Positions 1 through 64,000 of a stretch of 64,000 nucleotides of DNA are shown one piece after another. Location: contig JAVKIA010000006.1 in NCBI GenBank assembly GCA_031459715.1, positions 46,210 to 110,209 of the forward strand, given 5' to 3'. Position 1 is the first letter of the stretch. Each line of letters starts with the position of its first letter. The DNA is from Armatimonadota bacterium (GTDB lineage: Bacteria > Sysuimicrobiota > Sysuimicrobiia > Sysuimicrobiales > Humicultoraceae). The position numbers were made by a program, and so were the translations under genes. Below the pieces are notes generated by a model, which worked only from the letters and a program-made list of their open reading frames with translations, did no database searches and was not told where the DNA came from.

Positions 1-220
1 TGGGAGGGACTTCCAGTGCGTCCAGCAGAGCCAGTCGGCCGCTGGTGCCTGCGCCCACGTAGATCAGACGCCCGCCGCCGCGCAGCGCCGCCTCCACGGC
101 CCGGACCGCGGCGGCGATCCTGGGCAGGACCCGGCCCACCACGGGGGCCACCCGGCGGTCCTCCCGGTTGATGGCGCGCAGCAGCGCCGGCAGGCTCAGC
201 GCGTCTAGGTCGCGTCTCAT
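1..220 (-). CDS. murQ: N-acetylmuramic acid 6-phosphate etherase (partial, cut by window edge)
   Basis: MurQ cleaves the lactyl ether of N-acetylmuramate 6-phosphate in cytoplasmic peptidoglycan recycling. The visible 73 residues begin MRRDLDALSLPALL and contain the sugar-phosphate-binding glycine loop LIYVGAGTSGRLALLDA, which is diagnostic of MurQ and the SIS fold. The start ATG overlaps the stop of the upstream anmK remnant (ATGA), so the two are translationally coupled. The C-terminal three quarters lie left of the window. The S12 hydrolase/anmK/murQ order fits a recycling operon in which AnmK makes the MurQ substrate; here AnmK is damaged. Confidence 0.9.
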   Translation of the reverse strand, partial: MRRDLDALSLPALLRAINREDRRVAPVVGRVLPRIAAAVRAVEAALRGGGRLIYVGAGTSGRLALLDALEVPP

Positions 221-768
221 CCGGGCGTCTGCGGTCTCGTCAGGGCGCCCGGCCTTCGCCTCGCGGGGGGCAACGGCCCCGGGTAGATGGCGCCCAGGAC
301 CACCGGGTGCCGGGCGCCTGTGGCGCCAGGGACGCTGGTGGCCAGCCCCATCACCGCACCATGCGCCAGAATGGCGAAGGCGATCGCCTCCCTGGCGTCG
401 CTGTCCACACCCAGCCCGGAGGTCGTCCTCAGCGGCAGCGGCGCCAGCGCCCGCGCCAGCCGGGCCATCAGCGTCGCGTTGTGCACACCGCCCCCGGAGA
501 CGACCACCCCGTCGGGCACATGCCGGGGGAAGATGAAGCGGCGGCGCGCGCTTCCCCCTTCGGTCAGGGCCCGCAACCTCTCCCCCAATCCGGCGGGGTA
601 GGGCTTCGCCAGCGTGAGGCGCACCTGGACCCGGGCCTGCTCGCCTGCCTCCGAAATCTCCACGCCCGCCGCGTCGGCGGCATCCGCCGAGGTCCCGGAG
701 ATCAGGCCGATGACGGTGCGGGAGGGTTTGTCCGCCAGCGCCTCGAGCAGCCTTGCCAGCCAGCTCAT
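217..768 (-). pseudogene. anmK: anhydro-N-acetylmuramic acid kinase with large in-frame internal deletion
   Basis: The frame stays open for 183 codons, against about 370-390 in the family. The N-terminus carries the ATP-binding signature as GLISGTSADAADAA (family form near MSGTSxDGxD). After LRALTEGG the sequence jumps to the family C-terminus, with VVVSGGGVHNATLMARL, then SDAREAIAFAILAHG, and finally GATGARHPVVLGAIYPG. Roughly 190-200 central residues, including most of the sugar-binding and catalytic region, are absent without a frameshift. The start chosen is ATG at 768, 64 bases after the S12 gene. Kinase activity is very unlikely. Because the frame is intact, a residual function or recent loss cannot be excluded. 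Confidence 0.78.
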
Positions 769-832
769 CCTCGTCCCTGCGGCGGTGGCGTCCGCCGGCT
801 CGCTCCCGCTTCCCGCGTTCGCGCCGACCGGC

Positions 833-1987
833 TCATCCCAGCGCCTCCAGCACGGCATCGTGCACCGCCCGCCGCAGCGCGTCGATGGCGGTAGCATCAG
901 CCGGCGCCCGGGGGTGGACCCGGTTGGTCAGCAGCACCACTACCAGCGCCCGCTGTGGCTCCACCAGCAGGGATGTTCCGGTGAATCCGGTGTGCCCGAA
1001 CGCCCGGGGCGAAGCCCGTTCGCCCATCCAGTCTGCGCCGAGGCGGCAGCGCCAGCCCAGCCCCATCCCCGTCCCCAGGCGCGATCCGATCTGATCCCGC
1101 ACCGCCTCCGCCGCCACGCCTTCATCAAGTAGCCGCCCGCCAGGCGCCCACCCGCCGTGCAGCATCGCCTGCCCCAGCACCGCCACCTCATCCGCCGGGC
1201 CGAAGAGGCCGGCGTGCCCGGCGACCCCACCGAAGGTGTAGTGGCAGTTCCCGTCGTGCACCTGGCCCACGATCACCCCGTTCCTCCAGGCGAAGCCCTC
1301 CCCTTCAGCGCCCGCGACCCGCCGCTCGTACTCATTGCCCGCCTCCGTAGCCACGCAGCGCCCTCGCCAGCGAAGGGGAGGGCGGAATCTCGTCCACCGC
1401 CAGCCCAGAACCGGCGCGATGCACCGGGCAACGTAGCGGTCCAGCGGCATCCCGCCGATGCGGGCGACAACCTCTCCCAGGACGACGTACCCCAGGTCGC
1501 TGTATTCGAACCGCTCTCCGGGCGAGCCGTTCGCCGGCTGACGGCAGATGTAGTCCCAAGCCTCCCGGGCAGACCTGGTGTGCAGGTAGAGGCGGACCCA
1601 CGCTGGCAGGCCGGCGGTGTGGGTGAGCAGGTGGCGCAGGGTCACCGCCTCCTTCCCCGCGGCACCGAAGGCCGGCAGGTAGTCGCGCACCGGGCGGTCG
1701 ATGTCCAGGACCCCGGCCGCCCAGAGCTGCAGCACCGCCGTGGCAGTGACCGGCTTGGTCAGCGAGGCCAGGTCGAAGATCGCCCCGGGCGTCATGCCCC
1801 GCCGCCGGGGCAGCATCTGCGCCCACCCGTAGGCATGGTGGTGCACGACATGCCCGCCCTGTCTGACCTGCAGCACCGCCCCGGGGAAGATACCCTCCGC
1901 CATGGCCCGCTCCAGCAGCGTCTCGACGGCGTGCAGCTGAGCGCTGCGCACGCTCCTTTCCCCGGGAAGGTCACGCAGGCCTGGCAT
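833..1987 (-). CDS. serine hydrolase of the beta-lactamase class C / peptidase S12 family
   Basis: The 384-residue protein has the S12 fold signatures: the nucleophile motif SLTK (Ser75, Lys78), the second motif YSD (Tyr162), and family stretches LRHLLTHTAGLPAW and GHTGFTGTSLLVEP near the C-terminus. No clear signal peptide is visible, so it may be cytoplasmic. It sits first in an operon with anmK and murQ. In Bacillus subtilis an S12-type protein (AmiE/YbbE) is encoded beside murQ and removes peptides from muropeptides, so a muramyl-peptide amidase role is a reasonable inference. An esterase or D-aminopeptidase role remains possible. Confidence 0.8.
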   Translation of the reverse strand: MPGLRDLPGERSVRSAQLHAVETLLERAMAEGIFPGAVLQVRQGGHVVHHHAYGWAQMLPRRRGMTPGAIFDLASLTKPVTATAVLQLWAAGVLDIDRPVRDYLPAFGAAGKEAVTLRHLLTHTAGLPAWVRLYLHTRSAREAWDYICRQPANGSPGERFEYSDLGYVVLGEVVARIGGMPLDRYVARCIAPVLGWRWTRFRPPLRWRGRCVATEAGNEYERRVAGAEGEGFAWRNGVIVGQVHDGNCHYTFGGVAGHAGLFGPADEVAVLGQAMLHGGWAPGGRLLDEGVAAEAVRDQIGSRLGTGMGLGWRCRLGADWMGERASPRAFGHTGFTGTSLLVEPQRALVVVLLTNRVHPRAPADATAIDALRRAVHDAVLEALG

Positions 1988-2208
1988 CAGCGGGACATCA
2001 GGAGGAGGTCCAGGTCGGGCGCAGCCGCAGGTCTAGCAGCTTATGCAGGCCGTCGTCCACCAGGTCGAACCCCAGGACCGCCAGCTTGAGCGCTAAGGTG
2101 CCGGAACCTGAGCCTGCGCCCCGCCCAGAGCCAGCAGCAGGGCTGCCACAACCGACATCCGCCATACGTTCATGGTTCACTTCCAGGGGCATCGTTCACC
2201 GCTACCTT
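1988..2208. other. non-coding or decayed stretch upstream of the S12 hydrolase
   Basis: No convincing gene was found. A 64-codon minus-strand frame (1998-2192) ends ten bases before the S12 start, but its composition is low-complexity Gly/Ser and I recognise no family. The stretch borders an IS3 remnant, so it may be relic sequence that now carries the promoter of the S12-anmK-murQ operon. No clean promoter hexamers were seen. Confidence 0.4.
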
Positions 2209-2600
2209 TCACCGCCCCCGGCACCAACCCTGCTCTCCGCAGAGGGGGTGAGGACGACTAAGCCCCGGAGGTTTTGGTTCGAGAGGGTAATGTAACCGGC
2301 CTGAGGGAGACGACGCCCCCGCGAGCCCTGCGGCCCGCATCAGCCGTGCTACCCGCTTGCGCCCGCACCGCAGCCCGCAGGCCCGCAGCTCCGCCCACAC
2401 CCGGGAGGCCCGTACGTCCGGCCGCTGCCCTCCCAGATGCCCCGCATCCGCTCCACCAGCTCCTGGTCCCCCTGCCGGCGTCGGCTCGGCCTACGACTTC
2501 GCCACGCGTAGTCCCCGCTGGGGGAGACTCTCGGCTCCCGGCACATCCAGGTCACCCCGTTCACCCTTTCCTGCTCCTACCTGGCCAAAGGGCTCTACGG
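2209..2600 (-). pseudogene. IS3-family transposase (OrfB) remnant, frameshifted
   Basis: Two minus-strand frames together reproduce the N-terminal helix-turn-helix part of an IS3 OrfB. Around 2400-2570 one frame reads VTWMCREPRVSPSGDYAWR followed by RRQGDQELVERMRGIWEGSG. At 2310-2400 another frame continues with VWAELRACGLRCGRKRVARL and MRAAGLAG. The frame changes near 2400 and there is no DDE catalytic core, so this is a dead fragment. No terminal inverted repeats or target duplication were found. Confidence 0.7.
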
Positions 2601-2650
2601 CTTGGACGGTCTTTTGACCGAAGAAGGCGGCCGCTTCCTTCGGGGTCCCC

Positions 2651-3000
2651 GTGAAGTCTGTGCCTTCAGTGGAGCGGCCCGCCAGCCAGCTGTGGGAGAG
2701 CGCCGCGGTGGTGGTGGAGCCCAAGGGCCGGGTGGTGGTGCGCACGGGGTCAGTGCCCCACGGCCAAGGCCACGAGACGTCCTTCGCCCAGATCGCCGCG
2801 GCCCTGTTGCAGGTGCACCCGGACGACGTGGGCTGGCAGGACGGCCGGCTGTGGGTTCGGGGCGTGCCCAAGCGGGCGGTCTCGTGGCAGGTGGTGGCCG
2901 CCGCCGCGTACCAGCCGCAACGGCTGCCGCCGGACCTGGAGATAGGCCTTCCAGTACGATGACCAGGGGCAACCCCTGACAGCCACCCTCCCGAGTACGG
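2651..3000 (+). pseudogene. CoxL/xanthine-dehydrogenase-type molybdopterin subunit remnant
   Basis: The frame at 2651-2962 contains WESAAVVVEPKGRVVVRTGS and PHGQGHETSFAQIAA, a hallmark of the large molybdopterin subunit of CO dehydrogenase and aldehyde oxidases. It then jumps, with about 45-50 residues missing, to ALLQVHPDDVGWQDGRLWV and VSWQVVAAAAY. After about 2945 a different frame reads FQYDDQGQPLTATLPEYG, matching the far C-terminal region of such subunits. At least two internal deletions and a frameshift make this a decayed remnant. The family normally runs to about 760-800 residues. Confidence 0.7.
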
Positions 3001-3124
3001 GGTCTCGCGGGTGGTGCACGCGCCACCCCGGTCAGCGAGTTTCTGTCAGGCCACCGGTCGTTGCGGGGCTGGTGCGGGTCGTGCGCAGGACCCCGGGACC
3101 CGGAGGGCGTACGCATTCCCTGGA

Positions 3125-3856
3125 ATGGCTGACGGCCCGCCTCGCGTGGCCCTGTTCGTCACCTGCCTGGTGGACCAGTTCGCCCCCGAGGTGGCACGGG
3201 CGACCCAACGGGTGCTGGAGCGGGTGGGGGTAGCGGCGGCGGTGCCGGCGGACCAGACCTGCTGCGGTCAACCCCTCCTGAACGATGGCTTCCCCGACCA
3301 GGCAGCACAGCTCGCCCGGCGGTGGATGCAGACCTTCGAACCCTTCGACGCGGTGGTTACCCCGTCCGGGTCGTGCGCCACCACCGTGCGGGAGTTCTAC
3401 CCGCAGCTCCTGGCCACTGATCCGTGGGCAGGCCGCGTCCGGGCCGTGGCGCACCGCACCTACGAGCTGTCCGAGTTCCTGGTGCGGGTGCTGCGCGTCG
3501 AGGACGTGGGTGCCCGCTTCCCGCATCGCGTGGCCTTCCACGCCTCCTGCCACCTGCTGAGGAACTGCGGTGCGGCCGACTGCGCGCGGGCCCTCCTCCG
3601 TCGGGTGACGGGGCTGCAGTTAGTGGAGCTGGCCCACCCGGAGGCCTGCTGCGGGTTCGGGGGTCTGTTCTGCGTGAAGTTCCCGGAGGTGTCCGAGGCC
3701 ATGCTGCGGGACAAACTGCACGACGCGGCCTCCACGGCCGCGGAGGCGCTGGTATCCACCGACCTGGGCTGCCTGCTGCACCTGGCAGGCGGTGGGAGCC
3801 GGCAGCGGATCGCCCTGCGCTGTCTACACCTGGCGGAGGTGCTGGGCGGGTTGTGA
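3125..3856 (+). CDS. lutA: lactate utilisation protein LutA, (Fe-S)-binding CCG-domain protein
   Basis: This 243-residue protein is the LutA (YkgE) component of the LutABC L-lactate oxidation complex. It carries two cysteine-rich CCG modules that bind iron-sulfur clusters: TCCGQPLLNDG in the first half, then ASCHLLRNCG and ACCGFGGLFCVKFPE in the second. The ATG at 3125 begins MADGPPRVALFVTCLVD, the usual family N-terminus; upstream in-frame codons do not resemble the family. The gene starts an operon, and its TGA overlaps the GTG of lutB (GTGA). Length is typical for LutA. Confidence 0.92.
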   Translation: MADGPPRVALFVTCLVDQFAPEVARATQRVLERVGVAAAVPADQTCCGQPLLNDGFPDQAAQLARRWMQTFEPFDAVVTPSGSCATTVREFYPQLLATDPWAGRVRAVAHRTYELSEFLVRVLRVEDVGARFPHRVAFHASCHLLRNCGAADCARALLRRVTGLQLVELAHPEACCGFGGLFCVKFPEVSEAMLRDKLHDAASTAAEALVSTDLGCLLHLAGGGSRQRIALRCLHLAEVLGGL

Positions 3857-5232
3857 CCCCCACCGCGGTCGGATTCCGGGAAGCGAGCGCCCGCGCGGTG
3901 CTGGATCCCACGTTGCGCGAGGCCATCCGGAGGGTGACCGACAACCTCGTCGCACGTCGCGCACAGGTGACCGCCGAGCTCCCACACTTCAATGCCCTGC
4001 GGGACCGCGCCAAGCGGATCAAGGAACATACGCTGGCCAACCTGGACCGGTACCTGGAGCAGCTGGAGGGTGCCGTGCACGCCCGAGGTGGCCACGTGCA
4101 CTGGGCCCGGGACGCGGAGGAGGCGGCGGCGTGCGTGGTACGGGTCTGCCGCGAGGCGGGCGCCCGCCGGGTGGCCAAGAGCAAGTCCATGGTCACAGAA
4201 GAAGTAGAGCTCAACCGGGCCCTCCTGGAGGCCGGCATGGAACCCGTGGAGACGGACCTGGGCGAGTTCGTGGTACAGATCAGCGGTGACCGGCCGTCCC
4301 ACCTCATCGCACCCATCATCCACAGGCGGCGGGAGGACGTGGCGGAGCTGTTTGCCCGCCACCTGGGTACCCCGCCGGACGCGTCCGTCCCGATCCTCAC
4401 CGCGGCGGCCCGTGCCCACCTTCGGCAGACGTTCCTCGGAGCGGACGTGGGGATCACTGGCGCCAACTTCCTGGTGGCGGAGACGGGCACCGTGGTGGTG
4501 GTGGAGAACGAGGGTAACGCCCGGATGGTGACCACCCTGCCGCGGGTGCACGTGGCGGTGGCAGGCATCGAGAAGGTGGTCCCGCGGCTGGCGGATCTGG
4601 CGGTGTTCCTGCCCCTGCTGGTCCGCAGCGCCACGGGGCAGCGGCTTTCCGCGTACGTGTCGTTCCTCACAGGCCCACGGAGGCCCGGGGAGATGGACGG
4701 GCCGGATGCGTTTCACCTGGTGCTGGTGGACAACGGCCGCAGCCGGATGCTGGCCGACCCAGAGTTGCGGGAGGGCCTGCAGTGTATCCGCTGCAGCGCC
4801 TGCCTCAACGTCTGTCCGGTGTACGAGCGGGCCGGTGGACACGCCTATGGCTCCGTGTACTCGGGGCCCATCGGCGCGGTGCTGACCCCCGCGCTGACCG
4901 GCGGCCGGGGGCTGCTGGACCTGCCCTTCGCGTCGAGCCTGTGCGGGGCGTGCCGGGACGTGTGCCCGCTGCGCATCGAAATCCCCCGCATGCTGGTGGC
5001 CCTGCGGGCACGGGCGCGCTGGACGGCGGCAGCCAGCTGGGAGCGGAGGGCCGCACGGATGGCGGGCTGGCTGCTGTCCCGTCCGCGGCTGTACCGGTGG
5101 GCGTCGGCCGCCGTGCGGGCGCTGGAGCCCCTGGTCCGTCGCGTACCGGCAGGTCCTCTGCACCGCTGGGCGCGTGGCCGGGACCTGCCGCGCCTCAGCC
5201 CCACACCCTTTCACCGGGACTCACGAAGGTGA
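3853..5232 (+). CDS. lutB: lactate utilisation iron-sulfur protein LutB
   Basis: LutB is the ferredoxin-like electron-transfer subunit of the LutABC lactate dehydrogenase complex. The 459 residues contain the LUD domain, with stretches such as ITGANFLVAETGTVVVVENE and SKSMVTEEVELNR. It is followed by two cluster-binding motifs, CIRCSACLNVCPVY and CGACRDVCPLRIEIP, each able to hold a 4Fe-4S cluster. The start is GTG at 3853, overlapping the lutA stop; a longer upstream frame exists but only shadows lutA. The stop overlaps the lutC start by four bases. Length is close to the usual 470-480 residues. Confidence 0.93.
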   Translation: MTPTAVGFREASARAVLDPTLREAIRRVTDNLVARRAQVTAELPHFNALRDRAKRIKEHTLANLDRYLEQLEGAVHARGGHVHWARDAEEAAACVVRVCREAGARRVAKSKSMVTEEVELNRALLEAGMEPVETDLGEFVVQISGDRPSHLIAPIIHRRREDVAELFARHLGTPPDASVPILTAAARAHLRQTFLGADVGITGANFLVAETGTVVVVENEGNARMVTTLPRVHVAVAGIEKVVPRLADLAVFLPLLVRSATGQRLSAYVSFLTGPRRPGEMDGPDAFHLVLVDNGRSRMLADPELREGLQCIRCSACLNVCPVYERAGGHAYGSVYSGPIGAVLTPALTGGRGLLDLPFASSLCGACRDVCPLRIEIPRMLVALRARARWTAAASWERRAARMAGWLLSRPRLYRWASAAVRALEPLVRRVPAGPLHRWARGRDLPRLSPTPFHRDSRR

Positions 5233-5894
5233 ACAGCCGGGAGGAGATCCTGCGTGCCGTGCGATCCGCGCGGACGGGCGAGGCCCCGGACCTCCCTGCT
5301 CCGGAGGTACCGGCGGAGGCCGCGGAGTACCGTCGGCAGCTCAAAGCAGACCTACTGGGCGTGTTCGTCCGCCGTGCGGAGGAGCTGGGGGTCGGTGTGC
5401 ACCGCCTGGACGATCCCGGACAGCTGGTCGCGGCGGTGGCGCGGCTGTGCGAGGGAAGGCGGACCTACGTGGAGCCGGCTCTACACGACCTTGGGGCCGC
5501 GCTGGGGGAGCTGGGGGTCCCCCTTGTGTACTGGGACCGGGTGGCGGAGGCGGAGGTGGGTGTTGCGGGTGCGGACTACGGGATCGCGGAGTCCGCCACC
5601 CTGGTGCTGCTGGCCCGCGCAGACCGGCCCCGTTCGGCGTCCCTGCTTCCACCGGTGCACGTGGCGCTGTTGCGGGAAGACCGGGTGCTCCCGGACCTTT
5701 TCGGCCTGGTGGAGCGGCTGGACGGGCTTCCGGCCGCGCTGGTGCTGACCAGCGGCCCCAGCCGGTCCGCGGACATCGAGATGAGCCTGGCGGTGGGCGT
5801 GCACGGCCCGGGGATCGTGCACGTGGTGCTGCTGCCGCCGGTCGGGCAGGAGGGGCGAGCGGGCCGGCAAACTAAAACCAGGCGGCACACCTGA
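5229..5894 (+). CDS. lutC: lactate utilisation protein LutC
   Basis: This 221-residue LUD-domain protein is the third subunit of the lactate oxidation complex. The C-terminal half has the family core: ADYGIAESATLVLLARAD, then LLPPVHVALLREDRVLPD and LVLTSGPSRSADIEMSLAVG, ending at GPGIVHVVLLPP. Translation starts at GTG 5229, overlapping the lutB stop as GTGA, so all three lut genes are coupled. No regulator (LutR) or lactate permease is next to it; the flanks on both sides are decayed sequence, so the operon looks like an intact island between relics. Confidence 0.92.
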   Translation: MNSREEILRAVRSARTGEAPDLPAPEVPAEAAEYRRQLKADLLGVFVRRAEELGVGVHRLDDPGQLVAAVARLCEGRRTYVEPALHDLGAALGELGVPLVYWDRVAEAEVGVAGADYGIAESATLVLLARADRPRSASLLPPVHVALLREDRVLPDLFGLVERLDGLPAALVLTSGPSRSADIEMSLAVGVHGPGIVHVVLLPPVGQEGRAGRQTKTRRHT

Positions 5895-5944
5895 CCGACC
5901 GCGGCGAAGGAGGGAGCGTGAGGCTACAGCGACGCAGGCGCATC

Positions 5945-6095
5945 TACCTGGCACCGAAGCTCCTGATCATCCACGAGCCGGGCTACCTTCCCCCTCGACA
6001 AGCTCGGGGCAACGGTGTTTTCCCAGCTGGTGGCGGCGCGCTACGAGCGTGGCAGCATCGTCCTGACCTCGAACCAGACCTTTGGCGATTGGGGT
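5945..6095 (+). pseudogene. IS21-family IstB helper ATPase fragment, frameshifted
   Basis: The plus strand encodes KLLIIHEPGYLP, the IstB Walker-B region (normally LLIIDEVGYLP, with the catalytic Asp now His). After a frame slip at about 5995 it continues LDKLGATVFSQLVAARYE and RGSIVLTSNQTFGDWG. That last stretch is a near-perfect match to the IstB consensus. Only this approximately 50-residue piece survives. It directly abuts the HD-GYP remnant on the other strand at about 6096, which suggests that IS21 insertion and later deletion truncated that gene. Confidence 0.75.
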
Positions 6096-6465
6096 AGGCC
6101 TTTGGACATCCAGAGGATGGCGCCGTGGATGGTGTGACGCTTGACGGCGGCGAACCCCTGTTCATTGAGACGGCCCGGCTTAAGCAGGATGCTCTCGGGC
6201 AAACAGATCTTGCCCACATCGTGCAGCAACGCCGCTCTTCGGACGACCAGCGCACTCTCCTCGGTCACACCTACTGCGGCGGCCAGCCGCACGCTCAAGG
6301 CGGCCACCTGCCGCACGTGCTCCTCCCGATGCCGACTGCTCGCCTCGACGGCCGCAGCTCCGTCCCCATGACCGTGTGGCCCTGGTGGCCCAGCACCTGC
6401 TGCAGGGAGATCCGGTGCGCCGCCTGGTCCTCGCTCACCAGGATCGTCCCCGTGGTCCCCATCTC
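6096..6465 (-). pseudogene. receiver/HD-GYP phosphodiesterase remnant
   Basis: At about 6400-6460 one minus-strand frame reads TILVSEDQAAHRISLQQVLG, then HQGHTVMG, the start of a response-regulator receiver domain. A second frame then gives REEHVRQVAALSVRLAAAVG and VRRAALLHDVGKICLPESIL, the HD half of an HD-GYP c-di-GMP phosphodiesterase. The GYP half is missing: after HTIHGAILWMSKGLP the frame runs antisense into the IstB fragment. With a frameshift between the domains and a lost C-terminus, this cannot make a functional enzyme. Confidence 0.7.
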
Positions 6466-6594
6466 TCCCCACTGTCCCCGTGACGCATCGATGCGAGGCC
6501 CGGAGAGCCTGGCATCCCCACCGGCTGGAGCAAACCCGAGGCGAGGATCCCGCGAGGCGAGAGAGGATGGGTATGCACACGGCTGAATCGTAGG

Positions 6595-7626
6595 CTACGC
6601 CCCGCGGCGGGCGGCGGCGACGGCGGCGTCGATGGCGGCGTAGTCAAGGGGAGCGGCGGCCCGCACCGCATCCGGCCGCCCGGCCAGCCAGCGCACCGTC
6701 GCCTCCAGGGCCGCCTCCGGGGAGACCACGTCGGTGTAACCCAGCTCTGCCCGCAGCCGCGTCGTGTCCAGCAGCAGGTGGGGCTGGATATGATAGGGGT
6801 CGATGCAGTAGGGCAGCGCCTGCGATGGGCGGTGAGGGGGGAGCAGACCCTCCGGTAAGTCGATGACCTCCCAGCGGTGGTCGAGGATGGCCGCCACCGC
6901 GTCGATGATCTGGCGGACGGTGAACTGGCCGGTATCCGCGGCGTTGCACACCCGTTCGTGCACCGGCGGCGCCTCCACCGCCAGAGCCACGGCGTGCGCC
7001 ATGTTTTCCAGGTACCCGCGGCTGAAGAGGGCCTGCCCCCCGTTGGGGGCGATGACCACGGGCCGCCGGTCCAGGACCTGACGGACGTAGTACCACTCCC
7101 GGGGCGTGGTGTCTCCAGGTCCATACAGCGCCGGGTAGCGCAGGATGGTCAGGCGCACGCCACAAGAGGCCGCGGCGCGGCGCGCCGCTTCCTCCACCAG
7201 CACCTTGTCGTACCCGGCTTCCCGTCCGTACAGGTGGCGGACCGTGGCAGGGGGCGCGTCCTCGGCGATGGGCAGGGGGTGAGGATAGGGACGGTGGAAC
7301 CACGCCGCCTCATAGGCGGCGTAGACATCGTAGCTGCTGATCACCACGTAGTGGGCGATCCGGCCGCCGAGGTGGCGCATCACCGACTCCACGTCCGTGT
7401 CGTTGATGGCGATCATGTCTACCACCGTCTCCACCTCCAGGGGCTCCACGGCCGCAGCGAAGGCCGCGGGGTCCCGCCGGTCGGCGAGCACCTCCCGGAC
7501 CTGCGGAGGCAGCGGGGCGCGGTGAGTGCCGCGGTGCAGGCAGGTCACCCGGTAGCCGGCCCGGGCCAGGGCCCGCAGCAGATGCGGACCGGACCGTCTG
7601 GTCCCGCCGATGACCAGGACGTTCAT
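6595..7626 (-). CDS. NAD-dependent epimerase/dehydratase (extended SDR)
   Basis: This 343-residue cytoplasmic oxidoreductase starts MNVLVIGGTRRSGPHLLRAL, a Rossmann nucleotide-binding loop. It has family features VETVVDMIAINDTDVESV, YVVISSYDVYAAYEAAW and ILRYPALYGPGDTTPREWYY; the region LYGREAGYDKVLVEEA probably supplies the catalytic Tyr/Lys pair. Its ATG overlaps the stop of the upstream MmgE/PrpD gene (ATGA), so it is the last gene of the peptide-uptake operon that begins near 17.5 kb. The substrate is not evident; nucleotide-sugar or sugar-acid chemistry is typical of the fold. Confidence 0.82.
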   Translation of the reverse strand: MNVLVIGGTRRSGPHLLRALARAGYRVTCLHRGTHRAPLPPQVREVLADRRDPAAFAAAVEPLEVETVVDMIAINDTDVESVMRHLGGRIAHYVVISSYDVYAAYEAAWFHRPYPHPLPIAEDAPPATVRHLYGREAGYDKVLVEEAARRAAASCGVRLTILRYPALYGPGDTTPREWYYVRQVLDRRPVVIAPNGGQALFSRGYLENMAHAVALAVEAPPVHERVCNAADTGQFTVRQIIDAVAAILDHRWEVIDLPEGLLPPHRPSQALPYCIDPYHIQPHLLLDTTRLRAELGYTDVVSPEAALEATVRWLAGRPDAVRAAAPLDYAAIDAAVAAARRGA

Positions 7627-9026
7627 CCGAGATCCGCGGCCAGGAGAGAGGTGAGCCCTCCTATGTGAGGCAGGGCCTCCAGGGTATGCACGGCCTCCCG
7701 CAGGCGGCTCACTCCCTTCCGACTGAGCGCCCGTCCCGCCAGGGTGGTGAACTTCTCCTCCACCTCCTCCACGGTCAGAGGGTTCCCCGGATCGCCGCGA
7801 GGAGATCTCACCCCGGCGGTGAGGCGCCTTCCGTCCCGCAGCACGACTTCCACCTCCGCCGGCCAGGGGGGTTGGCTGAGGGACCGGCGCCGGTGCAGCT
7901 CGTTGTAGGCCGCGGTGGCCCGCACCCGCACCCTGGGCAGAAGGTCGGCGATCCGCGGGTCCTGCAGCTTGGCCGCCCACGCCGTGGGCAGGTCTGTCTT
8001 CCCCTCCACCAGGGCTACGGCCAACTGGTAGGGGTGGCTGAAGATGGCATTGACGTGAGAGCGGATGTGGTAGCAGGTCCGGGCGGCGGACGAGCTGTTG
8101 GTGGTGACGGTGACGCTCTCCACCTCCGCAGGGTCCACCCCCTGCGCATGCAGCTTGAGCGCCGCCTCGATGGAGGCGTGCAGGTAACGGCAGGCCGGGT
8201 AGGGCTTCAGGTAGCACTCGGTCATCCGCCACCTCCTTCCCAGGTCCGCCGCCCCCTCCGGGGGCAGGTCTGCCCCCACGAGGCGCAGCAGGCCCCGTTC
8301 CCCTTCCAGGATGTCCACAGAGCCCAGGACGCCCCGCTGCGCCAGCAGCGCGGAGATGACCGCCCGCCTGGCCTCGTGCCCGGGACAGAGGTCTTTTTCC
8401 TGGCCTCCGCTGTGCACGTACTGGGCTCCGGCCAGCTGGAAGGATGCGGCCAGGCCCAGGGCCCCGGCCACCTGGTCCGCGGAGAGGCGCAGGAGGCGGC
8501 CCGCCGCCGCGGCGCCTGCCAGGGCACCGACGACGACGAAGTAGGGCAGGCGCACCGAGCCCGCCTCCACCGCCGCAAACAACGTGGCCGCCAGGTGGAT
8601 GTACACCTCGTAGCCCAGCAGGAGGGCCGCCAGCACCTCCCTGCCGGAGGCGCCGCTGCGCTCGCCCACCGCCAGGCAAACGGGCACCAGCCGGTCATTG
8701 ATATGTCCGCCCATGAAGTGCCCGTCGCTGAAGTCCAGGAAGTTGGCCAGCACGGCGTTGGCCATGGCCGCCTCCGCGCACGCCACTTTCTCTCCCGTAC
8801 CTACCAGTGTGGCCTCGGCGCGGCCGGTGGCCTCGCGGGCGAGCCGGAGCACCCCGTCCACCACCGGATGCCGGGTGGCATACGCCCCCAGCATGATGCC
8901 CAGCGCGTCCAGCAGGTGCAGCTTCACCCGTTCGACCGCCTCAGGGGGGAACGCGTCCACCCTGGCCTGGGTGATGAACTCCGCCAGCTGGCGGGTGTAC
9001 CCGGGTACCACGGAGACCTGGCTCAC
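7623..9026 (-). CDS. MmgE/PrpD family protein
   Basis: The 467-residue protein belongs to the MmgE/PrpD fold, known from 2-methylcitrate dehydratase and cis-aconitate decarboxylase. Characteristic stretches are VKLHLLDALGIMLGAYATRH, ANAVLANFLDFSDGHFMGG and TECYLKPYPACRYLHASIEA. The GTG at 9026 overlaps the stop of the dipeptidase gene (GTGA) and fits the family N-terminus; a longer frame starting at 9131 runs inside that gene and is rejected. Many MmgE/PrpD proteins in catabolic operons have no assigned substrate, and here the peptidase neighbours suggest an amino-acid-derived acid. A second copy lies at 19023-20402. Confidence 0.87.
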   Translation of the reverse strand: MSQVSVVPGYTRQLAEFITQARVDAFPPEAVERVKLHLLDALGIMLGAYATRHPVVDGVLRLAREATGRAEATLVGTGEKVACAEAAMANAVLANFLDFSDGHFMGGHINDRLVPVCLAVGERSGASGREVLAALLLGYEVYIHLAATLFAAVEAGSVRLPYFVVVGALAGAAAAGRLLRLSADQVAGALGLAASFQLAGAQYVHSGGQEKDLCPGHEARRAVISALLAQRGVLGSVDILEGERGLLRLVGADLPPEGAADLGRRWRMTECYLKPYPACRYLHASIEAALKLHAQGVDPAEVESVTVTTNSSSAARTCYHIRSHVNAIFSHPYQLAVALVEGKTDLPTAWAAKLQDPRIADLLPRVRVRATAAYNELHRRRSLSQPPWPAEVEVVLRDGRRLTAGVRSPRGDPGNPLTVEEVEEKFTTLAGRALSRKGVSRLREAVHTLEALPHIGGLTSLLAADLG

Positions 9027-10084
9027 CCCACCACCTCCTCGATCAGCCGCAGGGCGTTGCCGCCGACGATCTTCTCGATCTCCTCGTCCCGATATCCCCG
9101 GGCCACCAGTCCGCGGATGATGTTCTTCCACTCCAGGGGCGATTCGATGCCGTACATGAAGTTGGCCGCCAGGGTGATACCCATACGCCTGAACTCCTCG
9201 GGCCGCTCCGCCTGCAGCTTGCGGTGCATCGCCACCTGGTCGTGGAAGGTGTTGTCCAGGCCGATGGCCACGTGCTCCACCCCCACCATCCGGGCCACGT
9301 AGTCCACATGGTCCAGCAGGTCGTCGATCCCCTGCTCCGGCTTGCTGGAGAGCTGATTGGGGATGGCCGAGATGCCCACCAGGCCACCTTTAGCGGCCAC
9401 GGCGCGGATCTGCTCGTCGGTGATCAGGCGGGCGCACGGCGGGTTGAGGGCGCGAGCCCCGGTGTGGTTGAACAGAACCGGTGCCTCGGAGGAGGCGATG
9501 GCCTCCAGGGATGTCTGGATTCCGCAGTGCGACAGGTCGATGAGCACGCGCGCCGCGTTCAGCCGCCGCACCAGCTCCCGCCCGAAGCGGCTCAGACCGG
9601 TGTCCGTCTCCTCCCCGCAGCCGTCGCCGACAAAGTTGCGGGTGTTGAAGGTGAGCAGCATCATGCGCACGCCCATGCCGTAGAAGAGCTCCACTCGCTC
9701 CAGCTTGCGTCCTACGGCCTGTGGCTCCAGCTGGAACATCACCGCCTGCTGGCCGGCCCGCTTCGCCCGGCGCAGGTCCTCAGCCCGGGTGGCCACCACC
9801 ATGCCGGGCTGGCGCGCCACCACGCTCTGGTAGCGGGCCAGCAGCTCCACCGCGTCGGCGAACTCCTCGGAGAGCACCGGTACCGCTTCGAAGAACCCGG
9901 TGACTCCGGTCTGGCGCACCAGGTCGTAGTCAAAGTGGAACTGTAGCGACCCGAAGATGTGAGTGTGCAGGTCGACGGTGACCAGGTCCTGGAAGAGACG
10001 CTCGGCCCGCTGGTGGTCCTCCGCGGGCAGCTTGATCAGCCGTTCCTCCAGCGGAATCCGCAGGTACTCCTCGCGGGTCAGCAT
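9023..10084 (-). CDS. M19 membrane-dipeptidase-like metallohydrolase
   Basis: The 353-residue protein has the renal-dipeptidase fold, which uses two zinc ions to hydrolyse dipeptides. Likely ligands are His in LIDLSHCG, His in VLFNHTGAR and Asp in AIGLDNTFHD, and the bridging Glu probably lies in VMFQLEPQ. The first metal motif reads VDLHTHIFG, His-x-His rather than the usual His-x-Asp of M19, so metal use or substrate may differ. The start is ATG at 10084, about ten bases after AAGGAGG; the in-frame GTG at 10093 is too close to that Shine-Dalgarno sequence. It lies between the aminopeptidase and MmgE/PrpD genes. Confidence 0.83.
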   Translation of the reverse strand: MLTREEYLRIPLEERLIKLPAEDHQRAERLFQDLVTVDLHTHIFGSLQFHFDYDLVRQTGVTGFFEAVPVLSEEFADAVELLARYQSVVARQPGMVVATRAEDLRRAKRAGQQAVMFQLEPQAVGRKLERVELFYGMGVRMMLLTFNTRNFVGDGCGEETDTGLSRFGRELVRRLNAARVLIDLSHCGIQTSLEAIASSEAPVLFNHTGARALNPPCARLITDEQIRAVAAKGGLVGISAIPNQLSSKPEQGIDDLLDHVDYVARMVGVEHVAIGLDNTFHDQVAMHRKLQAERPEEFRRMGITLAANFMYGIESPLEWKNIIRGLVARGYRDEEIEKIVGGNALRLIEEVVG

Positions 10085-10113
10085 GAGCGGCACCCCTCCT
10101 TTACGCTTTCTGT

Positions 10114-11061
10114 TCAGAGCTCCAGCCTGCCGTCACGTACAATCACCCTCGTGTCCAGCCGCACCGTGGGCTCCCGCATGGCGGCGTCCCGGTGGGTGCC
10201 CTCTGTGATTTCCCCGCCCAGGTGCGTGTTTTGCCCCAAGCCCACGTGGGCCGAGCCGGCCACCCGCTCGTCTTCCACCAGGCGGCCGCAGTAGCGGGCG
10301 AAGGGGTTGGTGCCGATGCCTAGCTCGGCCACCACTCGGGCGCCCGGCGGTTCCACAGCCCACTGCGCCTCCAGCCAGCGGGCGGCCTTGCCTTCGGAGA
10401 TGGCGGCCACCCGGCCGGCTTCGACCGTGAGCACCGCCGGTTCTTCGACCAGCCCCAGCCCCTCGATGCTGCCGTCCAGCACCAGCCGCCCCTCGGCTGA
10501 CCCCGGGACCGGGGTGACAGCCACCACGCCCGCGGGCAGCCCCGAGGCGGTACCTGGCCGGGTGGCTATTCCGTCCAGGGAGACCACCCGTCGGCCCTGG
10601 ATGCGGGCACGGATGTCGGTGCCCGCCGGGGTGGAGATGGTCAGGGTAGCCGCGGTGGCAAACGCGGCGGCCACTGCGCGGGTGACCTCCCCCAGCCGGG
10701 GGTAGTCTGCCTCCGCCGCCCGCAGCAGCATGGCGTCGGTCACCCCGCACAGGGAGAGCAGGCGCGCTCCCGCCGCCAGCGCCTGCCGCCTCAGGTCGTG
10801 GGGGAAGATCCAGGGTGTGCACACAAGGATGGCGTCGGCCCCTTCCAGCGCCGCGCGCACCGCCCGCGGCACCTCTGCCGCGTCCTGCGCCGGCGGCAGC
10901 GCCACAACCACGGGCACAGCTCCCGCCTTCCGCACCGCCTGGACGAACCCGGCGTGCAGGCCCAGCGTCTCCTGGTGATCACGCAGGATGAGGACCGCCT
11001 CCCCGCGGCGGATGGCCAGGCAGTCTGCCACCACCCTGGCGCAGGCTTCCTGGAGCGTCAT
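10114..11061 (-). CDS. M29-type aminopeptidase (leucyl aminopeptidase family)
   Basis: This 315-residue cytoplasmic protein matches the aminopeptidase T (M29) family, which uses a metal pair to remove N-terminal residues. Conserved parts are VAELGIGTNPFARYCGRLVE and GSAHVGLGQNTHLGGEITEG, ending in THRDAAM and PTVRLD, which hold the expected Glu, His and Asp ligands near the C-terminus. The ATG overlaps the upstream M20 gene stop (ATGA). The same broad fold appears as the NicX-like protein at 32760-33779, so peptide specificity is inferred from its neighbours, not proven. Confidence 0.8.
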   Translation of the reverse strand: MTLQEACARVVADCLAIRRGEAVLILRDHQETLGLHAGFVQAVRKAGAVPVVVALPPAQDAAEVPRAVRAALEGADAILVCTPWIFPHDLRRQALAAGARLLSLCGVTDAMLLRAAEADYPRLGEVTRAVAAAFATAATLTISTPAGTDIRARIQGRRVVSLDGIATRPGTASGLPAGVVAVTPVPGSAEGRLVLDGSIEGLGLVEEPAVLTVEAGRVAAISEGKAARWLEAQWAVEPPGARVVAELGIGTNPFARYCGRLVEDERVAGSAHVGLGQNTHLGGEITEGTHRDAAMREPTVRLDTRVIVRDGRLEL

Positions 11062-12260
11062 CCCGCTCCGGCGCGGCGCAGCGCCGCCAGCGCGTAAACG
11101 CGGGCGGCGGCGGCGACGTCCGCCAGGGCCACGTGCTCGTCCACCGCGTGAGCCTGCGCGGTCTCCCCCGGGCCGAAGAGGCAGGCCTCCGTGATGCCCA
11201 CGCGGTCCTTCCAGTCGGCGATGTCGCCGAAGGAGACGGCGCCCCCAAGCGGCAGCTCCCGGCCAAGCGCCGCTCTGCCGGCCTCCTGCAGGGCGCGGAC
11301 CAGCCCCCCGCCCGCCGGGAATTCGATGGGCTCGCGCCGCTCCGGGAATTCCAGCCGACGCAGCGCAGCGCCGCTGCGGTCGGCCTCTGCCTGGGCAGCC
11401 TCCCGCACCAGTGCCATCACCTCCGCTGTCGTCCGCGGCGGAGCGAAGCGAATATCGAAGACAAGCTCGCAGCGGTCCGGGACGGTGTTGGTCTTTTGCC
11501 CGCCGCGGATCGTCCCCACACTGACGGTGTCCCGGCCGAGCAGGGGATGGTTCTGCCGGGGGAGGGCGTAGACCGCCTTGATGATCCGCACGGCCGCCAG
11601 GATTGCGTTCACCCCTGCGCCGGACGCGGCGTGGGCACTCTTGCCGGCAACCTCCACCTGTGCCCAGACCCGCCCCCGGCTGGCGCAGCAGATGGTCAGA
11701 TCGTAGGGCTCTCCGCCGACGTACGGCGCGGGGCGGAGGTAACCATGGGTGGCCATGTAGGTCTCCCCGTTGAACCAGCGGGCCTCCGGCGGATGCCACT
11801 CGTCCCCGGCCCAGGCCAGCAGCGCCACCGACCGCACCGGAGCCAGGCCCGCCCGCTTCAGAGCCCGAAGGGCTGCCATCATCGCTGCCAGGCTGCCCTT
11901 GCAGTCCGCCGCCCCCCGCCCGAAGAGCACGCCGTCGGCCACCTCGGCAGCGAAGGGGTGGTGACGCCACAGGTGGAGGTCGTAGGCGGGAACGACATCG
12001 GTGTGCGCCGAAAAGAGCACGCCCCACTCCGGGCGCTCGCCGGGCAGGAAGGCCAGGACGTTAGGTCGCTCCCACCCCTGGCCGACGTCCCCGGCCACCT
12101 CCACCTGCAGCCCCTGAGCGCACAGCTCCTCGGCGACGAAGGTGGCGATGGGAGCAAGACGGCCCGGTGGGTTGACGCTGGGGATCTGCACCAGCCGCCG
12201 CAGCAGCCAGAAGAGGTACTCCTCGTCCAAGCAGGCCAGGACGCGGTGAGCAGTCTGCAT
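11058..12260 (-). CDS. M20 family metallopeptidase (ArgE/DapE type), copy 1
   Basis: This 400-residue protein has the M20 layout: a catalytic domain with FSAHTDVVPAYD and LFGRGAADCKGSLAAMMAAL, an inserted dimerisation domain (about residues 205-320), and a final metal motif AQAHAVDEHVALAD. It would cleave an amide or peptide bond in a small substrate. The expected Asp-Glu-Glu catalytic motif reads AGDEW, so one of the two acidic residues may be replaced. It is a close paralogue of the next gene upstream: both share CCASRGRVW, SFGDIADWKD and EACLFGPG. It is coupled to the aminopeptidase by ATGA. Confidence 0.85.
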   Translation of the reverse strand: MQTAHRVLACLDEEYLFWLLRRLVQIPSVNPPGRLAPIATFVAEELCAQGLQVEVAGDVGQGWERPNVLAFLPGERPEWGVLFSAHTDVVPAYDLHLWRHHPFAAEVADGVLFGRGAADCKGSLAAMMAALRALKRAGLAPVRSVALLAWAGDEWHPPEARWFNGETYMATHGYLRPAPYVGGEPYDLTICCASRGRVWAQVEVAGKSAHAASGAGVNAILAAVRIIKAVYALPRQNHPLLGRDTVSVGTIRGGQKTNTVPDRCELVFDIRFAPPRTTAEVMALVREAAQAEADRSGAALRRLEFPERREPIEFPAGGGLVRALQEAGRAALGRELPLGGAVSFGDIADWKDRVGITEACLFGPGETAQAHAVDEHVALADVAAAARVYALAALRRAGAG

Positions 12261-12269
12261 CTCCCGTCC

Positions 12270-13469
12270 CTAGCGGGCCACCCCGCAGTAGGCGACGACT
12301 GCCGCGGCGTAGATGCGGGCGGCCGCGATCAGGTCGGCCACGGCCACGTGCTCGTTGATGGCGTGCGCCTGCGCCGTCTTCCCCGGGCCAAACAGGCAGG
12401 CCTCCCTCAGTCCCACGGCGTCCTTCCAGTCGGCGATGTCCCCAAACGAGAGCGCCCCGCCCAGGGCCAGCTCGCGCCCCGCGGCCTCGCCCCCCGCGCG
12501 CAGGGCCGCCACCAGCGGCCCGGCATCAGGGAAGTCGATGGGCTCGCGGCGCTCCGTCACCGCCAGCTCGCGAAGCAGGAAGGTCGAGTCCGCGCGCAGG
12601 GCTTCCAAGGCGGCTCGCACCTCCCCCTCAATGTCCCGGGTGCTGCGCGGAGGGCCGAAGCGGATGTCGAAGGTCAGGCGGCAGCTGTCGGGGACGATGT
12701 TGGGCTGGACGCCTCCCTCGATGGTGCCCACGTTGATGGTGTCCCGCCCCAGGACCGGGTGTTCGCGAACTTCGATCCCGTAGACAGCGTCGATGACCTT
12801 CACCCCGTTGAGGATGGCATTGATGCCCTTGCCTGTGGCGGAGTGGGTGGACTCTCCTCCCACCTCGATGCGGAACCAGACCCGTCCCCGGCTGGCGCAG
12901 CAGATGCGCAGGTCGTAGGGCTCGCCGAAGATGCCTGCGTCGGCCCGCAGCCTGCCTGCCTCTGCCAGGTAGGCCAGCCCGTTGAACCAGCGCGCCTGCG
13001 GGGGCCGCCACTCGTCCCCGGCCCAGGCGGCCAGCACTACCTTCCCCGCCAGGGGCACCTTTGACCGGACGACGGCGCGCAGCGCCGCCATCATGGCTCC
13101 CAGGCTGGCCTTGGTGTCGGCTGCCCCCCGGCCGTAGAGCAGCCCGTCCTCGACGACGGCGGCAAATGGGGGATGACGCCACCGGGTCAGGTCGGCAGGA
13201 GGCACCACGTCGGTGTGCGCGGCCAGCAGCAGGACCGGCGAGCCCTCACCCACGGTGGCCAGCACGTTGGGCCGGGACCAACCCTCGCCGCTGTCGCCGT
13301 CCACCAGGGGAGACAGCCCGTAGCCGGCGAGCTCCCGGGAGACCACCTCGGCAATCTCCGCAAGCTGCAGCGGAGGGGCGACACTGGGGACCTGGATCAG
13401 CCGGCGGGTGAGGTCCAGGGTGTAATCGTCATCGACCTGCCCCAGGACGTGCCGGATGGCGTCTTCCAT
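12270..13469 (-). CDS. M20 family metallopeptidase (ArgE/DapE type), copy 2
   Basis: This 399-residue paralogue of the following gene has the same motifs: AAHTDVVPPADLTRW, LYGRGAADTKASLGAMMAAL, AGDEW in place of the usual Asp-Glu-Glu, and AQAHAINEHVAVAD. The start is ATG at 13469, preceded by GAGGGAACGAG as ribosome-binding site; it lies 11 bases after the permease gene. Tandem duplication followed by divergence is the simplest origin. Location behind dipeptide permease genes suggests that the pair handles imported peptides or N-acyl amino acids with different side-chain preference. Confidence 0.85.
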   Translation of the reverse strand: MEDAIRHVLGQVDDDYTLDLTRRLIQVPSVAPPLQLAEIAEVVSRELAGYGLSPLVDGDSGEGWSRPNVLATVGEGSPVLLLAAHTDVVPPADLTRWRHPPFAAVVEDGLLYGRGAADTKASLGAMMAALRAVVRSKVPLAGKVVLAAWAGDEWRPPQARWFNGLAYLAEAGRLRADAGIFGEPYDLRICCASRGRVWFRIEVGGESTHSATGKGINAILNGVKVIDAVYGIEVREHPVLGRDTINVGTIEGGVQPNIVPDSCRLTFDIRFGPPRSTRDIEGEVRAALEALRADSTFLLRELAVTERREPIDFPDAGPLVAALRAGGEAAGRELALGGALSFGDIADWKDAVGLREACLFGPGKTAQAHAINEHVAVADLIAAARIYAAAVVAYCGVAR

Positions 13470-13480
13470 CTCGTTCCCTC

Positions 13481-14377
13481 CTACAAACCCAGGCGCGCGG
13501 CCATGCGGGGGTCCAGCGCGTCCCGCAGGCCGTCGCCGAAGAGGTTGAAGCCGAGCACGGTGACGAAGATGGCCAGCCCCGGAAAGGCCGTGAGGTGGGG
13601 CGCCACCCGCAGGTACAGCCGGCCCTTGCTGAGCATTGCCCCCCACTCCGGCGTTGGGGGCTGCGCTCCCAGCCCCAGGAAGCCCAGAGCCGCTGCGGAG
13701 AGGATCGCCGAGGCCACCTGCAGCGTGGACTGGACGATGAGGGGAGAGAGGCAGTTGGGCAGGATGTGCCGCAGGAGGATGCGGGAGTCGTGTGCGCCCA
13801 GGGCGCGGGCGGCTTCCACGTACTGCTGCTCCCGGATGGCCAGCACCAGGCCCCGGACCAGGCGGGCGTACACCGGCATCTGGGCGATGCCGATGGCAAT
13901 CATGGCGTTGTAGAGGCTGGGGCCCATCACCGCCACGATGCAGATGGCCAGCAGCACCGGGGGGAAGGAGAGGAGTACGTCCACGAATCGCATGCACAGC
14001 AGGTCCACCCACCCGCCGCGGTAGGTGCCCAGCGCGCCCAACGCGGTGCCCGCGAGCAGGCCGATGCTCACGGAGACAAAGCCCAGGGTGAGGGAGATAC
14101 GTGCACCGTAGAGGACGCGGCTGAGCAGGTCCCGCCCCAGCTCGTCGGTGCCCAGGGGGTGGGCGCGCGAGGGGGGCTGCAGCATCCGGTTCAGGTCCGC
14201 GGCCAGGGGCGGGTGGGGGCTGATGGCCCCGGCGAAGGCGGCGGCGAGTCCCAGGAGGATAAGGATGGCCAGCCCCGCCTTGGCCGCGCGATTGCGCAGG
14301 AAGGTGCGCAGCGCGCGGTGCTGCGCCCACCTGGCCCGTGGGACCGTGACACCAAGTGCTAGCATCCGGGTAGCCAT
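13481..14377 (-). CDS. dipeptide/oligopeptide ABC transporter permease, DppC type
   Basis: The 298-residue inner-membrane protein has the DppC pattern: one N-terminal membrane segment (about residues 34-52), the family motif HPLGTDELGRDLLSRVLYGA, then a five-helix core with the EAA loop EAARALGAHDSRILLRHILP that contacts the ATPase. The C-terminus, GDGLRDALDPRM, is typical. Together with the DppB and binding protein genes upstream it forms an importer. No ATPase genes are in this operon, so it probably borrows the DppD/DppF pair at 20.4-22.5 kb or one elsewhere. Confidence 0.92.
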   Translation of the reverse strand: MATRMLALGVTVPRARWAQHRALRTFLRNRAAKAGLAILILLGLAAAFAGAISPHPPLAADLNRMLQPPSRAHPLGTDELGRDLLSRVLYGARISLTLGFVSVSIGLLAGTALGALGTYRGGWVDLLCMRFVDVLLSFPPVLLAICIVAVMGPSLYNAMIAIGIAQMPVYARLVRGLVLAIREQQYVEAARALGAHDSRILLRHILPNCLSPLIVQSTLQVASAILSAAALGFLGLGAQPPTPEWGAMLSKGRLYLRVAPHLTAFPGLAIFVTVLGFNLFGDGLRDALDPRMAARLGL

Positions 14378-14387
14378 CTCCGGGGCC

Positions 14388-15308
14388 TCATCCGTAGCGG
14401 ATGCGGGGGTCGAGGAAGGCGTAGAGCACGTCCACCAGGAGGTTGATCAGGGCAAAGGTGGCGGCGAAGAGCAGGACACTGGCCTGGACAATGGGGTAGT
14501 CGCGCACCAGGACGGCGTCCACCAGCAGCCGCCCCATCCCCGGCCAGGCGAAGACGCTCTCCACCACCACCGAGCCGCCCAGCAGCGTGCCGAATTGCAG
14601 GCCCACGATGGTCACCACGGGAATAAGGGCGTTCTTCAGCGCGTGCCGGTAGGTGACGGCGACCTCGTCCACCCCTTTGGAGCGAGCGGTGCGGATGTAG
14701 TCCTGGCCCAAGACCTCCAGCATGCTGGAACGGGTCTGCCGGGCGATGATCCCCGCGGCCACCAGGCCCAGGGTGACCGCGGGGAGCACCAGGTGTCGTG
14801 GCGTCCCCATGCCGCTGGCCGGCAGCCACCCCAGGAGGACGCCAAACAGGAAGATGAGCATCAGGCCTGACCAGAACGCCGGCATGGAGACGCCCACCAG
14901 CGCCAGAACCATGGCGCCGTTGTCCCACCAGGAATACGGCCGCCGTGCGGAAACGACACCCGCCGTCCCCCCGACGACCAGGGCCACAGCCATGCTGGCG
15001 GCGGCGAGGAGCAGGGTAGCCGGGTACCTCCCGGCTATCTCAGCGGCAACCGGAACCCCGGAGGCCACCGACCGGCCCAGGTCGCCGCGCAGCAGGTTGG
15101 TCAGGAAGACCGCGTACTGCACAGGAAGGGGACGGTCCAGCCCCCAGGCGCGGCGGACCAGGGCGATATCCTCGGCGGTGGCCCACTGGCTGGCCAGTAG
15201 CTCCGCCGGATCGCCGGGGATCAGCCGGATGAGCACGAAGACGATCATGGAGACCCCCAGTAACATGGGCACCATGATCGTCAGCCGACGGGCCAGGTAT
15301 CGGTGCAC
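14388..15308 (-). CDS. dipeptide/oligopeptide ABC transporter permease, DppB type
   Basis: This 306-residue integral membrane protein starts at a GTG, reading as MHRYLARRLTIMVPMLLGV. It has the DppB N-terminal signature LIRLIPGDPAELL, and LDRPLPVQYAVFLTNLLRGD followed by LGRS. The EAA loop is YIRTARSKGVDEVAVTYRHA, and the C-terminal signature is YAFLDPRIRYG. It pairs with the DppC-type permease that follows after ten bases. The operon order binding protein, DppB, DppC is standard for this importer class. Confidence 0.92.
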   Translation of the reverse strand: MHRYLARRLTIMVPMLLGVSMIVFVLIRLIPGDPAELLASQWATAEDIALVRRAWGLDRPLPVQYAVFLTNLLRGDLGRSVASGVPVAAEIAGRYPATLLLAAASMAVALVVGGTAGVVSARRPYSWWDNGAMVLALVGVSMPAFWSGLMLIFLFGVLLGWLPASGMGTPRHLVLPAVTLGLVAAGIIARQTRSSMLEVLGQDYIRTARSKGVDEVAVTYRHALKNALIPVVTIVGLQFGTLLGGSVVVESVFAWPGMGRLLVDAVLVRDYPIVQASVLLFAATFALINLLVDVLYAFLDPRIRYG

Positions 15309-15315
15309 GTCGGTC

Positions 15316-16881
15316 CTAGCGGTCCAGCCAGGTCTTGTGCAGCTCGTCCACCATCTCGGTAACCGAGATGATGAAGTCCTTCACGTCGGCCTTCTTGGCG
15401 TGGATCTGCGGCTCCGTGTACAGGAAGATCTGCGGCGCGTCCTCCATGATGATCTCCTGGATCTTGCGCAGGGCGTAAAGCCGCTTCTCCGGGTCGGTGA
15501 AGAAACGCTGGGCCAGGACCAGCCGGGTAAGGTCGTCCCGGGCGTAGAACATGTTGTTCAGGCCACCGGGCGCCCAGGACTCCTCCGTGTAGTCCTTCAC
15601 CGCCAGGTCGGCGTCCAGGGTGGGCAGCCCCCAGCCGATGAAGAACATCTGGACGATGCTCTCCTGGACCCCCTTGCGCAGCACCGCCTGGTAGGCGCCC
15701 CACTCCATGCGGATGATCTCCACGCGCACGCCCACCGCCGCCAGGTAGGACTGCACCGCCTCCACCACTTCCGTATCCAGGAGGTAGCGGCCCGGTGCAT
15801 AGTGCAACGTGGCCCGGAAGCCGTTAGGGTAGCCGGCCTCCGCCAGGAGCTGCCGGGCCCTGGCCGGGTTGTACTCGTAGGTCTTGATGGGGAAGTAACC
15901 GTACCCGGTGTGGGGCACCGGTGAGTCGGTGATCTTGGCCAGACCCAGGAAGAGCTTGTCCACGATGGCCTTCTTGTCCACCGCGTAGTTAAGGGCCTGG
16001 CGCACCCGCTTGTCCTTGAAGGGGCCCCACTGCACGTTCATGCCCACGAAGATCTTCCGCTGCGGCGGCGGGGTGAGCACGGTGAACCGGGGATTGGCCC
16101 GCAGGCGGGCGGCGTCGCGCGGAGGGACATGGTAGATGGCGTCTACCTCGCCGGCCTCCAGGGCCATGACCCGGGCGGCCGTCTCCGGGATGGGCCGCAT
16201 GACCAGGCCCTCCAGGTACGGGGTCCCGCCCCAGTACTCCTTGTTGGCCGCCAGCCGGACCTCCCGGCCCTTCAGGTGGTGCACGAACTTGAAGGGCCCG
16301 GTTCCCATGGGGGCGGTGAAGTAGTTGGCCCCCAGTTTCTTCACCTGGGTGGGGCTGTTGATGGCGATGGGGGCGTAGGCCAGTTGGGCCGGCAGCGGGG
16401 CGAAGGGGCCGGCCGTGACGATCTGCACCGTGGTCTCATCCACGGGAACGACGCGGTCGATCATGGTGAAGGCCGGCCGCGCCGGGGCCCGGGTGGCCGG
16501 GTCCAGGATACGCTCCACGTTGAACTTCACCGCCTCGGCGTTGAAGGGGGTGCCGTCGTGGAAGCGCACGCCGCGGCGCAGCTTGAACGTCCAGGTCCGG
16601 CCGTCCGGGGAGACGGACCAGGACTCGGCCAGCGCCGGCAGCACCTTCCCGCCCTCCGGACTGATCCTGGTCAGCGTCTCGCTCACCTGGAGGATGATCC
16701 CCAGGTTGGGGATCCCCGTGGCCAGGGCGGAGTCGAAGATGGGAGGGTCTGTCCCTAACGACAGGACGAGCCAGCCCCCGGGTTTGGGTTTGGCCGCCGC
16801 GCCCCACGCGCCCGGCGTGCCTGCCGAAAGCACGAGCAGGGCGACCAGGGCTGCCAGTACCGCCACGTGCGGGTTCTTCAT
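15316..16881 (-). CDS. peptide ABC transporter substrate-binding protein (family 5)
   Basis: This 521-residue extracytoplasmic protein delivers peptides or related ligands to the adjacent permeases. An N-terminal signal peptide (about residues 1-27) is followed by the family 5 order of segments: FKLRRGVRFHDGTPFNAEAV, then VRQALNYAVDKKAIVDKL, then ARQLLAEAGYPNGFRATLHY, and lastly EIIMEDAPQIFLYTE. The start is ATG 16881, five bases after AGGAGGTG; an in-frame GTG at 16902 is possible. Standard domain order here makes it a useful comparison for the permuted protein at 25682-27298. Confidence 0.92.
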   Translation of the reverse strand: MKNPHVAVLAALVALLVLSAGTPGAWGAAAKPKPGGWLVLSLGTDPPIFDSALATGIPNLGIILQVSETLTRISPEGGKVLPALAESWSVSPDGRTWTFKLRRGVRFHDGTPFNAEAVKFNVERILDPATRAPARPAFTMIDRVVPVDETTVQIVTAGPFAPLPAQLAYAPIAINSPTQVKKLGANYFTAPMGTGPFKFVHHLKGREVRLAANKEYWGGTPYLEGLVMRPIPETAARVMALEAGEVDAIYHVPPRDAARLRANPRFTVLTPPPQRKIFVGMNVQWGPFKDKRVRQALNYAVDKKAIVDKLFLGLAKITDSPVPHTGYGYFPIKTYEYNPARARQLLAEAGYPNGFRATLHYAPGRYLLDTEVVEAVQSYLAAVGVRVEIIRMEWGAYQAVLRKGVQESIVQMFFIGWGLPTLDADLAVKDYTEESWAPGGLNNMFYARDDLTRLVLAQRFFTDPEKRLYALRKIQEIIMEDAPQIFLYTEPQIHAKKADVKDFIISVTEMVDELHKTWLDR

Positions 16882-16922
16882 GTTGTCACCTCCTGGTGTC
16901 ACCTGGTGTTGTCACCTCCTGG
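16881..16922 (-). repeat. duplicated ribosome-binding segment upstream of binding-protein gene
   Basis: On the minus strand CCAGGAGGTGACAACA occurs twice (16922-16907 and 16896-16881), offset by 26 bases; only the second copy leads into an ATG. A small tandem duplication has therefore copied the Shine-Dalgarno region. The upstream copy could act as a standby site or be neutral. Confidence 0.7.
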
Positions 16923-16938
16923 CCGGCAAGTCTGTCCG

Positions 16939-17523
16939 CTAACGCCGTGTCTTCGGCTCAGAGGCTCTCCGTGTGAAGGCGCGCCGTCGCCCGCCGGGGC
17001 GGATGGCGCCATCCCGCCTCATCTCGGGACCCACCGGAGGGATTTGCCACTCATAGCTGCGTTTGAGCACATCAAGCTGAAGCGAGGTCTCGGTTTTGCG
17101 GATACCCCGGATCCTGGCCAGCTGACGGGTGAGGAAGTGTAGCAGAGCCTGATTTGAGGGGAAGATGGCCTCGATGATGATGTCGTAGGTGCCCGTGGAG
17201 TAGCCCACGTAGCGGACCTGGGGCATCGCCACCAGGCGGCGGGCAGCCTCCTCCAGCCGCGGGGGGTCCACCTCGATGCCGATGAGGGCGACGATGGGCA
17301 GGCCGATCTTGAAGGGATTGGCCACGGCGGCGATGCGCACAATGCCGTCTGCCAGCATGCGCTCGATGCGCCGCCGGATGGTCCCCTCGGCCAGCCCCAG
17401 GCGGCGACCGATCTCGCTGTTGGTCAGCCGGCCATCCTGCTGCAGGTGCAGCAGGATCTGCCGGTCCACTTCGTCGATGGCCCGGGAAAATGGAGACGAA
17501 TTCCGCAACGATCCGGCCGTCAT
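16939..17523 (-). CDS. Lrp/AsnC family transcriptional regulator
   Basis: This 194-residue DNA-binding protein has an N-terminal winged helix (IDEVDRQILLHLQQDGRLTN, then IGRRLGLAEGTIRRRIERML) and a C-terminal ligand-binding RAM domain (MPQVRYVGYSTGTYDIIIEA). Such proteins sense amino acids and control their transport and breakdown. The ATG at 17523 is chosen; upstream in-frame sequence is not family-like. It precedes the peptide importer by 57 bases in the same direction and probably regulates that operon. The C-terminal basic tail of about 25 residues is longer than usual. The 235 bases upstream (17524-17758) contain no gene I can support and probably the promoter. Confidence 0.88.
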   Translation of the reverse strand: MTAGSLRNSSPFSRAIDEVDRQILLHLQQDGRLTNSEIGRRLGLAEGTIRRRIERMLADGIVRIAAVANPFKIGLPIVALIGIEVDPPRLEEAARRLVAMPQVRYVGYSTGTYDIIIEAIFPSNQALLHFLTRQLARIRGIRKTETSLQLDVLKRSYEWQIPPVGPEMRRDGAIRPGGRRRAFTRRASEPKTRR

Positions 17524-17758
17524 CCGCCGAATTCCGTCCTTGAGGCCACCCTGCAGTCCGAGTCCCGCCGAGTCAATCGGGCGCAGACCCGATTTTGGGT
17601 GGACAGGGCAGCCGCCCTGCAGGCATCGACGCAGACCGGTTCGCGGGGGCGCAGGTGGCCAGGCTCTCGACGAGGTGGGGCAGCCCGCCCGGCTGCAGGG
17701 CACACGGTGGGCGGGGGGCGGGCCCTCCCGCGGGCGGTGACGGTGACCCGATGTCCGG

Positions 17759-18223
17759 CTAGCCGAAAACCCTTCCCTTCCCCAGCAGCGCCCGCAGCGT
17801 GGTGATCTTCCCGATGTGGTAGCCGCGGTGGTAGAGGAGGAAGAGCAGCGCCTCACCCGCGGTGGCATAGCTGTGCGTGCCCTCCACCTTCCGGGCCAGG
17901 TCCCCTTCCAGCGCCAGCTGCCGCAGGCGGTCGTTCACCCTGTCAAGTACCGGGAGCACCGAGGCCAGCGGAGGGTAGTCGGCTTCGCCGCCGCTGCCGG
18001 CGGTGAAGAGGGGCTCGAAGGCAGGAGGCACCTCGACGGCCACCCCGCTACGCACCAGCGCCCGGGCATCCACCAGGGCTATGTGGCCTACCTGCCAGAC
18101 GATGGGGGCAAGGCCCTGGGGACGGGCCCGCGCATCTTCCTCGCTGATGTCGGTCAGGACTCGATGGATCCGGTGCGCGGTGCCGTCAAGCATCTCTGCC
18201 AGCAATCCGCGTGGGTCGATCAT
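17759..18223 (-). CDS. DinB-like metal-binding four-helix protein
   Basis: The 154 residues form the DinB/YfiT-like four-helix bundle. The metal-binding triad is probably His in IVWQVGHIALVDA and the two His of LLYHRGYHIGKI. Several family members act in thiol-dependent reactions or as metal-dependent hydrolases, but most lack a known function. It is the last gene of the operon running from iclR at 31.4 kb, 40 bases after the SDR gene. Its role there is unknown; a detoxification or thiol-transfer step would fit the family. Confidence 0.75.
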   Translation of the reverse strand: MIDPRGLLAEMLDGTAHRIHRVLTDISEEDARARPQGLAPIVWQVGHIALVDARALVRSGVAVEVPPAFEPLFTAGSGGEADYPPLASVLPVLDRVNDRLRQLALEGDLARKVEGTHSYATAGEALLFLLYHRGYHIGKITTLRALLGKGRVFG

Positions 18224-18263
18224 GCATTCGCTCCTTCCGCCGCGGCGCGGCCGGGGGGCCGGA

Positions 18264-19001
18264 TCAGCCCATCCACAGCCCGCCGTTGAGGCTGATCGTC
18301 TGCCCGGTGATGTATGCGGCGGCGTCGAAAGCCAGGAAGACGACCGCTGCCGCCACCTCCTCAGGGGTCCCGGCGCGCCCCACAGGACGCTCCGCCAGTG
18401 CCGCCGGGTCCACCCCCGTCTGGGACAGGAGGTCGGTGGGTATACCCGACGGCGCTACGGCATTTACCGTAATCCCCCAGGGGCCCAGTTCCCGGGCCAG
18501 AAACTTCGTCAAGCCCAGCAGCCCCGCCTTCGCCGCGGCGTAGTGAGCCCCGAGGCGGCCGCCGGTCTGTCCGGCGATGGACGAGATGTTGATGATGCGT
18601 CCCCATCGCTGAGCCATCATGGTCGGCAGTACCGCCCGCACGCAGAGGAAGGCTCCCTTCAAGTTGACGTCCACCACGCGGTCCCACTCCGCCTCGGTTA
18701 GATCGGTAGTGGCGATCCGTGAGGCAGTCCCCGCGCTATTCACCAGAATATCGATGCGACCCATCTGCCGGAGGACAGCCTCCACCATGGACGTTACGCG
18801 GGCGCTGTCGGCCACGTCGGCACGGACGGCGATGGCGCGGCGCCCCAGGCCGGTGATCTCGCGGACTGCGGCTTCTGCGCCGTCAATGCTGGTGTGGTAG
18901 TTCACCGCCACGTGGGCACCGGCTCGGGCCAACGCCAGCGCCGTGGCCCGGCCGATGCCCCGGCCAGCGCCGGTGACCAGAGCGACGCGTCCGTCAGCCA
19001 C
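18264..19001 (-). CDS. short-chain dehydrogenase/reductase (SDR)
   Basis: This 245-residue classical SDR has the NAD(P)-binding loop VTGAGRGIGRATALAL, the NNAG-equivalent LVNSAGTAS, catalytic Ser in NISSIAG and Tyr/Lys in HYAAAKAGL, and the C-terminal motif YITGQTISLNGGLWMG. It closely resembles FabG-like 3-oxoacyl reductases, but context suggests oxidation or reduction of a catabolic intermediate. The start is a GTG 21 bases after the MmgE/PrpD stop. Substrate specificity cannot be read from sequence. Confidence 0.87.
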   Translation of the reverse strand: MADGRVALVTGAGRGIGRATALALARAGAHVAVNYHTSIDGAEAAVREITGLGRRAIAVRADVADSARVTSMVEAVLRQMGRIDILVNSAGTASRIATTDLTEAEWDRVVDVNLKGAFLCVRAVLPTMMAQRWGRIINISSIAGQTGGRLGAHYAAAKAGLLGLTKFLARELGPWGITVNAVAPSGIPTDLLSQTGVDPAALAERPVGRAGTPEEVAAAVVFLAFDAAAYITGQTISLNGGLWMG

Positions 19002-19022
19002 GGCAGGCCAGGGTCGCAGGCA

Positions 19023-20402
19023 TCAGCCCGGGGCAGGGGTGCGCAGCAGCGCGGTGAGGCTGCGTACAGAGTCCAACTCGGGTAAAGCGTCGATCAGGGC
19101 GCCCAGAGCCATAGTCCGATCGCGGCCCAGGGCGGGCTCGCTCAGCAAGTGAAATTTCTCTCGAAGCTCCTCCTCCGTTAGCGGGCGTCCTGGATCGCCT
19201 CGAGGGCGGTCCACCCGCGCTTCCAGGCTACGGCCGTCCGTGACCGTTATGGTGACAGCCGCTCCGAGCTGCTGTGGGTAGGCGGCCTCGAAGTCCGGGT
19301 CGACCGTGACCCGCACGCGATCTGCCAGCGCCAGGGTGCGGGAATCGGTTAGCCGCTCGGGAGTGAAGGCATCGGGCCCGAGGCGGCCATCCAGCAGCAT
19401 GACGGCAACCGTGTACGGCACGCTGAACTGAGCATCGGTAGGGCTGCGGGGGCGGGAGATGTTGTGGTACTCATCCTGCAACAGAGAAAATCCTCTTACC
19501 TCCACGCCGCGAACCGCTTCCCCCCGCACGCCGATGGCGAGGAGGTTGCGAATTCCATCGAGAACCGGATGCAGGAAACGGCATGCTGGGTAGGGCTTGA
19601 ACTGCACCTCCTCGAGCAGGTAGGTCTCGCCCAGACGGTCCGTGAGATGAGCGATACGTGGCGTGGCCGCGGCGCCCATCTCCCAGAACCCCATGGTGCC
19701 GTCGAAGATTTGGGCCGGGCCGGTGAAGCCGCGCTGCGCCAGGCGCGCCGCCAGAATGGCGCTGTGCACCGTCCACCCGTACGCGGACTTGACCATCGAG
19801 CGCCCCTGCTCCGCCAGCGCGCGGTCTTTGCGCCCAAGCGGCACCGGCGCCGTGGCTCCCGCCAGGCCCAGCGCGGCGTTCACCTTCTGCGGGGGGAGCG
19901 CGAGGAGCTTCGCCGCCGCCGCGGCCGCTCCGTAGGTCTGCAGCGTCCCCAAATCCCACATGGCCGTGTACCGGGGGATCAGCGGCCGGGCACAGGCCAC
20001 GACCCGCGCGGAGACCTCATAGCCTGCCACCAGTGCGGCCAGCAGAGCGGACCCGTCGGCCCCAACCGCCTCCCCCAGCGCCAGCACCGTGGGGACCACT
20101 GTAGCTCCGGGGTGGCCAAAGAGGGTATCGTCAAAGTCCAGGGCGTTGGCCATGGTGGCGTGAGCAAAGGCGGTCAGCGGCGCGGGCAGCCGGCTTTGGC
20201 TGAGGACGAGGGTGGCCTCCGGCGCTCCGCCCATCTCCCGCGCCAGGGCGGCAGCGTAGCGCCCCGGCTCGGTGCCCGCACCGCCGAGGATGCAGCCCAG
20301 GGTGTCCTGTAGGCAGCGCCGCGCCACCGCTATCACCGTCGGCGAGAGTGTGGCGACGGAGAGCTCGTGGACGAATGCGGCGATTCGATCCGTGGCGGTC
20401 AT
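19023..20402 (-). CDS. MmgE/PrpD family protein (second copy)
   Basis: This 459-residue protein has the MmgE/PrpD fold with ARRCLQDTLGCILGGAGTEP, HATMANALDFDDTLFGHPG and EVQFKPYPACRFLHPVLDGI, the same three landmarks as the copy at 7623-9026 but clearly diverged. The start is the ATG at 20402, overlapping the stop of the ATPase gene (ATGA); upstream in-frame sequence lies inside that gene. It probably acts as a dehydratase, isomerase or decarboxylase on a carboxylic acid produced from the imported substrate. The two copies in two importer operons suggest a shared type of substrate. Confidence 0.86.
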   Translation of the reverse strand: MTATDRIAAFVHELSVATLSPTVIAVARRCLQDTLGCILGGAGTEPGRYAAALAREMGGAPEATLVLSQSRLPAPLTAFAHATMANALDFDDTLFGHPGATVVPTVLALGEAVGADGSALLAALVAGYEVSARVVACARPLIPRYTAMWDLGTLQTYGAAAAAAKLLALPPQKVNAALGLAGATAPVPLGRKDRALAEQGRSMVKSAYGWTVHSAILAARLAQRGFTGPAQIFDGTMGFWEMGAAATPRIAHLTDRLGETYLLEEVQFKPYPACRFLHPVLDGIRNLLAIGVRGEAVRGVEVRGFSLLQDEYHNISRPRSPTDAQFSVPYTVAVMLLDGRLGPDAFTPERLTDSRTLALADRVRVTVDPDFEAAYPQQLGAAVTITVTDGRSLEARVDRPRGDPGRPLTEEELREKFHLLSEPALGRDRTMALGALIDALPELDSVRSLTALLRTPAPG

Positions 20403-21439
20403 ACGGACACCTGGGTACGGCCCTGTGGCGTGGCGAAATGGCATGCGGCGAGGACTCCCGGGACCACCGGACGCAGCGGGGGCCTCTCGGCCCGACAACG
20501 CTCCACGGCGTGCGGGCAGCGCGGCGCGAAGACACATCCACGTTCATGCGTCCCCGTCTCCGGCTCGCCGCGCACGGGCACCTCGCCCAATGGCTGGTCG
20601 GGGTCGGCCAGAGGAGCAGCTGCCAAGAGCGCCTGGGTGTAGGGGTGGCGCGGACGGCGCACCAGTTCTTCCGCGGCGCCCTGCTCCATGATATGGCCCA
20701 GGTAGAGGACGATGATCTCGTCGCAGAGGTAACGCACCGTGGCCAGGTCATGGGAGATGAACAGAATGGCCAGACCGCGGCGCTTTCGCAGGTCCGCCAG
20801 GAGGTTGAGGATGCCGGAGCGGACAGAGACGTCCAGCATGGAGACGGGCTCGTCCGCCACCAGGAAGTCGGGATCCACAACCACGGCGCGAGCGATGGCT
20901 ACCCGCTGCCGCTGCCCGCCAGAGAGCTCGTGGGGGTAGCGGAGAAGAAAGTCTTCCGCGGGGCGCAGGCCGCAATCCGTGAGCGCCTGCACCACGGCGT
21001 CGCGGCGCGCCCGTCGGGGCACTCCCTGGATGACCAGTGGCTCCTCCACCGCGTCCATGACGGTGAAGCGGGGGTTGAGCGATTCGTAGGGATTCTGAAA
21101 GATGATTTGCGCCCGGCGCCGGAACTCCCTGGGGCTGCGGCGCAACCAGGCGGAGAGGGGGCGCCCGTCGAAGCACACCTCTCCCCCGGTGGGCTCCTGC
21201 AGGCCGACCACCAGTTCCCCCAGCGTGGACTTTCCCGAGCCGCTTTCTCCCACCACGCCGACGATCCGGCCGGGCGGGACGGAGAAGCTTACCCCGGACA
21301 GTGCAGTGATACGCCTCCAGGACGCCCCGACGAGCCCGCCACGCAGGAAGAAGTCCTTGTGCAGGTCGCGCACCTCCAGCAGGGACGCCGCACTTGCGCT
21401 GGTGGTAGCAGGGTGCTGCGGCCGCTGCATGCTCCTCAT
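20399..21439 (-). CDS. oligopeptide ABC transporter ATPase, DppF type
   Basis: This 346-residue ATPase energises peptide import. It has Walker A GESGSGKST, the ABC signature ELSGGQRQRVAIARA, Walker B FLVADEPVSMLD and a switch His in FISHDLATVRYL. The C-terminal oligopeptide module, RGCVFAPRCPHAVERC, is the usual cysteine-rich extension of this class. It overlaps both neighbours by ATGA. With the preceding DppD-type ATPase it is the only ATPase pair in a window that holds three sets of DppB/DppC permeases. Confidence 0.93.
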   Translation of the reverse strand: MRSMQRPQHPATTSASAASLLEVRDLHKDFFLRGGLVGASWRRITALSGVSFSVPPGRIVGVVGESGSGKSTLGELVVGLQEPTGGEVCFDGRPLSAWLRRSPREFRRRAQIIFQNPYESLNPRFTVMDAVEEPLVIQGVPRRARRDAVVQALTDCGLRPAEDFLLRYPHELSGGQRQRVAIARAVVVDPDFLVADEPVSMLDVSVRSGILNLLADLRKRRGLAILFISHDLATVRYLCDEIIVLYLGHIMEQGAAEELVRRPRHPYTQALLAAAPLADPDQPLGEVPVRGEPETGTHERGCVFAPRCPHAVERCRAERPPLRPVVPGVLAACHFATPQGRTQVSV

Positions 21440-22473
21440 GCAGGCACCTGCTCCCAGAGCCGCTCGTCCTCGGCCAGGAGACGCAATGCTGGCGCCTCGG
21501 CGGCGCGGTGGCAGGCGGTGAGCCGGCCGTCTTCTCCGGGGAGCAGGGGCGGCGTGATGGTGGCGCAGACCCCCACAGCGAAGGGACAGCGCGGCTGGAA
21601 CGGGCAGCCACGAACCTCACCCAGCAGCGACGGGGGCGCACCGGGGATGGAGATAAGCCGCCGGGCGCGGCGCAGGTCGGGGAAGGCGTTGCGCAGCCCC
21701 ATGGTGTAGGGGTGGGCCGGGCGGTGCAGGACCTGCCGCGTGGGTCCCACCTCGACCAGGCGGCCCGCGTACATGACGGCGATACGGTCGCAGGTCTGCG
21801 CTACCAGGGAGATGTCGTGGGAGATATAGAGGACGGCCACGCCCAGTGCCCGCCGCAGACGGATCAGCTCCTTCACGATAGCGTGCTGCGTGATGACGTC
21901 CAGCGCCGTTGTCGGCTCGTCGGCGATGAGCACCTGCGGCTGCAGGGCCAGGGCCATGGCGATGACCACACGCTGCCGCTGTCCGCCGGAGAGCTGGTGG
22001 GGGTAGCTGGTGAAACGGTCCGCGTCCAGCCCCACGGCCTGCAGCAGGGACTCCGCCTGGCGGCGCGCGGCGACGGAGGAGATGGGGCGGTGCGCGCGGA
22101 TGGCTTCGGCGATCTGGTCACCCACGCGGTGCACCGGGTTTAGGGCATTCATTGAGGACTGGGGCACCAGCGCTATGCGCGCCCAGCGGAGGCGACGCAT
22201 CTGTTCCTCCCGTAGCCGCAGCAGGTCCGTCCCATCCAGCAGCACCCGGCCGCTGACCTCGGTCTGCGCCGGAAGGATGCGCAGCAGCGCCCGGGCCAGG
22301 GTGCTCTTCCCGCAGCCGGATTCCCCGACCACGCCCAGGGCTTCGCCGCGGTGCAGCGCCAGGGAGACGCCGTCGACAGCGGTCAGCGGGCCGGCCGGGG
22401 TGAGGTAGCGCACCATCAGGTCGCGCACCTCCAGCAGGGAGCCTGTGGCGCTCGGGTGGGTGGGCGCGCTCAT
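21436..22473 (-). CDS. oligopeptide ABC transporter ATPase, DppD type
   Basis: This 345-residue partner of the DppF-type ATPase has Walker A GESGCGKST, signature QLSGGQRQRVVIAMA, Walker B VLIADEPTTALD, and the C-terminal module RGCPFQPRCPFAVGVC that marks oligopeptide transporters. The start is the ATG at 22473, overlapping the permease stop; the frame continues upstream but only inside the permease gene. The two ATPases form the cytoplasmic heterodimer of the importer. Confidence 0.93.
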   Translation of the reverse strand: MSAPTHPSATGSLLEVRDLMVRYLTPAGPLTAVDGVSLALHRGEALGVVGESGCGKSTLARALLRILPAQTEVSGRVLLDGTDLLRLREEQMRRLRWARIALVPQSSMNALNPVHRVGDQIAEAIRAHRPISSVAARRQAESLLQAVGLDADRFTSYPHQLSGGQRQRVVIAMALALQPQVLIADEPTTALDVITQHAIVKELIRLRRALGVAVLYISHDISLVAQTCDRIAVMYAGRLVEVGPTRQVLHRPAHPYTMGLRNAFPDLRRARRLISIPGAPPSLLGEVRGCPFQPRCPFAVGVCATITPPLLPGEDGRLTACHRAAEAPALRLLAEDERLWEQVPA

Positions 22474-23405
22474 GGCTCGCGCAGCCGGGCCACCGCGGGA
22501 GCTGTAGCCACCGCCGTGGCCTCCGGCGCCAGTGGGGCGCGTACCGCCGCGACGGTTCGCAGGCGGGGGTTGGCCAGCTGTTCGTAGGCGCGGCTGAGGA
22601 AGAAGATGGCCAGCACCAGCAGCATGATGCACACCCCGGGCGGCACCACCCACCACCAGGCCGCACGAATGGATCCGGTGAGGAAGGCCGTGTGCAGGAC
22701 TTGCCCCCAGGAGACCAGGCGGGGATCCCCGAAGCCAAGGAAACTTATGCTGGCCTCCGCGGTGATGGCCCACCCCGCCGTAATGGCCACATAGAGGAAG
22801 GCCAACGGCAGGATGTTGGGGGTGATGTGGTGTCCAAGGATGCGCAGGTGGCCGGCCCCGGCGGCCCGCGCCGCCTTTACGTAGGGCCGCTCAACCAGGG
22901 AGAGGACCTGGGCACGGATGATGCGGGCGGGGGAGCGCCACATGATCAGCGTGATGGCCAGGATGATGTTCCAGATGCTGGGACGGAGAATTCCCACCAG
23001 CGCGATGATGAAGGGTTCGAAGGGCAGGGCATAGGCCACATCCACGGCGCGCATCAAGACGTCGTCTACCCAGCCGCGATAGTACCCGGCCACCACCCCG
23101 ACGGCCGTGCCCACGGTGGTGACCAGGATCGCCGCCAGCAGCCCGACCAGCAGGGCTACACGCGTACCCAGGACCACCTGGCTGAAGATGTCCCGTCCCA
23201 GGTTGGTGGTGCCGAACCAGTATTCCCGGGAGGGCGGCTGGAGGAAGGCGACGCGGCCCTGCGGTGTGGTCAGCACCTCTTGCGGATCGTGCGGGGCGAT
23301 CCAGGGAGCGAAGAGGGCCACCAGGGCAAAGAAGCCCAGAACGAAGAGGCCGAGGGAGGCCAGACGGTCGCGGCGGATGACGGTAAGGTGGGCCCGCCAG
23401 TCCAT
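22470..23405 (-). CDS. dipeptide/oligopeptide ABC transporter permease, DppC type
   Basis: This 311-residue membrane protein begins MDWRAHLTVIRRDRLASLG, followed by a membrane segment, the DppC motif REYWFGTTNLGRDIFSQVVL and the EAA loop YVKAARAAGAGHLRILGHHI. A C-terminal tail of about 30 Ala/Pro-rich residues extends beyond the last helix and is longer than in the other DppC copies here. Its ATG lies two bases after the stop of the DppB gene. It completes the DppBCDF importer of the iclR operon. Confidence 0.92.
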   Translation of the reverse strand: MDWRAHLTVIRRDRLASLGLFVLGFFALVALFAPWIAPHDPQEVLTTPQGRVAFLQPPSREYWFGTTNLGRDIFSQVVLGTRVALLVGLLAAILVTTVGTAVGVVAGYYRGWVDDVLMRAVDVAYALPFEPFIIALVGILRPSIWNIILAITLIMWRSPARIIRAQVLSLVERPYVKAARAAGAGHLRILGHHITPNILPLAFLYVAITAGWAITAEASISFLGFGDPRLVSWGQVLHTAFLTGSIRAAWWWVVPPGVCIMLLVLAIFFLSRAYEQLANPRLRTVAAVRAPLAPEATAVATAPAVARLREP

Positions 23406-23407
23406 GG

Positions 23408-24382
23408 TCAGCGCACGGAGACCCTCGGGTCGAGGTAGCCGTACACCAGGTCGGTGAAGAAATTCATCACCACCACCATGGCGCCAAGCAGGAGGAACGC
23501 CGCCTGGGCCAGGGGGAAGTCGCGCCGCTGCGTGGCGGCCACGATCTCCAGGCCCAGGCCCGGCCAGGAGAAGACGTACTCGATCACGGCTATCCCGCCG
23601 GCGGCCAGGGCGATGTAGATGCTGGCAGCGGTGACCACCGGGAGGAGGGCGTTGCGTGCCGCGTGGTGGAACATGATGCGCCCCTCGGCGAGTCCCTTGG
23701 CCCGGGCCAGCTCGATGTAGTCTTCTCCCAGGACCTCCAGCATCGTGTTCCGCAGCAGCAGCAGCGGAAACCCCAGGAAGTAGAGGCCGGAGACTATCGC
23801 CGGCTGGACCAGGTGGGTGAGGAAGTCCCAGCTGAGGTACTTGTCCAGGACGCCGCTGGCCACATAGCCAGGGGTACGCAGGCCGGCGTGCGGCAGCCAG
23901 TCCAGGGTGAAGGAGAAGAGCATGATGGAGAGCATCCCCGTCCAAAACAGCGGTGCGGAGCGAAAAACCAGGGCCAGCGTCACCCCGCCCAGCTCCAGCC
24001 GGGAGCCGCGCCGCCAGGCCAGGAGCATGCCTCCCAGGATGCCCAGGGTGTAGGCAAAGAGGAAGGCCGCCGCAGCCAGGATCACGGTGTTCAGCAGCTT
24101 CTCCCGGACGATGCCCATCGCCGGCTGGTGGTAGAAGAATGACCGGCCGAACTCCCCACGCAGCGCATTGCTCAGGAAGTGCAGGTACTGTACCCACAAC
24201 GGTCGATCCAGGCCGAAGCGCTGCCGCAGCAGCTCGCGCACGTCCGGCGGAAAGGAGGGATCCAGCAGCGCGTACGTCGGGTCGCCAGGCAGGAGGCGGA
24301 AGAGGACGAAGGTGATTGTGGCTATGAGCCACAGCGTCAGCAGGCTCTGGGCGAGGCGGCGGATCAGGTACCTGACGCGCAT
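23408..24382 (-). CDS. dipeptide/oligopeptide ABC transporter permease, DppB type
   Basis: This 324-residue membrane protein begins MRVRYLIRRLAQSLLTLWLI and has the DppB signature LFRLLPGDPTYALL, the segment GEFGRSFFYHQP, the EAA loop YIELARAKGLAEGRIMFHHA and the C-terminal LVYGYLDPRVSVR. A longer periplasmic loop (VASGVLDKYLSWDFLTHL) is seen, as in some oligopeptide-type DppB proteins. It follows the M24 peptidase gene by 12 bases. Confidence 0.92.
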   Translation of the reverse strand: MRVRYLIRRLAQSLLTLWLIATITFVLFRLLPGDPTYALLDPSFPPDVRELLRQRFGLDRPLWVQYLHFLSNALRGEFGRSFFYHQPAMGIVREKLLNTVILAAAAFLFAYTLGILGGMLLAWRRGSRLELGGVTLALVFRSAPLFWTGMLSIMLFSFTLDWLPHAGLRTPGYVASGVLDKYLSWDFLTHLVQPAIVSGLYFLGFPLLLLRNTMLEVLGEDYIELARAKGLAEGRIMFHHAARNALLPVVTAASIYIALAAGGIAVIEYVFSWPGLGLEIVAATQRRDFPLAQAAFLLLGAMVVVMNFFTDLVYGYLDPRVSVR

Positions 24383-24394
24383 GGGCCGGGAAGG

Positions 24395-25603
24395 TCAGGC
24401 GATCCAGAGGTCCCTGGGGAAGGTGCTGAGTACCTCATGGCCGTCGGCGGTGACAACGACGACGTCCTCCAGGGCGAAGTTGCCGATGCGCCCGTCGGGC
24501 CGGTCGCTGAAGATGGGCTCCACGGTGAGCACCATGCCCTCCTCGACCACGGTCTCCCCGTCCATGGCGATAGAGGGAGGCTCGTGCACATCCAGGCCGA
24601 CGCCGTGTCCCACGCGCTCGATGCGGGCGTGCTCGGCGAAGCCCATCTCCCGGATCACCTCCCAGCAGGCCTCGAAGATAGCCCTGGTAGGGATGCCCGG
24701 TCGTATGGCTGCCACCCCTGCTTGCTGCGCCGCCAGCTCGCAGGCGAAGAAGGCGCGCTGCTCGGGCGTGGGATCGCCGATAGCGGCCATGCGCATGAAG
24801 TCGGACCAGTAGTCCTTGTAGGTGGCCCCCAGGTCAACGACCACCAGGTCGCCGCGCTGCAGGGGCTTGTCGAACGGCTCCACGTTGATCATGCGGTACT
24901 TCAAGCGGCCGGAGCGCACCATGACGAAGCCGGGGCGGTATCCGGTGGCGGCCAGCTCACGGAAGAGGATGCCGGCCAGTTCGCGCTCGCTCATCCCCTC
25001 GCGCAGGGCAGCAAAGCCCACCTGGAAAGCCTGGGAGGTGGCCGCACAGGCGCGGCGGATGGCCTCAATCTCCGCGGGAGACTTGACGACGCGAACCTGC
25101 CACAGGGCGGGAGCTCCGTCGACGACCTTCATCTGCGGCAGGGCGGCGCGCAGGGCCTCGTAGTCTGCCTGCGGCATGGCCAGGCGGGTGCCGTAGCCCA
25201 GCTCCCAGCCCACCCGTGCCGCGGTCAGGTGCAGGTCCTCCAGTGCCCGGCGGATGGCCAGGATGGGGTCGGGGGGTGCTCCCGGCACGCGCACCCCACC
25301 CCAGAGTCGGACGTCCTCAATCCAGGAGCTCTCGTAGGCCACGAACTCCAGGGATTCGGGTACCACCAGCGCCGGAGGGCGGCTGTCCGCCGGTACAATC
25401 AGCCCCAGAGGACGGTGCTTCGAATCCCAGCCGATGGTCTGCAGCCCGCTGAGGTAGACCACGTTCTCCTTGGCCGTGAGCAGCAGGGCGTCCAGACCCT
25501 GCTGGGCCATCACCCGGCGGAGCCGCTCCAGCCGCTGCTGGTATTCCGCGCGGGGAAAAGGAGCGTAGGTGCCCCGCACCTGCGCGGCTTTGGTCTCACT
25601 CAT
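24395..25603 (-). CDS. M24 family metallopeptidase (Xaa-Pro aminopeptidase/creatinase type)
   Basis: This 402-residue pita-bread-fold protein has an N-terminal creatinase-like domain and a C-terminal catalytic domain. The dinuclear metal ligands are visible: the two Asp in VVDLGATYKDYWSDFMRM, His in ERVGHGVGLDVHEPP, Glu in VLTVEPIFSDRP and Glu in NFALEDVVVV. The start is ATG 25603, seven bases after AGGAGG; an ATG at 25609 is too near. Family members are prolidases, Xaa-Pro aminopeptidases or creatinases. In an operon with an opine dehydrogenase a creatinase-like C-N hydrolase is as likely as a prolidase. A second M24 gene is on the divergent arm. Confidence 0.86.
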   Translation of the reverse strand: MSETKAAQVRGTYAPFPRAEYQQRLERLRRVMAQQGLDALLLTAKENVVYLSGLQTIGWDSKHRPLGLIVPADSRPPALVVPESLEFVAYESSWIEDVRLWGGVRVPGAPPDPILAIRRALEDLHLTAARVGWELGYGTRLAMPQADYEALRAALPQMKVVDGAPALWQVRVVKSPAEIEAIRRACAATSQAFQVGFAALREGMSERELAGILFRELAATGYRPGFVMVRSGRLKYRMINVEPFDKPLQRGDLVVVDLGATYKDYWSDFMRMAAIGDPTPEQRAFFACELAAQQAGVAAIRPGIPTRAIFEACWEVIREMGFAEHARIERVGHGVGLDVHEPPSIAMDGETVVEEGMVLTVEPIFSDRPDGRIGNFALEDVVVVTADGHEVLSTFPRDLWIA

Positions 25604-25681
25604 CACCATGCCTCCTTCCGACCTCACCTGCCGCACCGCGGGCGAGATGTCCCGGGATACGCGTCCTTGGCCCTGTTGCGG

Positions 25682-27298
25682 TCAGCGGGCGGGCATGAGC
25701 AGTCGGCCCTGCGCGTCCCAGGTGTACCCGGCTTCCCGCAGTAGAGACCGCGCCCGCTCCATGTTGAACTCCGCGTACCGCACGTTCGGATTGTGCCAGA
25801 ATTCGTTAACCGGGGCGATCATCCCCCGGCCGGGCTCGGCCAGGCCGCGCTGGATGACGTTGACGATGACGTCATAGTTCACCGTGTGGGCCAGCGCGCG
25901 GCGGAAGCGCACATCGCTGAAGGGCGGCTTGCGCAGGTTGAAGCCCAGGTAGAAGACGCCGAAATCGGGCCGGCGCACCAGGGCCAGGTGCGGCACCGTC
26001 TTGGCCTCCTCAACCTGCTGTGGCAGAAGCCGCCGCTCGTGCATGTCAATCTCACCCTTCTTCAGGGCCAGGAAGAGCGCATCCTGGTTGGCGAACTTCA
26101 CCAGGATAAAGCCGCGGGCTCGGGGCGCGTTAAAGTGCTTCTCGTAGCGCACCAGCCGCGTCTCTTCGCCGCGGCGCCACAGCTCGAACTTGAAAGGCCC
26201 GCTGCCGATGGGCGTGGGGTTGGCCCAGTCCTGGGGGTGCTTCAGCCGCTCCCGTTCCACCACATCTCCCCAGACGTGCCGCGGGATTAGGTAGATCTGG
26301 GTGAAGGTGGCCTGGAAGAGCGGGGGAAACGGCTCGGCCAGGCGGAAGCGCAAGAGGGTGGGGCTGAGTATCTCCACCTCTTTGACTGGATCGAGGAAGG
26401 GCTTGAACAGGGGGACCGGCCAGCGCTTCTGGTAGTCATAGGAGAACTTCACGTCCTCAGCCGTCACCGGGCGCCCGTCGTGGAAGGTCATCCCGCTGCG
26501 CAGCTCTACCTCCACGGTGGTGGGATCCACCTGGCGCCAGCTTCGCGCCGCCCATGGCACCGGTTTCCCAGTAGGGTCCACGCGGGCCAGGGTATCGTAG
26601 ATCAGGCGCATCACCTCGATGTTGGCGCCGCCCGCCTCCACGAAGGGGTTGGTGGACTCGATGTCGCTCACCCGGCCCACCTTGAGGATCCCGTCACCAG
26701 TGAGCGGCGTGGCCTGCACCAGGGTCCAGAAGTTGAAGATCCCGTAACCGATGGTAGGAACGTGGCCGCGGAACTTCTCCTTGTTATAGGCGTGCACCTC
26801 GACGGGATGGTAAAGGGTGATGGTAGGGACGTCGCGGGCCAGGATCTCCTGTAGCTTGAAGACAATCTCCCGCCGCTTGCGCACGTCGATCTCCGTCCGC
26901 TGCGCCTCCACCAGCCGGTCGTACTCCGGGTTGCGGTAGCCCATGAAGTTCGTGCCGCCGGGGACGTCCTGCGAGGAATGGAAGGGGCGGAAGAGCAGGA
27001 CGTCGGGGTCGAGCCGCTCCGGCCGGGCGACGAAGCCAGAGATGAAGGCGTGGAAGTCCCAGGGCGGGGTGCTGATGCGCCGACTGAGGGCGGTGAAGTC
27101 CATGGGCACGACCTCCACCTCCAGCCCCAGGCGGCGCCAGTTGTTGCTGAGCAGGATGCCGCTCTCGTAACGCACAGGGTCGTAACTTGCGGAGGGAAAG
27201 ACGAAGGTCAGGTCGGGGACCCGCGTTCCGCTCTGGGCGCGCAGGCTCGCCGGCCAAAGCAGCGGGATCAGCAAGGACAGGATCACCAGCTTGCGCAT
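25682..27298 (-). CDS. family 5 ABC substrate-binding protein with circularly permuted domain order
   Basis: The 538-residue protein has a signal peptide (about 1-22) and all segments of a family 5 peptide-binding protein, but rotated. Residues 28-197 look like the normal C-terminal third: LGLEVEVVPMDFTALSRRI, then MGYRNPEYDRLVEAQRTEID, then LQEILARDVPTITLYHPVEV. From about residue 200 the normal N-terminal part begins: GRVSDIESTNPFVEAGG, then VELRSGMTFHDGRPVTAEDV, then VRFRRALAHTVNYDVIVNVI. It ends ERARSLLREAGYTWDAQG, normally the middle of such proteins. The start has GAGGAGGAACGTC upstream. It probably serves the DppBCDF genes downstream. Compare the normal order at 15316-16881 and 36797-38401. 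Confidence 0.82.
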   Translation of the reverse strand: MRKLVILSLLIPLLWPASLRAQSGTRVPDLTFVFPSASYDPVRYESGILLSNNWRRLGLEVEVVPMDFTALSRRISTPPWDFHAFISGFVARPERLDPDVLLFRPFHSSQDVPGGTNFMGYRNPEYDRLVEAQRTEIDVRKRREIVFKLQEILARDVPTITLYHPVEVHAYNKEKFRGHVPTIGYGIFNFWTLVQATPLTGDGILKVGRVSDIESTNPFVEAGGANIEVMRLIYDTLARVDPTGKPVPWAARSWRQVDPTTVEVELRSGMTFHDGRPVTAEDVKFSYDYQKRWPVPLFKPFLDPVKEVEILSPTLLRFRLAEPFPPLFQATFTQIYLIPRHVWGDVVERERLKHPQDWANPTPIGSGPFKFELWRRGEETRLVRYEKHFNAPRARGFILVKFANQDALFLALKKGEIDMHERRLLPQQVEEAKTVPHLALVRRPDFGVFYLGFNLRKPPFSDVRFRRALAHTVNYDVIVNVIQRGLAEPGRGMIAPVNEFWHNPNVRYAEFNMERARSLLREAGYTWDAQGRLLMPAR

Positions 27299-27345
27299 GA
27301 CGTTCCTCCTCTCTCACTTGCGGAATACCTCTGGCCGCGTGGGGC

Positions 27346-28371
27346 TCATGCCCCTACGCGGGGGATGACCTCCTCGGCGATGCGCCGCAGGTTCGTCCGG
27401 TGATCGAAGTCGGGAAAGGCGTGGCTGCCGAAGCGTCCGCCTGGCATGAGGACGGCGAGCTGTCCCACCCCGGCCCGGGCCAGGGTCTGTACCCGCTCGG
27501 CCACCTCCCCCGGGGGCCCCACGATCGTCAGCGCGTCCGCCAGCGGCGGATCTACGAGAGGTGCTGCCCCCAGGGGTCCCCCGGCGCCATAGGCCTTCTT
27601 GAAGGCGGCGATTCGCTCGGCGGAGAGCCCGATGGCCTGCAGCACCTCCGGCGGCGCACCCCCCACGATGTGGGCCACGGTGGGGCGCAGCCGCTCCATG
27701 ACCTCTGCCTTCCGGTCAGTGACGATGGTGGTAACCCAGCTCACAACTTCCAGGGCCTGCAGCGTGCGGCCGGCGCGCTGCGCCCCCGCGCGTACGTGGT
27801 CCAGAGCGAAGCGGAGCCCTGGCTCGCTGACCAGAGCCCCGATGATCACTCCGTCGGCGACCTCTCCGGCGGCCCGCAAGATCTGTGGCCCGCGTGCCGC
27901 CAGGTAGACAGGTGCCGGTGGCAGGGACGTTATCTCCAGGGCGACGCCCTGCATGGTCAGCGTGGGGCTGCGATAGTCCACCCGTTCCCCCGCGAGCAGA
28001 CGCCGGATGGTGACCGTTGCTTCCCGGCAGCGTGCTGCGGCGCGGTCGGTAGGCAGGCCCAGGAGGTCCAGCAGCTCCTTCCGGTTGCCCGCCCCCAGAC
28101 CCAGGATGAAACGCCCACCCGCCAGCTCGGCCAGCGTGGCGGCGGCACGTGCGGTCATGGCAGGGTGACGGGTGGTAGGATTGGTCACCCCCAGCCCCAG
28201 GGTGATGCGCGTGGTGCCCTGGGCGCAGGCGGCCAGCGTGATATAGGGGTCGCGGCAAAAGGTCTGGTCGGGCATCCACCCTACGGAGAAGCCCAGGTCC
28301 TCGGCCAGTCGGAAAAGGGTCACCGTCTCCGCAGGCGAACCGGTGGGCAGAGTAGCGAACCCGAAACGCAT
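27346..28371 (-). CDS. luciferase-like (LLM class) flavin- or F420-dependent oxidoreductase
   Basis: This 341-residue TIM-barrel protein resembles bacterial luciferase-like monooxygenases and F420-dependent reductases. Marks are MRFGFATLPTGSPAETVTLF, AEDLGFSVGWMPDQTFCRDP, ITLGLGVTNPTTRHPAMTAR and RFILGLGAGNRKELLDLLGL. The cofactor cannot be decided from sequence. The start ATG shares one base with the stop of the enolase-superfamily gene (TGATG). In this operon it could oxidise or reduce an imine- or ketone-containing intermediate. Confidence 0.82.
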   Translation of the reverse strand: MRFGFATLPTGSPAETVTLFRLAEDLGFSVGWMPDQTFCRDPYITLAACAQGTTRITLGLGVTNPTTRHPAMTARAAATLAELAGGRFILGLGAGNRKELLDLLGLPTDRAAARCREATVTIRRLLAGERVDYRSPTLTMQGVALEITSLPPAPVYLAARGPQILRAAGEVADGVIIGALVSEPGLRFALDHVRAGAQRAGRTLQALEVVSWVTTIVTDRKAEVMERLRPTVAHIVGGAPPEVLQAIGLSAERIAAFKKAYGAGGPLGAAPLVDPPLADALTIVGPPGEVAERVQTLARAGVGQLAVLMPGGRFGSHAFPDFDHRTNLRRIAEEVIPRVGA

Positions 28372-29507
28372 CAGGCTTCCCCCGCGCGCAGCGTGTACTC
28401 CGCGATCGTGTAGCGGCGTACCCTGTCCCAGTCCAGGCTTACCCCCAATCCAGGGCCGGTGGGCACCTGGAGCGCGCCGTCGGTGAAGACCAGCGGGGTC
28501 TGCGCCACGTCCTCCTGCAGGAGGAACTGCCCGCCCAGCTCGCACCCATATGTGACCGACGGCGTGCTGGCGGCAAAGTGCAGTCCCGCCGCCGCGCCCA
28601 CCGGGCCCTCCAGTGCGCCTCCCACATAGGCGGCGATGCCAGCGGCGGCAGCCACGGTGGCCACCTTCTTGCTGTTGAGGATGCCGCCCGGGCTGCAGAC
28701 ATAAATGGAGAGGATCTGGGCGGCGCGGCGTCGGGCGATCTCCAGGGCGTCCTGCACCGTGGTCGCGCTCTCGTCGGCCATGATGGGCAGCTCGGTAGCC
28801 CGGCTGACCTCGGCCATCCCATCCAGGTCCCACCAGGCCACCGGCTGCTCGAAGAACTCCACGTCGTAGCGCTCCAGCCGCCGCGCCACGCGAATGGCCG
28901 TCTTCACGCTGTAGGCCTGGTTGGCGTCCGCACGCAGGCGCACCCCGGGTCCTACGGCCTCCCGGATGCGGCCCACCATCTCCACGTCCTCGTCGGGCTG
29001 GGGGCGGCCCAGCTTGACCTTGATGATCCGCCATCCCCTGGCCACCATCTCCTGCGCCTCCCGCACTCCCGCCTCGAAGTCGGTGATGGGGATGGACCAG
29101 GAGAGGGGGACGGCAGCGCGCACCATGCCGCCCAGCAGTACGTGCACAGGTACGCCCAGCGCTTTGCCCGCCAGGTCGAAGACCGCCAGGTTGACCGCGC
29201 TCTTAGCCCGCAGGTTCCACGGCACCGCCGCGTCCATGGCCTGCTGGATTGCTTCCACGTCCAGCGGCGAGCGGCCGAAGACCGCCGGGAGCAACCGCTG
29301 GCGCAGCATCTCCAGGACCGTGGCCGGGGACTCGCCTTTGAGCGAGACGCCCACCATGTGCGGCGCCTCGCCCAGGCCTTCTAGCCCGTCGTTAGTGGAC
29401 AGGCGCAGAAGGACGTTCTCCTGGTGGAGGGTGGTGCCGATGGCCATCTTGTGGGCGCGGATCACCGGAATTCTGGTCAGCGTAACCACTGCATGGACGA
29501 TCTTCAT
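28371..29507 (-). CDS. mandelate racemase/muconate lactonising enzyme family protein
   Basis: This 378-residue enolase-superfamily protein has a capping domain and a barrel with the KxK motif WRIIKVKLG, and metal ligands in RADANQAYS (Asp), VEFFEQPVAW (Glu) and PIMADESAT (Asp). The second general-base position, a Lys about six residues before a Gly-Gly in muconate cycloisomerases, falls in LSIYVCSPGG and appears to be Tyr, so the chemistry may be one-base or different. The start is ATG 29507, shortly after GGAGGAG. Its place beside an opine dehydrogenase suggests a racemase, epimerase or dehydratase acting on an amino-acid derivative. Confidence 0.82.
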   Translation of the reverse strand: MKIVHAVVTLTRIPVIRAHKMAIGTTLHQENVLLRLSTNDGLEGLGEAPHMVGVSLKGESPATVLEMLRQRLLPAVFGRSPLDVEAIQQAMDAAVPWNLRAKSAVNLAVFDLAGKALGVPVHVLLGGMVRAAVPLSWSIPITDFEAGVREAQEMVARGWRIIKVKLGRPQPDEDVEMVGRIREAVGPGVRLRADANQAYSVKTAIRVARRLERYDVEFFEQPVAWWDLDGMAEVSRATELPIMADESATTVQDALEIARRRAAQILSIYVCSPGGILNSKKVATVAAAAGIAAYVGGALEGPVGAAAGLHFAASTPSVTYGCELGGQFLLQEDVAQTPLVFTDGALQVPTGPGLGVSLDWDRVRRYTIAEYTLRAGEA

Positions 29508-29527
29508 CGGTCTCCTCCGTGGCGCGC

Positions 29528-30583
29528 TCACCGCCAGCCCGTCTGCAGGAAGACGGGCAGAGTCTTGCGGTCCAGCCCGGCCAGGCCCAGCCGCTCAACC
29601 GTCCGTCCCACCGCCCAGTAGTCCACGCCCCGGGCGACGGAGGCCAGCCAGTTCAAGGCGTCGTTGATCGGAGTGGGCACGCCCAGGAGGCGGCCCAGGG
29701 ACGACATGAAGACGCAACCACAGGGGATGTCCTCGTCGATGTAGCGCCAGTGGATGCGGTCGCGCAGGCCCATAGGCTCGCCCGGGCTGCGGTACACTGC
29801 CGGGCTGCTGCCGAACTCATAGTAGAGGTCATCCAGCGACGCCGGTGGCAGCCCCGCCGCTTCCGCCAGGGCCATCCGCTCGGCGTCGTGGGCGTCCATG
29901 GCCCGCAGCACCCCCGGGGTCATCCCTTCGTTCATCAGGGAGAGCCGGCCTTCCGCACGCTCGATGGCCGCGTAGTTCAGGATCATCGGCGCCGGGTGGA
30001 TGATGAAGTTGGGGTTGTTCAGGCCCGTGTCCAGGACGTTGAGGCCGCGGCGCGTCTCGATGATGCCGTCCAGACGGGCCAGCAGCTCGTCGGTGCGCTC
30101 AGCCGGAAAGGCGGCGGTGCGCACCCTGGAGGGGAGGCGAATCTTCACCCGGGCGGGGCCAATGATGCGCGCGGACTGCGGCAGGGTCACGGTTTCCCCC
30201 AGCAAGGGCAGCGGGTCCATGCCCCCCTCGCGCCAGATCTTGGCCACTTCCAGGGAGCCCGCTGAGCCTGAGGCCAGGACGACGGCCTGCCCTGACCGGA
30301 TATGGGGTGCGAAGAGTCGGGCGATGTCACCGTGGGCGTTGGCAGTGGTGAAGACGAAGAGCAGGTCGGCCTCGCTGGCCTCCGTTGCATCGGGCGTGAT
30401 TCGAGCCAGCGGGACGAACCCCTCTCCCCGGTCGCCGGTGATCTCCACCCCACCTCGCGCGGACACTGGCTCCAGGCGGGAGGGCGTCCGACTGAACAGG
30501 GTTACGATCAGCCCCTGGCGGCTCAGCACCGCCGCCGCGGCCAGCCCTCCGGCCCCCGCCCCGATCACCGTGACCCGCACCAC
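29528..30583 (-). CDS. octopine/nopaline (opine) dehydrogenase family protein
   Basis: This protein of about 351 residues has an N-terminal NAD(P) Rossmann domain (VTVIGAGAGGLAAAAVLSRQ) and the C-terminal helical domain of opine dehydrogenases with NPNFIIHPAPMILNYAAIE, where the conserved His and Asn lie. The family joins or oxidatively splits amino acid-oxo acid conjugates. The start is one of two adjacent GTG codons (30583 or 30580), 12 bases after iclR. In a catabolic operon with a peptide-type importer it probably splits an imported opine-like compound into an amino acid and an oxo acid. Confidence 0.83.
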   Translation of the reverse strand: MVRVTVIGAGAGGLAAAAVLSRQGLIVTLFSRTPSRLEPVSARGGVEITGDRGEGFVPLARITPDATEASEADLLFVFTTANAHGDIARLFAPHIRSGQAVVLASGSAGSLEVAKIWREGGMDPLPLLGETVTLPQSARIIGPARVKIRLPSRVRTAAFPAERTDELLARLDGIIETRRGLNVLDTGLNNPNFIIHPAPMILNYAAIERAEGRLSLMNEGMTPGVLRAMDAHDAERMALAEAAGLPPASLDDLYYEFGSSPAVYRSPGEPMGLRDRIHWRYIDEDIPCGCVFMSSLGRLLGVPTPINDALNWLASVARGVDYWAVGRTVERLGLAGLDRKTLPVFLQTGWR

Positions 30584-30595
30584 CGCCTCCCTTCG

Positions 30596-31450
30596 TCAGA
30601 CCGGCAGGAGCTGCGCGCCGGGCGGGGCGACCAGCCGGTCCGGGGGCGCGCCCAGGCGGCGGGAGAGCTCGTTTGCCGTTTCGATCACGCGCCGCACGGC
30701 CTCGGCGATGGCGTCGTCGCCGTGCAGGTGGCGGGCGAACCCCACGCTCACCGCTGCGACAGTCGTGCCATGGTGGTCACGCACCGGCGCGGCCACGCCT
30801 ACCATCCCTGCGATGCGCTCCTCTACGTTCAACGCGTATCCAGCCAGCCGCACAGCCTCCAGGTGCTGGCGCAGCCGTTGCGGGTCCACGATTGTGTGTG
30901 GCGTGAGGGCGGGCAGCGGATGGCTGATGAGTCGGTCGAGGACGTCGGGGGGTAGGTCGGCCAGCAGGACCTTGCCCGAGGCAGTGGCGTGGGCGGGTCG
31001 GCGGTCCCCCACCCGAGCCGTCATCTTCAGGCCCTCCGCCCCCTCGATGGCGGCGATGTAAAGCACCTCCATCCCGTCGAGCACGGCCATGGCGGCGGTA
31101 TGCCCGCTGCGCCGCATCAGGTCGCGTAGCAGCGGGGTGCCTTCGCGGATGAGGGGCTCTTCGCTCTGGAAGACCCCGGCCAGCTCCATGATTCCGGGGC
31201 CCAGGCGGTATCGTCGGGACGACGGGTCCCGCTGCAGCAGGCGCCCATCTTGAAGGGTCAGCAGGATCTTATGCACGACGGCTTTGTGCCATCCAAGCTC
31301 CCGGCTCAGCTCGCTGACTGACCGCTCGGGATGGTCCTTTGTGAACGCCTGCAGCACGCGAACTGCCTTTTGAATAGAGTTGATCGTGTATGGGCGCCTG
31401 AGTGGCACCCGCACTCGTTGTGACTCTCCAGCCGGGCCCGGGCTGGCCAT
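30596..31450 (-). CDS. IclR family transcriptional regulator
   Basis: This 284-residue regulator has an N-terminal winged helix (INSIQKAVRVLQAFTKDHPE, then VSELSRELGWHKAVVHKILL) and the C-terminal effector domain (ARVGDRRPAHATASGKVLLA, then IAGMVGVAAPVRDHHGTTVA). It is first in the 13.7-kb minus-strand operon and divergent from the aminotransferase-NicX-M24-importer operon. A palindrome inside its own promoter makes autoregulation and joint control of both arms likely. The effector is probably the imported substrate or a breakdown product. Confidence 0.9.
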   Translation of the reverse strand: MASPGPAGESQRVRVPLRRPYTINSIQKAVRVLQAFTKDHPERSVSELSRELGWHKAVVHKILLTLQDGRLLQRDPSSRRYRLGPGIMELAGVFQSEEPLIREGTPLLRDLMRRSGHTAAMAVLDGMEVLYIAAIEGAEGLKMTARVGDRRPAHATASGKVLLADLPPDVLDRLISHPLPALTPHTIVDPQRLRQHLEAVRLAGYALNVEERIAGMVGVAAPVRDHHGTTVAAVSVGFARHLHGDDAIAEAVRRVIETANELSRRLGAPPDRLVAPPGAQLLPV

Positions 31451-31477
31451 GGCTGCCCCCCTACCCCCTTCCCTTCA

Positions 31478-31507
31478 TTGACGTGCGGAAGGGGTTAGTT
31501 CTAAAAT
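31478..31507 (+). promoter_or_regulatory. predicted sigma-70 promoter of the plus-strand arm
   Basis: TTGACG at 31478-31483 and TAAAAT at 31502-31507 are separated by 18 bases, each one mismatch from consensus. Transcription would begin near 31514 and run into the aminotransferase operon. The candidate operator palindrome lies about 25 bases downstream of that start. Confidence 0.5.
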
Positions 31508-31528
31508 AGGCCCAAACTATCGCTCCTT

Positions 31529-31557
31529 ACAATACAATGTCTCTCTATAGGAGACAA
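31529..31557 (-). promoter_or_regulatory. predicted promoter of the iclR operon
   Basis: On the minus strand TTGTCT (31557-31552) and TATTGT (31534-31529) are 17 bases apart. The predicted start is near 31522, giving a leader of about 70 bases before iclR. The 19-bp palindrome overlaps the -35 and fills most of the spacer. Confidence 0.45.
31538..31556. promoter_or_regulatory. candidate IclR operator palindrome
   Basis: TGTCTC, seven bases, then GAGACA form a perfect 6-bp inverted repeat in the divergent intergenic region. It overlaps the predicted iclR promoter and lies just downstream of the opposite promoter's start, where a bound repressor could block both. It is assigned to the adjacent IclR by position only. 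Confidence 0.45.
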
Positions 31558-31648
31558 ACCAAAGAGGGGGGCGGCCAACCTGAGTGAGCTCATCTCGGGG
31601 CGATATCGCCGGCTGAACCCTCCGCAGAGGACGCTCTTCGGGCCCGAC

Positions 31649-32740
31649 TTGAGCAATCCATCCCCGCGAGCCGTTCAGGGGCTCATTGCTTCCATTGAAG
31701 GAACGCACGACGCTGATTTCCTCCGGACGGTGGCGGAAGCTCGGGAGCTGGCCGCCGCAGTCTTTCAGCTCACCCAGGGAGAGGTGGCCATCCTGCCCGT
31801 ATTGGAGGAGGCGGCCGCCGAGATCGTCTGCGGCAGTCTGCTGCCGGTGGCGGCCAGGGTCGTGGTGGGAAGCTGTGGCGCCTACGGAGAACGGCTGGCC
31901 TTCGCCGCACGTCGGCTGGGCCACACGGTGACACTGATAGAGGCAGCCCGGGGGGAAGCTGTTGCGCCGTGGACCCTGATCGACGCCGTCCGCTCCCTCC
32001 GGCCCGACGCCGTCCTCCTCATGCACGGTGAGGGGAGCACCGGGGTCCTGCAGCCCCTGGATGGTGTGGGGGAGGCCTGCCGTCGGGTAGGCGCGCTGCT
32101 GCTGGTGGATGCCTCCTTCACTCTCTCCGGTGTGGACCTGCGCACCACCGCATGGCAGATCGATGCGGCTTGGTCGGGGACGCAGCGCTGCCTCAGCGCC
32201 GTCGCCGGGCTTACTGTGGTGGCCCTAGGGCCGCAGGCGCTGGAACGACTGGCGCCCACTCCTTCCTCCGCCCTGCACCTGCGCCGCGCCCTCAGCGGTG
32301 ACTACGAGACATTCCCCGCTCCGCTGCTTTATGCGCTGGTGGAGGTCCTCCAGCTGTGCAGCGACCAGGGCCTCGCATACCGCTTCGCTCGCCACCGCAA
32401 CCGGCAGATGGCTCTCATCGCCGGCCTGCAGGCCCTTGGGCTGGAGATTGTGGCCGCGCCCGCGGCCCGCCTTCCCTCGGTGACGGTCGTGCGTGTGCCC
32501 GCGGGCGTTGACGGGGAGGCGGTACGGCGCGCGCTGCTGGGCCGCTTCCGGCTGGAGATCGGGGGATCGGTGGACGCAGCATTGGGTCCGGCCTGGCGGA
32601 TCGGCGTCATGGGGCACTCCGCTGCCCCTGCCAACATCCTGCTGCTGTGCTCCGCGCTGGAGGTGCTCTTGGAGGAACAGGGCTGCCAGGTGCAGCGCGG
32701 GGCTGCGGCCCGTGCGGCCCTGGCTGTGCTGGAGTGGTGA
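31649..32740 (+). CDS. class V aminotransferase-fold protein lacking the PLP-binding lysine
   Basis: The protein has the alanine-glyoxylate/serine-pyruvate aminotransferase fold. It aligns without gaps over the active site with the aminotransferase half of the fusion at 59288-62035: LLVDASFTLSGVDLRTTAWQ, then IDAAWSGTQRCLSA here, against AGSQKALMAPPG there. The Schiff-base Lys is Arg (residue 180 from TTG, codon 32186-32188), and HNETSTG is HGEGSTG. The TTG at 31649 is the only usual start, but homology (RTLFGPD just before it) extends upstream to a possible CTG at 31580, about ten bases after AGAGGGGGG. It may be a non-catalytic or repurposed protein. It is first gene of the plus arm. Confidence 0.72.
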   Translation: MSNPSPRAVQGLIASIEGTHDADFLRTVAEARELAAAVFQLTQGEVAILPVLEEAAAEIVCGSLLPVAARVVVGSCGAYGERLAFAARRLGHTVTLIEAARGEAVAPWTLIDAVRSLRPDAVLLMHGEGSTGVLQPLDGVGEACRRVGALLLVDASFTLSGVDLRTTAWQIDAAWSGTQRCLSAVAGLTVVALGPQALERLAPTPSSALHLRRALSGDYETFPAPLLYALVEVLQLCSDQGLAYRFARHRNRQMALIAGLQALGLEIVAAPAARLPSVTVVRVPAGVDGEAVRRALLGRFRLEIGGSVDAALGPAWRIGVMGHSAAPANILLLCSALEVLLEEQGCQVQRGAAARAALAVLEW

Positions 32741-32759
32741 CCGCAGAAAGGGGGAGAGC

Positions 32760-33779
32760 ATGGTGAAGCTGGCGCTGAGCTACGCCGCCTCAACCCAGCA
32801 CCTGCCGTACTTCGTGCGGGCACTGGAGAACTGCTCCGTCCGGGATGGCGAGACCGTCCTCATCCACACCGACACTGAGTCCTACCCGCACTATGCCGCG
32901 GCTTTCCTGGGGGCAGCGAGGATCAAGAACGCTGATGCCTACCTCCTGGTCCACCCTGTGGACGTTCCGGAGAAGGGGGCGATCAAGGCCTGGCAGGCCG
33001 CCGATCTGGTGATCGACCTCTCCAGCGAGCAGCACGCCTACGCCGACATCCTGCGCGAGGCGTTGAGCGCGGGGACGCGTGTGCTGCGGGTGGGGCAGCC
33101 CTGGGACGTGATGAAGCGCCTCTTCCCCACCCCGGAGCTGAAGCGTCGCGTGATGGCCGGCGGGGCCATCATGGAACGCGGCACCACCCTGCGCATCACC
33201 TCCGAGGCGGGCACGGACCTCACCATCTTCAAAGGCAGGCGCTACACCATGAAGATCTGGGGCGGCGCGGACACCCCCGGGCGCTGGGACATCTGGCCCA
33301 GCGGGATGGTCTGCTGCGCCCCTGAGGAGGACAAGGCCGAGGGCACGCTGGTGGTGGACCGCGGAGATGTCCTCCTCAGTATGGCCCACTATGTTGAGGA
33401 GCCCATCACCATGCAAGTCCGCGACGGGCTCATCGTAGAGATCTCCGGCAAAGGGAAGGACGCCCACCTGCTCAAGACCTGGCTGGCCAAAAGCGGTCAC
33501 CCCGATGCCTACCGCATCGCCCACGTGGGCTGGGGCTGCAACGACAAAGCACAGTGGGACCGTCTGGCGATGCACCCGCGCTTTGGGTTTGCCACCCAAG
33601 ACAACGAGGCCTTCTACGGCAACATGCAGATCGCCTTTGGCTCCAACTACGGCATCTTCCCGGACGGCCGGACCAAGTGCCCTTCGCACATCGACTTCCC
33701 CTGTTTGCGCAACTCCTTCTGGGTAGACGACGTGCAGGTGATGGACCGGGGGAAGTTCCTCATCCCGGAGCTGCAATAG
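32760..33779 (+). CDS. NicX-like protein (2,5-dihydroxypyridine 5,6-dioxygenase / M29 superfamily)
   Basis: This 339-residue protein resembles NicX, the iron-dependent ring-cleaving dioxygenase of nicotinate breakdown, whose fold derives from M29 aminopeptidases. Matching stretches are GRWDIWPSGMVCCAPEEDKA, EGTLVVDRGDVLLS and RIAHVGWGCNDKAQWDRLAM, ending with TKCPSHIDFP. The His of AHVGWG and the His and Asp of SHIDF correspond to the iron ligands I recall for NicX. The ATG at 32760 follows GGGGGAGAGC. It could be a dioxygenase for an N-heterocycle or an amide or peptide hydrolase; the peptide-importer context leaves this open. Confidence 0.75.
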   Translation: MVKLALSYAASTQHLPYFVRALENCSVRDGETVLIHTDTESYPHYAAAFLGAARIKNADAYLLVHPVDVPEKGAIKAWQAADLVIDLSSEQHAYADILREALSAGTRVLRVGQPWDVMKRLFPTPELKRRVMAGGAIMERGTTLRITSEAGTDLTIFKGRRYTMKIWGGADTPGRWDIWPSGMVCCAPEEDKAEGTLVVDRGDVLLSMAHYVEEPITMQVRDGLIVEISGKGKDAHLLKTWLAKSGHPDAYRIAHVGWGCNDKAQWDRLAMHPRFGFATQDNEAFYGNMQIAFGSNYGIFPDGRTKCPSHIDFPCLRNSFWVDDVQVMDRGKFLIPELQ

Positions 33780-33789
33780 ACGGTCGGCG

Positions 33790-34887
33790 ATGAGCGAGTA
33801 TGCCGAGCGCATCCGCCGCGCGACCGCGCAGCTCCGGCAGGCCGGAGCCGACCTGCTGGTCGTCGGGCCGTCCTCCGACCTGATATATCTCACCGGTCTG
33901 GTGGGCAACCCCAGCGAGCGGTTCAAAGTCTTGCTGGTCTCCGCCGCAGGGGAGACGGCACTGGTGCTGCCCGCCTTCGAAGTCTCGCTGGTCGACCACT
34001 TGCCGGTCCGCCCTGCCCTCTACCCCTGGGAGGAGACCGAAGATCCCCTCCCCGCGTTCCGCCGTGCGGCGCGAGCGCTGGGCGGCGGACGGAGGGTAGC
34101 GGTAGGGCCACAGCTCTGGTCCACCTTCCTGCTGCGTCTCCAGGGAGCGCTTCCCGACGCCGCATTCATGGACGGCGGGCCGCTGCTGGCGCCCCTGCGC
34201 ATAAGGAAGAGCCCCGAGGAGCTGGAGCTGATGCGCACGGCGGCACGCATCGCCGACCAGGCCTACCTGGCATTGCTGCAGCAGCCGCTGGCCGGGCGCA
34301 CAGAGCGGGAGGTCCTGGCCCTGATTCACGACGGGCTGCGCCGCGCGGGGATGGAACGCCTGGGGGGTGGGATCGTCGGCGCCGGGCCCAACGGCGCCTC
34401 GCCGCACTATAAGACCGCCGATCACAAGGTCGTTCCCGGCGATGCGCTGGTTATCGACTTTGGCGGACAGTACCGCAACTACTGGGCGGACATCACGCGG
34501 ACGCCACACGTCGGCCCTCCGGGCGACGACTTCCGGTTCGTCTACCGCATCGTCCAGGAGGCCCAGCAGGCGGCGCTGGAGGCGGTGCGGCCTGGGGTGT
34601 CCTGCGAAGCCATCGACCGCGTGGCCCGGGACCACATCGCCCGCCACGGATTTGGTGAGTTCTTCGTTCACCGGACTGGCCACGGGATTGGGCTGGACGG
34701 GCACGAGGAGCCGTACCTGGTCCAGGGCAACTCGACGCCACTGGAGGAGGGGATGACTTTCAGCCTGGAGCCGGGGATCTACCTGCCGGGGCAATTTGGC
34801 GTGCGCATCGAGGATATCGTCGCCGTCACCGCCGACGGCGCCGAGCGCCTGAATACCTGCTCCCGGGACCTGACCGTCGTGACGTAG
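33790..34887 (+). CDS. M24 family metallopeptidase (Xaa-Pro dipeptidase type)
   Basis: This 365-residue M24 protein has an N-terminal creatinase-like domain and the catalytic domain with all five metal ligands: Asp pair in VIDFGGQYRNYWADITRT, His in HRTGHGIGLDGHEEP, Glu in TFSLEPGIYLPG and Glu in VRIEDIVAV. This is the canonical prolidase/aminopeptidase P arrangement. The ATG lies ten bases after the NicX-like gene and the importer genes follow, so it probably trims the imported compound. It is only distantly similar to the M24 copy at 24395-25603. Confidence 0.87.
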   Translation: MSEYAERIRRATAQLRQAGADLLVVGPSSDLIYLTGLVGNPSERFKVLLVSAAGETALVLPAFEVSLVDHLPVRPALYPWEETEDPLPAFRRAARALGGGRRVAVGPQLWSTFLLRLQGALPDAAFMDGGPLLAPLRIRKSPEELELMRTAARIADQAYLALLQQPLAGRTEREVLALIHDGLRRAGMERLGGGIVGAGPNGASPHYKTADHKVVPGDALVIDFGGQYRNYWADITRTPHVGPPGDDFRFVYRIVQEAQQAALEAVRPGVSCEAIDRVARDHIARHGFGEFFVHRTGHGIGLDGHEEPYLVQGNSTPLEEGMTFSLEPGIYLPGQFGVRIEDIVAVTADGAERLNTCSRDLTVVT

Positions 34888-34911
34888 TGGCACGGGAGGG
34901 ATGGGGGAGCA

Positions 34912-35790
34912 GTGGTCGCCCAGCCGCTGACGGTTCAGGCGCAACGCCCGGCCGGGGGGAGCGCGCTGGTCTGGCGGCAGTTGCGCCGCAACCGCGCGGC
35001 GCTGGCTGGCGGGGTGGTCCTCCTCCTGCTCCTCCTGATGGCCGTCTTCGCCAGCGCGGTCGCCCCGGTCGACCCCATCCTGATCAGGCCGGAGCAGCGG
35101 CTGCTCCCACCTTCCCGCACCCATCCCTTCGGGACGGACGAGCTGGGGCGAGATGTCCTCAGCCGGGTCATCTACGGCGCGCGCATCTCACTGACAGTGG
35201 GGCTTATCTCGGTCGGCGTGGCCCTGCTGGGCGGCGTGAGCCTGGGGCTACTGTCCGGATACCTCGGTGGGTGGGTGGACACCCTGGTCATGCGTCTGGT
35301 CGACGTCCTCCTAGCCTTTCCCGGGATCCTCCTGGCCATCGTTATCGCCGGGACACTGGGCCCTGGGCTGCGCAATGTCATGATTGCCGTCGGCATCTTC
35401 TCGGTGCCTACCTATGCCCGGGTGGTGCGGGCCACTACGCTGGCGGTGAAGGAGCAGGAGTACGTAGAAGCCATGCGCGCGCTGGGAGCTTCTGGTGTCC
35501 GCATCGTCCTGCGTCACATCTTGCCCAACGTGGTGGCCCCCATCATCGTCCTCTCCACCCTGGGGGTGGCCACGGCCATCCTCTCTGCGGCTGGCCTGAG
35601 CTTCGTCGGGCTGGGTGCGCAGCCGCCCACCCCCGAGTGGGGCGCCATGCTCAGCCACGCCCGGCCGTATCTACGCAACGAGTGGTGGATGCCCACCTTT
35701 CCCGGGCTGGCCATCATGGTCACCGTGCTGGCCATCAACCTGCTGGGGGACGGGCTGCGCGATGCCCTGGACCCCCGGCTGCGTGCCTGA
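34912..35790 (+). CDS. dipeptide/oligopeptide ABC transporter permease, DppC type
   Basis: The 292-residue protein starts at GTG 34912. The DppC features are the N-terminal helix, the motif HPFGTDELGRDVLSRVIYGA, the EAA loop YVEAMRALGASGVRIVLRHI and the C-terminus GDGLRDALDPRLRA. An overlapping frame starting at 34887 has no family resemblance. DppC preceding DppB is the reverse of the usual gene order, and no ATPase genes accompany the pair. Confidence 0.91.
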   Translation: MVAQPLTVQAQRPAGGSALVWRQLRRNRAALAGGVVLLLLLLMAVFASAVAPVDPILIRPEQRLLPPSRTHPFGTDELGRDVLSRVIYGARISLTVGLISVGVALLGGVSLGLLSGYLGGWVDTLVMRLVDVLLAFPGILLAIVIAGTLGPGLRNVMIAVGIFSVPTYARVVRATTLAVKEQEYVEAMRALGASGVRIVLRHILPNVVAPIIVLSTLGVATAILSAAGLSFVGLGAQPPTPEWGAMLSHARPYLRNEWWMPTFPGLAIMVTVLAINLLGDGLRDALDPRLRA

Positions 35791-35850
35791 GACGACCGCA
35801 CTGAAGGAAGCGCGATGCGGTGATGCTCATGACTGGGCGGTGACCCGACC

Positions 35851-36771
35851 GTGCATGGCTATCTGCGTCGTCGCGCACTCTTGGGCTTCATCACCGTGCT
35901 TGGGGTGTCGGTTGGGGTCTTCCTGATGATCCACCTGGTCCCCGGAGACCCGGTGCTGGTGATGCTCTCGGAGTTTGCCTCACCGGCCGACCAACAGGCC
36001 CTGCGCCAGCAGCTCGGGCTGGACCGTCCGCTCTACATCCAGTACTGGCGCTACCTCAGCGGGGCTCTGCGCGGGGACCTGGGGCGCTCTGTGCGCAGCA
36101 ACCGCCCCGTGGTCAGCGAGATCGCCTGGCGGCTGCCCAACACGCTGCGGCTGGCCGTGGTGGCCACGCTCCTGGCTGCGGCCAGTGGGGGGCTCGTCGG
36201 CGTCGCCTCCGCGGTACGGCGGAACACGCTGTGGGACCATGCCACGATGCTGGCGGTGCTCGCTGGCCTCTCCATGCCCAGCTTCTGGCTGGGGCTGATG
36301 CTGATGATCATCTTTGCCGTACGCCTGGAGTGGCTGCCGGTGGCCGGGTACGAGGGGTGGCAGTATGTGATCCTGCCGGGGCTCACCCTGGCGGCGGGGC
36401 CAGCTGCCGTGCTGGCCCGGCTGACCCGGAGCAGCATGCTGGAGGTGCTTAACCAGGACTTCGTCCGCACAGCCCGGGCCAAGGGCCTGCGCGAGCAGAC
36501 GGTGGTGGTGAAGCACGCGTTGAAGAACAGCCTGATCCCGGTGGTTACCGTCCTGGGGCTGCAGTTCGGCCACCTGCTGGGCGGTGCCGTTATCACTGAG
36601 TCGGTCTTTGCCTGGCCAGGGGTGGGGCGCCTGGTCGTGGAGGCCATCCTGGCCCGTGACTTCCCCGTGGTGCAGGGGACGGTGCTGGTCATCGCGCTGG
36701 GTTTTGTGTTGGTCAACCTCATTGTGGACGTGCTCTACGCCTATCTCGACCCGCGGATCCGGCTGACCTGA
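35851..36771 (+). CDS. dipeptide/oligopeptide ABC transporter permease, DppB type
   Basis: This 306-residue membrane protein starts at a GTG 60 bases after the DppC gene. It has MIHLVPGDPVLVML, the segment LRGDLGRSVRSNRPV, the EAA loop FVRTARAKGLREQTVVVKHA and the terminal YAYLDPRIRLT. Sequence is close to the DppB copy at 14388-15308, so the two importers may be related by duplication. Confidence 0.91.
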   Translation: MHGYLRRRALLGFITVLGVSVGVFLMIHLVPGDPVLVMLSEFASPADQQALRQQLGLDRPLYIQYWRYLSGALRGDLGRSVRSNRPVVSEIAWRLPNTLRLAVVATLLAAASGGLVGVASAVRRNTLWDHATMLAVLAGLSMPSFWLGLMLMIIFAVRLEWLPVAGYEGWQYVILPGLTLAAGPAAVLARLTRSSMLEVLNQDFVRTARAKGLREQTVVVKHALKNSLIPVVTVLGLQFGHLLGGAVITESVFAWPGVGRLVVEAILARDFPVVQGTVLVIALGFVLVNLIVDVLYAYLDPRIRLT

Positions 36772-36796
36772 GCCAGCCGAAGAAGGAGGGAGGATC

Positions 36797-38401
36797 ATGC
36801 ACGTACGAGGTCTGGTCATCATGGTTACCCTGCTGGCGGCGCTGCTGCTGCCGGCGGCCGGTGGCGGGGCCGTGGCGCCTCCGCCGCGGCCCGGAGGGCG
36901 GGTGGTGGTGGCCCTCACGGCGGGATGGGACCTGCTCGATCCCGCGGTAGCCGCCTTCACCTTCGCCCGGGAGATCATGGGGAATATCTTCGACCCCCTG
37001 CTCATCCGGGATCCGGATACCGGGGAGATCCGCCCCGGCGTGGCCTCCAGCTACACCGTCTCCCCGGACGGGCGGGTAATCCTCCTCAAGCTGCGCCAGG
37101 GGGTGAGGTTCCACGACGGCACGCCGCTGAACGCGGAGGCGGTGGCCTTCTCCATCAACCGGATCAAGGATCCGGCCCTGCGCTCCCCCTTTGCCGCCAC
37201 CATCCTGGGGCCGGTGGAGCGGGTGGAGACCCCAGACCCCTTCACGGTGCAGATCACCCTCTCCACACCCTTTGCCCCATTCCTCGACGCGCTGACGGAG
37301 ATCGGCCTGGCCCCCGTCTCCCCCACCGCCGTGCGTCGCTTCGGCGCCAACTTCGGGCAGAACCCTGTGGGCACCGGTCCATTCATTGTTAAGGAGATCG
37401 TTCCCAACCAGCGGGTCACCCTGGTGCGCAACCCCGACTACCGGTGGGCGCCTCGCTTCTTCCGCCACCCCGGCCCCGCCTATCTGGACGAGCTGGTGTA
37501 TACCGTCGTCCCCGAGGACGCCACCCGGTTGGCTCAGCTGGTGCGCGGTGAGGTCCAGGTGCTCTACAACGCGCCGCCACGGGAGGTAGCGCGGCTGGGG
37601 CGTAACCCCAACTTCAGGGCCTTTTTCAAGAACCAGTCAGGCCTCCCCCGAGTAATTGTGCTGAACACCAGCCGCTGGCCGTTCGACGACCTGCGCGTGC
37701 GCCAGGCGGTGGCCCACGCTATCAACAAGGATGAGCTGCTGCGGGCCGTCTACGAGAACGTAGGCGCCGTGGCTAACGCCCCGCTCTCCCCGGCGACCTG
37801 GGGGTACAACAAGGCCGTGGAGCAACTGGCCCAACCCTACAGCCCTGACCGGGCGCGTCAGCTCCTGGCGGAGGCGGGATGGCGTCCGGGACCGGACGGC
37901 ATTGTGGTGAAAGATGGGCGGCCGTTCCGCATCCGCCTGGGGACCATCACCGTGGCGCAGCAACTGCTGGACGCACAGGTGAAGCAGGCGCAGCTGCGTC
38001 AGGTGGGCATCGACGCCCAGATTGTGGCCATCGAACAGGCGCCCTATCTGGCCGGCATCCGCCGCGGGGAGTGGGAGATGGCTGGCATGCTTTTCGTCAG
38101 CGCTGACCCGGATGTGCTCTTCATTGTGGGGCACAGCAGCCAGATCGAGCGAGGGTGGAACACCGCCATCTACCGTAACGCCGAACTGGACCGCCTGCTG
38201 GAAGAGGGACGGGTGACCATGGACCCGCGGCGCCGCTTTGAAATCTACACACGCGCCCAGGAGCACTTGATGCGCAATGTGCCCTACATCCCCTTCTACG
38301 TCATCAGACGTGCCTTCCTGACCACCGGTAACCTGAACGGGTACGTCCTGGACGCCCGCGCGTTCCAGCTGTTTCACAACGCCTGGCTCGCCCGGCGTTA
38401 G
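36797..38401 (+). CDS. peptide ABC transporter substrate-binding protein (family 5)
   Basis: The 534-residue extracytoplasmic protein has a signal peptide (about residues 1-26) and the normal family 5 order: LKLRQGVRFHDGTPLNAEAV, then VRQAVAHAINKDELLRAVYE, then RARQLLAEAGWRPGPDGIVV, then AQEHLMRNVPYIPFYVIRRA. Translation starts at ATG 36797 behind AGAAGGAGGGAGG, a strong ribosome-binding site consistent with the high level needed for a binding protein. It ends the plus-strand arm and would feed the two permeases upstream. Confidence 0.92.
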   Translation: MHVRGLVIMVTLLAALLLPAAGGGAVAPPPRPGGRVVVALTAGWDLLDPAVAAFTFAREIMGNIFDPLLIRDPDTGEIRPGVASSYTVSPDGRVILLKLRQGVRFHDGTPLNAEAVAFSINRIKDPALRSPFAATILGPVERVETPDPFTVQITLSTPFAPFLDALTEIGLAPVSPTAVRRFGANFGQNPVGTGPFIVKEIVPNQRVTLVRNPDYRWAPRFFRHPGPAYLDELVYTVVPEDATRLAQLVRGEVQVLYNAPPREVARLGRNPNFRAFFKNQSGLPRVIVLNTSRWPFDDLRVRQAVAHAINKDELLRAVYENVGAVANAPLSPATWGYNKAVEQLAQPYSPDRARQLLAEAGWRPGPDGIVVKDGRPFRIRLGTITVAQQLLDAQVKQAQLRQVGIDAQIVAIEQAPYLAGIRRGEWEMAGMLFVSADPDVLFIVGHSSQIERGWNTAIYRNAELDRLLEEGRVTMDPRRRFEIYTRAQEHLMRNVPYIPFYVIRRAFLTTGNLNGYVLDARAFQLFHNAWLARR

Positions 38402-38423
38402 GGCCGTGGGCCAGCGGGGGACG

Positions 38424-38460
38424 GGCGGCGGGGCGGGGCTGCGGCCTGCGTCCCGCCGCC
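38424..38460. terminator. GC-rich hairpin between convergent genes
   Basis: GGCGGCGGG (38424-38432) and CCCGCCGCC (38452-38460) form a perfect 9-bp stem with a 19-base loop, lying between the end of the binding-protein gene and the end of the nucleosidase-like gene on the other strand. There is no T tract, so it is a probable bidirectional stop or RNA-end stabiliser rather than a textbook terminator. Confidence 0.4.
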
Positions 38461-38466
38461 TCCGGG

Positions 38467-39780
38467 TCATCGTCCCTGTCGGGCACGCCACAGGCGCACC
38501 CCTGTCTCCACAAACGTGGCCAGGACCTCGGTCTGATATGCGGTGAGGACCCCAAAGGGAATGCCCGTATTGTAGAAGTCCCTGGCCGCAGCGAAGGTCC
38601 CTGCCGGGTCCTTGAGGTAGTCCAGGTCGGAGACGGTGCCGCCGCACTTCTTCACCGTCGGGGCGCACCCCAGCCCGTAGAGGTCCGGCGGGTCTGAGCT
38701 CGTCCGCAAGGTGAGCACGTCCACCAGCATGAACCCGGTGACGTTGCCGGCCGGGTCAACCTGCCCCTCGATCACCGGCCGGATCTCCGCCTCCGCCCAC
38801 CAGACATAGGCGGTCTCCATGTCCGTCTGGGTGACGCCGGAGGGATGGAGCTTTCCGAAGAGCTCCTTCTGGCGGCGCGCCTCATCCGGGCTGGTGATGA
38901 AACCTGCTCCCGCCGCCTCCACGCCGACGAAGACCTGCGCGGTGTCCCGCTCCCCGTGCCTGGACTGCCTGAGGTAGGTCTTGATCGCCTCCGGAAGCGT
39001 AGGGACGGCCATGCTGGCGACAATCTCCTGACCCAGGGCCAGGGTCGCCGGATGCGCCTTGAAACACGAGTTCACCAGGCGAAGCTGCCGACCGTCCGCG
39101 GTGTGCACGCGGAAGGGCAGGGGAAGGTAGCGGTCGTTGACGTCACCGGTGGGCCAGGGAGAAACTAGGGGGATGGCCGGGTCCAGAGGCGCGTGCAGGT
39201 CAACGGGAGCGCGGAAGACGCGGGGGAAGTTGGCCCGGTAGAGCTCCCGCCACCGGTTCACGTTCCCGGTGTACCGCTTGGCCAGGGAGGCCAGCGTATC
39301 CCCCTGTTTGGGCACGATCCACCCGCGGGTCACCACCGGGGTCACCTGGAACCAGTCGTTGACGCAGGCATAGGCCACCAGCAGCGAGTCGCCGGGCTGC
39401 ATGGGCATGTAGCCGCCGGCAATGCCCCCGTGGAACTTGAGCACGTAGTCGCTGCCGGCCGGCGGGTAAAAGCGGTGCAGGTCGCGCATCGCCTCCATGA
39501 CATTGGCCGGGCCGACGCCGGTAGTGAAGACGACGAAGCGCAGCCCTCCGATGGTCCCGGTGCAGAAGGTGCGGGCGTTGATGGTGCGGCACTGCTTGCC
39601 TTCCAGGCGACGGGTCAGGCCGGCGATCTCCCCGGCGTTGTCGCCCCCGAAGGCACCGGACGCCCAGGCGTCCACAGGCTGTACCCCGGGCGGAGCCTGG
39701 GCCCGCAGCGGAGCGGCCACGGATGCGGCGGCAAGCGCCAGCGAGAGCACGGTCACAGCGACAAGTACCCGGTTACCCAT
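38467..39780 (-). CDS. secreted nucleoside phosphorylase/nucleosidase-like protein with LysM insertion
   Basis: This 437-residue protein has a signal peptide (about 1-28). The rest follows the phosphorylase-superfamily pattern: FVVFTTGVGPANVMEAMRDL, then LKFHGGIAGGYMPMQPGDSL, and later QTDMETAYVWWAEAEIRP at the position of the family's catalytic acidic motif. Between them, residues 153-186 (VPKQGDTLASLAKRYTGNVN, then WRELYRANFP) look like a LysM module, which binds peptidoglycan glycans. The start is ATG 39780 behind GGGAGG; the in-frame GTG at 39786 is too close. It might act on nucleosides or on wall-derived glycans outside the membrane. Confidence 0.62.
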   Translation of the reverse strand: MGNRVLVAVTVLSLALAAASVAAPLRAQAPPGVQPVDAWASGAFGGDNAGEIAGLTRRLEGKQCRTINARTFCTGTIGGLRFVVFTTGVGPANVMEAMRDLHRFYPPAGSDYVLKFHGGIAGGYMPMQPGDSLLVAYACVNDWFQVTPVVTRGWIVPKQGDTLASLAKRYTGNVNRWRELYRANFPRVFRAPVDLHAPLDPAIPLVSPWPTGDVNDRYLPLPFRVHTADGRQLRLVNSCFKAHPATLALGQEIVASMAVPTLPEAIKTYLRQSRHGERDTAQVFVGVEAAGAGFITSPDEARRQKELFGKLHPSGVTQTDMETAYVWWAEAEIRPVIEGQVDPAGNVTGFMLVDVLTLRTSSDPPDLYGLGCAPTVKKCGGTVSDLDYLKDPAGTFAAARDFYNTGIPFGVLTAYQTEVLATFVETGVRLWRARQGR

Positions 39781-40005
39781 ACCCACCCTCCCTTCGATGG
39801 CTCATACCAAAACCGCGACAGTCGCCAATGCGCGCCCCGGTGCCGGGGTGCGGCAGTCGGCCGAGTGGGGGATCGCCAGCCCGCAGATGGCGGCCGGGCC
39901 AACCCACGGGAAGTCTGGCCCGTCCAATGGAGGGGAAGAATTAATGCCAACAGGGCTCCCGGCCTCATGACCACCTCGGGAGGTACCATAGCCAGGACGA
40001 GGTAG

Positions 40006-41238
40006 ATGCCTGGAGGTTTCTTCCTGCAGCGGTTTCCTCTCCTCCTGCTGCTGGTGGTGGCAGCAGCCGCGCCTGTGGTTGTGGCGCCGCAGACCACGCC
40101 CGCCCGTTCCGCTCCTCCCGTACCACCCTCGTACGCAGGACTCTATGAGCTACTCGATGCCCGCCTCCGGCTGATCGAGGAGGCCGTCAACGCCCGGGGC
40201 GCTGCCGGCCGCGATGTCATCTTCGCCGCCGAGCTGCTGCCGGCCAACGCTAACATCGGAGAGGCGCTCTTTCGGGAGCAGACCTGGCCGCTGGTGCTGC
40301 TCTATCTGGACCGGCTGCAGCGGTTGGGAGTGCGAGGCGTGAAGGTGGCGGTCAAGTACCCGGTGCTGCTGTCCGGGTTCCCCCGCGCCGCGGAATACCT
40401 GCAGTCCTACCGCCGGCTGGGCGAGGAGCTGCGGCGGCGGAACGTCAGGTTCCTGGCGCAGATGACGGACGGCTTCCGTCCTTCGGCCTTTAGCGCGCTG
40501 CCGGTGGAGCCCTACTACGCCGGCCTGACCTGGGAGCGCTACCGCCGGGAGAAGCGACAGATGGCGGAGACCGTCATCCGCGAGGTCCGCCCCGACTACC
40601 TCACGGTGCAGAACGAGCCGGGGACACAGGCGCAGAACACCGGTCTGCCCATGACCGTGCAGCACACCACCGACCTGCTGGAGTACGTCACCCGCGGGCT
40701 GGACGCGCGGGGGACGCTGGTAGGGGCAGGCGCCGGGACATGGGAGGATCTGGCTTATGCGCAGGCCCTGGCCCGGATCGTGGGGCTGGACTATCTGGAC
40801 ATGCACATCTACCCCATCACGCGGGACTACGTGGTGGACCGGGCCTTCCGCTTCGCCGATATCGCCCGCCGCGCCGGCAAGCGCCTGGTGCTGGGGGAGG
40901 CCTGGCTGTACAAGGCCAGCGACCAGGACCTGCGCACAGGAAGCGTGGCCGCCGCACCGGCACTGTTTGCCCGGGACGTCTTCAGCTTCTGGGAGCCGCT
41001 CGACGCCCGGTTTGTCGCGGCCATGGTCAGGTTCTCCCAGGTGGCGGGGACCGACTTCACCTCGTTCTTCTGGTCGCGCTACTTCTTCGGGTACGTGGAC
41101 TACAGCGAAGAAAGAGCACGGCTGTCGCCGGGCGAGCTTTCGCGACTGGCCAACGCCGCGGCCGCCCGTAATCTCGCCGCCGACCCGCCGGGCCTGACCT
41201 ACACCGGAGCCACCCTGCAGCGGCTGCTCACGCGCTGA
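40006..41238 (+). CDS. secreted clan GH-A-like glycoside hydrolase, uncharacterised
   Basis: The 410-residue protein has a hydrophobic signal sequence (about 1-28) and a TIM-barrel pattern. YLTVQNEPGTQ places an Asn-Glu (Glu204) at the end of a strand like the acid/base of clan GH-A. DYLDMHIYPITRDY and KRLVLGEAWLY place Glu299 as the nucleophile. No family (such as GH5 or GH53) can be assigned with confidence. It is divergent from the LysM protein; the 225 bases between them hold no gene but a short CCCCGG-TG-CCGGGG palindrome (39835-39848) and presumably both promoters. Confidence 0.65.
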   Translation: MPGGFFLQRFPLLLLLVVAAAAPVVVAPQTTPARSAPPVPPSYAGLYELLDARLRLIEEAVNARGAAGRDVIFAAELLPANANIGEALFREQTWPLVLLYLDRLQRLGVRGVKVAVKYPVLLSGFPRAAEYLQSYRRLGEELRRRNVRFLAQMTDGFRPSAFSALPVEPYYAGLTWERYRREKRQMAETVIREVRPDYLTVQNEPGTQAQNTGLPMTVQHTTDLLEYVTRGLDARGTLVGAGAGTWEDLAYAQALARIVGLDYLDMHIYPITRDYVVDRAFRFADIARRAGKRLVLGEAWLYKASDQDLRTGSVAAAPALFARDVFSFWEPLDARFVAAMVRFSQVAGTDFTSFFWSRYFFGYVDYSEERARLSPGELSRLANAAAARNLAADPPGLTYTGATLQRLLTR

Positions 41239-41300
41239 GCGAAGCACAGCGCAATGGCGCTTCTCCGCCGGAAGAAGAGTGCCGGGCAGGAAGGAAGGCG

Positions 41301-41957
41301 CTAGCCTCGCGCCGTGCGGAGCATCTCCCGGACGCGCCGCACGGTGGCAGCTACCCGTTGTGGTGGCGGGAGATCGCCGCCTCGCCCGAAGATGGCTCCG
41401 CCCAGGGCCACGCCCGCTGCTCCCGCGCGGAGCATGGGCTCGATCCGGTCCAGACTCATGTTGCCGATGGCGAAGGCCCGCAGCCCGGGATAGGGTCCGC
41501 GCAGCGCCCGCAGGTACTCGGGGCCCAGCAGGCCGGCGGGAAAGAGCTTCTGCACGTCCAGCCCTGCGCGCAGCGCAAGCCCTACCTCGGTCGCCGTGGT
41601 CACCCCGGGCAGGTAGAAGGCCTTCGCTTCCCGGGCCACACTGGCCACATCTGGAAACAATCCCGGCGAGACCAGGTACGCGGCGCCTGCGTCCAAAGCG
41701 CGGCGGGCGTCCTCGGCGGTGATGACGGTCCCCGCGCCCAGCCGCACCTGCGGGGCGTACCTCTCTCCGATCCACTGGATCTGGTCGAAGGCTCCCCCCT
41801 CCACGGTGATCTCGACGAAACGCACTCCCGCGGAGAGCAGCACCTCCACCAGACGCCCCAGGGCGTTACGGGGGAAGCCCCGCAGGATCGCCAGCAGCCC
41901 GTCGGTCAGGAGCTCCGCACGCACGGACTGCGCGGTGCCGACACCGGTGTCCCTCAT
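41301..41957 (-). CDS. eda: KDPG/KHG-type aldolase
   Basis: This 218-residue class I aldolase cleaves 2-keto-3-deoxy-6-phosphosugar acids to pyruvate and an aldehyde. Motifs are FVEITVEGGAFDQI (catalytic Glu region), RLGAGTVITAEDARRALDAG, YLVSPGLFPDV, LPGVTTATEVGLAL, and LDVQKLFPAGLLGP with the Schiff-base Lys137. The ATG overlaps the creatininase-like gene's stop. As last gene of the sugar operon it supplies the final cleavage. The exact sugar (gluconate or galactonate type) cannot be told. Confidence 0.87.
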   Translation of the reverse strand: MRDTGVGTAQSVRAELLTDGLLAILRGFPRNALGRLVEVLLSAGVRFVEITVEGGAFDQIQWIGERYAPQVRLGAGTVITAEDARRALDAGAAYLVSPGLFPDVASVAREAKAFYLPGVTTATEVGLALRAGLDVQKLFPAGLLGPEYLRALRGPYPGLRAFAIGNMSLDRIEPMLRAGAAGVALGGAIFGRGGDLPPPQRVAATVRRVREMLRTARG

Positions 41958-42715
41958 GTGTCCTCCAAGGAGATCCCGTGCTGGCGCAGGAAGGCGCTCC
42001 ACTGGCCGGCGACGGCCTCTACGATCTGGGCCAGCCAGCGCTCCCCCTTTGCAGCGGTGGCGCGCGTGGCATCGCCGAAGACGCCGGTGCGGGCCAGATC
42101 CCCCATTCCGGTCGCCGTGTACCCGTAGTCCGGGGGGACCGGAGGGTAGTCGCTGACAGCCCGCTCCATCCGCACCAGGTCCGGCCGCACCGCCAGCATG
42201 AGCGAGGTCTCCACCTCTTCCGCGTGGAGCTCGTACGCCCCCAGCCAGGGGCGGCTTTCCGCCTCCTGCACTGCGCGGTCCAGCCCCAGGGGCGCGCCGT
42301 GCAGGATGGCCACCGAGGAGACCTCGGCCAGCTCCCTTACTGCGTACTTCAGCGGCCCCTGGTTGGCACCGTGTCCCGTGAGGATGAGCATGGCCCGCAC
42401 GCCGCCGCGCTCCAGGCTGCGCACGATCTCCTTCACCACGTCCATAAACGTGCGCACCCCCACCCAGGCGGTGCCGGGGAAGCGGTGCCAGACCCAGGAG
42501 TAGGTGATGGGCAGGGCCGGCAGCAGGTAGCCGGCCGTGCGCTCGGCCACGCGGCGGCAGATCTCGGTGGCCAGGACGGTGTCGGTGTTCTGGGGGAGGT
42601 GGGGCCCGTGCTGCTCGGTGGCGCCCAGAGGGAGGATGGCCGCCGGTACACGCGCCAGGTACGCCCTAGCCTCCTCCCATGTTGCCGTCTCTGCCTGGAG
42701 ATAACGGAGGTACAC
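41954..42715 (-). CDS. creatininase family amidohydrolase
   Basis: The 253-residue protein has the creatininase metal motifs: ILPLGATEQHGPHLPQNTD (Glu, His, Asp), LTGHGANQGPLKYAV (His), and AYELHAEEVETSLMLAVRP (His-Ala-Glu-Glu). The family includes creatininase, the sugar-ring hydrolase of inositol breakdown (3-dehydro-scyllo-inosose hydrolase) and formamide hydrolases. In a sugar operon a lactone- or cyclic ketose-opening role is more likely than creatinine use. The start is GTG 42715 or 42718; the former is better spaced from GGGGAGG. Confidence 0.82.
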   Translation of the reverse strand: MYLRYLQAETATWEEARAYLARVPAAILPLGATEQHGPHLPQNTDTVLATEICRRVAERTAGYLLPALPITYSWVWHRFPGTAWVGVRTFMDVVKEIVRSLERGGVRAMLILTGHGANQGPLKYAVRELAEVSSVAILHGAPLGLDRAVQEAESRPWLGAYELHAEEVETSLMLAVRPDLVRMERAVSDYPPVPPDYGYTATGMGDLARTGVFGDATRATAAKGERWLAQIVEAVAGQWSAFLRQHGISLEDT

Positions 42716-42719
42716 CACA

Positions 42720-43541
42720 TCACCTCCCCTGCGGGGGATCCGTCTGCGGATCCGCTGCGCGGCCGCGACCGGCGTAGGCGGCATGTGCAGCTTCCAGGTC
42801 GGCGCGGTAGGCAGGGATCTTACGCCACCACAGGTCCGACACCGACAGCCCTGTGAGCGTTCCGGGCTCCAGCGCCGCCAGGAAGATGGCCGGCTCGTGC
42901 AGCACGGCCGGATCTTCCAGGTCGGTCCTGGCGGCGGGAGGCAGGTGGGCGAAGAAGCCGGTGTCCAGCTTTGTGTAGGGGCAGAGGCTGTTGACGTTGA
43001 TTCCGTAGGTGCGCAGCTCCTTGGCCAGCACGTCGGTGAGCGCCTCCAGCCCGGCCTTGGAGGCACAGTAGGCAATATCGCCCGGCTGCCCCATGCGCCA
43101 GTGCCCCAGCAGCGAGGTGACGTTGATGATGTTGCCGCGCCGCCGGGCGCGCATGGAGGGGATGACGGCCTGCGCACAGATGAACGGGCCGGTCAGGTTC
43201 ACCCGGAGGATGCGCTCCCACAGTTCCAGAGGCAGGTCTGCGGCCTGACGGTGATCCAGATCGGTGATGCCGGCATTGTTCACCAGGATGTCGACAGGCC
43301 CCAGGGCGGCTTCGGTTCGGGCCACGGCCTGGCGGACCGTCGCGGCATCGGTGACGTCGGCGACGCAGGAGATCGCCTCCCCGCCGCCTGCACGGATGGC
43401 TTCAACGGTGGCCTCAACCCCCTGGGGGCGCACGTCGACCACCGCCACCCTGGCTCCTTCCTGGGTAAAGGCCAGCGCCAGCGACCTGCCGATGCCACCT
43501 CCCGCACCGGTGATGAATGCCACTTTTCCCGTCAGCCGCAT
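42720..43541 (-). CDS. short-chain dehydrogenase/reductase (SDR), sugar-operon copy
   Basis: This 273-residue classical SDR has ITGAGGGIGRSLALAFTQEG, ILVNNAGITDLDH, catalytic Ser in NVTSLLGHW and Tyr/Lys in IAYCASKAGL. The C-terminal 40 residues (WWRKIPAYRADLEAAHAAYA and a Pro/Asp-rich tail) extend beyond the usual 250-residue form. The start is ATG 43541, five bases from GGAGG. It most likely oxidises the imported sugar or sugar alcohol before phosphorylation. Confidence 0.85.
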   Translation of the reverse strand: MRLTGKVAFITGAGGGIGRSLALAFTQEGARVAVVDVRPQGVEATVEAIRAGGGEAISCVADVTDAATVRQAVARTEAALGPVDILVNNAGITDLDHRQAADLPLELWERILRVNLTGPFICAQAVIPSMRARRRGNIINVTSLLGHWRMGQPGDIAYCASKAGLEALTDVLAKELRTYGINVNSLCPYTKLDTGFFAHLPPAARTDLEDPAVLHEPAIFLAALEPGTLTGLSVSDLWWRKIPAYRADLEAAHAAYAGRGRAADPQTDPPQGR

Positions 43542-43551
43542 GGCCACCTCC

Positions 43552-44451
43552 CTACTGCAGCGCTCCCAGGGTCAGCCCGCGAGTGATGTGGCGCTGCACG
43601 ATAAAGACCAGCACAAAGGCCGGCGCCATGGCCCCGGCGGAGACGGCGCAGATCAGCGGCCAGTCGAAGGACATGGTCCCTGCCAGCGAGGCCACCAGAG
43701 CGGGCACGGTGCGGGCCTCAAATGAGGTGAGGATGAACGCCAGGATGAACTCGTTCCAGGAGAATACGAAGATGAGGATGGCCACCGCGACGATCATGGG
43801 GAGACTGGGTGGAAGCACGGCGTGTCGCAGCGCCCCCCAGCGGGTGGCGCCATCCACCAGAGCCGCCTCCTCCAGCTCTACGGGCACATCCTCGAAGTAG
43901 CGCATGAGCAGCCAGATGGCGAAGGGCAGGTTGAAGGCCAGGTGGGCCAGCGTCACTGCCAGGCGCGTGTCCAGCAGCCCGAGGAGGCGCATCAGCATGT
44001 AGACGGGCACCACCACGCCAAACGCCGGGGCCATGCGCGTGGAGAGCACCCAGAAGGAGAGGTTGTCCTTGAGAGGACCTTGCAGGCGGGCCAGGGTGTA
44101 CGCCGCGGGGACGGCCAGCACCAGGGCGATGATGATGTTTGTGGCGGCCACAAAGAGACTGTTGCCGAACGGTTGGAGGATGCCGGCGGTGAACACCTTC
44201 TCCCAGGCTTCCCACGTCGGGGTAAAGACGACCCGTGGAGGGAGTGCCAGGGCATCGTGCCGCGTCTTGAACGAGGAGAGCAGCAGCCAGGCCAGCGGAA
44301 ACAGGACGAAGGCCAGGTAGACGGTGAGCAGGGTGTAGACCAGGACCGTCACCGCCCGGCGGCGGCGGCGTGCCCTGATGGAGACAGCTTCCGCCCGCAA
44401 CGGGATCGCCGCGGCCGCTGGAATCGCCCTCCGGCGTACGTCAGGCGGCAC
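43552..44451 (-). CDS. sugar ABC transporter permease, MalG/UgpE type
   Basis: This 299-residue protein of carbohydrate-uptake family 1 has a basic N-terminus followed by six membrane segments starting at about residue 34. It has the EAA loop LEEAALVDGATRWGALRHAV and the C-terminal FIVQRHITRGLTLGALQ. The GTG start overlaps the MalF-type gene by 11 bases and has GGAGG seven bases upstream. There is no ATPase in the operon, as is common where one MsmX-like ATPase serves several sugar importers. Confidence 0.91.
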   Translation of the reverse strand: MPPDVRRRAIPAAAAIPLRAEAVSIRARRRRRAVTVLVYTLLTVYLAFVLFPLAWLLLSSFKTRHDALALPPRVVFTPTWEAWEKVFTAGILQPFGNSLFVAATNIIIALVLAVPAAYTLARLQGPLKDNLSFWVLSTRMAPAFGVVVPVYMLMRLLGLLDTRLAVTLAHLAFNLPFAIWLLMRYFEDVPVELEEAALVDGATRWGALRHAVLPPSLPMIVAVAILIFVFSWNEFILAFILTSFEARTVPALVASLAGTMSFDWPLICAVSAGAMAPAFVLVFIVQRHITRGLTLGALQ

Positions 44452-45340
44452 GAGCCGTCCTCCGGATGAGGGCCATGGCCGCCATCACGGTGGCCACCAT
44501 CATCAGGACGGCCAGCGCCGCAGCCTGGCCCAGGTCGAAGTAGGTAAAACCGGTCTTCCACCCCAGAATGGTCAGCGTCTGCGTCGCCGTCCCCGGACCG
44601 CCCTGGGTCATGACAAAGATGACGTCGAAGGTGTTGATCGCGTCCAGCACCCGCAGGATCAGCGCCACCACCAGGACGCCCCGGAGCAGCGGCAGGGTGA
44701 TCTGACGGAGCTGGACCAGGAACCCGGCCCCGTCGATGCGGGCTGCCTCATACAGCTCGGAGGGGATGGCCTGCAGGCCGGCCAGGAGGATGAGGAACAT
44801 GAACGAGGTCTTACTCCAGATGTCCGCCAGGACCACGGACACCATGGCCAGCGCCGGATCTCCCAGCGGCGCCCACCCCACCCCCAGCAGGCGGAACAGG
44901 TAGGCGCCGATCACCCCCACGTCGCTGCTCAGCAGGAACTTCCAGGCAAAACCCGCCACGACCGGCGGAACTACCAGGGGGAGGGTGAGCAGGGTGCGCA
45001 TCACCCCCCGGCCGCGCAGGTCTTCGTTTAGCGCCAACGCCAGGGCCAGCCCCAGGATCAGACTGACTGTGGTGGTGGAGGCGACGAAGACGACGGTGTT
45101 CCCCGTGGCTTCGCGGAAGGACGGCGACTGCACCAGCACCCGGAAGTTCTCCAGGCCGACGAAGCCCCGCGGCGCCTGCACCTGCAGGCCGCGGACGCTC
45201 ATCCACAGCAGGTAGACAGCGGGGAAGAGGGTGACCGCGGCCAGCGCCAGGACGGCGGGCGCCAGCATGGAGGCGCGCTCCCATCGGTCGCGGCCGGACC
45301 GGCCGGGTCGGGGGACGGCGGCAATCAGGGTGTCAGCCAC
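44441..45340 (-). CDS. sugar ABC transporter permease, MalF/UgpA type
   Basis: This 299-residue membrane protein starts at a GTG and has six predicted membrane segments. The EAA loop is LYEAARIDGAGFLVQLRQIT, and the following INTFDVIFVMTQGGPGTATQ is characteristic of MalF-type permeases. It follows the binding protein gene by about 100 bases that contain a stable hairpin. It pairs with the MalG-type permease. Confidence 0.91.
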   Translation of the reverse strand: MADTLIAAVPRPGRSGRDRWERASMLAPAVLALAAVTLFPAVYLLWMSVRGLQVQAPRGFVGLENFRVLVQSPSFREATGNTVVFVASTTTVSLILGLALALALNEDLRGRGVMRTLLTLPLVVPPVVAGFAWKFLLSSDVGVIGAYLFRLLGVGWAPLGDPALAMVSVVLADIWSKTSFMFLILLAGLQAIPSELYEAARIDGAGFLVQLRQITLPLLRGVLVVALILRVLDAINTFDVIFVMTQGGPGTATQTLTILGWKTGFTYFDLGQAAALAVLMMVATVMAAMALIRRTARAA

Positions 45341-45392
45341 AGGTCCATGGCAGCGCGCGGCACCCAGACGGCGCCAACGCCTTCACCACCCC

Positions 45393-45425
45393 GGGGGCCC
45401 GCGCGCCGGCGGCGGTCGGGCCCCC
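45393..45425 (-). terminator. stable hairpin between binding-protein and permease genes
   Basis: GGGGGCCCG (45393-45401) and CGGGCCCCC (45417-45425) form a perfect 9-bp stem with a 15-base loop, 17 bases after the binding-protein stop in the direction of transcription. Such elements commonly protect or terminate part of the transcript, so that binding protein is made in excess over permeases. No T tract is present. Confidence 0.5.
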
Positions 45426-45442
45426 TGAGGTGGCGAGGTTGC

Positions 45443-46894
45443 CTACCTGTAGTAGCCGGCGCGGAACATGCGCTCCAGTGCCCAGGTCTGCAGGTCGCTG
45501 AGTACGTCGTCGATCTTGGCCCCGGCGATGGCCCGGGATGCGGCCGTACCGATCTTGTCCATGAACTCCACCAGCTCCGGGAAGTACGGGAAGTAGAACG
45601 GGTCGGACTGCACGATGGCGTTCTCCCAGACCTGCAGCTCCTCTCGACCCCAGGTCTCAATCAGCGGCGGTGTGAAGAGCACGGACTTCATGGTCACCCA
45701 GGGGAACCTGGTGCGGCTACTGAACTCCTCCATGGCCTTCTTCCCTGTGAGGTAGGCCAGCGTGTGCCAGGCCTCCTCCTTGTTCTTGGAGAAGCGACTC
45801 AGGCCCATGGAGAACGTCCAGAACGACTGGATCATCTTGCCTGAGGGTCCCTTGGGCGAGGGCGCCAGGCGACTCTCCTTGCGCACCTCCTCGATCTTGC
45901 TGGTGAGCCGGGCCGGATACGCATTGATGGCTGAGGGAAGCATGACCGCTGCTTTGCCCTGGTCCCACATGTTGAGCATGTCCACCCAGGTGTGGGTGGA
46001 GGCTGCGGGGGAGCCGTAGTTCTTCAGTGTGTTGACGAAGGCAGCGAAGCCAGGCTTGAAGTCGCCGGTGAAGATGGGCTTGGCTTTCCGGCGACGGATC
46101 TCCGCTGCCGTGGTCGGCCCGCCTTCGAACCAGGCGGCGTACCCGGCGAAGGCGTAGACAAACCCCAGCAGGTCGAGGCTGGGTTCCTCCCCGGGCGCCC
46201 CCCGCATGGTGACGGGGAACATGTCCACGTTCTCCTTCTTGAAGTTGTCCTTCAGAGTCCGCAGGACGCTCTCCAGCTCATCGGTGGTGCGCGGCGGGAC
46301 GAGCCCGTAGCGGCGGAAGATGTCCCGCCGGTACATCAGACCGGGACCGAATGAATAGTAAGGCAGCCCGTAGAGTACCCCGTCGTAGCGGTTGGCGTCC
46401 AGGTACTTGGCGTACACATCCTTGAGGGCCACGTACTTTGAGGGGCTGCGCTTCATCCACCGCTCCAGGTCCTCCAGCAGCCCCGCGGAGCCGTAGGTCT
46501 GCACCGCGCCGTCGCTGCCCAGCAGCACCACGTCATACCGCCCGGTGCGCGACATCAGATCTGTCAGCACCTTCTGACGGACGGCCAGTTCGTCACCCCA
46601 TTCGATCTGGATCTCGGCGCCGACCTCCCGCTCCAGCGCCCGCAGGGCCTCCGTCCGGTCTGTCCCCTTCGAGCCAAACAGCTCGGGCCAGGCGAAGCCC
46701 TGGGCGAAGGCGATGATGCGCACCGTCTTCTTCCGCTGCAGGGCAATCGCCGGCCAGCGGGAGGTCGTGCTGAGGGCCAGGGCGCCCGCGGCGCCGGCGC
46801 CCATCTTCAGCAGCCTGCGGCGGGTGATCTTCGCTTCCGCTTCGGTAAGAGGGCCGCCACGCGCGGGCCCGTCGCCCTTCAACTGGTCTGTCAC
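45443..46894 (-). CDS. sugar ABC transporter substrate-binding protein (family 1), Tat-type signal
   Basis: This 483-residue extracytoplasmic protein starts at GTG 46894 behind GGGAGGAGGGGAGA. Residues about 23-50 (KITRRRLLKMGAGAAGALAL) form a twin-arginine-like signal. The mature part follows the family 1 pattern: GRYDVVLLGSDGAVQTYGSA, then DGVLYGLPYYSFGPGLMYRR, then WDQGKAAVMLPSAINAYPAR and KNKEEAWHTLAYLTGKKAME. It would deliver the sugar to the MalF/MalG-type permeases downstream. Confidence 0.9.
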   Translation of the reverse strand: MTDQLKGDGPARGGPLTEAEAKITRRRLLKMGAGAAGALALSTTSRWPAIALQRKKTVRIIAFAQGFAWPELFGSKGTDRTEALRALEREVGAEIQIEWGDELAVRQKVLTDLMSRTGRYDVVLLGSDGAVQTYGSAGLLEDLERWMKRSPSKYVALKDVYAKYLDANRYDGVLYGLPYYSFGPGLMYRRDIFRRYGLVPPRTTDELESVLRTLKDNFKKENVDMFPVTMRGAPGEEPSLDLLGFVYAFAGYAAWFEGGPTTAAEIRRRKAKPIFTGDFKPGFAAFVNTLKNYGSPAASTHTWVDMLNMWDQGKAAVMLPSAINAYPARLTSKIEEVRKESRLAPSPKGPSGKMIQSFWTFSMGLSRFSKNKEEAWHTLAYLTGKKAMEEFSSRTRFPWVTMKSVLFTPPLIETWGREELQVWENAIVQSDPFYFPYFPELVEFMDKIGTAASRAIAGAKIDDVLSDLQTWALERMFRAGYYR

Positions 46895-46995
46895 GGCTCT
46901 CCCCTCCTCCCAAGGATGATTGAGGTCTTCCCGCTCACTTTGTACCGTCTCACCTCCTCCCCGGCTTGGCCGGATCCACGTGGCTCCTGTGCGGC

Positions 46996-48564
46996 TCACC
47001 CCTGACCGGCTGCCCCCGCGACGAGCCTGGCCAGGGAATGCGCCAGCTGGCGCGTGCTGGGGTAGAGCTGCCGGTAGAGGGCGTAGTACTCCTCGTACTG
47101 TCGCCCCCGCACCGCATCAGGCTCGACAGATCCCCGCAGGCCTACCATCGCCCGGCAGGCCGTCTCGAAATCCGCATGCACTCCACCGCCCACCGCGGCG
47201 ATCACAGCCGCCCCCAGAGCTGAGGCGTCGTGCTCCGCCAGGACGTCCAGGCCGGTCGCCAGGACGTCTGCCAGGATCTGCACCCAGAGAAGACTGCGGG
47301 CCCCGCCCCCGCCGATCCGGATGCGGCTCGCCCGTGCACCCAGCGCGGCGAAGGCCTCGAAGGCATCGCGGAAGTTGTAGGCCACCCCTTCCATCACTGC
47401 CCGGACCAGGTCGGCCCGCCGGTGGGTGGAGGTGGCGCCGAAGAAGGCGCCGCGGGCCCGTGGATCCGCATGCGGGGTCGCTGCCCCGTCCAGGAAGGGC
47501 AGGAAGAGCAGCCCCCGGCTGCCCGGGGGGGAGCCCTCTGCCTCCGCGGCAAGGGTCCCGATATCCGACGCTGTGTCCTCCCGGGTACCCTTCTGCGTCC
47601 GGCTCAGCACCTCACCCAGCCAGGTCAGGCAGTAGCCCGCGGTCATCACCAGGCCGTGCCAGAAGTAGCCCCCGGGGACGGGCGCGGTCATGGCCCAGAT
47701 ACCCTGTGGCGCTGCGGACGGCTGCCCCGCCATGTAGAGGGCGATCTGTCCCGCCGTGCCGATCATGATGCACCCCAGGCCCGGGGCGATGGCGCCGGTG
47801 CCCGCCGTGATCGCCGCCATGTCCCCCGCTCCAGCCACAACCGGTGTTCCTGCGTCCAGTCCCAGGGCCTCGGCCGCCTCCGGCCTGAGGCGGCCGACCA
47901 CCGTGGGCGACTCCACCACGTCCGGGAGGAGCCCGCGCGGGAGGCCCAGTCGATCCAGCACCTCCCCTGCCCAGCGGCGCCGGCGCATGTCCAGCAGCCC
48001 CGTCGCGCCGGCATCGGTCACGTCGGTGACTGCCTGGCCGGTCATGCGCCAGGTGAGCGTGTCCTTTGGCGCCACCGCCTTCCATGCTCGCCCCACGGTC
48101 TCCGGCTCATGCCGCAGCAGCCACAGGAGCTTGGCTGCCGCGTGCACCGCGCTCACCCGGCCAAGGGCGGTCTCCGCCAGAACGTCGGCAGCCCTGCGGT
48201 TGATCTCGTCGGCTTCCGGCGCCGCCCGCTGGTCCAGCCAGATGACCGCCGGACGCAGAGGGTCGCCCGCTCTGTCCAGCAGGACCACGCCGTTCACCTG
48301 CCCGGAGAGACCAAGCGCAGCCACCCGCCGCCTGGCCGCACCCTCTGCCAGCGCACCCGCCAGGGCGGCTCGGGTCGCGGACACGGTGGCCGCCCACCAA
48401 TCGGAGGGATCCTGTTCCGCCCACCCCTCTCGCAGCCAGTGAATCTCGTACGACGCGCTGCCGCGTCCCACGACCTCGCCCTGCGGCGTGACCGCCATCA
48501 CCTTGACCGCCGAGGTCCCCAGGTCGATCCCCAGCAAGAGGTCAGGCCCGGCAGGGACACTCAC
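46996..48564 (-). CDS. FGGY family carbohydrate kinase (xylulokinase-like)
   Basis: This 522-residue kinase has the N-terminal phosphate loop LLLGIDLGTSAVKVMAV, the substrate region LGLSGQVNGVVLLDRAG (xylulokinase-like) and AVIWLDQRAAPEADEINRR, a second phosphate/adenosine site VVAGAGDMAAITAGTGAI, and IRIGGGGARSLLWVQILADV. It phosphorylates an imported sugar or its oxidised product. The GTG at 48564 is chosen because the family N-terminus starts there; the frame extends upstream inside the neighbouring gene. With a KDPG-type aldolase in the same operon a keto-deoxy or ketose substrate is likely. Confidence 0.87.
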   Translation of the reverse strand: MSVPAGPDLLLGIDLGTSAVKVMAVTPQGEVVGRGSASYEIHWLREGWAEQDPSDWWAATVSATRAALAGALAEGAARRRVAALGLSGQVNGVVLLDRAGDPLRPAVIWLDQRAAPEADEINRRAADVLAETALGRVSAVHAAAKLLWLLRHEPETVGRAWKAVAPKDTLTWRMTGQAVTDVTDAGATGLLDMRRRRWAGEVLDRLGLPRGLLPDVVESPTVVGRLRPEAAEALGLDAGTPVVAGAGDMAAITAGTGAIAPGLGCIMIGTAGQIALYMAGQPSAAPQGIWAMTAPVPGGYFWHGLVMTAGYCLTWLGEVLSRTQKGTREDTASDIGTLAAEAEGSPPGSRGLLFLPFLDGAATPHADPRARGAFFGATSTHRRADLVRAVMEGVAYNFRDAFEAFAALGARASRIRIGGGGARSLLWVQILADVLATGLDVLAEHDASALGAAVIAAVGGGVHADFETACRAMVGLRGSVEPDAVRGRQYEEYYALYRQLYPSTRQLAHSLARLVAGAAGQG

Positions 48565-48586
48565 TGATCGCCCCTCACAGGCGTGT

Positions 48587-49519
48587 TCACACCTGCTCCC
48601 CACTGAAGAACCGGCGCGGATTGTGGATGAGCAGGTCGTCGATGGCCTCCTGCGGGATGCCGGCTCCGCGCATGCGGGGAACGAAGCGAGTGAGCACGTA
48701 GTCCAGCCCCGGGCCTCCGCCGTAGCTGACCCAGTAAGACGGACGGCCGAGATCGTTGCCCAGCAGGATCTGCCGGCCGTATCCGGCCTGGAGCATCTGC
48801 TTGAGCAGGGCGATGCGCGCAGCATCCGGACCGTACTTGGCCTTGCCGGCACAGTCGTATCCCAGGTATGCGCCGGCCCGCGCCGCCGAAGCGTGTACTT
48901 CGAAGTCCAGCAGCCGGTCCATGTGGCTCAGGCAGACTCTGTGCGGTGGCACGCCGTGCTGCCCGAGATATTCGATCTGCTCGGGCCCCATGGTCCCGGC
49001 TGTGGTGTGGGTGACCAGCGGCGCCCCCGTGTCCCGGTGCGCTGCCGCCGCCATGCGCAGCAGCTTGCGCCCGGCCTCGTCCATGAGGTTGTACTCGGTC
49101 CCCGCCTTGATCACCGCCGCGCGCACGCCGCTAGTGCCGATCCCCCGGGTCAGCTCGCGGACCATGCGCCGCACCGCCTCACCTTCGTCCAGCTCGTAGA
49201 CCCACCGCCCCATGTACCAGGGGCGGTTGAACCCGGTCGTCACCAGCACGTGCACCTGCGGAGTGCGCTCGGCGATGCGCCGCAGTGCATCGATGTTGCG
49301 TCCGAAGTCCGCGGCGGTCATCTCTACCAGCGTCCGCCCGCCTGCGGCCGCCCAGCGGGCCAGCTCGGCGGCAGAGCGGGCCTCGTCATTCAGGGCAAAG
49401 TCGGGGTCGATCCGATGCAGCCAGGCGGGGGGCTCGACGTAGAGGTGCTCGTGGTAGTCCACCACCCCCAGGTCGTCGACGGCGACCTCGCCCAGAACGG
49501 TGGGGACAGTGCGTGCCAC
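48587..49519 (-). CDS. phosphotriesterase-like metal-dependent hydrolase/lactonase
   Basis: This amidohydrolase-superfamily TIM barrel (310 residues from GTG 49519) shows the binuclear site of the phosphotriesterase family: His-x-His in VVDYHEHLYV, the carboxylated Lys in AAVIKAGTEY, His in LVTHTTAGT, His in CLSHMDRLLD and Asp in LLGNDLGRP. Several relatives hydrolyse sugar lactones or phosphorylated sugar lactones, which fits this operon. An in-frame ATG at 49597 would overlap iclR by 67 bases; the later GTG matches the family N-terminus (TVLGEVAVDDLG) and is preferred. Confidence 0.82.
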   Translation of the reverse strand: MARTVPTVLGEVAVDDLGVVDYHEHLYVEPPAWLHRIDPDFALNDEARSAAELARWAAAGGRTLVEMTAADFGRNIDALRRIAERTPQVHVLVTTGFNRPWYMGRWVYELDEGEAVRRMVRELTRGIGTSGVRAAVIKAGTEYNLMDEAGRKLLRMAAAAHRDTGAPLVTHTTAGTMGPEQIEYLGQHGVPPHRVCLSHMDRLLDFEVHASAARAGAYLGYDCAGKAKYGPDAARIALLKQMLQAGYGRQILLGNDLGRPSYWVSYGGGPGLDYVLTRFVPRMRGAGIPQEAIDDLLIHNPRRFFSGEQV

Positions 49520-49529
49520 CCGGTGCCCT

Positions 49530-50411
49530 TCAACCCCTTCGGGCCACAGGTTCAGAGTAGCCGGCGTAGGGATGCGGAGGACCCGGCGTGTTTCCACGCA
49601 GCGGGCCCGGCCTGGAGATGGTGGCGCCCTCCGGAGCGTACCCGACCGCCGCCGAGATAGCCCGGGCGGTCTTCACCACCTGTGCGGCCAGGGGACTGTC
49701 TTCCAGCGGCCAGGGCATCCGCTCCGCAGGCCCCGCCACGCTGACCGCAGCGGCCACAGCACCCTCGTGGTTGAACACCGGGGCGGCGATACAGCGCACC
49801 GATACCTCCCGTTCCCCCCGATCGATCGCGTAGCCGCGCCGGCGGACGGACTCCAGCTCCTGCAGGAGGCGCTGCCTCCTGGTGATGGTGTGCGGCGTCT
49901 GGGCAACCAGCGGCACGGCGACCAGGTAGCGCCGGACCAGCTCAGCAGGGGAGAAGGCCAGCAGCGCCTTCCCCAGGGCGGTGCAGTAGGCCGGAAGCAT
50001 GGCGCCGACGCGCGACTTCATGTAGGCCACGGGGGAGTGGGACAGCACGCGCTCGATGTAGACCACCTGCAGGTTCTCCAGGACGGCAAGCTGCACGGAT
50101 TCGCCGCTGCGGTTGCGCAGTTCCACCAGGTGGGGAAGGGCCCGCGCCCGCAGGTCCAGGTGCGCCAGGAAGGCGTTGCCCACAACGAATGCCTTGACCC
50201 CTATGCGGTAGCGGTGGTGGTCCTGCTCGACGAAACCGTGCTCGACCAGGGTGGAGAGCAGGCGGTGGGCGGTTCCCTTGGGCAGGCTGGTCCGCTGACA
50301 CAGTGTTGACAGCGTGGAACCTTCGGGCGACTCCCGCAACGTCTCCAGCAAGCAGATTGCGCGGCTGAGGGATTTGACCTGAGATCGCGCACCAGCAGAC
50401 TGATTCCGCAT
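49530..50411 (-). CDS. IclR family transcriptional regulator (sugar operon)
   Basis: This 293-residue regulator has an N-terminal winged helix (SLSRAICLLETLRESPEGST, then LCQRTSLPKGTAHRLLSTLV) and an effector domain (SRVGAMLPAYCTALGKALLA, then EVSVRCIAAPVFNHEGAVAA). It is first in the sugar-acid operon, so it probably controls it and itself: a near-palindrome overlaps its start codon. The effector is likely the sugar acid or its phosphorylated keto-deoxy form. The last 30 residues are Pro/Gly-rich and outside the domain. Confidence 0.9.
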   Translation of the reverse strand: MRNQSAGARSQVKSLSRAICLLETLRESPEGSTLSTLCQRTSLPKGTAHRLLSTLVEHGFVEQDHHRYRIGVKAFVVGNAFLAHLDLRARALPHLVELRNRSGESVQLAVLENLQVVYIERVLSHSPVAYMKSRVGAMLPAYCTALGKALLAFSPAELVRRYLVAVPLVAQTPHTITRRQRLLQELESVRRRGYAIDRGEREVSVRCIAAPVFNHEGAVAAAVSVAGPAERMPWPLEDSPLAAQVVKTARAISAAVGYAPEGATISRPGPLRGNTPGPPHPYAGYSEPVARRG

Positions 50412-50418
50412 TGTGGAA
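50404..50418. promoter_or_regulatory. candidate IclR-type operator overlapping the iclR start codon
   Basis: TTCCGCATTGTGGAA is a 15-bp near-palindrome with one mismatched pair, of the TTCC...GGAA form seen at several IclR-family sites. It covers the ATG of this iclR gene, where binding could block translation or elongation. The remaining 166 bases upstream to the next gene hold no recognised feature. Confidence 0.35.
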
Positions 50419-50584
50419 CTTTGTCCGTAATGTAGAATCGCCTCTGACTTCTCCGGCAGGGCTGGCTCCTCCTGGTGAGCCTGCGTTGCATCCCGAGACG
50501 CGGCGGGCGAAGTCGATGCCCCGGCGGGGGCTTCACCGGCCCTCGATACGGAAGCGTGCGGGGTGCGCTGAACCTCTGCCGGAG

Positions 50585-53557
50585 CTAGCGCCGGCCCGGC
50601 TGTAGCCAGGGGAACCAGGGGCGCCTGCCGCGCGTCAGGTCGCGCGGCGGGGGGATCTTCTTCACGGGAGGGAAGTAGCCTGGCACTCTGGGTGGCTTCT
50701 GCAGGGGCGGCGGAGGCATACGGCAGCGTTTGGTGAAATGCTCGGCCCAGTCCGCACTGTCCAGCACGCTGCCCAGATCGTCGGCAACTTGGGCCAAACC
50801 CTGCAGGGTGGGAGATATGCCGCTCATGTTGGCGAGAATCGAGGCCACCAGGAACACCACCTCAAGGCTGAGCTGGCAGACGGCGCGGATCTTCTTGGGC
50901 GTGTCCTTCTCCTGGACACTCCGCTCGGTGCCCGCCTGGTGCTCACCGCTCTCAGTGGTGTCCTCGGTCCACCCCGTGGCCGGATCCAGGCTCCACCACC
51001 CCAGGCCGCCTTCCGGCCGCCCCCGGGGGCGCGACCCCGGCAGCAGGACGATCCTCCCCGCGCTGAGGGCGGCGGCGACCTGAAACCTCCCGTCGGGCGT
51101 CAGGAGCGATCCTGGATCCGTCCCCTGGCCGGAAAGCACGCGGATGGGGATGTCCTGGTCGACGGCGGCTTCGAAGAGCGCGCCCACACTCGTATCGGCG
51201 TCCTGCCCTCCGAAGATTGCCCGCTCGGCGGTGTGGTCGAGCACGCCGTTGTAGAGCCCGTCGTAGAAGCGGCCCTGGGCGGCCAGCGGATCCTCCGGCA
51301 ACCGCAGGAGGCGGTACGCCTTGAGGGTGAGGTCCAGGGCCGGCCTGGGGCGAGAGCCCTCCCTGGCGGGCCGGGCGTGGGCGATGAAGATGTTGGGGAA
51401 GTCGATGGACCTGAGGGGCTGGGGGTTCACCGGCGAAGAAGGGAGCATCCCGCGGATCGCCGCGTAGCCGAAGCTCAGGGCGGCGAGCTGCCTGGCCAGC
51501 CCGACTTGGCCGAGGGGGTCATCAGCTATGGAGAGCACTGCGGCGGGGAGGGTGGGTGGAATGCCCCCTGAGATGACACCAAGCCCCAGGACGCCCTCCA
51601 CCGCGTCCACCAAGGTCGTCGCCGCGCCGCCGCTTGAGCCGGCGTGCCGCGCGGCGGGGCCCAGCGCATCGGCCATCGTGTAGGTGACCGTGCGCTCCCC
51701 AGCCGGCCCGCGCACGCGGATGTCCAGCCACTCGCCGCTCGGAGACCCGCCACTCTCCCGTGCGGCTCCCAATCCGGGCAGGGGGAAGAGACCGCCTGCC
51801 GGTTGAGGCGCCCCCCCGAGCGCGAAGGAGGTGCCCTTGTAGAGGCGGTCGCCCACCAGCAGCAGGGGGACGGCGCGCTCGCCGTTGATCTCGTGAAACA
51901 GCCCGACGGGGAGCCCGGCCAGCGCTGCGGCCGTGGACCCGAACGTAAGGACGGTCTTCCGTACCCGCCGCCCCTGGCGCAGGGCCTCCACCTCCACTCT
52001 GAACTCCACCGTGTACGCGCACCGCTCAGGAAGGCTCTCCACCACCTGTTGGGCCAGCACGAGGCTGCGGCCGTAGCCCGCTGCGGGCGAGGGGTCGACA
52101 TCCACCCACTGCCCCTGTTCCTCCACCTGCACCCAGGCGTGCTCCCTGGCTGTCCGGACGGCCTCTTCCCACTCCCGGGAACCCTTCGAAGGTGCCCGGA
52201 AGCCCGCCGCGTACAGCGCATCTCCCAGGAGGAGGAAGTGGCTGGCCGACCGCTCGACGATGGCGTCCAGAAGCGGCGATAGGCCGGATGGTGACTGCCG
52301 CGGCGCGAATCCCGAGCGCACCAGTTCCTCCGCCTGCGGCGATGAGAGTGTGCCCATAGCGAAACGGACCCGGCGCCCGGCCGCCTGCAGCAGGGTGGCC
52401 AGCAGCCACGCCCGATCCAGGGCGTTTCCGGCGCCGGCCAGCAGCGTCCCCGTCGGTCCGCGCATACACCCCGAATACGCCTCGAACCGCACCTCCTCCT
52501 GAACGAATCTGGCCAGCTCCCGTGGGTCCGTCCCCAGCTTCCTCTGAAGCGCCCCCGGATCGAGTTGCGAGAAGTCGATGCCGGAGCGGAGCCTGGCCAG
52601 CGCCCTGCGATAGGCCTGCGGCACGTTCGGCGAACTCGGTGGGAATGAGACGGGCTCGGCACCCGATGGGTGCTGGCCTGTGGGACGCTCGACTGCGGGA
52701 TTCTCGGGCTGCGAACCGGGTGTGGTCCTGGCGGGGCCCTCGCGCTGCGGACCGGACGCAGGCAGAGCTGGCCCGACTTCACCGCCGGGGATCGGAGACG
52801 ACTCGGGCGAGGGTGTGGGGGGTAGGGGCTGCGCAGCGGGCACGAGTGCTCCAGCACCCGAAATCGGGGGGCCCGCAGGCGAGACGAGGCCCGCCAGGGC
52901 CACCGCCAGGCTCATCCCCAGCGCCAGCACCTGCAGGGCCCACGCGCGCAGCTGCGGCCCGCGGATCCTCCACATGCCGACGAGGAATTGGACCAGCACC
53001 GCCACAGGGAGGAAGACAGCCGCGCTCACCGTGGCACCCTGAAGCCAGGAGGGGAGGCGCTTCCACAGGCTCTGGCCGTGGAAGAGGTCGGGGTAGGAGG
53101 CACCCTCCAGCGCGCCTGCTGCGAATGCCGCCGCTCCATAGAGGGCGAGGACGCCCAGCGCCGCCCGCACCGTCACCGGAAGGTACCGCATCCGCAGAAG
53201 GGAGACGCCCGCAAGGCCCACGGACGCACCCACGACCGCGGCCAGCACATTGGAGGTGGGCTGACCCAGCAGCACCACGCCGTGGGTGGTCCCCGCGGGG
53301 CGCCACGCCGAGAATGCCAGCGTGCCCAGAAGCGTGAAGAGTGCGAGCAGGCCTCTGGCCGCCCACCCCAACCTGCGCCAGAGCACGGCCAGCAGGACGA
53401 GACCCGCCACCGCGGCGCCGGTCAGGACCCACCGCTGCGGCGAACCGCTGAGGAACGTCTCCACAGCGGCGTCCAGCAACAGGAGCATGAGGACGACTGC
53501 GATGACGGCGCTGACGGCCTCTCGCCACGGAGACACGCCACGACCTGCCGGTCCCAT
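50585..53557 (-). CDS. membrane-anchored transglutaminase-like domain protein
   Basis: This 990-residue protein has about six membrane segments in residues 1-225, a Pro/Ser/Gly-rich linker (230-310), a transglutaminase-like domain (about 315-495) and a long C-terminal part of unknown fold, with a possible hydrophobic segment near VVFLVASILANMSGI. In the core, His473 (EHAWVQVEE) and Asp (WVDVDPSP) are in place, but the usual Cys position reads GNALDRAWLL (377-386) with Ala, so ordinary thiol catalysis is unlikely. It follows the VWA lipoprotein gene by 17 bases, so the two probably act together at the cell surface. Confidence 0.72.
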   Translation of the reverse strand: MGPAGRGVSPWREAVSAVIAVVLMLLLLDAAVETFLSGSPQRWVLTGAAVAGLVLLAVLWRRLGWAARGLLALFTLLGTLAFSAWRPAGTTHGVVLLGQPTSNVLAAVVGASVGLAGVSLLRMRYLPVTVRAALGVLALYGAAAFAAGALEGASYPDLFHGQSLWKRLPSWLQGATVSAAVFLPVAVLVQFLVGMWRIRGPQLRAWALQVLALGMSLAVALAGLVSPAGPPISGAGALVPAAQPLPPTPSPESSPIPGGEVGPALPASGPQREGPARTTPGSQPENPAVERPTGQHPSGAEPVSFPPSSPNVPQAYRRALARLRSGIDFSQLDPGALQRKLGTDPRELARFVQEEVRFEAYSGCMRGPTGTLLAGAGNALDRAWLLATLLQAAGRRVRFAMGTLSSPQAEELVRSGFAPRQSPSGLSPLLDAIVERSASHFLLLGDALYAAGFRAPSKGSREWEEAVRTAREHAWVQVEEQGQWVDVDPSPAAGYGRSLVLAQQVVESLPERCAYTVEFRVEVEALRQGRRVRKTVLTFGSTAAALAGLPVGLFHEINGERAVPLLLVGDRLYKGTSFALGGAPQPAGGLFPLPGLGAARESGGSPSGEWLDIRVRGPAGERTVTYTMADALGPAARHAGSSGGAATTLVDAVEGVLGLGVISGGIPPTLPAAVLSIADDPLGQVGLARQLAALSFGYAAIRGMLPSSPVNPQPLRSIDFPNIFIAHARPAREGSRPRPALDLTLKAYRLLRLPEDPLAAQGRFYDGLYNGVLDHTAERAIFGGQDADTSVGALFEAAVDQDIPIRVLSGQGTDPGSLLTPDGRFQVAAALSAGRIVLLPGSRPRGRPEGGLGWWSLDPATGWTEDTTESGEHQAGTERSVQEKDTPKKIRAVCQLSLEVVFLVASILANMSGISPTLQGLAQVADDLGSVLDSADWAEHFTKRCRMPPPPLQKPPRVPGYFPPVKKIPPPRDLTRGRRPWFPWLQPGRR

Positions 53558-53574
53558 CCCCCGCACAGAGAGCC

Positions 53575-56500
53575 TCAGGGGCCAAGCACCTGCACCCCGA
53601 CCTCCCGTCCCTCCTTCTTCAGCACCACCTTGGTGAAGCCATTGAGCGCCACCCGCACCCCGGGCACGGTGATCGGCTCTCCGGCGGCGCGCACCACCAC
53701 GGTGAAGATGCCCTCGGGGAGCTCGATCGGCCCCTGCCCGGTCAGCCCGCCTCCGACACGCCTGCCTGCCGCATCCAGCACGTCGTAGGGCACGGCCAGC
53801 GACTGCTGGATGGCCTGGGTCAGCGCCGCGGCGTTGGCGGCGTCGAAGAACATCCCGCCGGTGAGCCGGGCCACACGTTCCATGTCGCGCTTGGTGGCCG
53901 GGTCGGCCAGGGCGAACCCCACGATGTTCAGCCGCACCTTCAGCCCCGCGGCCAGCAGGGCCGAGACCGCCGCCGCCGGATCGCCCTTGCACTCTTCCTT
54001 TCCGTCGGTGACCAGGATGACCATCTTCTCCCCGGGGACCTTGCCGAAGTCCGCGGCCACCTGGCGGAGCGAGTAGGCGATAGGGGTCGTCCCCAGGGCA
54101 CGGATGGCCTGTACGCGGGCGATCAGGTATCCCTTGTCGATCCTGCCGAAGGGGACCACCAGCTCGGAGTCCTTGCAGTCGCCGGGCCGGCCCTCGCGGA
54201 TGCGGTGGCCGTAGACCCGCAGCGCCACCTGGACGTCATCGGGCAGCCCCTTGATGATCTGGACCACGACCTCCCTGGCGATGTCGATCTTGGGGCGGCC
54301 TTCCACCTTCTCCTTCATGGAGCCGGAGGCGTCCAGGATCAGCTCGATCTGGCCCGGCGCGGAGACCGCGGCCAGACGCTCCCCCGTGGCGGCCACGGCC
54401 AGGCCACCCGTCCCCCGGCTCACGCCAGCCCTGAGGGTGTAAGTGGAGATGGTCTTCAGCTCGTCGACGATCTGCTGGTAGACCCCCTTGAGATCCTCGC
54501 TGCTCTGGGCGAAGAAGAAGCGGCCGTTGGTGGCCATGGCCAGGTGGTTCATCATCCTGGCCGGGGTCGTGGAGATATCGGGCTTGAGCTCCAACAGTTC
54601 CGCGCCCAGGCCGATGGTGTAGAGGCGGATGCGGGTCTTTTCCACCAGTCGCCAGAACTGGGCGTACTTCACGGTACTGGAGGTGTCCGCGCCGTCGGTC
54701 ATGACCACGATCGCCCGGTTGGCCCTCACCCCGGCCAGCAGCTCCGTGCCCCGGGCAACCGCATCGTAGAACCGCGTGCCTCCCCCGGCCGAGAACTTTC
54801 CGGCCGCGGCGGCCTTGAGCCGCTCCCGATCGCTGGTGAACCCCGGCAGCAGCACCTCCACGTCGCCGCTGAAGCGGATGAGGTTCAACCGCTCGGTGGG
54901 GCGGACCTGGTCCAGGGTAGCCTCCACCGCCTGCTGCAGGTGCTTGATGCTGTCCGACATGCTCCCGCTGGTGTCCCAGATCAGGACAATGGAGACCGGT
55001 GGCTCGGTGACCCGCAGGGTGTAGTCATCCGGACGCACCGCCCACGAGAACGCGGTCTGCGCCGCAGGGACCACGCCGGGGTCAAACCGCATCTGCTCTC
55101 TCCCGGTGCGGTCCAGCAGCGCGACCGAAGTGCGGATGTACGGCCGACCGGCGAGGTCCACGGTGAGCACCTGCAGACCGGAGCCGGGGACCGTGATTCT
55201 GAAGTGGTCCTGCTCGCCCAGCGGGTCGATGGTCCCGCGGGTGCGCCGCCCCAGCATCAGAGAATTGGCCTGGGCAGGCGTATTGTTGGGCTCCCGTTCC
55301 ACATCCCCGCCGGCCTCGGCGGAGGTGGTGACACCGGGAAGGGCTTGCGCCGTCCCCGCCGCCTGCTCCAGCAGAATGGAGCGGTAGCCCGGCTCGGCAC
55401 CCTCGATGAGTTTGACCTCGCCCAGGCTGGTCGTCGTCCCTCCGTGGTTGCTCAGGATCCGCAGGCGCACGAACCGCGCGGGCTGGCCGATGGTAAACGC
55501 CTGGTCGCGCGCCTCCCGCCGGAGCGTGAACTGGCCAACCTCCCGGAAGCCGTCGAGGGGGGTCTCCGTGGACACCGCGACGGTAAAGGTCTTCACCCAT
55601 GTGGCGGGCTCCGCCGTCGTCTTCGGATTGAGGACGATGCGGTCGACCAGGGCGGCGCGCTCCCCGCGGAAGGCGAAGACGATCTCCTGCGGGAGATAGG
55701 CGTCGGTCGACTGCCAGCCCGCGGTCTCCACGCTGCCGTCGATGAGCCTGAGGGCGGCCCTCTCTTCACTGTCCTGAGAGGTGAAGCGCACGATGGTGCC
55801 GCCCAGCTCGGCCAGCGCCAGGTTCTTCGGGACGTCTGCCAGGATCGACGGCGCATCCGGGGCCTCTATCACCTTCACCTCGCCCGCCTGAGTGTAGGAG
55901 CCGCCGTGGTTGGAGAGGAACCGCAGCTTGACGTACCTGGCCCGCGTGGCCGGGGGCAGGGCGATCAGGTACTCGCCGGGACGGGGCCCCAAGCGGGCCC
56001 CCGCCACCCTGCTGAACCCCTCGGCGGGGCCGGTGGTGGAGGCCCAGACCTCCACGTGCCGCGGTGCCTTCGTCGGGTCGCTCAGCGTCTCCTGGGTCCG
56101 CGTGTCCACCACGACGGCCGCCACCTGCGCCTCCCGCCCCTGGCGGAAGGACAGCACCACCTCCTGGGGGGTGGTGCGGTCGCTTGACGACCAGCCGCGG
56201 GTGGTCCCGTCGATGAGGTTAGCCGCGGCCCACTCGCTGTCGTTGTATTGCGAGGTCCGGGATTCCACCTTCCCACCGAAAGCACGGTTGGCCAGGTTGA
56301 AGCCCGGGGGCGGAGGCGATCGGTCTGTGGGAAGGGCGGGCGGGTGGAGCGGGAGGACCTTGAACGGGACAGACTGCGGCGGGCCTCCGTCAACCGTTAT
56401 GTCTACCCGGTAATCGCCCACGGGGAAGCCGGCACTGCCGGGGGGCGTGATGTACGTCGCATCACGCTCCCCGGGGTCCAGGTCGGTGTCGTCGCTTTCG

Positions 56501-57018
56501 ATGACGTGCCCGGCGGGGTAGCCCTCTGCGTCCACCACGACCCAGCTGACCCGGACCGAGATGGCCTCGCTGTGCCGTGACTTGAGGACCACGTAGATCC
56601 GCTCCGCATCCTCGGGGAACTCAACCCCGGGAGAGACCGGCTCGGTGTCATCCGAGACACCCCGAGCCAGGATGGCCTCGACCCGCTCGGCTGCCGGGGG
56701 TCCCTTCGTTGCCGGAGTTTCCAGGGGTTTGGGCGTCGGGGGCGCCTGCGCTGTCTGGGCTTCCGGAGTTGCGGCCGCCGGGGGCGCCGGCGCTCCCGGG
56801 GTTTCCGGGAGTGTGACCTGCGGCGTCGTCGCCGGCGCCAGCCCGCCCCCGGCCTGAGGGGCCTGGGGGGATGGCAATGGGGCCGCTGCCGGCGACGGCC
56901 GAGCGGCTGGCGGCTGGGGTGGGCGGCCTCGCAGCTGCGGGGACTGGCGTCCACAGGCTGCAAAACTCACGGCCGCCGCGAGAGCGAGCACGACGCAAAG
57001 CGCCCCCTGCCGCCGCAT
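53575..57018 (-). CDS. lipoprotein with discoidin-like, PPC and two VWA domains
   Basis: This 1147-residue surface protein has a lipoprotein signal (SFAACG, Cys22) and a Pro/Ala/Thr-rich stalk to about residue 110. Two F5/8 type C (discoidin)-like domains follow at about 235-390 and 395-550; both contain Gly-Gly-Thr/Ser loops such as RFLSNHGGSYTQAGEVKVIE. A pre-peptidase C-terminal-like domain starts EPNNTPAQANSLMLG. There are two VWA domains with MIDAS motifs: DTSGSMSDSI at about 682 and DASGSMKEKV at about 894. Such proteins bind ligands or surfaces through metal ions. It is the first gene of a pair with the transglutaminase-like protein and is divergent from efp. Confidence 0.83.
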   Translation of the reverse strand: MRRQGALCVVLALAAAVSFAACGRQSPQLRGRPPQPPAARPSPAAAPLPSPQAPQAGGGLAPATTPQVTLPETPGAPAPPAAATPEAQTAQAPPTPKPLETPATKGPPAAERVEAILARGVSDDTEPVSPGVEFPEDAERIYVVLKSRHSEAISVRVSWVVVDAEGYPAGHVIESDDTDLDPGERDATYITPPGSAGFPVGDYRVDITVDGGPPQSVPFKVLPLHPPALPTDRSPPPPGFNLANRAFGGKVESRTSQYNDSEWAAANLIDGTTRGWSSSDRTTPQEVVLSFRQGREAQVAAVVVDTRTQETLSDPTKAPRHVEVWASTTGPAEGFSRVAGARLGPRPGEYLIALPPATRARYVKLRFLSNHGGSYTQAGEVKVIEAPDAPSILADVPKNLALAELGGTIVRFTSQDSEERAALRLIDGSVETAGWQSTDAYLPQEIVFAFRGERAALVDRIVLNPKTTAEPATWVKTFTVAVSTETPLDGFREVGQFTLRREARDQAFTIGQPARFVRLRILSNHGGTTTSLGEVKLIEGAEPGYRSILLEQAAGTAQALPGVTTSAEAGGDVEREPNNTPAQANSLMLGRRTRGTIDPLGEQDHFRITVPGSGLQVLTVDLAGRPYIRTSVALLDRTGREQMRFDPGVVPAAQTAFSWAVRPDDYTLRVTEPPVSIVLIWDTSGSMSDSIKHLQQAVEATLDQVRPTERLNLIRFSGDVEVLLPGFTSDRERLKAAAAGKFSAGGGTRFYDAVARGTELLAGVRANRAIVVMTDGADTSSTVKYAQFWRLVEKTRIRLYTIGLGAELLELKPDISTTPARMMNHLAMATNGRFFFAQSSEDLKGVYQQIVDELKTISTYTLRAGVSRGTGGLAVAATGERLAAVSAPGQIELILDASGSMKEKVEGRPKIDIAREVVVQIIKGLPDDVQVALRVYGHRIREGRPGDCKDSELVVPFGRIDKGYLIARVQAIRALGTTPIAYSLRQVAADFGKVPGEKMVILVTDGKEECKGDPAAAVSALLAAGLKVRLNIVGFALADPATKRDMERVARLTGGMFFDAANAAALTQAIQQSLAVPYDVLDAAGRRVGGGLTGQGPIELPEGIFTVVVRAAGEPITVPGVRVALNGFTKVVLKKEGREVGVQVLGP

Positions 57019-57097
57019 CAGGCTTTCACCTCCTTCAGTTGTGCGGGCTCCCCACCTCCCTTTGTTGCAAGCATTCGACGCGCCAAGCGGTCTTCCT

Positions 57098-57105
57098 AGT
57101 ATACT
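57098..57105. promoter_or_regulatory. palindromic -10 element between efp and the VWA gene
   Basis: AGTATACT is self-complementary and contains TATACT on both strands, 82 bases from the efp start and 80 from the VWA lipoprotein start. It could serve as a shared -10 for both divergent genes. No good -35 was found on either side. Confidence 0.35.
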
Positions 57106-57186
57106 TGAAGAGGACAGTCCGCTGCCGCGGGAAGGCTATGCCCACAGCAGGGCGCGGGGAGCGCTGAGAACCGGGGAGTTCGGGTT

Positions 57187-57756
57187 ATGGTCCTGGCGTC
57201 TGCGCTGCGGCCCGGCATGGCCATCCGTCTGGAGGGCGAAGTCTACAAGATCATCGCCGCCACCTTCCACTCCGGCGGCGGACAGATGGGCGGCGTTACG
57301 CACGCCAAGCTGCGCAACGTGCGCACGGGTGCGGTCCGCGAATGGCGGTTCCGGCCCGAAGAGACGGTGCAGGACGTCCCGATTGAGCGGCAGACCATGC
57401 AGTTCCTCTACGCCGACGACGAGTTCTGCCACTTCATGAACACCGAGACCTTCGAGCAGGTGGCCGTGGAGCGGGCCCGGCTGGGCCGGGCTGCGGCCTT
57501 TCTGACCGAGGGCATGGTCCTGCCGGTGGAGTTCCACCAGGACCGGCCGATCGGCGTGGTCTTCCCCGACATCGTTGAGGTGCGGGTGGCCGAGACCGCG
57601 CCCCCGGCTCACGGGACCGGCAACGAAAACGTATGGAAAGAGGCGAAGCTGGAGAACGGGCTCACTATTCAGGTCCCGCCGTTCATCGCGGCCGGCGAGT
57701 GGATCCGGGTGGACGTGGAGGCCGGGACCTACATCGAGCGGGCGAAGCGCAAGTAG
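57187..57756 (+). CDS. efp: elongation factor P with atypical tip loop
   Basis: EF-P relieves ribosome stalling at consecutive prolines. The 189-residue protein has the three beta-barrel domains: KOW-like N-terminus (LRPGMAIRLEGEVYKIIAAT), middle domain (FLYADDEFCHFMNTETFEQV) and C-terminal domain (KLENGLTIQVPPFIAAGEWI, then DVEAGTYIERAKRK). The domain I tip, normally PGKG or PGRG with the modified Lys or Arg, reads FHSGGGQMGGVTHAKLRN, with one residue extra and Gln/Gly where the basic residue belongs. It may work unmodified or through a different modification. The gene is transcribed alone. Confidence 0.92.
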   Translation: MVLASALRPGMAIRLEGEVYKIIAATFHSGGGQMGGVTHAKLRNVRTGAVREWRFRPEETVQDVPIERQTMQFLYADDEFCHFMNTETFEQVAVERARLGRAAAFLTEGMVLPVEFHQDRPIGVVFPDIVEVRVAETAPPAHGTGNENVWKEAKLENGLTIQVPPFIAAGEWIRVDVEAGTYIERAKRK

Positions 57757-57852
57757 CCAGCCGGCGTTTCGGCCTGGTGGATCTTCGGCCGCCCCAAAGC
57801 GCGGCCGGTCGGCTCGGTTCGGGCAGCCCGGCCGTGCTAAAATTCCACCGAG

Positions 57853-58650
57853 ATGCCTTTCACTGTCCGGGACTTCGAGAGCTTGTTGCGGGCGCTGGAT
57901 AAGCGCGCCGAATGGCGGGCCCAGCTGCGCCGCCTGCTGCTGACCGACGACCTTCTGTCGCTGCCAGAGATCGTGCGTCGGCTGGCGGGACACCTGGAGC
58001 AGCTGGCGGCGGCGCAGCAGCGCACGGAGGGTCGCTTGGAGCAGCTGGCGGCGGCGCAGCAGCGCACGGAGGGTCGCTTGGAGCAGCTGGCGGCGGCGCA
58101 GCAGCGCACGGAGGGTCGCTTGGAGCAGCTGGCGGCGGCGCAGCAGCGCACCGAAAGCCGTCTGGAGCAACTGGCCGCCGCCCAGCGCCGGACGGAGGAC
58201 CAGGTCGCCCGGCTGGTTGAGGAGATGCGCCGCCTCGCTGAGGGCCAGAGAGAGATGGCCAGGCAGGTCGGTGCGCTCGCCGAGACCATTGGATTCACCC
58301 TGGAGGATCTTGCTCGCGAAGTTGCCCCCGCCTACCTGGAGAAGCACTACGGGATCCGCGTGGCAAAGCTGCAGCGCCGCTTCCTGACCCTGGATACAGA
58401 AGAGGTGGAAGTGGACCTCTACGGCGAGGGGACTCGAGACGGCGAGCGCATTGTGGTGGTCGGCGAGGTGAAGAGCCGCATCTACGGTCGGGACGTGGAA
58501 GCTCTTGGGCGGCGGATCCAGGCTCTCGCGGCTGCGTTGCCGGGGATCCCCGTGCCGGTGCTTTTCGGCTTCGTGGTCCACCCCTCCGCCATCGACGCTG
58601 CGGCGCGCGCCGGAGCAGTGGTCATCACCTCAGCCGGGGCACGAGGTTAG
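57853..58650 (+). CDS. coiled-coil protein with PD-(D/E)XK-like C-terminal domain (DUF3782-like)
   Basis: This 265-residue protein has a short N-terminal helical part and five near-identical 14-residue coiled-coil units (LEQLAAAQQRTEGR, about residues 48-117). A second heptad region follows, and then a C-terminal domain with TEEVEVDLYGEGTRDG and IVVVGEVKSRIYGRDVEAL. The Asp...Glu-x-Lys arrangement resembles the PD-(D/E)XK nuclease core. The function is unknown; relatives are common, often repeated, in cyanobacteria and thermophiles. It lies about 100 bases after efp. Confidence 0.7.
   Translation: MPFTVRDFESLLRALDKRAEWRAQLRRLLLTDDLLSLPEIVRRLAGHLEQLAAAQQRTEGRLEQLAAAQQRTEGRLEQLAAAQQRTEGRLEQLAAAQQRTESRLEQLAAAQRRTEDQVARLVEEMRRLAEGQREMARQVGALAETIGFTLEDLAREVAPAYLEKHYGIRVAKLQRRFLTLDTEEVEVDLYGEGTRDGERIVVVGEVKSRIYGRDVEALGRRIQALAAALPGIPVPVLFGFVVHPSAIDAAARAGAVVITSAGARG
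57994..58203 (+). repeat. 42-bp in-frame tandem repeat, five copies
   Basis: Units start at 57994, 58036, 58078, 58120 and 58162, each 42 bases or two heptads (LEQLAAAQQRTEGR). The first three are almost identical, the fourth differs at its end and the fifth is diverged. Identity at the DNA level points to recent expansion within the coiled coil. Confidence 0.9.
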
Positions 58651-58735
58651 ATCTACATCAGGTTGGACGTGCAGCGTCCTTCCAGGATCAGGGAAGGTTC
58701 GCCTCATCGGGTGCGCTATCCGTTTGCGTATTCTC

Positions 58736-59056
58736 TCAGTCGATGACCCTCAATCCCAGCACGTGGAAGAAAGTCACCACCAGGTAGACGCCGACCGCGA
58801 GCCGCAGCATCTGCAGGATGTGCGCAAGTCTGGGGGCCGACCGACCCGCCTGCGCCAGGGCCAGCGCCAGCAGCACGAGCGCCGCCGTCTTGATGGCCAG
58901 CGGCCACGGCGTCAGCACGATGGGGCGGAGGAGCACGTTGGCCTCATCAACCCCTCCCTCGACGGCGGTGTAAGTGAGGAGCAGATCGACCGCGTTCAGG
59001 ACAGCCAGCACCCAGTAAGACCGCCAGATCTGGCTCAGAGGCCCGGCTCCGAACAT
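58736..59056 (-). CDS. small integral membrane protein (DUF5658-like)
   Basis: This 106-residue protein starts at ATG 59056 (GAGGGA upstream). It has three hydrophobic segments: SYWVLAVLNAVDLLLTYTAV, then WPLAIKTAALVLLALALAQA, then LAVGVYLVVTFFHVLG. A polar VEGGVDEANVLLRP lies between the first two. The Asn-Ala-x-Asp and Glu-Ala-Asn positions resemble DUF5658 proteins, which have no known function. The upstream in-frame extension to 59152 is not family-like. The 231 bases from 59057 to 59287 hold no recognisable gene. Confidence 0.6.
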   Translation of the reverse strand: MFGAGPLSQIWRSYWVLAVLNAVDLLLTYTAVEGGVDEANVLLRPIVLTPWPLAIKTAALVLLALALAQAGRSAPRLAHILQMLRLAVGVYLVVTFFHVLGLRVID

Positions 59057-59287
59057 GATGAATCCCTCGCACGGATCCGGTGCTGCCAGACTGCATGTCT
59101 GAAAAGGTGAAAAGGTCGTCTGCAGTCTCCTGTCCGGAGGGCGGTGCGTCAATCTATCGGGCGGGAGAACTTTGGCAGATATCGTTCGACGACAGCCGCA
59201 GCCGCGCGATGTTCCGCCAGGCTTGCGGCATTACAGGCAGATCTGCCGGCTGACCGCCCTGCAGCCTGGCCTCCCTGCCAGGAGCTG

Positions 59288-62035
59288 CTACAGCTGTACC
59301 AGGCGGACTTTCAGGATGCCGGGGAGAACCGTCAGGGCCTCCCGCACCGGGGGCGGTACCGGGTCGTCCAGCCCCAGAACCATGATGGCGCGGCCCCGGG
59401 GACGGTCCCGCCCCACCTGCATGTGGGCGATGTTCACGTCGGCATCACCCAGCAGGGTACCCACCCGGCCTATCATCCCCGGGCGATCCTCGTTCCACAC
59501 AAACAACATGATCGTCGACGGGGCCAGGTCGACCCGATAGCCTTCCAGGTGCGTGATCCGCGGCTCGCCGCGGCCGGCGATGGTGCCGGCGATCAGGAAC
59601 GCCTCCCCGGTGGTCTCCACTCGCGCCCGGAGCAGGCTGGCGAAGTCCTCGCTCTCCTCCCGTCGCGATTCGGTCAGGGCTATGCCCCGCTCCCGGGCCA
59701 CCAGAGCTGCGTTGATCAGGTTGACCGGCTGATCCAGGACCCGCTCCAGCAGGCCAGCCAGGAAGCCGGACCGCAGCGGGGCGCTCTCCAAAGACGCCAG
59801 TTCCCCCTCGTACGCCAGCTCCACACCCTGCACCTGCCCGTCCACCAGCTGGCAGGCGATGGTCCCCATCGCCCGGGCCAGGTCCGCAAAGGGCCGCACC
59901 CGCTGCCAGGCCTCGTCCTGCAGCACCGGAGCATTCACCGCTCCCCGCACCGGTCGACCGGCCAGCGCGGCCAGGACCTGCTCGGCCACCTCCACCGCCA
60001 CCCGGCGCTGCGCCTCCTCGGTGGATGCCCCCAGGTGCGGGGTCAGGATAACCCGGGGATGGCGGAGGAGGGGACTGTCTCCGGGCGGCTCCTCCTCGAC
60101 CACATCCAGGGCTGCGCCCGCCACCACGCCTTCCTCCAGGGCGTCGAGCAGGGCGTCCTCGTCGATCAGCCCGCCCCGGGCACAGTTGACCAGCAGCACC
60201 CCGCGCTTCATGCGCGCGAACTGGGGCCGCCCCAGCAGGTGCCGGGTGCTGGCCGTCAGAGGGGTGTGCAGGGTCAGGACGTCGCTTGCCGCGAGGACCT
60301 CGTCCAGAGGGCGCAGCTCGGCCCCCACCCGCGCGGCCCGGTCGGCGGCCACGTAGGGATCGTGAACGACCACCCGCATGCCGAAGGCGACTGCCCGGCG
60401 GGCTACCTCGGAGCCGATCTTGCCCAGCCCGATGATACCCAGGGTCTTGCCGTACAGCTCCACTCCGGTGAACGCCTGCCGCCGCCACTCGCCCCGGACG
60501 GCAGCCAGGTGGGCGGCCGGGAGGTGGCGGGCCAGGGCCAGGAGCATGGCCATGGTGTGTTCGGCGGTGCTGACCGTACTGCTCTCCGGCGTGTTGATGA
60601 CCAGGACGCCGCGGCGGGTGGCGGCATCCACGTCGATGTTGTCGGTGCCCACGCCGGCCCGCGCGATCACCCGCAGCCGCTGCGCCGCCGCCAGGGCCTC
60701 CGCGGTCACCCGCGTCCGGCTGCGCACGATCACCGCATCCACATCGGCCAGCGCCTCCGGCAGCTCCGCGGGCGACAACCCCTGGCGGACGACCACCTCG
60801 GCGTGTTGGGCCAGGCGCCGGATGCCCTCCTCGGCCAGTCCGTCGGCCACCAGGACCTTCATGGGTCCTTCTCCACGCGGTACGTCACGGCTCCAGGGGG
60901 GAACGGGATGGCCGCGGGACGTCACGGTCCCGGAGGGGAACGGATGGCCCAGCGCGGGCAGCACCTGCTCCAGTGCGCGTAGGGCGGCGGTGACCTGGAC
61001 CTCCTGGACATATCCCATGTGGCCGATGCGGATGATCCGGCCCGCCAGCCGTCCCTGTCCTCCGGCCACCACCACGCCGTAGTCGGTCCTCAGACGGCGT
61101 ACCAGTTCCCGCGCGTCCACCCCATCCGGCACACGCACGGCGGTCACGGTATCCGAGGCGTGACGCGGGTCGGCAAGTAGCTGCAGACCCAGGACGGCCA
61201 CGCCCTGCCGCGCGATCTGCCCCAGGCGCCGGTGGTGCGCGAATCGCGCTGGCAGCCCTTCGGACAGAATCATCGGGATCGAGACCGACAGCGCGTGGAG
61301 TACGGAAAGGGGCGGGGTGAACGGCATCAGCGCCCTGCCGGAAGTGATCTCAGCCTGAGCCCGATCCCAGGAGAAATACCACCGGGGCATGCGGGCGGTC
61401 CGCGACGCCTCCCAGGCCCTGTCGCTGACGCTGAGGAAGACCGCTCCGGGAGGTGCCATCAGTGCCTTCTGCGATCCGGCCACGACCACGTCCAGTCCCC
61501 ACGCGTCGGTGCGCAGGTCCACAGCGGCCAGCGAGCTCACGGCATCCACCAGCAGCAACGCCTCAAAGGAACGCACCACCCCGGCGATGGCCTCCAGGGG
61601 GTTGGTCACTCCGGTGGAGGTCTCGTTGTGGGTGACCAGGACCGCCCGCACCCCCGGGTGCGCGCGGAGCGCCCGCCGCACCTCCTCGGGATCGACGGCC
61701 CGTCCCCACTCCACCTCCAGAGGGATGACCTCCGCCCCAAATCCCCGGGCTACGGCGGCGAACCTCTCTCCGAAGGCGCCGCAGATCAGGGCCAGGACCC
61801 GGTCTCCGGGCGAGAGCACATTGACCACAGCCGCCTCCAGTCCGCCGGTGCCGGAGGCGGTGAAGGGCAGGACCGTACCGGAGGTCTGGAAGATCTGCCG
61901 CAGCCCGTCCAGCACCCCGGCCAGCACCTGCCCGAACTCGTCGCTGCGGTGGTTGACCATGGGCCGGCCCATCGCCTCCCGCACCTGCGGGGGCAGCGGG
62001 GTAGGGCCGGGAATCAGCAGGTGGGCGTCGTCCAC
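59288..62035 (-). CDS. serA: fused class V aminotransferase (SerC-like) and D-3-phosphoglycerate dehydrogenase
   Basis: One open frame of 915 codons joins two enzymes of serine metabolism. Residues 1-361 are a class V aminotransferase: LLIPGPTPLPPQVREAMGRP, THNETSTGVTNPLEAI and the PLP lysine in AGSQKALMAPPG (Lys190). Residues 363-391 form a Pro/Arg-rich linker. Residues 392-915 are a long-form SerA: MKVLVADGLAEEGIRRLAQH, NAD site TLGIIGLGKIGSEVARRA, catalytic His in PHLGAST, and a C-terminal ACT domain with NEDRPGMIGRVGTLLGDADV for serine feedback. GGAGAAGGACCC before the internal ATG (60862) could also allow separate SerA translation. The fusion would couple 3-phosphoglycerate oxidation to transamination. 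Confidence 0.88.
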   Translation of the reverse strand: MDDAHLLIPGPTPLPPQVREAMGRPMVNHRSDEFGQVLAGVLDGLRQIFQTSGTVLPFTASGTGGLEAAVVNVLSPGDRVLALICGAFGERFAAVARGFGAEVIPLEVEWGRAVDPEEVRRALRAHPGVRAVLVTHNETSTGVTNPLEAIAGVVRSFEALLLVDAVSSLAAVDLRTDAWGLDVVVAGSQKALMAPPGAVFLSVSDRAWEASRTARMPRWYFSWDRAQAEITSGRALMPFTPPLSVLHALSVSIPMILSEGLPARFAHHRRLGQIARQGVAVLGLQLLADPRHASDTVTAVRVPDGVDARELVRRLRTDYGVVVAGGQGRLAGRIIRIGHMGYVQEVQVTAALRALEQVLPALGHPFPSGTVTSRGHPVPPWSRDVPRGEGPMKVLVADGLAEEGIRRLAQHAEVVVRQGLSPAELPEALADVDAVIVRSRTRVTAEALAAAQRLRVIARAGVGTDNIDVDAATRRGVLVINTPESSTVSTAEHTMAMLLALARHLPAAHLAAVRGEWRRQAFTGVELYGKTLGIIGLGKIGSEVARRAVAFGMRVVVHDPYVAADRAARVGAELRPLDEVLAASDVLTLHTPLTASTRHLLGRPQFARMKRGVLLVNCARGGLIDEDALLDALEEGVVAGAALDVVEEEPPGDSPLLRHPRVILTPHLGASTEEAQRRVAVEVAEQVLAALAGRPVRGAVNAPVLQDEAWQRVRPFADLARAMGTIACQLVDGQVQGVELAYEGELASLESAPLRSGFLAGLLERVLDQPVNLINAALVARERGIALTESRREESEDFASLLRARVETTGEAFLIAGTIAGRGEPRITHLEGYRVDLAPSTIMLFVWNEDRPGMIGRVGTLLGDADVNIAHMQVGRDRPRGRAIMVLGLDDPVPPPVREALTVLPGILKVRLVQL
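60876..60947. repeat. imperfect tandem duplication at the aminotransferase-SerA joint
   Basis: Two adjacent units of 36 and 35 bp (60876-60911 and 60913-60947) share ACGTCACGG, GGGGAACGG and GATGG. They encode HPFPSGTVTSRG and HPVPPWSRDVPRG of the linker. Their one-base length difference means the copies are read in different frames, which may be how a former stop or frame break between two genes was lost. Confidence 0.7.
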
Positions 62036-62180
62036 TGTGCCTACGTTCAGGACACTCCAGATGCTCGGGCTGGGCGTCCTCCCGGACGCGGCGCGGTTTA
62101 TGTTGCCTACGGACTACTCTACGGACCTCCGCGTCGGTTGGGAAGGGAGTACGTCCAATCTGTAGCTCTGGGACCAGCGG

Positions 62181-63485
62181 CTACTGGTCTACCTGTGTGT
62201 CCCCGTGATCAGGGGGAAGCACGTGAAGCTGCCTTTCCACTGTGTGGACTTCGGGAAATGGCTCGCCAGCTGTTCCCATTTCACCCAGGCGACGCGCAGC
62301 CGGAAGCACACGCCTGTCCAGTGCTCCGGCCGCCTCATTGTAATACTTGGCAGCACTGTCCAGGCGTTTGCCTAGTTCCGTAAAGTTCTGCAGGAAGGAT
62401 CGGAGTCGCTCATGCAGCTGTCTTCCCTGTTCGGCGATGGCGCGGGCGTTTTCCGTTATCCGATGCTGCTGCCAGCCATAAGCTACGGCCTTCAGCAGTC
62501 CCAGGAGGGTGATGGGGCTGGTGAGGAGGATCCGCTGCTGAACCGCGAAGTCCAGCAGCCCGGGGTCGCGCTCGAAGGCGGCCCCCAGTGCGGCCTCGTT
62601 GGGGACGAACATCACGGTTAGTTCCGCTGACCGCCCAAACTGCTCCCAGTAGCGCTTGCTGGCCAACTGCTGGACGTGTTGCTTCAGTGCCTTGACGTGA
62701 GCGTCGAGTCTGGCCCCGCGTACTGGCTCGGAAGCGTCTATGGCCTCCAGGTAGGCCTGCATGGGAGCTTTAGCGTCGACGGGGATTACTCCGCCGCCAG
62801 GGAGGTGGACAATAAGATCTGGGCGCCCGCCGTCAACGGCCACCTGCTCGGTGAAGTCGATGTGATTCTGCATGCCCGCCAGCTCCACGATCCGACGGAG
62901 CTGGAACTCTCCCCATCGGGCCCGTGTGGCGGTGGACTTCAACGCGTGGTTCAGGGAGAGAGTGGCCGTCTGGAGGTCAGCATGTGTCTGAGCAAGCTGT
63001 CGGAGCTGCTCCTGAAGGCCCTGGTAAGCTCCCTCACGCTTCTGCTCCAGGAGCCTGATCTCTCCTTCCATCTGCTCCAGAGCCTTGCCGAGGGGCTCCA
63101 CCAGCTTGGCCAACTGAAATCTTCCCGTCTGCCAGTCTCCGCGCGCCTCCTCCAACACGCTGCGCAGTTGATCGTTTACCCGACCGAGGAGTAAGTCGGA
63201 GTTGGCCCTGAGGACTTCTGCCGCGAGAGCCTGGAAGCGCTCTCGCATGATCTGATCTGACTGCTGGATCCAGCGCAGCTTCTCCTGGTCGGCCTCCGCG
63301 GTCTTTCGGACCTCCGTCAGTTGCACCAGGACGTCCGCGTGAGTCCGCCTCAGCTCAGAGATTTCTTGCTCGAGCTGGCTGGCCCGGCGTGCTTCTCGGT
63401 CAGAATAGGTTCGGACGATAGACCAAACGGCCAGGCCGCCCAGGACGAATCCACTAACGAAGGCTAGCATCAGGCTGATTTCCAT
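62181..63485 (-). CDS. rmuC: DNA recombination protein RmuC
   Basis: The 434-residue protein has an N-terminal membrane anchor (LMLAFVSGFVLGGLAVWSIV), a long coiled coil (about residues 30-190) and the RmuC domain: RARWGEFQLRRIVELAGMQN, GGRPDLIVHLPGGGVIPVDA then KAPMQAYLEA (PD-(D/E)XK-like Asp...Asp-Ala-Lys), and TVMFVPNEAALGAAFERDPG. RmuC limits inversions and DNA rearrangements in E. coli. The start is ATG 63485, where the membrane segment begins. It lies next to the CRISPR array; adjacency may be chance. Confidence 0.9.
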   Translation of the reverse strand: MEISLMLAFVSGFVLGGLAVWSIVRTYSDREARRASQLEQEISELRRTHADVLVQLTEVRKTAEADQEKLRWIQQSDQIMRERFQALAAEVLRANSDLLLGRVNDQLRSVLEEARGDWQTGRFQLAKLVEPLGKALEQMEGEIRLLEQKREGAYQGLQEQLRQLAQTHADLQTATLSLNHALKSTATRARWGEFQLRRIVELAGMQNHIDFTEQVAVDGGRPDLIVHLPGGGVIPVDAKAPMQAYLEAIDASEPVRGARLDAHVKALKQHVQQLASKRYWEQFGRSAELTVMFVPNEAALGAAFERDPGLLDFAVQQRILLTSPITLLGLLKAVAYGWQQHRITENARAIAEQGRQLHERLRSFLQNFTELGKRLDSAAKYYNEAAGALDRRVLPAARRLGEMGTAGEPFPEVHTVERQLHVLPPDHGDTQVDQ

Positions 63486-63614
63486 TTTACGGCCCCATTT
63501 CAGGAAGTTCTGCTGCTCGCTCCGTCTGGATTTTTCCCGTTCAGTGGCGAAGTCAGACCCTGAGTGGCTGCAGGATCCCTCGAGCACGGGCCATCGCTGG
63601 GCTGCAGGCCCGTC

Positions 63615-64000
63615 GCTTTAATGGGGCCGCTATCTCTCAACGCCGGAAATGTCGCCCTCAAGGACCTGGAGGTCACTCGCGAGGTCGCTTCAATGGGGCC
63701 GCCGTCTCTCAACGGCGGAAATCTCGCCGTCCCCGGCCCAATAGGGCAGCCGATACAGGCTTCAATGGGGCCGCCGTCTCTCAACGGCGGAAATTGTTTT
63801 TGCAGTCGGCTACGTTTGATTACGGTTTAAAGCTTCAATGGGGCCGCCGTCTCTCAACGGCGGAAATCTTTTTCGAGAAGGTCGCTTTGATCGGGGCCGG
63901 AGTGCTTCAATGGGGCCGCCGTCTCTCAACGGCGGAAATCTGAGATTCTTAGTACCCGCAGGGCCACCCACCATTTGCTTCAATGGGGCCGCCGTCTCCC
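63615..64000 (-). CRISPR. CRISPR array, at least six repeats, continuing beyond the window
   Basis: Repeats of 36 bp start at 63615, 63687, 63759, 63832, 63904 and 63977 (the last cut by the edge). The five complete spacers are 36, 36, 37, 36 and 37 bp. On the plus strand a repeat begins GCTTCAATGGGGCC and ends CAACGGCGGAAAT, with an internal CCGCCGT...ACGGCGG hairpin. Read on the minus strand it ends ATTGAAGC, like the 5' handle of many type I/III repeats. The 63615 copy has four mismatches, as expected for the far end. Both facts put the leader to the right, outside the window. No cas genes are visible. Confidence 0.95.

What the first reader, a model, noticed from the sequence alone, without database searches (positions are those of the whole stretch)
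25682..27298. A substrate-binding protein with circularly permuted sequence order
After its signal peptide, the protein starts with what is normally the last third of a family 5 binding protein and ends in the normal middle (LLREAGYTWDAQG). The residue that would normally follow its C-terminus is found at its N-terminus. The join lies near residue 199. The two other family 5 proteins in this window have the standard order, giving an internal control. All segments are present and the total length fits, so it looks like a whole-gene permutation with the signal peptide moved, not a truncation. I cannot say whether such permutation has been reported.
Basis: partly seen in the sequence, partly recalled or inferred. 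Interest (0 to 1): 0.75.

Follow-up and report, generated by a model that had tools for sequence, protein, structure and literature searches.

The report
Circularly permuted peptide-importer binding protein
This gene encodes a protein predicted to capture nutrients for an ABC importer, but its parts run in a rotated (circularly permuted) order that relatives in bacteria and archaea share, and the same loop was likely cut open a second, independent time in another gene of this genome.

Summary
Gene 25682-27298 (-) encodes a 538-aa family 5 (SBP_bac_5) substrate-binding protein: likely signal peptide, then the normal C-terminal third (~30-191), a joint of ~11 residues, then the normal N-terminal and middle parts (203-538); together they cover AppA 17-517 but for a few residues at the cut. 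Two other family 5 proteins of the window have standard order. It is no assembly error: all 120 listed homologues are permuted, as are relatives in cultured bacteria and archaea. AlphaFold2: pLDDT 93.9, pTM 0.90. Dpp-type permease genes follow it in 18 of 20 related loci. New: a second permuted protein of this genome (family B) is opened in the same helix-strand loop, yet is up to 49% identical to standard-order proteins and 31% to this one. One clade of all permuted rows is rejected (delta lnL 198, p-AU 8e-133). So the permutation likely arose at least twice. Ten open-access literature searches showed no such report for family 5; a cluster B precedent exists (TpMglB-2, PMC4990184).

The parts
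25682..27298 (-). whole gene, permuted family 5 substrate-binding protein (538 aa plus stop)
27236..27298 (-). likely Sec signal peptide, residues 1-21 (cleavage after LRA21 read by eye, no predictor run)
   Evidence: sequence; helix 2-10 at low confidence in the model
26726..27211 (-). residues 30-191: the normal C-terminal third of family 5 (AppA about 358-517)
   Evidence: fold of residues 22-200 alone
26693..26725 (-). residues 192-202: joint between old C-terminus and old N-terminus
   Evidence: ends of the matched stretches
25685..26692 (-). residues 203-538: the normal N-terminal and middle parts (AppA about 22-358); new C-terminus a little past the LLREAGY helix
24395..25636 (-). M24 family peptidase (Creatinase_N + Peptidase_M24), next gene downstream
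23408..24382 (-). DppB-type permease
22470..23399 (-). DppC-type permease (start within a longer ORF)
21436..22773 (-). DppD-type ATPase ORF (ABC_tran + oligo_HPY; true start probably further in)
20399..21439 (-). DppF-type ATPase (ABC_tran + oligo_HPY)
15316..16902 (-). family 5 protein in standard order, internal control
36797..38401 (+). family 5 protein in standard order, internal control

Best explanation
Window 25682-27298 (-) encodes a family 5 (SBP_bac_5, cluster C) substrate-binding protein whose chain is circularly permuted, the normal C-terminal third coming first and the normal N-terminal and middle parts second, and it likely folds into the standard two-lobed shape and likely serves as the binding protein of the DppBCDF-type importer encoded next to it. 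Shown by calls: order, completeness, conservation, neighbours. Predicted: the fold. Inferred: the old termini lie close together in the fold, so a joint of about 11 residues (this protein) or almost none (family B) closes the ring, while the loop between the LLxEAGY helix and the next strand opens to give the new ends and takes the signal peptide. The cleft, the flytrap closing and the docking on DppB/DppC would be unchanged; only the place where the chain starts and ends moves to that loop. The gene most likely arose by tandem duplication and fusion followed by trimming at both ends (inferred; no intermediate seen). The rearrangement likely happened at least twice: once in the ancestor of family A (this gene; bacteria and archaea) and once in family B (second gene of this genome, G000:C3:95218-96759), in the same loop. 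The ligand is not known.
For: Piece order and coverage. Model pLDDT 93.9, pTM 0.90. DppB and DppC genes downstream on the same strand in 18 of 20 family A loci, the other two being cut by a contig end, and in 3 of 3 family B loci looked at. Two origins: careful tree of 78 rows, B 100/100 among standard-order proteins, A 98/88, A with the haloarchaeal rows 93/96; AU test; the tree of the N-terminal-plus-middle part agrees; re-ordered identities. Different cut: a median of 14 residues after the AGY motif in A (117 of 120 matched), 3 in B (119 of 120).
Against: No experiment. No coordinates were available, so the closeness of the old termini and the shared pocket were not measured. The tree is unrooted; the count of two changes does not itself say which order is ancestral. 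The C-third alone gives 3 changes and does not hold A together (128 columns, poorly resolved). No duplicated intermediate was found among the classified proteins. The N-terminal piece alone folds with only moderate confidence (pLDDT 76.1, pTM 0.57). DppA residues R383 and D436, which bind the dipeptide (PMC12136057, passages), align with about A37 (at the edge of the alignment) and R92 here (plus my residue count), so an ordinary dipeptide is not an obvious ligand. The haloarchaeal members have no such permeases nearby (0 of 10 loci).
Confidence: 0.9

Rival explanations
1. Single origin: all permuted family 5 proteins descend from one rearranged gene, and the standard-order relatives of family B either reverted or are drawn wrongly in the tree.
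For: Both families are cut in the same loop; the second permuted protein is the best non-self match of the target in its genome (31%, colinear); in the C-third tree the label needs three changes and groups are poorly resolved.
Against: AU test rejects one clade (delta lnL 198.5, p 7.9e-133); B proteins are 40-56% identical per piece to the standard-order proteins compared, while the B protein of this genome is 30% and 33% to the target; the result stands without three long rows; the tails differ by about ten residues.
Confidence: 0.05
2. The N-terminal third is an unrelated domain and the rest a truncated binding protein.
For: Pfam marks only residues 245-531.
Against: Residues 32-191 match AppA 362-517 by sequence (6.9e-11; 2.7e-18 with the family profile) and by fold; the Pfam match stops at position 284 of 368, and in the second permuted gene the missing part (268-363) is found upstream.
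Confidence: 0.01
3. Assembly or gene-joining artefact.
For: The window comes from a 75-contig genome.
Against: An 88% identical protein of the same length on four contigs; the same order full length in a same-genus genome and 12 further genomes of the order; on plasmid records of cultured species; and in a complete haloarchaeal chromosome (L062).
Confidence: 0.005
4. The permutation is adaptive because it moves the membrane tether (N-terminal lipid or signal) to another place on the fold, as was suggested for TpMglB-2.
For: In the 19 permuted rows printed the new N-terminus looks like a secretion signal (read by eye); 49 of 120 family A homologues match a rough lipobox pattern. The idea is in PMC4990184 (passages).
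Against: Family B matches the pattern less often (22 of 120) than its standard-order relatives (28 of 119); among loci it is 4 of 38 for non-haloarchaeal permuted, 4 of 13 for haloarchaeal and 16 of 76 for standard ones, with start codons not checked; the target itself shows no lipobox.
Confidence: 0.2

Closest known systems
Family 5 / cluster C substrate-binding proteins (AppA 1xoc, DppA 1dpp, OppA, NikA; Pfam PF00496)
   Same: Sequence homology over both pieces, predicted fold, genes next to DppBCDF-type transporter genes.
   Different: Order of the chain is rotated; the new ends lie in the helix-strand loop that is about 345-362 in AppA.
TpMglB-2 (Tp0684) of Treponema pallidum and relatives, 'Cluster Bc' (PMC4990184, abstract and passages seen)
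   Same: A natural circularly permuted substrate-binding protein of an ABC importer, found by its authors also in other treponemes and Gram-positive bacteria and shown to bind glucose.
   Different: Type I/cluster B sugar-binding fold with another breakpoint; not compared with the target by any search here.
Family B of this report (L002 1417-2961 +, G000:C3)
   Same: Same family, same loop opened, DppB/DppC genes next to it.
   Different: Separate origin by tree and AU test; shorter C-terminal tail (median 3 residues after AGY against 14), almost scarless joint.
Textbook natural permutations such as saposin/swaposin and transhydrogenases (PMC3320104, passages seen)
   Same: Same kind of evolutionary event.
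   Different: Other proteins.

Membership tests
SBP_bac_5 / family 5 substrate-binding protein | Score above the curated Pfam cut-off | tested here: met
   212.5 bits against a cut-off of 32.4, profile 1-284 of 368
SBP_bac_5 / family 5 substrate-binding protein | All segments of the fold present | tested here: met
   AppA 22-346 and 362-517 both matched by sequence; fold matched for residues 198-538 and for the first ~145 of residues 22-200
SBP_bac_5 / family 5 substrate-binding protein | Standard order of segments | tested here: not met
   C-third precedes the rest; order is a usual feature, not a formal criterion of the Pfam family, so this makes it a rotated variant
SBP_bac_5 / family 5 substrate-binding protein | Secreted or anchored (signal peptide) | tested here: inconclusive
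   Hydrophobic N-terminus with an AxA-like site read by eye; no predictor run
SBP_bac_5 / family 5 substrate-binding protein | Partner permeases and ATPases encoded nearby | tested here: met
   two BPD_transp_1 and two ABC_tran+oligo_HPY proteins on the same strand
SBP_bac_5 / family 5 substrate-binding protein | Ligand binding and uptake | not testable with these tools
   needs binding and transport assays
DppA-type dipeptide binder | Residues equivalent to DppA R383 and D436 | tested here: not met
   they align with A37 (edge of the alignment) and R92 in one profile alignment
Cluster Bc (TpMglB-2-like) | Cluster B fold with rotated N lobe | tested here: inconclusive
   no cluster B protein among the 50 rows shown in each, by titles; absence from a list does not exclude it

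The most novel reading that the evidence does not exclude
Family 5 binding proteins contain an overlooked rotated class ('cluster Cc'), ancient enough to span bacteria and archaea, and the same loop was opened independently at least twice, so this loop is a natural hot spot for circular permutation; one genome carries both rotated families beside 19 genes that read as standard.
Probability: 0.85. Interest if true: 0.7.

Novelty: new variant of a known kind. Interest (0 to 1): 0.62.

Why it matters
Family 5 proteins are common capture proteins of bacteria and archaea (general knowledge), and the rotated ones that bear a name are called plainly substrate-binding proteins of ABC transporters, so a domain tool reads them as cut short. 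Two independent rotations at one loop, with standard-order relatives at about 50% identity, give a rare natural experiment: one can ask whether chain order changes folding, secretion, tethering or docking while fold and partners stay the same. The loop also marks a site where biosensor designers could place new ends in this family.

Tried and rejected
Unrelated N-terminal domain: rejected. Assembly artefact: rejected. Single origin: rejected by the AU test. Duplicated intermediates (C-third before and after): none among 488 classified proteins (291 permuted, 195 standard, 2 without a C-third), which include duplicates such as the window's own gene and its locus copy. A permuted member with a solved structure: none seen among the 60 chains shown of 106 matched by the family profile, judged by the best stretch; the 46 not shown were not looked at. 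Tether hypothesis: the lipobox counts do not support it for family B. Spread by genome: (291 genomes, E <= 1e-60, at most four candidates scored in each) 14 of the 43 genomes of the own order, the window's included, have a full-length colinear match and 2 a partial one; none of the 248 others did, so outside this order the family is patchy. Whether the haloarchaeal group is a third origin is open: it joins family A at 93/96 but not in the C-third tree. Literature: ten searches of the open-access library (in only the top 30 of 218, 25 of 28 and 12 of 37 papers were listed) showed no report of a natural permutation in family 5. I saw the listings with the beginnings of abstracts, and passages of PMC4990184, PMC12136057 (with its outline and abstract) and PMC3320104. 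Subscription papers are mostly not held.

Full report
Observation. The ORF at 25682-27298 on the minus strand codes for 538 residues. Compared with solved family 5 proteins it matches in two pieces and in the wrong order: residues 203-528 match AppA (1xoc) 22-346, and residues 32-191 match AppA 362-517. With a profile of 64 relatives the two pieces reach AppA 24-345 and 358-513. Pfam's SBP_bac_5 model covers 245-531 but only to position 284 of 368. A test with separate profiles for the two pieces calls the target permuted and both other family 5 proteins of the window (15316-16902 and 36797-38401, which were also its seeds) standard.

Spread. Of 1158 homologues with E <= 0.001 among 7993 scored, 120 were listed; all 120 are permuted (118 with the first, weaker profiles), down to 37% identity, and include named organisms such as Bacillus horti, Caldalkalibacillus uzonensis and Cytobacillus oceanisediminis. 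Titles of metagenome bins may be wrong; several loci are from isolates. On plasmids 39 records match at E <= 1e-40, all below 60% identity, each with one place covering at least 80% of the query, for example in Ketogulonicigenium vulgare, Neorhizobium galegae and Halalkalicoccus jeotgali (30 rows listed). In the own order the family is common: 14 of 43 genomes, the window's included, have a full-length colinear match and two more a partial one; none of the other 248 genomes did at E <= 1e-60, with at most four candidates scored in each.

A second permuted gene in the same genome. At G000:C3:95218-96759 lies a 514-aa permuted protein, 31% identical to the target in a colinear alignment. Its 120 listed homologues are all permuted. 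In Pfam terms this genome has 25 matches: two permuted genes (one of them giving two matches), 19 that run past profile position 336 and so read as standard, and three fragments (my count).

Two origins. A search with a standard-order relative (L032 47-1492) listed 120 proteins, of which 119 are standard and one too short to tell. Five family B proteins compared are 48-52% identical, after re-ordering, to the nearest of these (the gene of this genome 49%), and 25-31% to the closest family A proteins compared. This holds for each piece apart: the gene of this genome against P0258 gives 0.49 and 0.48, against the target 0.30 and 0.33, so B is one rotated gene and not a fusion of two paralogues. 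In a first tree of 138 re-ordered rows, chosen below 62% identity, the permuted label changes twice. In a careful tree of 78 rows (22 A and 5 haloarchaeal rows picked by hand, 9 B and 42 standard rows picked by identity limits) B is 100/100 and sits among standard-order proteins, A is 98/88, the haloarchaeal rows are 100/100 and join A at 93/96. Forcing all 36 permuted rows into one clade costs 198.5 log units, p-AU 7.9e-133. The N-terminal-plus-middle part alone gives two changes; the C-third alone gives three, with A not held together, on 128 columns. Leaving out three long rows changes nothing. The tree is unrooted; that standard order is ancestral is inferred from its wider diversity.

The cut and the joint. 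Both families are opened between the helix ending in an AGY/AGF-like motif and the following strand. In a standard relative of B (P0310) this reads AGYPDG-FSIVLD; B proteins end a median of 3 residues after the motif (119 of 120 matched), with the new mature start lying shortly before the strand. The old ends are joined almost without a scar: 71 of 120 B proteins fitted my pattern, and 68 of these have 7 residues between NLHD and the first strand; 43 of 119 standard relatives fitted the matching pattern, 29 of these with 4 residues from NLHD to the C-terminus and 6 with fits that are spurious or far from the end. In P0310 these 4 residues plus the short mature start before its first strand make up about the same length (read by eye). 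In A the tail is longer (median 14, 117 of 120 matched) and the joint is about 11 residues in the target. So the same loop was opened, but not at the same residue.

Function. The gene heads a run on the minus strand: M24 peptidase, DppB-, DppC-, DppD- and DppF-type proteins, then an MmgE/PrpD protein; upstream lie a luciferase-like protein, an enolase-superfamily enzyme, an octopine-dehydrogenase-like enzyme and an IclR regulator. In 18 of 20 family A loci DppB- and DppC-type genes follow the permuted gene on its strand; the two other contigs end within about 120 bases of it. The three family B loci looked at have both directly downstream. The haloarchaeal permuted proteins differ: none of 10 loci has these permeases in the stretch held, one locus being cut at the gene's end, and only one shows a DppF-like ATPase, 6 kb away. 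The likely role of the target is thus binding protein of a peptide- or opine-like importer; the peptidase and the opine-type enzyme hint at modified peptides or amino-acid conjugates (inference). DppA binds dipeptides through R383 and D436 (PMC12136057, passages); these align with A37 and R92 here, so the ligand is probably not a plain dipeptide (inference from one alignment).

What is known. Circular permutation of proteins is well known (PMC3320104, passages), and one class of substrate-binding proteins, TpMglB-2 of cluster B, was described as permuted in 2016 with a suggestion that anchoring might favour it (PMC4990184, passages). My searches of the open-access library showed no such report for family 5 (some lists capped). 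My rough lipobox counts do not support the anchoring idea for family B.

Verdict. A real, complete and conserved circular permutation, predicted to work as an importer binding protein, belonging to a rotated class of family 5 that I found undescribed, with at least two likely independent origins at one loop.

Noticed in passing
L138:3602-4453 (-), G000:C12 about 51.6-52.5 kb: An ORF joins the first part (under 210 residues) of a family 5 binding protein in frame to what looks like the end of a DppB-type permease (read by eye), followed by DppC-like pieces: apparently a deletion inside a decaying importer operon.
   Followed up: partly
L052, L053, L057, L059, L062, L070, L087, L091, L097, L111: Haloarchaeal permuted family 5 proteins have no Dpp permease genes in the stretch held. 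In L052 two permuted copies lie in tandem with a PAP2-family gene between them (same spacing in L053 and L057, not scanned), and in L062 a glycosyltransferase 2 gene is close. They may serve another function or a distant transporter.
   Followed up: partly
L087_+7077_9089, joint between the two pieces: The joint of old C- and N-terminus carries a low-complexity TTAGDDE/TTAGDNE-like repeat where standard proteins have their ends.
   Followed up: no
window 24395-31450 (-): The importer gene cluster also holds an M24 peptidase, an enolase-superfamily enzyme, an octopine-dehydrogenase-like enzyme, a luciferase-like protein and an IclR regulator, which could point to the transported compound.
   Followed up: no
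target, L002, L062, L052: Pfam SBP_bac_5 stops at profile position 283-285 of 368 in the permuted proteins scanned, a simple signature by which the class could be counted in annotated genomes.
   Followed up: partly
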